DNA of 20,189 bases. Origin: Eubacterium sp. (lineage in GTDB: Bacteria > Bacillota > Clostridia > Oscillospirales > Acutalibacteraceae). A program made the position numbers and the translations under genes. The stretch spans positions 1-20,189 of the forward strand of contig JAILGO010000061.1 of the NCBI GenBank assembly GCA_024696725.1. Reading direction: 5' to 3'. The notes under the pieces were generated by a model that was given only the letters and a program-made list of their open reading frames with translations, was not told where the DNA came from and searched no databases. Of this stretch, positions 1-20,189 are shown piece by piece. Numbering within the stretch: the first letter of the stretch is position 1; each line of letters opens with the position of its first letter.

Positions 1-949
1 TAAGACAGCCGTCGAAGGTAACGCTTCCGAGGTTTGTGCACTCGGCAAAAGCGCCCCAGCCGATAGCGAAAATATTTGTAAAATCAACGCGCTCGATAGT
101 TTCTCTTCCCTGGAAGGAGGTAGTATTTACCGAGGTCGCACCGTCCGTAGACGAGAAATCCACGAAGTTTACGCCGCCGATAATATTAACCCACGGCTCA
201 GAGCCCTTGTCGTAATACTGAAGGTCACCGTGTCCCGTGAAGTAGAGTCTTGCGTCGGCGAGATTAAAATTCCATCTCAGCGTTTCGCCCGTGTTCTTAT
301 AGCAGTCGCCGCTGAGACTGCTCCATCCGATTTTCGGAACATCGCCCGTTTCAAGCGAGGTGTTATCGGTAATAAATGCAGTTACGGGACAGCCGCCCAC
401 GGCGTTTATTCCGAGCGAGCTTATACCCGTACCGAGTCCGATTACGGCAAGCGAGGTACAGCCCTTGAAAAACTCGTCGGGAACCTTAGCCGCGTAGGAA
501 TCAACATAATTAATATAAGCGCTCTGAAGCGAGGTACAGTTTTCAAAAGCGTTGGTCCAAAGCCAGGTACAGCCGTTCGGAAGGAAGGCGTGCTTAAGCG
601 AGGAACAGTTCATAAAAGCGTGGTCGCCGATTGTATCAATCGTTCCCCAGTTAACGCTTTCAAGCTCCGTACAGTCCTTAAACGCCCTTGAGCCGATATT
701 CGGAATTCCGTCGGAAATAACGACGCTTTTTATACTCTCCCGCTCGTTATACCACGGCGCAGGGCTGTTGTCGTAATAGTCGTACATTCTGCCGCTTCCG
801 CTTACGGTAAGCACGCCCGAATCGTTAAGCGTCCAGCTTAAGCTGTCGCCGCAGCTTCCCGAGGAAGCTGCAGAAGCGTTAAACGCCGTACCGAATAAAA
901 AGGAAACCGCTAAAAGTATACTGAAAACGCCCGAAAGTAGCTTTTTCAT
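1..949 (-). CDS. Secreted BspA-like leucine-rich-repeat protein (3' end outside window)
   Basis: An open frame runs from an ATG at 949 to the window edge, 316 codons without a stop, so the C-terminus is missing. The N-terminus is a clear signal peptide (MKKLLSGVFSILLAV..., likely cut after Ala27). Then come LRR_5/BspA-type repeats with the recurring core AFxxCTSL (IGSRAFKDCTEL, IGDHAFMNCSSL, TNAFENCTSL, EFFKGCTSL, WGAFAECTNL). Two copies of a second module flank them, around residues 34-70 and 219-250: a W.L/W.F strand, SGSGRM or TGHGDL, a YYD motif and PW. Such proteins are exported surface or extracellular proteins, often adhesins. The ribosome site AAGGAG lies inside the end of coaX, and only 5 nt separate the two genes, so they probably share a transcript. 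Ligand and anchoring are unknown. Confidence 0.85.
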   Translation of the reverse strand, partial: MKKLLSGVFSILLAVSFLFGTAFNASAASSGSCGDSLSWTLNDSGVLTVSGSGRMYDYYDNSPAPWYNERESIKSVVISDGIPNIGSRAFKDCTELESVNWGTIDTIGDHAFMNCSSLKHAFLPNGCTWLWTNAFENCTSLQSAYINYVDSYAAKVPDEFFKGCTSLAVIGLGTGISSLGINAVGGCPVTAFITDNTSLETGDVPKIGWSSLSGDCYKNTGETLRWNFNLADARLYFTGHGDLQYYDKGSEPWVNIIGGVNFVDFSSTDGATSVNTTSFQGRETIERVDFTNIFAIGWGAFAECTNLGSVTFDGCL

Positions 950-954
950 ATATT

Positions 955-1719
955 TCACTCCTGCTCCTTATTCTTATCGTAAATAATCTTTAAGCCGTCT
1001 ATAAGAAGGTCTTTATCGTAAACCATACTGTGCTTACACGCACGGGCGATTTCTCTTCCGAGTCCGCCCGTTACGACGACGCTCGCCTTCTCGCCGAGCT
1101 CCTCTTCGAATCTTTCAACGAAGCCGTCGAGCATAGCGGCGGTACCTATAACCGCGCCCGAGCGCATTGAGTCGATAGAGTTAGTCCCGATAACCTTTTT
1201 CGGCGCGGATATATCAATCTGGGGAAGAAGAGCGGTTTTAGTTGAAAGGGCGTTGATTGAGGTATTGACGCCCGCGGTGATTATACCGCCGATAAACTCC
1301 CCTTTTCCGTTTACAACCGAGCCCGTGGTAGCCGTACCGAGGTCGAAAATAATTACGGGACAGGGATATTTAGCTTTTGCAGCGACGGCGCCTACCGCTA
1401 AGTCTGCGCCGAGCTGAGCCGGGTCGTCGATTTTAATCGGCAGTCCCGTCTTTATACCGGGGCCCACTACGAGCGGACTTATTCCCGTTACGAATTTTAC
1501 CGCCTTTTTAAGCGTTCCGATAAGCGCGGGAACGACGCTTGAAATAATTGCGCCGTCGATATTCAGTGCCTTGTGAAGCGAGAGGAAGGAATGAATCTTC
1601 ATTGCGTATTCTTCGTCCGTTTCGTTAATATTGGTCGAAAGCCTGCCCGTGCTGACAAGCTCTTCGTCGTAAACGCCTAAAACTATATTTGTATTGCCTA
1701 CGTCAATAGCGAGAAGCAT
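955..1719 (-). CDS. coaX: Type III pantothenate kinase
   Basis: This 254-residue protein has the length and motifs of CoaX, which phosphorylates pantothenate with ATP in the first committed step of coenzyme A synthesis. Visible signatures are the N-terminal phosphate-binding DVGNTNIVLG (Asp6), ISSVVP at 59-64, the substrate-loop sequence KTGLPIKID with downstream GADL (104-107), the second phosphate motif FDLGTATT (125-132) followed by GGIITAG, and TGGLG near the C-terminus. These are the ASKHA-fold motifs of the family, which unlike type I CoaA is usually not feedback-inhibited by CoA. The ATG is preceded by a strong GGGGG ribosome site. A divergent promoter lies upstream (1754-1782). Confidence 0.97.
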   Translation of the reverse strand: MLLAIDVGNTNIVLGVYDEELVSTGRLSTNINETDEEYAMKIHSFLSLHKALNIDGAIISSVVPALIGTLKKAVKFVTGISPLVVGPGIKTGLPIKIDDPAQLGADLAVGAVAAKAKYPCPVIIFDLGTATTGSVVNGKGEFIGGIITAGVNTSINALSTKTALLPQIDISAPKKVIGTNSIDSMRSGAVIGTAAMLDGFVERFEEELGEKASVVVTGGLGREIARACKHSMVYDKDLLIDGLKIIYDKNKEQE

Positions 1720-1753
1720 CTTGATTCCCCCTTGGGTATAATAGTCCTTTTTA

Positions 1754-1782
1754 ATAATATCATAAATTATTTCAATAGTAAA
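1754..1782 (-). promoter_or_regulatory. Candidate sigma-A promoter of coaX
   Basis: On the minus strand TTTACT (1782-1777) and TATTAT (1759-1754) are 17 bp apart in an AT-rich intergenic stretch. Transcription would begin near 1747, giving a leader of about 28 nt before the coaX ATG. Confidence 0.55.
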
Positions 1783-1789
1783 TATAAAT

Positions 1790-1818
1790 TTGATTTATAG
1801 TATAAGTTATGCTATAAT
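1790..1818 (+). promoter_or_regulatory. Sigma-A promoter of the HAD-Nudix/nifS/thiI operon
   Basis: TTGATT (1790-1795) and a perfect TATAAT (1813-1818) have a 17 bp spacer. The predicted start is near 1825, so the TTG at 1822, which could open the frame 9 codons earlier, is not in the mRNA. The ribosome site AAGGAG (1837-1842) points to the ATG at 1849. Confidence 0.8.
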
Positions 1819-1848
1819 ATATTGACTAATTTCCCTAAGGAGAACACT

Positions 1849-3033
1849 ATGTACAAGGCTGTAATTCTTGATTTTGACGGTACCGTCTGCGATACGGGAA
1901 AAGGCATTAAAGAAAGCGTAAGATACGCGCTCGACGCGTGTTCGGTAAGCTACGACGCCGGGGAGGATTTATCCTTCGTAATAGGTCCGCCGCTGCTCGT
2001 AATGTTTCAGGAGCATTACGGCGTAAGCGTCACCGAGGCGGAGGAGCTTGTAAGAAAATACCGCGAGCATTATACCAACACGGGTATATACGAATCCGAG
2101 CTTTACGGAGGTATCGAGGATATGCTCATATCGCTTAAGGAGGAGGGGCTGCTTCTCGGTATAGCCTCCTCAAAGCCCGCGAAGTACGTTACGCTTCTTC
2201 TCGAAAAATTCAATCTTCTTAAATACTTTGACTCGGTATGCGGCGTTGACTTCAAAACCGACTGCGAGCCGAAATCGAGCATTATCGCCCGTTGTATCGA
2301 GGCTCTCGGCTGTACGGGAAACGAGGTTTTCATAGTCGGCGACAGAGCCTACGACATAAGCGGTGCGGCTGAAAACGGCGCCGACAGCGCAGGCGTTCTT
2401 TGGGGTTACGGAAACAAGTTCGAGTTCATCGAGGCAGGCGCGAAGTATATCGCGGAAAAGCCCGGGGACATTCTCGCAATAGCGGAGGGCTTCTACGAGC
2501 AAACCGAGGCGGTCAACGTGATTTTCGACGGAAGAATTCTTACCGTTCACAACGACGACGTTACGCTCTGTGACGGAACCGAAACAACACGCGAATGCGT
2601 CGACCATCCGGGCGGCGTTGCGGTTATCGGAATTACGGACGAGAACGATATTCTTCTCGTAAGACAGTTCCGTTATCCGTATAAAGAAACCATATACGAA
2701 ATACCCGCGGGAAAGGTTGAAAAGGGCGAGGACCCGTTCGAAACGGGAAAGCGCGAATTCAGGGAGGAGTGCGGCGCGATAGCCGAAAACTACTTCTCAC
2801 TCGGCGAGATTTACCCCTCTCCCGGCTACACTAACGAAATTATCCGGCTTTACGGCGCGACGGGAATCACCTTTGAAAATCCCGAGCCGGACGCCGACGA
2901 GTTCCTTACCGTTAAGAGAATGAAGCTCGGGGAAATCGTCGAAAAAATAATGAGCGGCGAAATCAAGGACGCAAAAACGGTCGCTGCGGTATTTAAGTTA
3001 AAGGAAAAGCTTTCAAAAAATGATTTATCTTGA
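1849..3033 (+). CDS. Two-domain HAD phosphatase-Nudix hydrolase fusion
   Basis: The 394-residue protein joins two enzymes in one uninterrupted frame. Residues 1-212 are a HAD hydrolase of the phosphoglycolate-phosphatase type: motif I DFDGT (nucleophile Asp8, acid Asp10), a helical cap at about 18-90, motif II Ser107/Ser108, motif III Lys142, motif IV GDRAYD (Asp165, Asp169). Residues 219-394 are a Nudix hydrolase of the ADP-ribose pyrophosphatase type, with a complete Nudix box GX5EX7REUXEEXGU at 288-310. Known ADP-ribose pyrophosphatases yield AMP and ribose 5-phosphate, either of which a HAD domain might dephosphorylate; that coupling is inference. The start is ATG 1849, set by the ribosome site. 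It is the first gene of an operon, and its last 14 bases overlap the next gene. Substrate specificity cannot be read from sequence. Confidence 0.93.
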   Translation: MYKAVILDFDGTVCDTGKGIKESVRYALDACSVSYDAGEDLSFVIGPPLLVMFQEHYGVSVTEAEELVRKYREHYTNTGIYESELYGGIEDMLISLKEEGLLLGIASSKPAKYVTLLLEKFNLLKYFDSVCGVDFKTDCEPKSSIIARCIEALGCTGNEVFIVGDRAYDISGAAENGADSAGVLWGYGNKFEFIEAGAKYIAEKPGDILAIAEGFYEQTEAVNVIFDGRILTVHNDDVTLCDGTETTRECVDHPGGVAVIGITDENDILLVRQFRYPYKETIYEIPAGKVEKGEDPFETGKREFREECGAIAENYFSLGEIYPSPGYTNEIIRLYGATGITFENPEPDADEFLTVKRMKLGEIVEKIMSGEIKDAKTVAAVFKLKEKLSKNDLS

Positions 3034-4150
3034 TAACAGCGCAACCACAAGACCCGAAAAGGCGGTTGCGGATAAGGTATACGAAATGCTTACGGAGCGC
3101 TTCGGCAATCCGTCAAGCTTTCACAGAGCGGGGCTTGACGCCAACGCCGAGATAAGAGGCGCGCGAAACGCGCTCGCCGACGCGCTTTCGTGCGACGACG
3201 GGGAAATATATTTTACCTCGGGCGGCACGGAGGCTAATAACCTCGCAATCTTCGGCGCTGTACAGGCTAACCGCCGTAAGGGCAGAAGAATCGTCACGAC
3301 GGAAATCGAACACGAAAGCGTACTCGAGGCGGTAAGAGCGCTCGAGCTTGAGGGCTACGAGGTCGTAAGGCTTTCGCCCGACGGCGGGGGAAACATTTCG
3401 CCCGAGCAGATTTACGGGGCGGTAAACGCCGACACTATTCTCGTCAGTATGATGTACGTAAACAACGAAGTCGGCTCAATTCTTCCCGTGACGGAAATAA
3501 AAAAAGCCGTAGCGAGAGCGAAGGCTCCCGCGCTGATTCACGTTGACTGCGTTCAGGCGTTCGGAAAAATTCCCGTTAAGCCGAAAAAGCTCGGCGCGGA
3601 TTTAGTAACGGTAACGGCGCATAAAATTCACGGTCCGAAGGGCGTCGGCGCGCTTTACATAAAAAAAGGAGCGCGGATTGTTCCCCGTCAGTACGGCGGC
3701 GCTCAGGAAAATAAAATCCGTCCCGGCACCGAGGCGGCTCCGCTTATTGCCGGCTTCGGCACGGCGGTCGGACTTATACCCGACCTTAAGGAGCAGAGCG
3801 AAAAAATTAAAGCGCTGAACGCCTATACGAAAAATGCGCTCTTTAAAATTGACGGGCTTAAATTCAATTCCCCCGAAAACGCGAGCGATTATATATTAAA
3901 TGTTTACGTTCCTACTTTTATGACGAGCCAGACCGTCGTTCAGCACCTTTCTTCCGAATACGGTATCTGCGTTTCAAGCGGCTCAGCCTGCGCTAAAGGA
4001 AAAAAGAGTCACGTGCTTACAGCTATGAAGCTCAGCGACAGCGTAACCGAACATTCTATAAGGATAAGCTTTTCGCGCTTCAATACCGAAAAAGACGCCG
4101 ACGCGCTTTTCCGCGCGTTAGAGGAAACCTGTAAAAAATACCCTCGTTAA
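3020..4150 (+). CDS. Cysteine desulfurase, NifS/IscS-like partner of ThiI
   Basis: This is a 376-residue PLP enzyme that removes sulfur from cysteine to form an enzyme persulfide and alanine. It shows the N-terminal YLDNSATT, TSGGTEANN (67-74), the conserved His in EIEHES (His98), HVDCVQA (174-180), the PLP lysine in TAHKIHGPKG (Lys202), and the mobile-loop catalytic cysteine in SSGSACAKGKK (Cys324). The start codon lies within the end of the HAD-Nudix gene, and thiI follows after 10 nt. In Firmicutes such as Bacillus subtilis a dedicated desulfurase (NifZ) next to thiI supplies sulfur for tRNA 4-thiouridine, and the same job is the best inference here. No iron-sulfur scaffold gene is nearby. 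Confidence 0.95.
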   Translation: MIYLDNSATTRPEKAVADKVYEMLTERFGNPSSFHRAGLDANAEIRGARNALADALSCDDGEIYFTSGGTEANNLAIFGAVQANRRKGRRIVTTEIEHESVLEAVRALELEGYEVVRLSPDGGGNISPEQIYGAVNADTILVSMMYVNNEVGSILPVTEIKKAVARAKAPALIHVDCVQAFGKIPVKPKKLGADLVTVTAHKIHGPKGVGALYIKKGARIVPRQYGGAQENKIRPGTEAAPLIAGFGTAVGLIPDLKEQSEKIKALNAYTKNALFKIDGLKFNSPENASDYILNVYVPTFMTSQTVVQHLSSEYGICVSSGSACAKGKKSHVLTAMKLSDSVTEHSIRISFSRFNTEKDADALFRALEETCKKYPR

Positions 4151-4160
4151 AGGAAATAAT

Positions 4161-5333
4161 ATGAAAGAAATTATACTTATTAAAAACGGAGAGCTTGTAC
4201 TCAAGGGGCTTAACCGAAACACCTTTGAGGATATACTTATTAAGAATATGAAAAAGGCGCTTCGCGATATCGGAGAATTTACTTTCACGAAATCGCAGTC
4301 GACGATTGTCGTAGAGAGCGCCGACGGCGAAGCCGACCTTGACGACGCTACCGACGCGCTCAGCCGCGTTTTCGGAATAGTTGCGCTTTCGCGCGCCGCC
4401 GTCGCCGAAAAGGATATAGAGGAGATAAAAAGAACCGCGAGAGAATATCTCGCCGACGAGCTTTCGCTCGCTTCGACCTTTAAGGTTGAGGCTAAAAGAA
4501 GCGACAAGAAATTTCCGCTTAAATCTCCCGAGATTTCAAGGGAGCTCGGCGGCTATCTTCTTTCAAAGTTCAATCACCTTAAGGTCGACGTTCATAATCC
4601 CGACGTTACGGTTACCGTTGAGGTCAGGGATTCGCACGCGTTTATAAGAGGCAACAATATCAAAGGCGCGGGCGGTATGCCCGTTTCGACGAGCGGACGC
4701 GCCGCGGTGCTTATCAGCGGCGGTATAGATTCGCCCGTTGCCGCATATATGATGGCAAAGCGCGGAATAGAGCTTGTTGCCGTTCACTTCGCTTCGCCGC
4801 CGTATACGACGGAGCTTGCGGAGCAGAAGGTATTTGAGCTTTTACATAAGGTAGCGCGTTACAGCGGACCGATAACGACCTACGTCGTACCGTTCACCGA
4901 GCTTCAGGAGGCTATAAGAGACAAGTGCGACGAGCAGTATTTCACGATAATAATGCGACGCTTTATGATGAAAATAAGCGAGATTCTCGCGCGGCATCAG
5001 AACTGCTCGGCGCTGATTACGGGAGAAAGCGTAGGACAGGTCGCGAGCCAGACGATATATGCGCTCGGCTGTACGGACGCCGCAACCGACCTCCCCGTAT
5101 TCAGACCGTGTATCGGTATGGACAAGGTTGAAATCGTTAATATTTCAAGAGATATCGACACCTTTGAAACCTCTATACAGCCGTACGAGGACTGCTGTAC
5201 CGTATTCACTCCCAGGCACCCGAAAACGAGGGCAAAGCTTGAGGAGGTAACCGAGGTTGAAAAGGCTATAGAAAACGCCGACGAGCTTATTAAAAGAGCT
5301 GCCGACGGCGCGAGAAAAACAGTAATTAAGTAG
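4161..5333 (+). CDS. thiI: tRNA 4-thiouridine synthetase ThiI (no rhodanese domain)
   Basis: This 390-residue protein installs 4-thiouridine at tRNA position 8. The N-terminal ferredoxin-like and THUMP region occupies roughly residues 1-170, followed by a PP-loop ATP pyrophosphatase domain with SGGIDSP (186-192), which adenylates U8. A conserved cysteine pair in PYEDCCTVF (Cys345-346) matches the position of the Escherichia coli Cys344 region. The enterobacterial C-terminal rhodanese domain is absent, the normal short form in Firmicutes, where the adjacent cysteine desulfurase passes sulfur directly. AAAGGA sits 6 nt before the ATG. It is cotranscribed with the desulfurase upstream and the membrane protein downstream. 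Confidence 0.97.
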   Translation: MKEIILIKNGELVLKGLNRNTFEDILIKNMKKALRDIGEFTFTKSQSTIVVESADGEADLDDATDALSRVFGIVALSRAAVAEKDIEEIKRTAREYLADELSLASTFKVEAKRSDKKFPLKSPEISRELGGYLLSKFNHLKVDVHNPDVTVTVEVRDSHAFIRGNNIKGAGGMPVSTSGRAAVLISGGIDSPVAAYMMAKRGIELVAVHFASPPYTTELAEQKVFELLHKVARYSGPITTYVVPFTELQEAIRDKCDEQYFTIIMRRFMMKISEILARHQNCSALITGESVGQVASQTIYALGCTDAATDLPVFRPCIGMDKVEIVNISRDIDTFETSIQPYEDCCTVFTPRHPKTRAKLEEVTEVEKAIENADELIKRAADGARKTVIK

Positions 5334-5341
5334 GTGAGATT

Positions 5342-6553
5342 ATGGGCTACGACCCCGAACTTGAAGAAATACTTAAATCAATTAAGAACGATAAAAAAGC
5401 AGGCGAGCATAAAACCGAGCCTATTAATCTTCCTCCGCCGAAGCCGAGATATGATTTCACTCGGGAAAATCCTGAGCCGATACCCGAGCCGGAGCCTGAG
5501 GAAAGCGCGTTCACCGAGGAGCTCAGAACCGAAAGCGAACCCGAGGCGGCTCCCGTAGCGGTAACGGTTGAGGAGGAAATAATAACTCCCGTATCCGAGG
5601 AAACTCAAAGACTCGCTAAAAAAATCTCAGGCGAGTTCGAAGAAGCTCCCCCGAAGAGAGAGAAACCCGCGAAAGCGGAAAAGCCGAAAAAGGAAAAAGC
5701 AAAAAACGACGGCGCAAAGGTTGCTCTTCCCGTCGCGGTTATTTCCGTAATCATAGCGCTTTGCGTATGTATAGGCGGCTTTGTATTCGGTCACGGCTTA
5801 TACGTAAAGAAATACGAGGCGAAGTACGGAATATCCTTCCCGAAGGGAATACCGATGGAGCTTTGCGATTATTACGGACAGAATCAGAGCCTCGCGGGAA
5901 GCGTGAGCTTTAAGGACTACGGAGACGATATCCCCGTTTACAGCGAGCCTCCCGAGGACGGTGCGCTCTTTGAAAAGGGCAGCAGCGTAAAAGAGGAGCA
6001 GCATTACAGAGCTATCGCGCTCAATAACGGCGAGGCGGATATCGAAGCGCTCTATAAGGACGGAGAGAGCTTTGTAAAAGCGTCTCAGCAGTTTACTTTT
6101 AAAACCGTTTACGGCGAAAATGAAAAGTATCAGGTTATCGCGGCGTATATTATAAACACCCGTCCCGAGGACGATAACGGCTACGCCTTTCCGTATAACT
6201 GCTACGGAAACTTCACCCCGAAGAGCTACCGTCATTATCAGGATACGATTAAATGCAGAAGCATTTACAAGACGGGATATAAAATCACTCCCGAGGATTA
6301 CTGTATGACGGTAAGCGTTCCGACGGATATTATGCCCGACTTCCGTTTTGTAATAGTCGGCGTAAAGCGCGAAAAGCCCGAAAGGATAACTCAGACAAAG
6401 CCGAACGACAGAGTTCGTTATCCGCAGGTTTACTGCGACAAGCTCGGCGTTCACAATATCTACGCGCAGTTCTCGTCAAAGTGGTTCCCCGAAATCGTAA
6501 CTAACGAAAACACGGGCGACACAAGGCAGCTCAGCGCAGAGGATTTTCAATAA
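5342..6553 (+). CDS. Membrane-anchored sortase-B-like protein lacking catalytic residues (pseudo-sortase)
   Basis: This 403-residue protein has a charged, Pro/Glu/Lys-rich cytoplasmic region (about 1-125), one membrane helix (about 127-152) and an extracellular domain. That domain follows the order of class B sortases: a QNQSLAGSV strand (cf. NPDTVGW), IPVY, GALF (cf. GTIF), YQVIAAYIINT...DDNGY, RSIYKTG, then EDYCMTVSVP and PDFRFVIVGVKRE. Where sortases carry the YGHN histidine this protein has ALNN (Asn228), and where the TLSTC cysteine is expected it has TVSVP (Pro327); the arginine-like residue Arg335 remains. Transpeptidation is therefore unlikely, and a binding or structural role is inferred. 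The assignment rests on motif order, not a search. It is the last gene of the thiI operon (8 nt gap, ribosome site AGGTGAG) and is followed by a terminator. Confidence 0.6.
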   Translation: MGYDPELEEILKSIKNDKKAGEHKTEPINLPPPKPRYDFTRENPEPIPEPEPEESAFTEELRTESEPEAAPVAVTVEEEIITPVSEETQRLAKKISGEFEEAPPKREKPAKAEKPKKEKAKNDGAKVALPVAVISVIIALCVCIGGFVFGHGLYVKKYEAKYGISFPKGIPMELCDYYGQNQSLAGSVSFKDYGDDIPVYSEPPEDGALFEKGSSVKEEQHYRAIALNNGEADIEALYKDGESFVKASQQFTFKTVYGENEKYQVIAAYIINTRPEDDNGYAFPYNCYGNFTPKSYRHYQDTIKCRSIYKTGYKITPEDYCMTVSVPTDIMPDFRFVIVGVKREKPERITQTKPNDRVRYPQVYCDKLGVHNIYAQFSSKWFPEIVTNENTGDTRQLSAEDFQ

Positions 6554-6556
6554 ATT

Positions 6557-6583
6557 AAAACCCCACGTTTACCGTGGGGTTTT
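6557..6583. terminator. Bidirectional intrinsic terminator
   Basis: CCCCACG (6561-6567), loop TTTAC, CGTGGGG (6573-6579), flanked by AAAA and TTTT. It lies between two convergent genes whose stop codons are only 32 bp apart and can end both transcripts. Confidence 0.9.
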
Positions 6584-6585
6584 AT

Positions 6586-8460
6586 TTATTCCGTAATATC
6601 CGAGGGATGATAGGTCGGGATATACTTCTGAAGAACGTCTCTTACGTTATCGTTATTAATGCTTTCGAGAGCTTTTAGCATTTCCTCAAACCTGTTTCCG
6701 TCTATTTCAAGCGGCAGGTTAACGTAGATTTTTTCGTTAGCCGTGGTTTCCCTCGTTTCCATTTCGGAGACCATGGAAAGCTCCTCATAGAGCTTTTCGC
6801 CCGGACGGAGTCCTACGAATTCAATCGGGATTTCGTCCTCGGTGAAGCCGGAAAGGCGGATAAGGTTTTTAGCGAGGTCGACAATCTTAACGGGCTCTCC
6901 CATATCAAGAACGAAAACCTCTCCTCCCTTTGCAAGACCGCCCGCCTGACATACGAGCTGAGCCGCCTCGGGAATAGTCATAAAGTATCTTGTAATATCG
7001 GGGTGAGTAACCTTAACGGGTCCGCCCTGCTCTATCTGTTTTTTGAAAATCGGAATAACCGAGCCGTGCGAGCCGAGAACGTTACCGAAACGAACGGCGA
7101 CGTATTCCGTATTCTGAGAAACGCTGTTCATATACTGAACGATAATTTCACAGATACGCTTCGTACAGCCCATTACGTTAGTCGGGTTAACCGCCTTATC
7201 GGTAGAGAGGATAACCATTTTACCGACCTTATACTCGTTACAGAGAAGAGCTACGTTATACGTTCCGAATACGTTGTTTTTAACTGCCTCGCAGGGACTG
7301 TCCTCCATTAAAGGAACGTGCTTATGCGCCGCAGCGTGAAAAACGACCTCGGGATGAAATTCCTCAAAGACCTCGCGCAGTCTGTCGAAATCGCGCACGG
7401 AGCCGATTCTTACCTTAATATCAATCAGTCCGCCGTAACGGTCGTTAAGCTCGTTCTGAAGCTCAAAGGCGCAGTTTTCGTAAATATCGAAAATTACAAT
7501 CGTTTTCGGGTTGTACCTCGCTACCTGAGCGCAGAGCTCCGCGCCGATTGAGCCGCCGCCGCCCGTTACAAGCACGGTTTCTCCGATAAGATAGCGGCAC
7601 ACCTTTTTATCAAGCTTAACCTCGGGACGGGAAAGAAGGTCCGAGATATCGACGTTACGGATTCTTCTGTCCGAGGTTTCGTCGAACATATCCTCAACCG
7701 ACGGACTGATTTTAATCTTACAGCCCGTTTCCATAGCTATATTTATTACCTCGCGCTGTCTTGCCTTGGTAGCCGAGGGAATACAGATTACTATCTGGTC
7801 TATTTTATATTTTTCCGCAAGCTCGGGAATCTGGTCGCAGGTTCCGACGACCTTTACGTTGTTTATTTTTTTACCCTTTTTCTGAGGATTATCGTCTATC
7901 GCGATAACGGGACGTCCGCCCTTAAAGCCCTCGTTTGTAAGCGCGTCAATTACGAAATTGCCCATAAAGCCCGCGCCGACAATCATAACGCGGTTTTTCT
8001 TTCCGCCTTCGTAGGAGCGGAAAACGCGCTTAAAAATCTTAAAGCCCTGACGCGGAATAATAATGCACACAATCAGGAAGAGGAACATCATTATATACGC
8101 GTAAAAAGCAAGATAAAATTTATAGCCGAACGAAAACATCACCCTGTCTATAAGAAACAGCAGTCCCGTTTCAACAAACGCAGCCGCGAGTCCTCTTACC
8201 AGCTCGTCAACGCCCGCATACCTCCATACCGAACGGTACAGACCGAACGCGAAGTTTATTATTACCGCTATACAGCCCACGAGAATAAAGTGGGGATAGT
8301 CGAAATATTTATAGTCGTCTATAAGCAATCTTCCGCCGTTCGTAAACATTACGATAGCGGCGTTACAGGCACAGAAAAGCGCAAAGTCCATAGCCATAAC
8401 TATCGCGTTTTTCAGTATCTTCGTAAACTGATTGCCTTTATAATCTCTGTCTTTTGCCAT
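6586..8460 (-). CDS. Membrane UDP-sugar 4,6-dehydratase, CapD/WbpM/EpsC family
   Basis: The 624-residue protein has four N-terminal membrane helices (about 15-40, 56-75, 90-110, 115-136), a CoA-binding/Rossmann domain (starting near IVGAGFMGN at 160-168) and a C-terminal short-chain dehydrogenase domain. The latter has the NAD motif TGGGGSIGAE (299-308), HAAAHKHVPLME (375-386), and the active-site stretch STDKAVNPTNVMGCTK (419-434), where Met430 replaces the usual Tyr of YxxxK, as is normal in this family. Relatives convert UDP-GlcNAc to a 4-keto-6-deoxy sugar for capsule, exopolysaccharide or glycan synthesis. It acts at the inner face of the membrane. Its ATG overlaps the stop of the upstream CHAP gene (TAATG), implying translational coupling. 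No glycosyltransferases are in the window. Confidence 0.93.
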   Translation of the reverse strand: MAKDRDYKGNQFTKILKNAIVMAMDFALFCACNAAIVMFTNGGRLLIDDYKYFDYPHFILVGCIAVIINFAFGLYRSVWRYAGVDELVRGLAAAFVETGLLFLIDRVMFSFGYKFYLAFYAYIMMFLFLIVCIIIPRQGFKIFKRVFRSYEGGKKNRVMIVGAGFMGNFVIDALTNEGFKGGRPVIAIDDNPQKKGKKINNVKVVGTCDQIPELAEKYKIDQIVICIPSATKARQREVINIAMETGCKIKISPSVEDMFDETSDRRIRNVDISDLLSRPEVKLDKKVCRYLIGETVLVTGGGGSIGAELCAQVARYNPKTIVIFDIYENCAFELQNELNDRYGGLIDIKVRIGSVRDFDRLREVFEEFHPEVVFHAAAHKHVPLMEDSPCEAVKNNVFGTYNVALLCNEYKVGKMVILSTDKAVNPTNVMGCTKRICEIIVQYMNSVSQNTEYVAVRFGNVLGSHGSVIPIFKKQIEQGGPVKVTHPDITRYFMTIPEAAQLVCQAGGLAKGGEVFVLDMGEPVKIVDLAKNLIRLSGFTEDEIPIEFVGLRPGEKLYEELSMVSEMETRETTANEKIYVNLPLEIDGNRFEEMLKALESINNDNVRDVLQKYIPTYHPSDITE

Positions 8461-9698
8461 TATTCAGACTGCTCCTCAACTTTTCTTCTGCTTCTGATTT
8501 TGCGGGATACCGCCTTAACTGCAAGAATTGAAAACGATAAAGCCGCGGTAACGCCTATAATGCCGAGCGGTATAATATAGTCCTTTTTATGAGAGGCGAG
8601 CTTTTCGATATTAATTCCTATCTCCGCAAGCTGCTGCTCTCTCGTTTTAATAAGCGGCTGAGTCGGTGCCGTAGTAACGTTACCGCCGCCGAGCGGAGTC
8701 TTACGCGTTACCTCGGCGGTATTAGCGCCGACGGTGAACTCGCACTGACGGTAAATCTCGTCGTTTGCGCAGACGACAACCGTCGCCGTACCCTCTCCCG
8801 TTGCGGTAATAACACCGCCGTCGGAAATCTCGATAATATTTTCCTCGTCACAGAAATAGCCTACCACCGCGCTCGCGCCCTTCGGCTTAACCGAATAGTC
8901 AAGCTCGACGCTGTCGCCGATTTCAAGCTCGGTAGTCGCGGCGTGGATAGTCATATCCTTAGCTACGACGGGCGGCTTAGTAGTCGACTCGGTCGTCGTT
9001 TCGGTCGTCGTTTCCTTTTTAGTCGTGGTTTCTTTTTTTGTAGTCTGCTGTCTTGCCGTCGTCTGCTTTTTAGCGGTTGTCGGCGCTTTAGTCGTTGCAG
9101 CAGTCGTCGCCTTTGTCGTATCCTCGTCGCCGCCGCTTCCGACAGCGCTCCAGTTGGGAGCGCCGTAGCCGAGTATTGAGCTTACGTTGGCGTACGGCTT
9201 CGAGCCCGAGGAGTTATAGCTTTTTGCCTTAACCTTACCCGAGCAGTTACCCTCTATAGTATAGACCGTGCCGCCCGAATAGGAGCTTACTATACCGACG
9301 TGCTGAGCCGAGCCGTTCCCGCTCCAGTCGAAGAAAACGAGGTCGCCCTTCGACGGCGTATAGCCCGAGCCTCTTTCGTGGTAGCGTCCCTTATTCTGAT
9401 ACCAGCTAATCATAGAGTTACAGTTTCCGCCGCTCGGTACGATATTAGCGTAAAGCTTTACGCCGAGGCTTTCGCCCGCCTTGTTAAAGCACCAGAGCGC
9501 AAAGGTAGTACACCAGCCGCCCTGATAGCCGTACCATTCGCCGTATTTTGAATATGTACTCGAACCCTCGTAGCCGATTTCATTTTCCGCTATTGAGATT
9601 ACCTTCGACTTCATTTGCCCTACCGTCGCGGCGTACGCGTTAAGCGGCGCTGCGGCAAGAAGCGTCAGGCAAAGTATAACCGTAATTATTTTTTTCAT
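8460..9698 (-). CDS. Secreted CHAP-domain protein with Thr-rich linker, Ig-like domain and C-terminal anchor
   Basis: The 412-residue protein opens with a signal peptide (about 1-23). A CHAP amidase/peptidase domain follows at about 30-180: GGWCTTFALWC carries the likely nucleophile Cys63, QHVGIV the His133, and YTIEGN the third residue (Glu149 or Asn151). A threonine-rich linker (about 194-242, runs of TTTK and TTTE) leads to a Big_2-like Ig domain (about 245-325), and a membrane helix (about 373-395) with a basic tail ends it. CHAP domains commonly cleave peptidoglycan cross-links, so this is a likely membrane-tethered wall hydrolase; some relatives are inactive. There is no LPXTG. It is the first gene of an operon with the UDP-sugar dehydratase. 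A ribosome site AAGGAAA precedes the ATG. Confidence 0.9.
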   Translation of the reverse strand: MKKIITVILCLTLLAAAPLNAYAATVGQMKSKVISIAENEIGYEGSSTYSKYGEWYGYQGGWCTTFALWCFNKAGESLGVKLYANIVPSGGNCNSMISWYQNKGRYHERGSGYTPSKGDLVFFDWSGNGSAQHVGIVSSYSGGTVYTIEGNCSGKVKAKSYNSSGSKPYANVSSILGYGAPNWSAVGSGGDEDTTKATTAATTKAPTTAKKQTTARQQTTKKETTTKKETTTETTTESTTKPPVVAKDMTIHAATTELEIGDSVELDYSVKPKGASAVVGYFCDEENIIEISDGGVITATGEGTATVVVCANDEIYRQCEFTVGANTAEVTRKTPLGGGNVTTAPTQPLIKTREQQLAEIGINIEKLASHKKDYIIPLGIIGVTAALSFSILAVKAVSRKIRSRRKVEEQSE

Positions 9699-9758
9699 AC
9701 CCGTTTCCTTAAAATATTACAAATTAATTATAAAAGTTACGATAATATTACAAATTAC

Positions 9759-9786
9759 ATTATACACCCTTGAATATAAAAATCAA
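9759..9786 (-). promoter_or_regulatory. Sigma-A promoter of the CHAP-dehydratase operon
   Basis: On the minus strand TTGATT (9786-9781) and TATAAT (9764-9759) have a 16 bp spacer. The predicted start is near 9752, with a leader of about 54 nt. The -35 box lies directly beyond the T-run of the trmL terminator. Confidence 0.75.
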
Positions 9787-9790
9787 GTAA

Positions 9791-9819
9791 AAAATAAAAG
9801 CAGGCTTATAACCTGCTTT
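9791..9819 (-). terminator. Terminator of the dusB-nagA-trmL operon
   Basis: Minus strand: AAAGCAGG, loop TTATAAG, CCTGCTTT, then TATTTTTT. The upstream arm overlaps the trmL stop codon, and the T-run abuts the next promoter. Confidence 0.88.
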
Positions 9820-10318
9820 ACCATTTAAGCTCGTGGAGCTCGCCCTTAAGGCTCAGCTCGGGATAATCCCATTGTCTTAAAACCTCGTACATACCCACGG
9901 CGACGGCGTTTGAAAGATTCAGCGAGCGGATAATTCCCCTCATGGGAAGTCTTACGCAGCTGTCGTGATTAGCCTTTAACAGCTCCTCGGGCAGTCCGCG
10001 CGTTTCCTTACCGAAAACGAGAAAACAGCCGTTCGGATAGGTAACCTCGCTGTGCGCCTGCTCGGCTTTTGTTGTGAAATAGAAGAAGTCGCCGCCCTTG
10101 TTCTTTTCAAAAAAATCCGTCGTCGAGGAATAGTAGGTTATATCAAGCTTGTCCCAGTAATCAAGCCCTGCGCGCTTTACCCTTTTATCGTCTATACGAA
10201 AGCCCATCGGCTCTACGAGGTGAAGCCTTGCGCCCGTTGCCGCGCAGGAACGCGCGACGTTTCCCGTGTTCTGCGGAATTTCGGGCTCTATTAAAACTAT
10301 ATTAAGCGAGTGTTCCAT
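9818..10318 (-). CDS. trmL: tRNA (cytidine/uridine(34)-2'-O)-methyltransferase
   Basis: The 166-residue protein is a SPOUT-family enzyme of TrmL length. It starts LNIVLIEPEIPQNTGNVARS, the family hallmark, and contains LVEPMGF, the knotted SAM-binding elements FGKETRGLP (132-140 region) and IRSLNLSNAVAVGMYE, which is the conserved NLSNAV loop. TrmL methylates the ribose of the wobble base in certain leucine tRNAs using S-adenosylmethionine. The ATG at 10318 is preceded by GAGGT and lies 17 bases inside the end of nagA, so it is cotranslated with it. It is the third gene of a dusB-nagA-trmL operon. Confidence 0.95.
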   Translation of the reverse strand: MEHSLNIVLIEPEIPQNTGNVARSCAATGARLHLVEPMGFRIDDKRVKRAGLDYWDKLDITYYSSTTDFFEKNKGGDFFYFTTKAEQAHSEVTYPNGCFLVFGKETRGLPEELLKANHDSCVRLPMRGIIRSLNLSNAVAVGMYEVLRQWDYPELSLKGELHELKW

Positions 10319-11426
10319 TTATATATACCTCAACAAGATTAAGCTCCTCGTCAACGACGGTAAAATCGGCTGACTTTCCTACGGCTATCGAGCCGATACT
10401 TCCTTCGCAGCCGATAACGCGGGCAGGGTTAATCGTGCACGCCTTAAGCGCCGTTTTAAAGTCGATTCCGAAGTTCAGAAGATTTTTGAATTCGTCAAAA
10501 AGATTTGTAACCGAAGCGGCTATCGTGCCGTCCGGAAGCCTTGCTACGCCGTCGTTTTCCTTAACATACACCGTCTGTCCGCCGAGCTCGTATTCTCCCG
10601 CGCCGAGACCTGCGGCGCGCATTGAATCGCTGACCGCGACCGCTCTGTTTTCGCCGAGAATTTTAAAGGCGTTACGCAGAGTTTCGGGACAGATATGGTA
10701 ACCGTCGCAGATAAGCTCGCAGGTCGCCGTGCTGTCAAGCGCCGCGCCGACCGTTCCCGCTTCGCGCGAAGTCATGGGAGACATCGCGTTAAAGAGGTGG
10801 GTAAAGTGCTTCGCGCCGAGCGAAAGCGCCGTTTTGCATTCATTCGCGGTTGCGTTGGTATGACCTATTGAAACCGTGCATCGGGAAGCGCAGTTTTCAA
10901 TAAATTCCCTGCTGTCAAACGCCTCGGGCGCTATCGTAATAAGCTTCATAAGTCCGCCCGACGCGCCGTATAATTTTTCAAAAGCCCCGGGCGTTCCTTC
11001 AACAATATATTCCTTATTCTGAGAGCCGCATTTTTCCCTTGAAATAAACGGTCCTTCAAAGTTAATTCCCGCAACTTTTGCGCCTGAACTGTTCTTGGTG
11101 TACTTATAATCTGCAATAACGCCAGCGGTTTTAATAAGCTCGTCAACGGGACGGGACATAGTTGTGGGGCAGAAAGAAGTAACGCCGTTTTTTGAAAGAT
11201 AAGCGCTCATTTTATTAAGCGATTCGGCGGAATTATCGCCCGTATCGCCGCCGTTTGCACCGTGAATATGTACGTCAATAAAGCCGGGAAGGAGAATCTT
11301 TCCGCCCATATCAATTCCGTCGCCGTTAATAAAGCCGATTTCGGTAATTATTCCGTTTTCGGTTTTAATGTCGCCGAATTCCTTTTCAAAGCTCTCGTTA
11401 AAAAAGGTACAGTTTTTTAAAAGCAT
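10302..11426 (-). CDS. nagA: N-acetylglucosamine-6-phosphate deacetylase
   Basis: The protein (374 residues from ATG 11426; an in-frame GTG one codon earlier at 11429 is also possible) is an amidohydrolase that removes acetate from GlcNAc-6-phosphate during amino-sugar or cell-wall recycling. It shows the metal motif DVHIHG (near 52-57), FEGPFIS with the metal-binding Glu, SIGHTNA and THLFNAM with metal-binding His residues, CDGYH, and the catalytic Asp in AVSDSM. The dusB stop TGA shares its A with the ATG (TGATG), so the genes are coupled. It sits between two tRNA-modifying enzymes, with no nagB or PTS gene beside it, so the context does not add to its role. Confidence 0.95.
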   Translation of the reverse strand: MLLKNCTFFNESFEKEFGDIKTENGIITEIGFINGDGIDMGGKILLPGFIDVHIHGANGGDTGDNSAESLNKMSAYLSKNGVTSFCPTTMSRPVDELIKTAGVIADYKYTKNSSGAKVAGINFEGPFISREKCGSQNKEYIVEGTPGAFEKLYGASGGLMKLITIAPEAFDSREFIENCASRCTVSIGHTNATANECKTALSLGAKHFTHLFNAMSPMTSREAGTVGAALDSTATCELICDGYHICPETLRNAFKILGENRAVAVSDSMRAAGLGAGEYELGGQTVYVKENDGVARLPDGTIAASVTNLFDEFKNLLNFGIDFKTALKACTINPARVIGCEGSIGSIAVGKSADFTVVDEELNLVEVYINGTLA

Positions 11427-12388
11427 CACGAGTTATCCTTTACAATTTTTAAAGCTAATTCCTCAAGCTCCTCATAGCGCTCGAGCCTGCACATCTCGCG
11501 ACGAAGAGCCGCTCCGCCGCGGAGTCCCTTAGTATAATACGCCGCGTGGTGACGCGCTTCGCGCATTGCGGTATACTCTCCCTTATATTCTACTATCGTC
11601 TTTATATGCTTCAGCATAGTAAGCATTTTTTCGCTTACCGACGGGTCGGGCAGGACGCGGCACTCGTCGAGATAAGCGTTGATTTTTGAGAACACCCACG
11701 GATTACCGAGCGCTCCCCTTCCGACCATCAGCGCGTCGCAGCCCGTTTTTTCAAGCATAACGGCGGCGCTCTGCTCGTCGGTAATATCTCCGTTTCCTAT
11801 TACCGGAATTGAAACGGCTTCCTTCACCTTACGGATAATACCGTAGTCTACCGTTCCGCTATACATTTCCTTACGCGTTCTTCCGTGGACGGCGACCGCC
11901 GCGGCTCCCGCCTTCTCGGCAAGCTGTGCAATTTCAACGGCGGTAACGGTTTCGTCGTCCCAGCCCTTGCGGATTTTTACCGTAACGGGAACGTCAGCCG
12001 CGCCGGCTACCGCTTTTATAATTTCATAGGCAAGCTGCGGATTTTTCATAAGGCTCGCTCCGCCGCCGTTCATGGCAACCTTAGGCGCGGGACAGCCCAT
12101 ATTTATATCTATAATATCGGGCGAAAATTCAAGGCACTTAACCGCGGCAGCCGCCATAATTTCCGGCTCGTCGCCGAAAAGCTGGGCGCCGCACGGTCTT
12201 TCGTTCCCTGTTTTTAAAAGCTCGCCGCTTTTTCTGTCGCCCATTGTCAGTCCCTTTGACGATACCATTTCCGTCACGGTATACGCCGCGCCGTGATTAA
12301 CGCAGAGCTCGCGGAACGCTCTGTCCGCAATTCCTGCCATCGGCGCGAGAAAGGCAATATGTTTAAATTCAATTTCACCTATTTTCAT
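11426..12388 (-). CDS. dusB: tRNA-dihydrouridine synthase, DusB type
   Basis: This 320-residue FMN enzyme reduces uridines in the tRNA D-loop with NADPH. A TIM barrel begins with FLAPMAGIADRAFR (FMN contact). It also has the catalytic-cysteine motif NMGCPAPKV (Cys99, Lys103), GGGASLM, VKIRKGWDD, HGRTRKEMYSG and the phosphate-binding NGDI...MVGRGALGNPW. The C-terminal helical domain includes REARHHAAYYTKG. Length and motifs fit the DusB family common in Firmicutes. It is the first gene of its operon, with a promoter at 12407-12435 and a ribosome site AGAGGT. It is divergent from bioY across only 93 bp. Confidence 0.95.
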   Translation of the reverse strand: MKIGEIEFKHIAFLAPMAGIADRAFRELCVNHGAAYTVTEMVSSKGLTMGDRKSGELLKTGNERPCGAQLFGDEPEIMAAAAVKCLEFSPDIIDINMGCPAPKVAMNGGGASLMKNPQLAYEIIKAVAGAADVPVTVKIRKGWDDETVTAVEIAQLAEKAGAAAVAVHGRTRKEMYSGTVDYGIIRKVKEAVSIPVIGNGDITDEQSAAVMLEKTGCDALMVGRGALGNPWVFSKINAYLDECRVLPDPSVSEKMLTMLKHIKTIVEYKGEYTAMREARHHAAYYTKGLRGGAALRREMCRLERYEELEELALKIVKDNS

Positions 12389-12406
12389 AGCTTTTACCTC
12401 TTTTGT

Positions 12407-12435
12407 ATTATATCACGCACACATTATTAAATCAA
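12407..12435 (-). promoter_or_regulatory. Sigma-A promoter of the dusB operon
   Basis: On the minus strand TTGATT (12435-12430) and a perfect TATAAT (12412-12407) have a 17 bp spacer. Its -35 overlaps by two bases the candidate BirA operator at 12434-12468. Confidence 0.78.
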
Positions 12436-12468
12436 TTATTGACTTTAATCGTTAATCTGTTAAAATAT
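12434..12468. promoter_or_regulatory. Candidate BirA (biotin repressor) operator
   Basis: AATTATTGAC (12434-12443) and GTTAAAATAT (12459-12468) are imperfect inverted half-sites 15 bp apart. The Bacillus subtilis bio operator, from general knowledge, has half-sites near AATTGTTAAC and GTTAACAATT with the same 15 bp gap; the matches here are about 8/10 and 7/10. The site covers both the -35 and -10 of the bioY promoter, which is where repression by biotin-bound BirA would be expected. Confidence 0.42.
12439..12466 (+). promoter_or_regulatory. Sigma-A promoter of bioY
   Basis: TTGACT (12439-12444) and TAAAAT (12461-12466) have a 16 bp spacer. Transcription would start near 12473, right at the ribosome site GGTGAT and only about 9 nt before the ATG at 12482, so the leader is very short. 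Confidence 0.65.
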
Positions 12469-12481
12469 CTACGGTGATATT

Positions 12482-13024
12482 ATGAACGGGAAAACAAAGG
12501 ATATTGCGTTTACGGGTATTGCGGCGGCGATAATCGCGGTCTGCTCTTTTATTACAATTCCCGTAGGAGCCGTCCCCGTTACGCTTCAGACCTTCGCGGT
12601 CTGTCTTGTATCGGGAATACTCGGGTTAAAAAGAGGAACGCTCAGCGTTCTTATTTACATACTTATCGGCGCTCTCGGCGTTCCCGTATTTTCGGGCTTT
12701 AAGGGCGGAATCGGCGTACTGCTCGGCGCAACGGGCGGATATATAATCGGCTTCGTTTTTACCGCTATGATTACGGGTTTCGTTTCGGACAGAACGAAAA
12801 AGCTCCCTGCGCTTATGCTTTCAATGGCGCTCGGCGCAGCAATCTGTTACGCCTTCGGCACGGCGTGGTTTATACTCGTTTACACTAAGGAGCAGATGCC
12901 GCTCGGTAAAACGCTCGCGCTTTGCGTAACGCCGTTTTTAATTCCCGACGCGGTGAAAATCACAGTCGCTTCCCTGCTGACTTTCAGGCTCAGAGACAGG
13001 CTCTTGAAAACGCAGGACGGTTAA
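12482..13024 (+). CDS. bioY: Biotin transporter substrate-binding subunit BioY
   Basis: This 180-residue, highly hydrophobic protein is the S-component of a biotin ECF transporter. It has the expected BioY length and about six membrane helices. Recognisable family sequence includes ITIPVGAVPVTLQTFAV (26-42), GLKRGTLSVLIYILIGALG with the following GVPVFSGFKGG, and GATGGYIIGF (about 87-96), which line the biotin site. No EcfA/EcfT genes are nearby, so it would use a shared energising module or act alone. A candidate BirA operator overlaps its promoter. trmB follows 24 nt later from its own promoter. Confidence 0.95.
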   Translation: MNGKTKDIAFTGIAAAIIAVCSFITIPVGAVPVTLQTFAVCLVSGILGLKRGTLSVLIYILIGALGVPVFSGFKGGIGVLLGATGGYIIGFVFTAMITGFVSDRTKKLPALMLSMALGAAICYAFGTAWFILVYTKEQMPLGKTLALCVTPFLIPDAVKITVASLLTFRLRDRLLKTQDG

Positions 13025-13032
13025 TATATAAT
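13004..13032 (+). promoter_or_regulatory. Internal sigma-A promoter of trmB
   Basis: TTGAAA (13004-13009), inside the last codons of bioY, and a perfect TATAAT (13027-13032), after its stop, have a 17 bp spacer. The predicted start near 13039 leaves about 10 nt before the trmB ATG, with GGTGAT as ribosome site. Confidence 0.65.
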
Positions 13033-13048
13033 AGGTTCGGTGATATAA

Positions 13049-13720
13049 ATGAGAATGAGACATAAGAAAAATCTTGAAGCAAGGCTTGAAGCAGTGAGCG
13101 AATATCTTATCACGCTCCGCACCGACAACCTTAACTTCAACGAGGCTAAAAACGAAAAGCAGCTTATAAATTTAGAGGAAATCTTCGGTAACTCAAACCC
13201 CGTATACCTTGAAATCGGCGGCGGCAAGGGACAGTTCGCCTGCACCTTCGCCGAGCAGAACCCTGAGGTTAATATGCTCTGCGTTGAAAAAATCAGCGAC
13301 GTTATAGTTCTTGCGTGCGAGAAGGCGCAGGAAATGGGACTTAAAAACGTTAAGTTCGTAAGCTGCGCGGCGGAATATCTTGAGGCGTTTCTTCCCGAAA
13401 AGAGCTTCGAAACAATCTATCTTAATTTCTCCTGTCCGTTCCCTAAAAAGAGCTACGCCTCTCACCGTCTTACTCACGAGCGCTTTTTGAACATCTATAA
13501 GCCTCTTTTAAAGGACGGCGCTCCGATAATTCAGAAAACGGACAATATGCACTTTTTTGAATTTTCAATCGAGCAGTTTTCAAAATGCGGTTTCGTTATT
13601 TCAAACGTGTCGCTCGATTTACACAACAGCGACTTCGAGGGCAATATTGTAACCGAATACGAAAGCCGCTTCGTCGCGCAGGGAATGCCGATTTACCGAC
13701 TTGAAGCGAGAATTAAATAA
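13049..13720 (+). CDS. trmB: tRNA (guanine(46)-N7)-methyltransferase with altered active-site motif
   Basis: The 223-residue protein has TrmB length and layout: an N-terminal MRMRHKKNLEARL, SAM motif I YLEIGGGKGQF (about 51-61), the acidic end LCVEK, VKFVSCAAEYL (motif for adenine binding), and LNFSCPFPKKSYASHRLTHERFL across the active site. It methylates N7 of G46 in the tRNA variable loop. In characterised TrmB proteins this stretch reads DPW/DPF, and its Asp is annotated as active-site and SAM-binding; here the codon at 13433-13435 is TGT, giving Cys129. Fold and family are clear, but whether the enzyme is catalytically normal is open. It is preceded by its own promoter and followed by a GC-rich hairpin, not a T-rich terminator. 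Confidence 0.92.
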   Translation: MRMRHKKNLEARLEAVSEYLITLRTDNLNFNEAKNEKQLINLEEIFGNSNPVYLEIGGGKGQFACTFAEQNPEVNMLCVEKISDVIVLACEKAQEMGLKNVKFVSCAAEYLEAFLPEKSFETIYLNFSCPFPKKSYASHRLTHERFLNIYKPLLKDGAPIIQKTDNMHFFEFSIEQFSKCGFVISNVSLDLHNSDFEGNIVTEYESRFVAQGMPIYRLEARIK

Positions 13721-13721
13721 G

Positions 13722-13772
13722 CGAATATAACGGGCGCCTGACGGGCGCCCTTCGTTATCGGGCGTATATTCG
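13722..13772. repeat. Nested inverted repeat after trmB
   Basis: An outer pair CGAATATA (13722-13729) and TATATTCG (13765-13772) encloses a strong inner hairpin GGGCGCC (13732-13738), loop TGACG, GGCGCCC (13744-13750), with ATAACG/CGTTAT (13727-13732/13753-13758) as an alternative middle stem. There is no T-run after it, so it is not a typical intrinsic terminator, though it is the first hairpin downstream of trmB. Confidence 0.75.
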
Positions 13773-14054
13773 TGACGATGCGGTCGTCACCTACGGTTTG
13801 CAGGAGTGATTCGCGAATCGACCTTGCAAGTATAATGTTCAGCTATAAAAAGTTAGAAATAAAAACCGTTAAAAGGGAACGCCGTCCGCATTGCGGTACC
13901 CAAAATTTTGTTAAACGCCCGATACGGCGTTTCAAAATTTTGACCGCGGCTAAGTTCTTATTGCTCCCTTCATCTCGCACCGCGAGCGGTCGCAAACGAA
14001 CCCAGACTGTTTCTATCCTTCGGATTGCCCTGTTCGAGTCTCATCCGCTGTACC
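13772..14054. other. Gene-free intergenic stretch dense in inverted repeats
   Basis: I see no supportable gene here. Structure is dense: GTGACGA/TCGTCAC hairpin (13772-13790); TTGCA..GATTCGCGAATC..TGCAA around a 12-bp perfect palindrome (13808-13819); a TATAAT (13831-13836) with no good -35; CCGC/GCGG (13885-13895); a long hairpin at 13892-13946; CTCGC/GCGAG (about 13973-13985); ATCC/GGAT (about 14016-14026); and a tRNA-tail-like end (14032-14055). It may be an intergenic repeat family or a structured RNA. The family is not recognised. Confidence 0.6.
13892..13946. repeat. Long imperfect hairpin with paired CAAAATTTTG palindromes
   Basis: AAACGCC (13912-13918) pairs with GGCGTTT (13925-13931) across a CGATAC loop. 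Outside them CAAAATTTTG occurs twice (13900-13909 and 13932-13941), itself a palindrome, and GCGGT (13892-13896) pairs with ACCGC (13942-13946). Only small bulges (ACC, TT) interrupt about 22 paired positions. Confidence 0.8.
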
Positions 14055-14113
14055 AAAAATAAAAGACACCTTGAAGGTGTCTTTATTTTTGGAGCGGATT
14101 ACGAGACTCGAAC
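14032..14113. repeat. Inverted copy of the tRNA-Gly 3' end across a shared terminator
   Basis: Read on the plus strand, 14032-14072 gives GTTCGAGTCTC, ATCCGCT, GTA, CCAAAAATAAAA, GACACCTT. Read on the minus strand, 14113-14074 gives GTTCGAGTCTC, GTA, ATCCGCT, CCAAAAATAAA, GACACCTT. The two arms match in nearly every position except that the GTA triplet is displaced. The minus copy is the T-loop, acceptor strand and CCA of a real tRNA-Gly; the plus copy has no tRNA body in front of it. Confidence 0.85.
14055..14092. terminator. Bidirectional terminator downstream of tRNA-Gly
   Basis: GACACCTT (14065-14072) and AAGGTGTC (14074-14081) form the core of a longer palindrome flanked by AAAAATAAAA and TTTATTTTT. 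On the minus strand the hairpin is followed by TTTTATTTTT, ending the tRNA-Gly transcript; on the plus strand TTTATTTTT follows equally. Confidence 0.85.
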
Positions 14114-14165
14114 TCGCTACCTTCACCTTGGCAAGGTGACGCTCTACCGGATGAGCTAAATCCGC
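14090..14165 (-). tRNA. tRNA-Gly (anticodon GCC)
   Basis: Reading down from 14165, a full cloverleaf forms: acceptor GCGGATT/AATCCGC, D-stem GCTC/GAGC, anticodon stem TCACC/GGTGA with loop TTGCCAA (anticodon GCC), T-stem GCGAG/CTCGT with TTCGAGT loop, discriminator T and an encoded CCA (14092-14090). It has its own consensus promoter and terminator. Confidence 0.97.
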
Positions 14166-14184
14166 ATTTCAATTTGCATAAGTA

Positions 14185-14213
14185 ATTATACAGGCGCAAG
14201 GTCTTTTTGTCAA
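14185..14213 (-). promoter_or_regulatory. Consensus sigma-A promoter of tRNA-Gly
   Basis: On the minus strand a perfect TTGACA (14213-14208) and perfect TATAAT (14190-14185) are exactly 17 bp apart. This is the strongest promoter in the window, as suits a stable RNA gene. Confidence 0.9.
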
Positions 14214-14234
14214 GAATAATTTTTTAATTTCTTA

Positions 14235-14263
14235 TTTACAGAAAGGCGATTTTTTGATACAAT
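14235..14263 (+). promoter_or_regulatory. Sigma-A promoter of the dnaD-like/dnaI-like operon
   Basis: TTTACA (14235-14240) and TACAAT (14258-14263) with a 17 bp spacer, divergent from the tRNA-Gly promoter. A ribosome site AAAGGAG (14283-14289) follows before ATG 14297. Confidence 0.72.
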
Positions 14264-14296
14264 GATTAGTACATCACTTTATGAAAGGAGAACGCT

Positions 14297-15271
14297 ATGC
14301 CTTACCGTATTATACCTAACGGAGAAATCTGGAACGGCGGAGTATTCTGCGTACCGAAAGCCGTTACCGAAAAAAGCTTAAAGTTCGCAAGCGAAAATCA
14401 GCTTAAGGCGTTATTATATCTCCTTTCAAATAACGGCACGGCTGAGCCCGCGGAAATAGCAAAGGCGCTCGGAATAAGCGAGGCGCAGGCGGCGGAATGC
14501 CTCGATTTCTGGGTATATGAGGGAGTTTTAAGCTCCGGCTCGGAGGCTGAGGCTGCGCCCGTTGAAAAGCCTGAGCCAAAGCCCGAAAAGCGTGCGCTCG
14601 AAAGTCTTCCGATGCCGTCGCTCACTCCGCGCGACGTGGTAAATCTCTGCGCCGAAAACGCGGAGCTTGCAAGTCTTTTAAGAGCCGCCGAGAGTATACT
14701 CGCGACGTCGCTCAGCATTTCAATGAAAAGCAACCTTATCAATATGGTTACATACTACGGGCTTCCCGTTTCGGTCGTCGTTACACTTCTTGAATACTAT
14801 AAGTCGGAGCGCGACGCGGGAAGAAATATTACAACCCGCACGCTTCAGCAAATCGCAAAGGACTGGGCAAACGAGGAGATTTCCACCATCGAGCAGGCGA
14901 GCGAAAAGCTTCTTGAAATGGCGGAGAGCGAAAAGCTCTGGCTCAGGGTGCTTGAGCTTTGCGAATTCGATTACAGACAGCCGACTCAGGCTCAGCTTAA
15001 AATGCTTCGGCGCTGGAGAAACGATTTCGAGCCCGAAATGATTTTCTTCGCCTGTAACGTTATGAAAAAATACACGGAGGAAGAAAAGCGAAGCCTCAAG
15101 GCTATTGATAATATACTTAAAGACTGGAAGCGCAAGGGACTTAAAACTCCCGACGAGGTTAAGAATCAGCCGAAGCCCGACTCAAAGAAGGATAAAAAGA
15201 AATCGAAACCCTCCTTTGACATTGAAGAGATTAAAAAGAATTCCGATTTAAACGACGATTTCGATATCTGA
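14297..15271 (+). CDS. DnaD-like replication initiation/primosome protein
   Basis: The 324-residue protein has an N-terminal winged-helix region (about 30-80, with LGISEAQAAECLDFWVYEGVL), a Pro/Glu-rich linker (about 81-105), and two successive DnaD-type helical domains (about 112-195 and 205-285). The second ends in AIDNILKDWKRKGLKT, matching the IxxILxxWxxxGI signature that binds DNA in DnaD/DnaB proteins. A lysine-rich tail follows. In Bacillus, DnaD and DnaB prepare origins for helicase loading. Placement directly before a DnaI/DnaC-type loader resembles the Bacillus dnaB-dnaI pair, so this gene may do the DnaB job; which paralogue it equals cannot be settled here. The start is set by AAAGGAG. 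No symbol is assigned. Confidence 0.88.
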   Translation: MPYRIIPNGEIWNGGVFCVPKAVTEKSLKFASENQLKALLYLLSNNGTAEPAEIAKALGISEAQAAECLDFWVYEGVLSSGSEAEAAPVEKPEPKPEKRALESLPMPSLTPRDVVNLCAENAELASLLRAAESILATSLSISMKSNLINMVTYYGLPVSVVVTLLEYYKSERDAGRNITTRTLQQIAKDWANEEISTIEQASEKLLEMAESEKLWLRVLELCEFDYRQPTQAQLKMLRRWRNDFEPEMIFFACNVMKKYTEEEKRSLKAIDNILKDWKRKGLKTPDEVKNQPKPDSKKDKKKSKPSFDIEEIKKNSDLNDDFDI

Positions 15272-15289
15272 TAAAAGAGGAGAAAAGCT

Positions 15290-16261
15290 ATGTCTTATCC
15301 GAATGAACTGCATATAAAGGCGGAAAAGCTGCTTGAACAGCGCCGTAATAAAGCGAAAATGCTCGCCGAAGAAAAAACAGCTAAAATAAGAGCGTCCGTA
15401 CCCGAAATAGACAGAGTTCAGACTGAGCTCGCAAATATCGGTATTGAGATTTCGCAGCTGTTTTTATATAAAGGCGACGCACAGAAAAAGATTGAGGAAT
15501 TAAGAAGCAGGAGCAACGCGCTTACAGAAAAAAGAAGCGACCTCCTCGTTAAACACGGCTACAAAAGGAACGATACGGAGCCTCCGTATACCTGTCCCGC
15601 CTGTAAGGACACGGGCTTTAAGGATAACCGAATCTGCTCCTGTCACCGCGAGATATTAAAGGAGCTTATGCGTAAAGAGGTAGCCGCTCACGCTCCGCTT
15701 GAGCGCTGCACCTTCGATAATTTCGACCTCGGCTACTATCCCGACGCTCCGCTTGAGAACTCCGTCGTGCCGAGAAACCGCGCGGAAAAGATTCTTGACG
15801 CCGCTATGCGCTACGCGCAGAGCTTTACGCCGAAGAGCAAAAGCCTTGTATTTATCGGAAAAACCGGTCTCGGCAAGACTCATATTTCGCTCGCAATCGC
15901 TAACGTGGTTATTAACCGCGGTTACAGCGTTTGCTACGGAACGAGCTTCGATATCTGCGAGGATATGCGCGCCGAGATGTTCAGCAATAACGATATTTTC
16001 TACTCTAAAGAAAAAGTGTATAACTACGACCTGCTTATTATCGACGACCTCGGAACGGAAATCGACAATAAATACAATATCAGCACTATATATAATATCG
16101 TCACCAACCGTTCAAACTCGGGCAAGCCGACGATAATCAGCACTAATCTTGAATGGGACGAGCTGCTTGAAAAGTACGAGCAGAGAATTACAAGCCGACT
16201 TAACGGAGATTATCTTCCAATGACCTTCTTCGGCACGGACATAAGACAGCTAAAGAAATGA
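15290..16261 (+). CDS. DnaI/DnaC-type helicase loader ATPase
   Basis: The 323-residue protein has an N-terminal coiled-coil-like region (about 10-88), a probable zinc site with Cys102, Cys105, Cys116, Cys118/His119 (CPAC...CSCH), and a AAA+ ATPase domain: Walker A GKTGLGKT (190-197), Walker B LLIIDDLG (248-255), sensor I IISTN (282-286) and an arginine-finger candidate in QRITSRL. This is the layout of DnaI, which loads the replicative helicase onto single-stranded DNA; IstB-like transposition helpers share the ATPase but usually lack this N-terminal zinc region and sit beside a transposase, absent here. It is 18 nt after the DnaD-like gene with ribosome site GAGGAG, and a strong terminator follows. 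Confidence 0.92.
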   Translation: MSYPNELHIKAEKLLEQRRNKAKMLAEEKTAKIRASVPEIDRVQTELANIGIEISQLFLYKGDAQKKIEELRSRSNALTEKRSDLLVKHGYKRNDTEPPYTCPACKDTGFKDNRICSCHREILKELMRKEVAAHAPLERCTFDNFDLGYYPDAPLENSVVPRNRAEKILDAAMRYAQSFTPKSKSLVFIGKTGLGKTHISLAIANVVINRGYSVCYGTSFDICEDMRAEMFSNNDIFYSKEKVYNYDLLIIDDLGTEIDNKYNISTIYNIVTNRSNSGKPTIISTNLEWDELLEKYEQRITSRLNGDYLPMTFFGTDIRQLKK

Positions 16262-16271
16262 CAGACAATAA

Positions 16272-16305
16272 AAAGCTGACTCCTTTGAGTCAGCTTTGTT
16301 TTTTT
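16272..16305. terminator. Strong terminator after the helicase-loader gene, usable from both sides
   Basis: AAAGCTGACTC (16272-16282), loop CTTT, GAGTCAGCTTT (16287-16297), then GTTTTTTT. The 11-bp stem sits between convergent genes; on the minus strand it is followed by TTATTG after the stem's T-run, so it may also end the phosphodiesterase transcript. Confidence 0.93.
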
Positions 16306-16308
16306 ATT

Positions 16309-17190
16309 TTAATATGTAATACAGTCGGTGGTCTGAATTAAAACGCCGTAGGAGATAAGCTTTTCCATCGTTTCAAGGTCGTCGACCGTCCACGCTGCGG
16401 CAGTCAGTCCCTCCTCGGAAATCTTTTTAATCAGCTTTCCGTCGTCCTTAAAATTGTCCTTAACGTCCGCGTTGAAATTAACGCCGCAGTTTCCGAGCTC
16501 CTTAGCGGTCTGAATCACCTTATCGTCAAGCTTATGGACGAGATAGAAAAGCGGAGCCTTTTCGTCGAGCGCTCTTATCGCCTTAAGATTTTCGGCGCCG
16601 AAGGAGATATAAACCGCGTCAGCCTTCGTGTTTTTAACGAGCTCAATTATCTCGTCGTAATGACCGGTATTGTTTTCTCCCTTAAGCTCGATAAACGCCT
16701 TCATTTTATAGGCGGCGCACTCCTTAAGATAATCCTCAAGCGTCGTGATTTTTTCGTCGGGATAGTTTTCAAGCCCGTTGCCGTTATCGACCTTAAAACC
16801 TTTCAGCTCCTCGTAGGTCATTTTTTCAACCTTGCCGCGACCGTCGGTCATTCGCTTAATGTCCGCGTCGTGCATTAAAACCCAGACTCCGTCGGCGGTA
16901 CGGTAAGTATCGCACTCGGCTCCCCAGTAGCCCGCAACGCCGGCGCAGGTATATGCGGAAAGCGTATTCTCGGGCGCAATCGCTCTGAAGCCGCGGTGAG
17001 CTACAAGCTTAAGGTCCTTATTGTAAGCGAAGCTTGTAAAGCTTATCGTTTTAACCTCGTACTGAACGGGAGTATTATAGTCGTGCTGTTTTTTTAAAAC
17101 CACGCCGAGAGTAACCGCTCCGACGAGAACGATTACGGCGAGCGCAATCGCTGTAATTTTCTTTTTGTTTTTGTTTACTGCTTCTTGCAT
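16309..17190 (-). CDS. Membrane-anchored glycerophosphodiester phosphodiesterase (GDPD family)
   Basis: The 293-residue protein begins with a short basic stretch and a membrane helix (about 11-32), placing the catalytic domain outside the cell. The GDPD domain shows VAHRGF (His65, Arg66), APENTL (Glu74), AECDTYRTADG (Glu92, Asp94) and LMHDADIKRMTDG (His107), the metal-binding and acid-base residues of the family, followed by TTLEDYL, KAFIELKG and a C-terminal AAWTVDD. Family members split glycerophosphodiesters into glycerol 3-phosphate and an alcohol; anchored extracellular forms may act on lipid headgroups or teichoic-acid polymers. Its ATG overlaps the stop of the nitroreductase-like gene (TAATG), so the pair is coupled. 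The substrate is unknown. Confidence 0.93.
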   Translation of the reverse strand: MQEAVNKNKKKITAIALAVIVLVGAVTLGVVLKKQHDYNTPVQYEVKTISFTSFAYNKDLKLVAHRGFRAIAPENTLSAYTCAGVAGYWGAECDTYRTADGVWVLMHDADIKRMTDGRGKVEKMTYEELKGFKVDNGNGLENYPDEKITTLEDYLKECAAYKMKAFIELKGENNTGHYDEIIELVKNTKADAVYISFGAENLKAIRALDEKAPLFYLVHKLDDKVIQTAKELGNCGVNFNADVKDNFKDDGKLIKKISEEGLTAAAWTVDDLETMEKLISYGVLIQTTDCITY

Positions 17191-17960
17191 TATTCTTCCT
17201 CCTCAGGTTCAACGGGAAGCTTTATTACCTTAGCCTCCTCGGTCTCGAATACGTTTTCAAAGCTCCAGTGACCTATAACGCCTTTAGCGCGGCAGCCAAG
17301 CACGAAATGAAGCTTGGCTATACCGAAGTCAATGCTTTTATCGGAATACGGGTCCTCAACCGAGCCCGAAAGCACTCCGTTTTCATATCTGAATTTAACG
17401 GGACGCCTGTTTACCGCCGAGGGCGCTTTTTCCACAAGCTTCATACCGTAGACGTACGGCTCGGGAAGCTTCGCGTCGCTGTAATCGAACATATCCTGAT
17501 AGGTCTTGTTTTTATTGTGCGTTGCGGCGTACATCGTTCTTTCAACGGTTGTAAACCTGTTTTTCGGGTTACCGATAGTAATTACGCAGAACAGCCTTTT
17601 ATTACGCGGAAGGTCAATCATATCGTAGACCTTGTTTTCGTTATACGTTCCGCTTACCCAGCAGGTTGCGAGCCCGTGATACACGCATTGAAGGACAACG
17701 CTTTCGCCGTAGTAGCCGCAGTCCTCGCGCGTTTTCTGGCTGTCGGGTCCGCAGACGGCAATCATCGAAAACTTACCCGTGAAAATCCGGAACGCGGGCG
17801 TTGCGTCGTCTATAAAAATAAAGTCAAGGTCGGCGGCTCCGTTAACAGCGTCGACCATAGCTCGTATTATATTTTTCGTGTTATCGTCAAGCGGTTTTGA
17901 TGAATACGCCCTTCTTGAGCGGCGCATATCTATCGCCTTTATATATTCTTCATTTGTCAT
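17190..17960 (-). CDS. Nitroreductase-family protein (TM1586-like)
   Basis: The 256-residue protein begins with AIDMRRSRRAYSSKPLDD (about 9-26), the FMN-phosphate-contacting RRSxRxY motif of nitroreductases. CGYYGESVVLQCVYHGLATCWVSG (about 81-105) matches the helix and loop of the FMN pocket, VITIGNP the later strand, and KAPSAVNRRPVKF the second half-domain's RxS/NxQP-like region. The internal duplication and length suggest the fused two-repeat nitroreductases typified by Thermotoga TM1586, which have uncertain substrates; oxidation or reduction of small molecules with FMN is inferred. The start ATG has only a weak GGGAAGA ribosome site. It leads a two-gene operon with the GDPD protein, from a promoter inside the end of asnB. 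Confidence 0.85.
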   Translation of the reverse strand: MTNEEYIKAIDMRRSRRAYSSKPLDDNTKNIIRAMVDAVNGAADLDFIFIDDATPAFRIFTGKFSMIAVCGPDSQKTREDCGYYGESVVLQCVYHGLATCWVSGTYNENKVYDMIDLPRNKRLFCVITIGNPKNRFTTVERTMYAATHNKNKTYQDMFDYSDAKLPEPYVYGMKLVEKAPSAVNRRPVKFRYENGVLSGSVEDPYSDKSIDFGIAKLHFVLGCRAKGVIGHWSFENVFETEEAKVIKLPVEPEEEE

Positions 17961-17972
17961 ACTGTCTTCCCG

Positions 17973-18005
17973 AAAAAATAATTGCAGAACCGAAGCCCTG
18001 CAGTT
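17973..18005 (-). terminator. Terminator of the asparagine synthetase gene
   Basis: Minus strand: AACTGCAG (18005-17998), 10-nt loop, CTGCAATT (17987-17980), then ATTTTTT. It starts 13 bp after the asnB stop. The promoter of the next operon immediately precedes it. Confidence 0.75.
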
Positions 18006-18034
18006 ATTATATCACACTCAATATTCAAACTCAA
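18006..18034 (-). promoter_or_regulatory. Sigma-A promoter of the nitroreductase-GDPD operon
   Basis: On the minus strand TTGAGT (18034-18029), in the last asnB codons, and a perfect TATAAT (18011-18006) are 17 bp apart. The predicted start near 17999 falls inside the terminator stem. Confidence 0.65.
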
Positions 18035-19840
18035 CATTATATTTTCTTATCCAGACGTAGACCTGAAGTATATACGCAAGCACCTGAGGCGCGCGCATAA
18101 GCTGACCGTACCACGGTTCCTTAAGCGCGTCGGGGTTGTTCATAAGCGCTCTCACCGCTTCGGCGTTAAGCATCTCATAAAGCGGAGAGCTCTTATCGTG
18201 CAGCACGAAGTCGACCATTTTACATACCTCGCCGAAATACTCGGGGTGGAAGGTTTTAGGATACGGGCTCTTCTTACGCCAAGTAATCACCCCGGGAAGC
18301 TCATTTTCAAACGCCTTGCGGAGTATTCCCTTCTCGCGTCCGTCGAGCGCTTTAATCTTCCACGGCATATTGTAGGCGTATTCTACTATTCTGTAATCGC
18401 AAAACGGGACTCTCACCTCAAGCGACGCCTCCATACTCATTACATCCTTACGGACAAGAAGCGTCTGCATAAACCAGTCCATATTCAGAATAAACATTTC
18501 GCGCATACGCTTTTCAAGCGACGAATCGGTATCGAGATAATCGGCCTTTTTCACCGTATTAAGATACGCGGCGGTTACGTATTCTTCACCCTCGGGAAGA
18601 AAGCCGTCCTTCAATATGCTACGTCTGACGTCAACCGAGCGCGACCACGGGAACGTCTTTTCAAAAAGAACGTCGGTTCTGTGGTACCACGGATAACCCC
18701 CGAAAACCTCGTCGGCGCATTCGCCCGAAAGACAGACCGTAAAGCGCTTTTTTACCTCTCTGCAAAACAGCAGAAGCGACGAGTCAACGTCCGCAAAGCC
18801 CGGACAGCCTCTTGCAACGGCGGCGTCTATAAGCGCTTCGGCGACCGCGGAATTTGAAAGCACGACGTTATGATGCTCTGATCCGATATAATCGGAAATA
18901 AGATTAATATAATCCGAGTCCTTGTTCGGCTGAAACGCGCTTTCCTTAAAATACTTATTATTCTCCGCATAGTCGACCGAGTAGGTATTGAGCGTTTTCT
19001 TTTCCTCGGCGTAGCTGTCCGCGGCGACCTTTGATATAATCGAAGAATCAAGTCCGCCGCTTAAAAAAGTACAAAGCGGAACGTCGCTTACAAGCTGGCG
19101 GCGTATAGCGTCGGTTACAAGCCAGTGAGTGTGCTCCTGTGCCTCAAGCTCCGTTTCGCCGAAGGGCTCTGCTTTCAGCGACCAGTATTCTTTTATACTG
19201 AGCCTGCCGTTTTTTAAGACGAGATACGCTGAAGGCGGAAGCTCGGCTATATCCTTAAATACGGTTTTACCTATCGTCTTTGCGGGACCGAGCATAAATA
19301 TCTCGTTAAGTCCTTCCCTGCTGCAAACGGGCTCAACCCCCTTAACATAGAGAAGACTGTCCATTCGCGACGAAAACGCAAAAGTTCCGTTTTTAAAAGA
19401 ATAGTATAGCGGCTTGACGCCGATTCTGTCACGGCACAGAAAGAGCTCTGCGGTTTTTATATTGTATACCGCAAACGCGAATATCCCGTTGAATTTTTCG
19501 GCGCACGCCCCGCGCCACTTATGGTACGCCTTAAGCACAACCTCCGTATCGCAGGCGGTGTCAAAGTTATAGCCGTATGAAACGAGCTCGCTTCTCAGCT
19601 CATCTGTATTATAAAGCTCGCCGTTATATACGATTACAAGCCGCCGAAGTTCATCGGCTGCGCTCCCTTTTCAACGTCGATTACCGCAAGTCTGCGGTGA
19701 ATCAGCGCGGCGTTTTCGCTGATGTACTCTCCGTAAGCGTCGGGGCCTCTCATTCTGAGCGAGCGGCTGATTCTGTAAATACATTCGCGCTCGCTCCTTA
19801 AATCTATGTTGCTGCTTATTATTTCCGCAATTCCGCACAT
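18018..19840 (-). pseudogene. asnB: Asparagine synthetase (glutamine-hydrolysing), interrupted by one frameshift
   Basis: The locus encodes a near-complete AsnB of 607 residues if one base is restored. The start is ATG 19840, because the nucleophile Cys2 must follow Met (MCGIAEI); a GTG three codons upstream would bury it. The first piece (RMRGPDAYGEY, RLAVIDVEKGAQPM) runs to NFGGL-stop at 19634. The continuation LVIVYNGELYN lies in another frame and follows through SGGLDSSIIS (PP-loop, about 261-270), SGECADEVFGGYPWY and EVRVPFCDYRIVEYA to the stop at 18018. The break lies near 19638-19646, where GGCGGCTTG would read GGCGGCCTTG with one more C. All catalytic motifs of both the glutaminase and synthetase domains remain, so either a recent mutation or a sequencing error fits. 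Confidence 0.9.
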
Positions 19841-19858
19841 ATATATCACCTCACACTT

Positions 19859-19887
19859 ATCTTATGCAGGAATTGAAAAAATGTAAA
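19859..19887 (-). promoter_or_regulatory. Weak candidate promoter of asnB
   Basis: On the minus strand TTTACA (19887-19882) and TAAGAT (19864-19859) are 17 bp apart. The -10 matches only four of six bases. A ribosome site GAGGTGAT follows just before ATG 19840. Confidence 0.4.
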
Positions 19888-19921
19888 AAAATTCAGGGCA
19901 TCCTATTTTTTAAAAAAAGTA

Positions 19922-19950
19922 TTGACTAAAACATTGACTTGTGATATATT
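19922..19950 (+). promoter_or_regulatory. Sigma-A promoter of the tRNA-Thr/tRNA-Tyr operon
   Basis: TTGACT (19922-19927) and TATATT (19945-19950) have a 17 bp spacer, with a start expected near 19957. A second TTGACT (19934-19939) lies in the spacer but has no -10 at the right distance. Confidence 0.75.
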
Positions 19951-19969
19951 ATTAAGGCGTTAAAGAAAC

Positions 19970-20045
19970 GCTGGTGTAGCTCAGTTGGTAGAGCAGCTGA
20001 TTTGTAATCAGCAGGTCAGGGGTTCGAGTCCGTTCACCAGCTCCA
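19970..20045 (+). tRNA. tRNA-Thr (anticodon TGT)
   Basis: The cloverleaf has acceptor GCTGGTG/CACCAGC, D-stem GCTC/GAGC, anticodon stem CTGAT/ATCAG with loop TTGTA region (anticodon TGT), T-loop TTCGAGT and encoded CCA (20043-20045). The T-stem AGGGG/CCGTT contains a G-G mismatch at its central pair. Confidence 0.96.
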
Positions 20046-20052
20046 TACAAAT

Positions 20053-20137
<85 letters not shown>

Positions 20138-20177
20138 AAAAACCGAGAAGGCTTACGTCTTCTCGGTTTTATTTTTT
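20138..20177 (+). terminator. Terminator of the tRNA operon
   Basis: CCGAGAAG (20143-20150), an 8-nt loop, CTTCTCGG (20159-20166), preceded by an A-run and followed by TTTTATTTTTT, directly after the tRNA-Tyr CCA. Confidence 0.92.
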
Positions 20178-20189
20178 AGCGTGGATGGA

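What the first reader, a model, noticed from the sequence alone, without database searches (positions are those of the whole stretch)
5342..6553. A sortase-B fold without its catalytic His and Cys, carried in a tRNA-thiolation operon
The extracellular half follows class B sortase landmarks in order, ending in a strand matching the TLSTC...RFVVVARxxR region, but reads TVSVP (Pro327 for Cys) and ALNN (Asn228 for His). The protein also has a long Pro/Glu/Lys-rich cytoplasmic tail and one membrane helix. An inactive sortase with a cytoplasmic extension could be a membrane receptor or assembly factor for surface proteins. Its position as last gene after nifS-thiI is unexplained. The sequence motifs are seen; family knowledge gives the expected residues; function is inference.
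Basis: partly seen in the sequence, partly recalled or inferred. Interest (0 to 1): 0.7.

Follow-up and report, generated by a model that had tools for sequence, protein, structure and literature searches.

The report
Dead sortase from tRNA-sulfur operon
This gene makes a membrane protein shaped like the enzyme that fastens proteins to bacterial cell walls, but in it and its close relatives the cutting residues and part of the binding groove are gone while the rest is preserved, so it has probably become a non-cutting structural partner.

Summary
ORF 5342-6553 encodes a tail, one membrane helix and an ectodomain that AlphaFold2 models as a class B sortase; the 15 best PDB hits are class B sortases. 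In 64 of 64 genus homologues the catalytic His and Cys are absent; Arg is kept in 54. A ~15-residue beta2/beta3 loop of the substrate groove is also lost, in this clade only. dN/dS of 0.055-0.158 in eight usable pairs argues that it is maintained.

The place after thiI is best explained by ancestry: in 46 of 60 loci, one per genus, a sortase of the same group lies in the thiI cluster, with at least one intact active site in 40 of the 46. The linkage also appears in 16 of 137 genomes from other families of the order, a lower bound.

Met on the way: CinA-sortase fusions, active/inactive sortase pairs, inactive sortases with SpoIID domains. My searches found none in print.

Likely function (inferred): a non-catalytic membrane subunit in wall assembly. 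A sorting-signal receptor is less likely because the groove loop is missing.

The parts
1790..1818 (+). promoter-like site upstream of the four-gene row
   Evidence: consensus scan TTGATT-17-TATAAT with TG, 10 of 12; consensus only
1849..3033 (+). HAD hydrolase-Nudix fusion, first gene of the row (ORF listed from TTG 1822)
   Evidence: Pfam HAD_2 1.5e-30, NUDIX 2.3e-13
3020..4150 (+). nifS-type cysteine desulfurase
   Evidence: Pfam Aminotran_5 1.7e-69; NCBIfam NifS/IscS models match below their cut-offs
4161..5333 (+). thiI, tRNA 4-thiouridine sulfurtransferase
   Evidence: TIGR00342 396 bits over cut-off 264.5
5342..6553 (+). class B pseudo-sortase with N-terminal tail (the finding)
   Evidence: thiI directly upstream in 63 of 63 testable genus genomes
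5354..5398 (+). N-terminal helix of the tail (residues 5-19, ELEEILKSIK type motif)
   Evidence: model helix H5-19, pLDDT about 80; strict motif pattern in 45 of 64 homologues
5720..5788 (+). membrane helix (about residues 127-149)
   Evidence: hydrophobic stretch seen in the sequence; model helix 128-162
5864..5866 (+). Cys175, conserved cysteine of the ectodomain
   Evidence: 63 of 64
5942..5962 (+). place of the beta2/beta3 loop deletion (approximate)
   Evidence: segment 5-8 residues in 64 of 64 versus 22-28 in 55 of 55 active domains
6023..6028 (+). Asn228-Asn229 in place of the catalytic His
   Evidence: 0 of 64 His at either column
6320..6322 (+). Pro327 in place of the catalytic Cys
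   Evidence: 0 of 64 Cys; Pro in 43 of 64
6344..6346 (+). Arg335 at the catalytic Arg position
   Evidence: Arg in 54 of 64
6377..6550 (+). C-terminal extension after strand beta8 (residues 346-403)
   Evidence: shared with active relatives; matches of the A5 profile to solved SrtB chains stop at positions 182-186 of 228
6556..6584 (.). bidirectional terminator-like hairpin ending the row
   Evidence: 12-pair stem with T tail on both strands

Best explanation
The gene is a maintained pseudoenzyme: a class B sortase that lost its catalytic His and Cys and the beta2/beta3 loop of its substrate groove, but kept the membrane anchor, the eight-strand barrel, the long beta6/beta7 segment and the C-terminal extension. 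Supported by calculation: fold, loss of catalytic residues, loop deletion, purifying selection. Supported by comparison: it descends from an active class B sortase that sat in the nifS-thiI(-cinA) cluster of an ancestor. Inferred: the ectodomain works as a non-catalytic binding or scaffold subunit at the membrane-wall interface, with the N-terminal helix and Cys175 joining it to partners. By analogy with active/inactive pairs in related genera, the partner may be an active class B sortase. I give the pseudoenzyme-and-lineage part about 0.9 and the partner-subunit mechanism about 0.35.
For: Model and Foldseek. hhalign 99.95. PDB profile match to SrtB, E=2.3e-5. His and Cys columns 0 of 64 each. 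Loop deletion in 64 of 64 plus L132 and L133, in 0 of 55 active and 0 of 13 other inactive domains. Ectodomain dN/dS 0.055-0.158 in eight pairs with dS under 1.5. thiI directly upstream in 63 of 63 testable genus genomes. A sortase in the thiI cluster of 46 of 60 loci, active/inactive pairs in 11 of 60. A separate class B-type sortase with intact motifs beside an SPKTG-ending protein and an LCP-like gene in the own genome.
Against: No interaction or phenotype data. The window row holds no active sortase, so the pair analogy is indirect. The gene is dispensable in the genus: no match in 14 of 80 genomes, 9 of 51 near-complete ones. A profile search of those 14 plus G009 and G024 gave only partial matches, in 7 of 16 genomes (4 of the 9 near-complete), in frames of 121-301 aa; these were not read residue by residue. 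Arg is lost in 10 of 64. The strict N-terminal motif is missing in 19 of 64, some of which keep a close variant and some of which have a different N-terminus. The dN/dS pairs share sequences, have no reference gene, and those with the window protein are saturated (dS 2.5-3.1).
Confidence: 0.7

Rival explanations
1. A non-catalytic receptor or decoy that still binds sorting-signal peptides (for example of SPKTG proteins) and hands them to, or hides them from, the active sortase.
For: Own genome has a class B-type sortase with intact motifs beside an SPKTG-ending protein. Arg kept in 54 of 64. The beta6/beta7 segment is conserved.
Against: The loop lost in 64 of 64 corresponds to B. anthracis SrtB residues 107-121 in the HMMER alignment (residues counted from the chain). 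That stretch holds Arg116 and Phe121, reported as ligand contacts, with Leu106 at its edge (PMC11987632, passages). The beta2/beta3 loop lines the groove in S. aureus SrtB (PMC5118464, passages).
Confidence: 0.2
2. A neutral leftover in an operon, on its way to loss.
For: No match in 14 of 80 genus genomes and no full-length copy there by profile; in G041 a transporter-like gene (by eye) follows thiI.
Against: Ectodomain dN/dS 0.055-0.158; eight invariant columns in 64 sequences; presence in three genera, g1, g34 and g71. Five listed matches meet one stop, near the C-terminal end.
Confidence: 0.05
3. An enzyme with a new active site, for example using Cys175 or the less conserved Cys326.
For: Cys175 63 of 64; Cys at column 326 in 26 of 64.
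Against: No His column reaches half of the sequences; the best are 30 and 20 of 64. Cys175 lies in the helix before strand beta1 (model helix 172-180), not near the ends of strands 4 and 7 where the catalytic residues sit (PMC5118464, passages).
Confidence: 0.1
4. A tRNA-thiolation accessory whose membrane anchoring localises ThiI or NifS.
For: The start overlaps or touches the thiI stop (gap -4 or -1) in 32 of 63 measured loci; conserved tail motif.
Against: In other genera the genes in this place are mostly active sortases, with SpoIID genes behind some, which points to the wall; ThiI works without such partners elsewhere (recalled).
Confidence: 0.15

Closest known systems
Class B sortase (SrtB; TIGR03064), e.g. 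C. difficile and B. anthracis SrtB
   Same: Fold, order of strands and helices, membrane anchor, Arg position
   Different: No catalytic His or Cys, beta2/beta3 loop deleted, long N-terminal tail, C-terminal extension, far below the NCBIfam cut-off
Active thiI-linked class B sortases of the same family (L140, L143, L147, L170 and others)
   Same: Gene cluster, C-terminal YPQ..NPY..WYP extension, beta6/beta7 motif
   Different: They keep His, Cys and Arg and the groove loop
Inactive sortases found together with active ones (L149 856 aa, L189 920 aa, L181 1167 aa and others)
   Same: Same cluster, His and Cys lost
   Different: Groove loop kept; some carry SpoIID or CinA domains; they fall elsewhere in the tree, although one origin is not rejected
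C. difficile 630 second sortase, a pseudogene with a stop before the Cys (PMC4155245 passage)
   Same: A sortase that cannot work
   Different: Interrupted gene; the window family is open, widespread and under purifying selection
SipA, cofactor of S. pyogenes pilus sortase (PMC11987632 passage)
   Same: Example of a sortase that needs a partner protein
   Different: Not compared here in sequence or fold

Membership tests
Class B sortase enzyme | sortase beta-barrel with class B helices | tested here: met
   AlphaFold2 block pLDDT 87-98 from residue 151; Foldseek first hits 2oqw, 4ux7, 5yfk, 5b23: E 6e-10 to 4e-9, TM by target 0.63-0.74, by full query 0.35-0.37, rmsd 3.3-9.0
Class B sortase enzyme | catalytic His | tested here: not met
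   0 of 64
Class B sortase enzyme | TLxTC signature with catalytic Cys | tested here: not met
   0 of 64; Pro 43, Asp 11, Lys 6, four others once each
Class B sortase enzyme | catalytic Arg | tested here: met
   Arg335 in the window protein; 54 of 64 homologues
Class B sortase enzyme | score over the curated TIGR03064 cut-off, or a Pfam Sortase match | tested here: not met
   13.8 bits versus 153.75; 19 of 64 members match TIGR03064 at E<=0.01, best 2.5e-9, the window not among them; PF04203 does not hit this gene
Class B sortase enzyme | transpeptidation of sorting-signal proteins | not testable with these tools
   needs an assay
Pseudoenzyme | fold kept, catalytic residues lost, sequence under purifying selection | tested here: met
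   the selection estimate rests on close pairs of relatives, the window's own pairs being saturated
Active/inactive sortase pair | active sortase encoded in the same cluster | tested here: not met
   none in the window row; the own class B-type sortase is on another contig, C111

The most novel reading that the evidence does not exclude
Clostridia of this order encode an undescribed envelope system in the nifS-thiI-cinA cluster, in which class B sortases, pseudo-sortases and SpoIID domains are tethered through a membrane helix to CinA enzymes or other cytoplasmic tails. It would couple nucleotide and tRNA-sulfur metabolism inside the cell to wall building outside. The window protein would be its reduced, non-catalytic subunit, in a row headed by a HAD-Nudix enzyme instead of carrying cinA.
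Probability: 0.25. Interest if true: 0.85.

Novelty: new variant of a known kind. Interest (0 to 1): 0.62.

Why it matters
Sortases are mostly studied as single enzymes. A conserved family of dead sortases, and active/inactive pairs in related genera, would mean that some sortases work as multi-subunit machines. The linkage to nifS-thiI-cinA, up to CinA and sortase in one polypeptide, raises a directly testable question: why a wall enzyme is tied to enzymes of tRNA thiolation and (recalled activity of CinA) NAD-nucleotide turnover.

Tried and rejected
Single-sequence Pfam and NCBIfam gave almost nothing, and Pfam on 64 members gave only scattered weak hits; profiles of relatives were needed. 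A genome-contig scan with the single protein gave one relative, L031, whose contig has the length of G006:C5 and the same match, so it was counted as the same genome as L003. The idea that the N-terminal helix motif is shared with other proteins was checked in 511 mechanical ORFs of at least 150 aa in the genus loci: 31 hits, 30 labelled pseudo-sortase plus one in L063, itself a pseudo-sortase that my blastp labelling had missed; the sample is only the fetched loci. Independent inactivations: parsimony gives five changes on the tree and starred branches force two, but an AU test does not reject one origin (p=0.093; one search was its unfinished first run), so I claim neither. 'CinA lost from the genus' was rejected: CinA is found in 69 of 80 genomes; in the 63 testable loci the pseudo-sortase, not cinA, follows thiI. 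VIA-align could not be used. Literature: searches for pseudosortase, inactive-sortase terms, CinA/sortase/thiI/nifS, thiI with sortase, CinA with class B sortase, and pseudoenzyme with sortase listed 0, 14, 0, 5, 0 and 1 papers; by title and abstract start none is on such proteins, and apart from PMC4155245 none of them was opened. Only open-licence PMC papers are held.

Rows dropped before counts: G009 and G024 (fragments) are among the 66 matching genomes but not among the 64 rows of A1. L001 and L003 were replaced by the window and L031; L063 was added by hand. The tree used 22 of the 64 pseudo-sortases plus 7 and 63 others. A5 uses 40 of the 48 active domains listed. In one search three added sortase ORFs (L148 666 aa, L156, L168) have no active/inactive call.

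Full report
Observation. The ORF at 5342-6553 (403 aa) is the last of four co-directional genes: HAD-Nudix, nifS, thiI and this one. A promoter-like site lies at 1790-1818 and a 12-pair bidirectional terminator-like hairpin at 6556-6584; the scan found 12 promoter-like and 16 terminator-like sites in the region, against means of 4.4 and 7.8 in shuffles. The protein has a Pro/Glu/Lys-rich tail, one hydrophobic stretch at about 127-149, and an ectodomain. That the tail is cytoplasmic follows from the sortase homology and the Lys-rich stretch before the helix; it was not tested.

Fold. Alone, the protein scores weakly: TIGR03064 E=0.027 over residues 241-337, C. difficile SrtB 4ux7 E=0.0064, no Pfam sortase match. 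With relatives the case is strong. 64 genus homologues, one per genome, were aligned (A1 full length, A4 ectodomain). A4 finds B. anthracis SrtB at E=2.3e-5 and S. aureus SrtB at 0.005-0.009. A4 against 40 active relatives (A5) gives hhalign probability 99.95, E=4.6e-38 over 203 columns; A5 itself finds solved SrtB chains at 8e-55. AlphaFold2 from A1, which holds no active sortase, gives mean pLDDT 82.4 and block means of 87-98 from residue 151 on. Its order (helix 172-180; strands 184-190, 196-200, 208-210, 222-226; helices 234-238 and 241-246; strands 250-255 and 260-272; helix 293-306; strands 321-327 and 334-342) follows the beta1 to beta8 order, with H3/H4 and H5, described for C. difficile SrtB (PMC5118464, passages). 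Foldseek against the PDB: 268 matches at E<=10, 113 at E<=0.001. The first 15 rows are class B sortases, led by 2oqw, 4ux7, 5yfk and 5b23 (TM by target 0.63-0.74, rmsd 3.3-9.0); class C sortases follow.

Active site. The Cys column holds Pro 43, Asp 11, Lys 6, and Gln, Thr, Asn and Glu once each; Cys 0 of 64. The His column is Asn228 in two alignments and Asn229 in another; neither column holds a His in 64, and one sequence has a His at column 226. The Arg column keeps Arg in 54 of 64. Cys at column 326, one before the catalytic column, is in 26 of 64. Cys175 is in 63 of 64 and Glu235 in 64 of 64. The best His columns are 359 (30 of 64) and 221 (20 of 64), so no substitute conserved His/Cys pair is seen.

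Groove. The stretch between strands 2 and 3 is 5-8 residues in 64 of 64 pseudo-sortases and 8 in L132 and L133 (sister genera), against 22-28 in 55 of 55 active domains and 21-25 in the other 13 inactive domains. In the HMMER alignment the lost stretch corresponds to B. anthracis SrtB residues 107-121 (numbering counted from the chain). It holds Arg116 and Phe121, reported as ligand contacts, with Leu106 at the edge (PMC11987632, passages). The beta2/beta3 loop lines the groove in S. aureus SrtB (PMC5118464, passages). A plain sorting-signal receptor is therefore not the first choice.

Selection. Of 12 pairs computed, eight have ectodomain dS under 1.5; their dN/dS is 0.055-0.158. Some of these pairs share a sequence, and no reference gene was run. 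The two pairs with the window protein are saturated (dS 2.5-3.1). The tail ratio could be computed for 8 of 12 pairs: 0.111-0.207. The gene is maintained where present. It was found in 66 of 80 genomes of the genus, 42 of 51 near-complete ones. A profile search of the 14 without a match plus G009 and G024 gave only partial matches, in 7 of 16 genomes, in frames of 121-301 aa that I did not read residue by residue.

Gene place. Of the 64 genus genomes, thiI lies directly upstream on the same strand in all 63 that can be judged; L037 begins at a contig end. One search measured 63 gaps, with one genome counted twice (L003 and L031) and L063 not included; L063 also abuts thiI. 32 of these 63 gaps are -4 or -1; starts were picked mechanically.

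Family view. A4 matched 215 of 300 family genomes at E<=1e-10, active relatives included, and ThiI 287 of 300 at E<=1e-60. I fetched thiI neighbourhoods of 60 genera, one per genus, from the top of the E-value-ranked, truncated thiI list. This favours relatives of the window; one of the 60 is G041 of the window's own genus. 46 of 60 have a sortase of this group on the thiI strand within the stretch; 40 of these 46 hold at least one with intact His and Cys, four hold only inactive ones (L132, L133, L145, L166) and two were not called (L156, L168). A separate cinA is present in 23 of 60, 19 of them with a sortase. Fourteen loci show no such sortase; several are cut by contig ends. Of the 63 sortase ORFs examined, 48 are active by His and Cys and 15 inactive. 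In L152, L160, L162, L181 and L190 an active one lies upstream of thiI.

Order view. 147 genomes, 10 of them in the window's family, were searched with A5 and ThiI. The printed A5 list is truncated. It shows 21 genomes with a match 0.86-2.5 kb downstream of thiI on the same strand: five in the window's family, and 16 of 137 elsewhere, in families f4, f9, f15, f23 and f26 of the 25 other families sampled. Their active sites were not read. So the linkage is older than the window's family but far from universal, and the window gene is best read as an inactivated holder of that place.

Other architectures. 12 of 60 loci carry a CinA domain fused to a sortase-like domain by blastp; Pfam confirmed CinA in the six of these that I scanned. 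For L149 (923 aa) the CinA part passes PRK00549 (511 bits, cut-off 379) and the sortase part passes TIGR03064 (174, cut-off 153.75). 11 of 60 loci hold an active and an inactive sortase together. Inactive partners in L149 and L189 carry part of a SpoIID domain (Pfam 1.2e-6 and 1.7e-7, over the cut-off), and L181 a match below it. Of nine further downstream genes scanned, seven match SpoIID, four of them over the cut-off. CinA's activities are recalled, not tested.

Tree. 92 domains, catalytic columns left out: the window clade (22 of the 64 pseudo-sortases plus one each of g34 and g71) is one group with SH-aLRT 99. A second inactive group of ten has 88. The fewest state changes are five and starred branches force two. 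One origin of all inactive forms is not rejected (p-AU 0.093).

Partners in the own genome. Three PF04203 sortases exist. One (contig C111, L192) is class B-like by TIGR03064 (146.9 bits, just under the cut-off 153.75), with YGHN and LSTC motifs, beside an SPKTG-ending protein (seen by pattern and eye) and an LCP-like gene (TIGR00350 59.4 bits, cut-off 62.3). SPKTG is a C. difficile SrtB motif (PMC4155245, passages). Whether the pseudo-sortase touches any of these is unknown.

Mechanism. I commit to a non-catalytic membrane-anchored binding or scaffold subunit of wall assembly. Fold, catalytic loss, groove loss and selection rest on calculations, ancestry on comparison; the partner role is inferred from pairs in other genera (about 0.35). 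Receptor, ThiI-localising and new-enzyme readings remain open at lower probability.

Organism. The nearest named record met is Ruminococcaceae bacterium UBA3751, Oscillospiraceae, with 53% protein identity in its best segment. 'Genus', 'family' and 'order' are the tool's group codes.

Noticed in passing
L149:5170-7941, L189:5151-7940, L163:5578-7977: Full CinA (three Pfam domains) and a Pfam-positive sortase in one polypeptide; CinA fused to sortase-like domains in 12 of 60 loci.
   Followed up: partly
L138, L149, L152, L160, L163, L164, L181, L185, L188, L189, L190: Active and inactive sortases in one thiI cluster, 11 of 60 loci.
   Followed up: partly
L143:7567-9960, L170:6134-8524, L159:1475-3847: Genes after the sortases carry SpoIID domains; L168 (939 aa) has a sortase-like stretch and an end that looks like SpoIID by eye.
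   Followed up: partly
window 1849-3033: HAD-Nudix fusion heads the row in the window clade (also L132-L134; a shorter weaker hit in L157), where 23 of 60 loci have a separate cinA and 12 a fused one; possible replacement of an ADP-ribose-type activity (recalled).
   Followed up: no
window 8460-9698, minus strand: CHAP-domain protein with Thr-rich linker and C-terminal hydrophobic segment (by eye), next to a polysaccharide-biosynthesis gene.
   Followed up: no
L192:189-2823: Own-genome cluster of class B-type sortase, SPKTG-ending protein and LCP-like transferase with a His-rich stretch.
   Followed up: partly
G009 contig C78: In one incomplete genome of the genus a CinA match and partial sortase matches lie on one contig in the same direction.
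   Followed up: no
L053:11337-12233 and L059:2405-3304: An active class B-type sortase lies about 1.5-1.7 kb upstream of the HAD-Nudix gene in two genomes of the genus.
   Followed up: no
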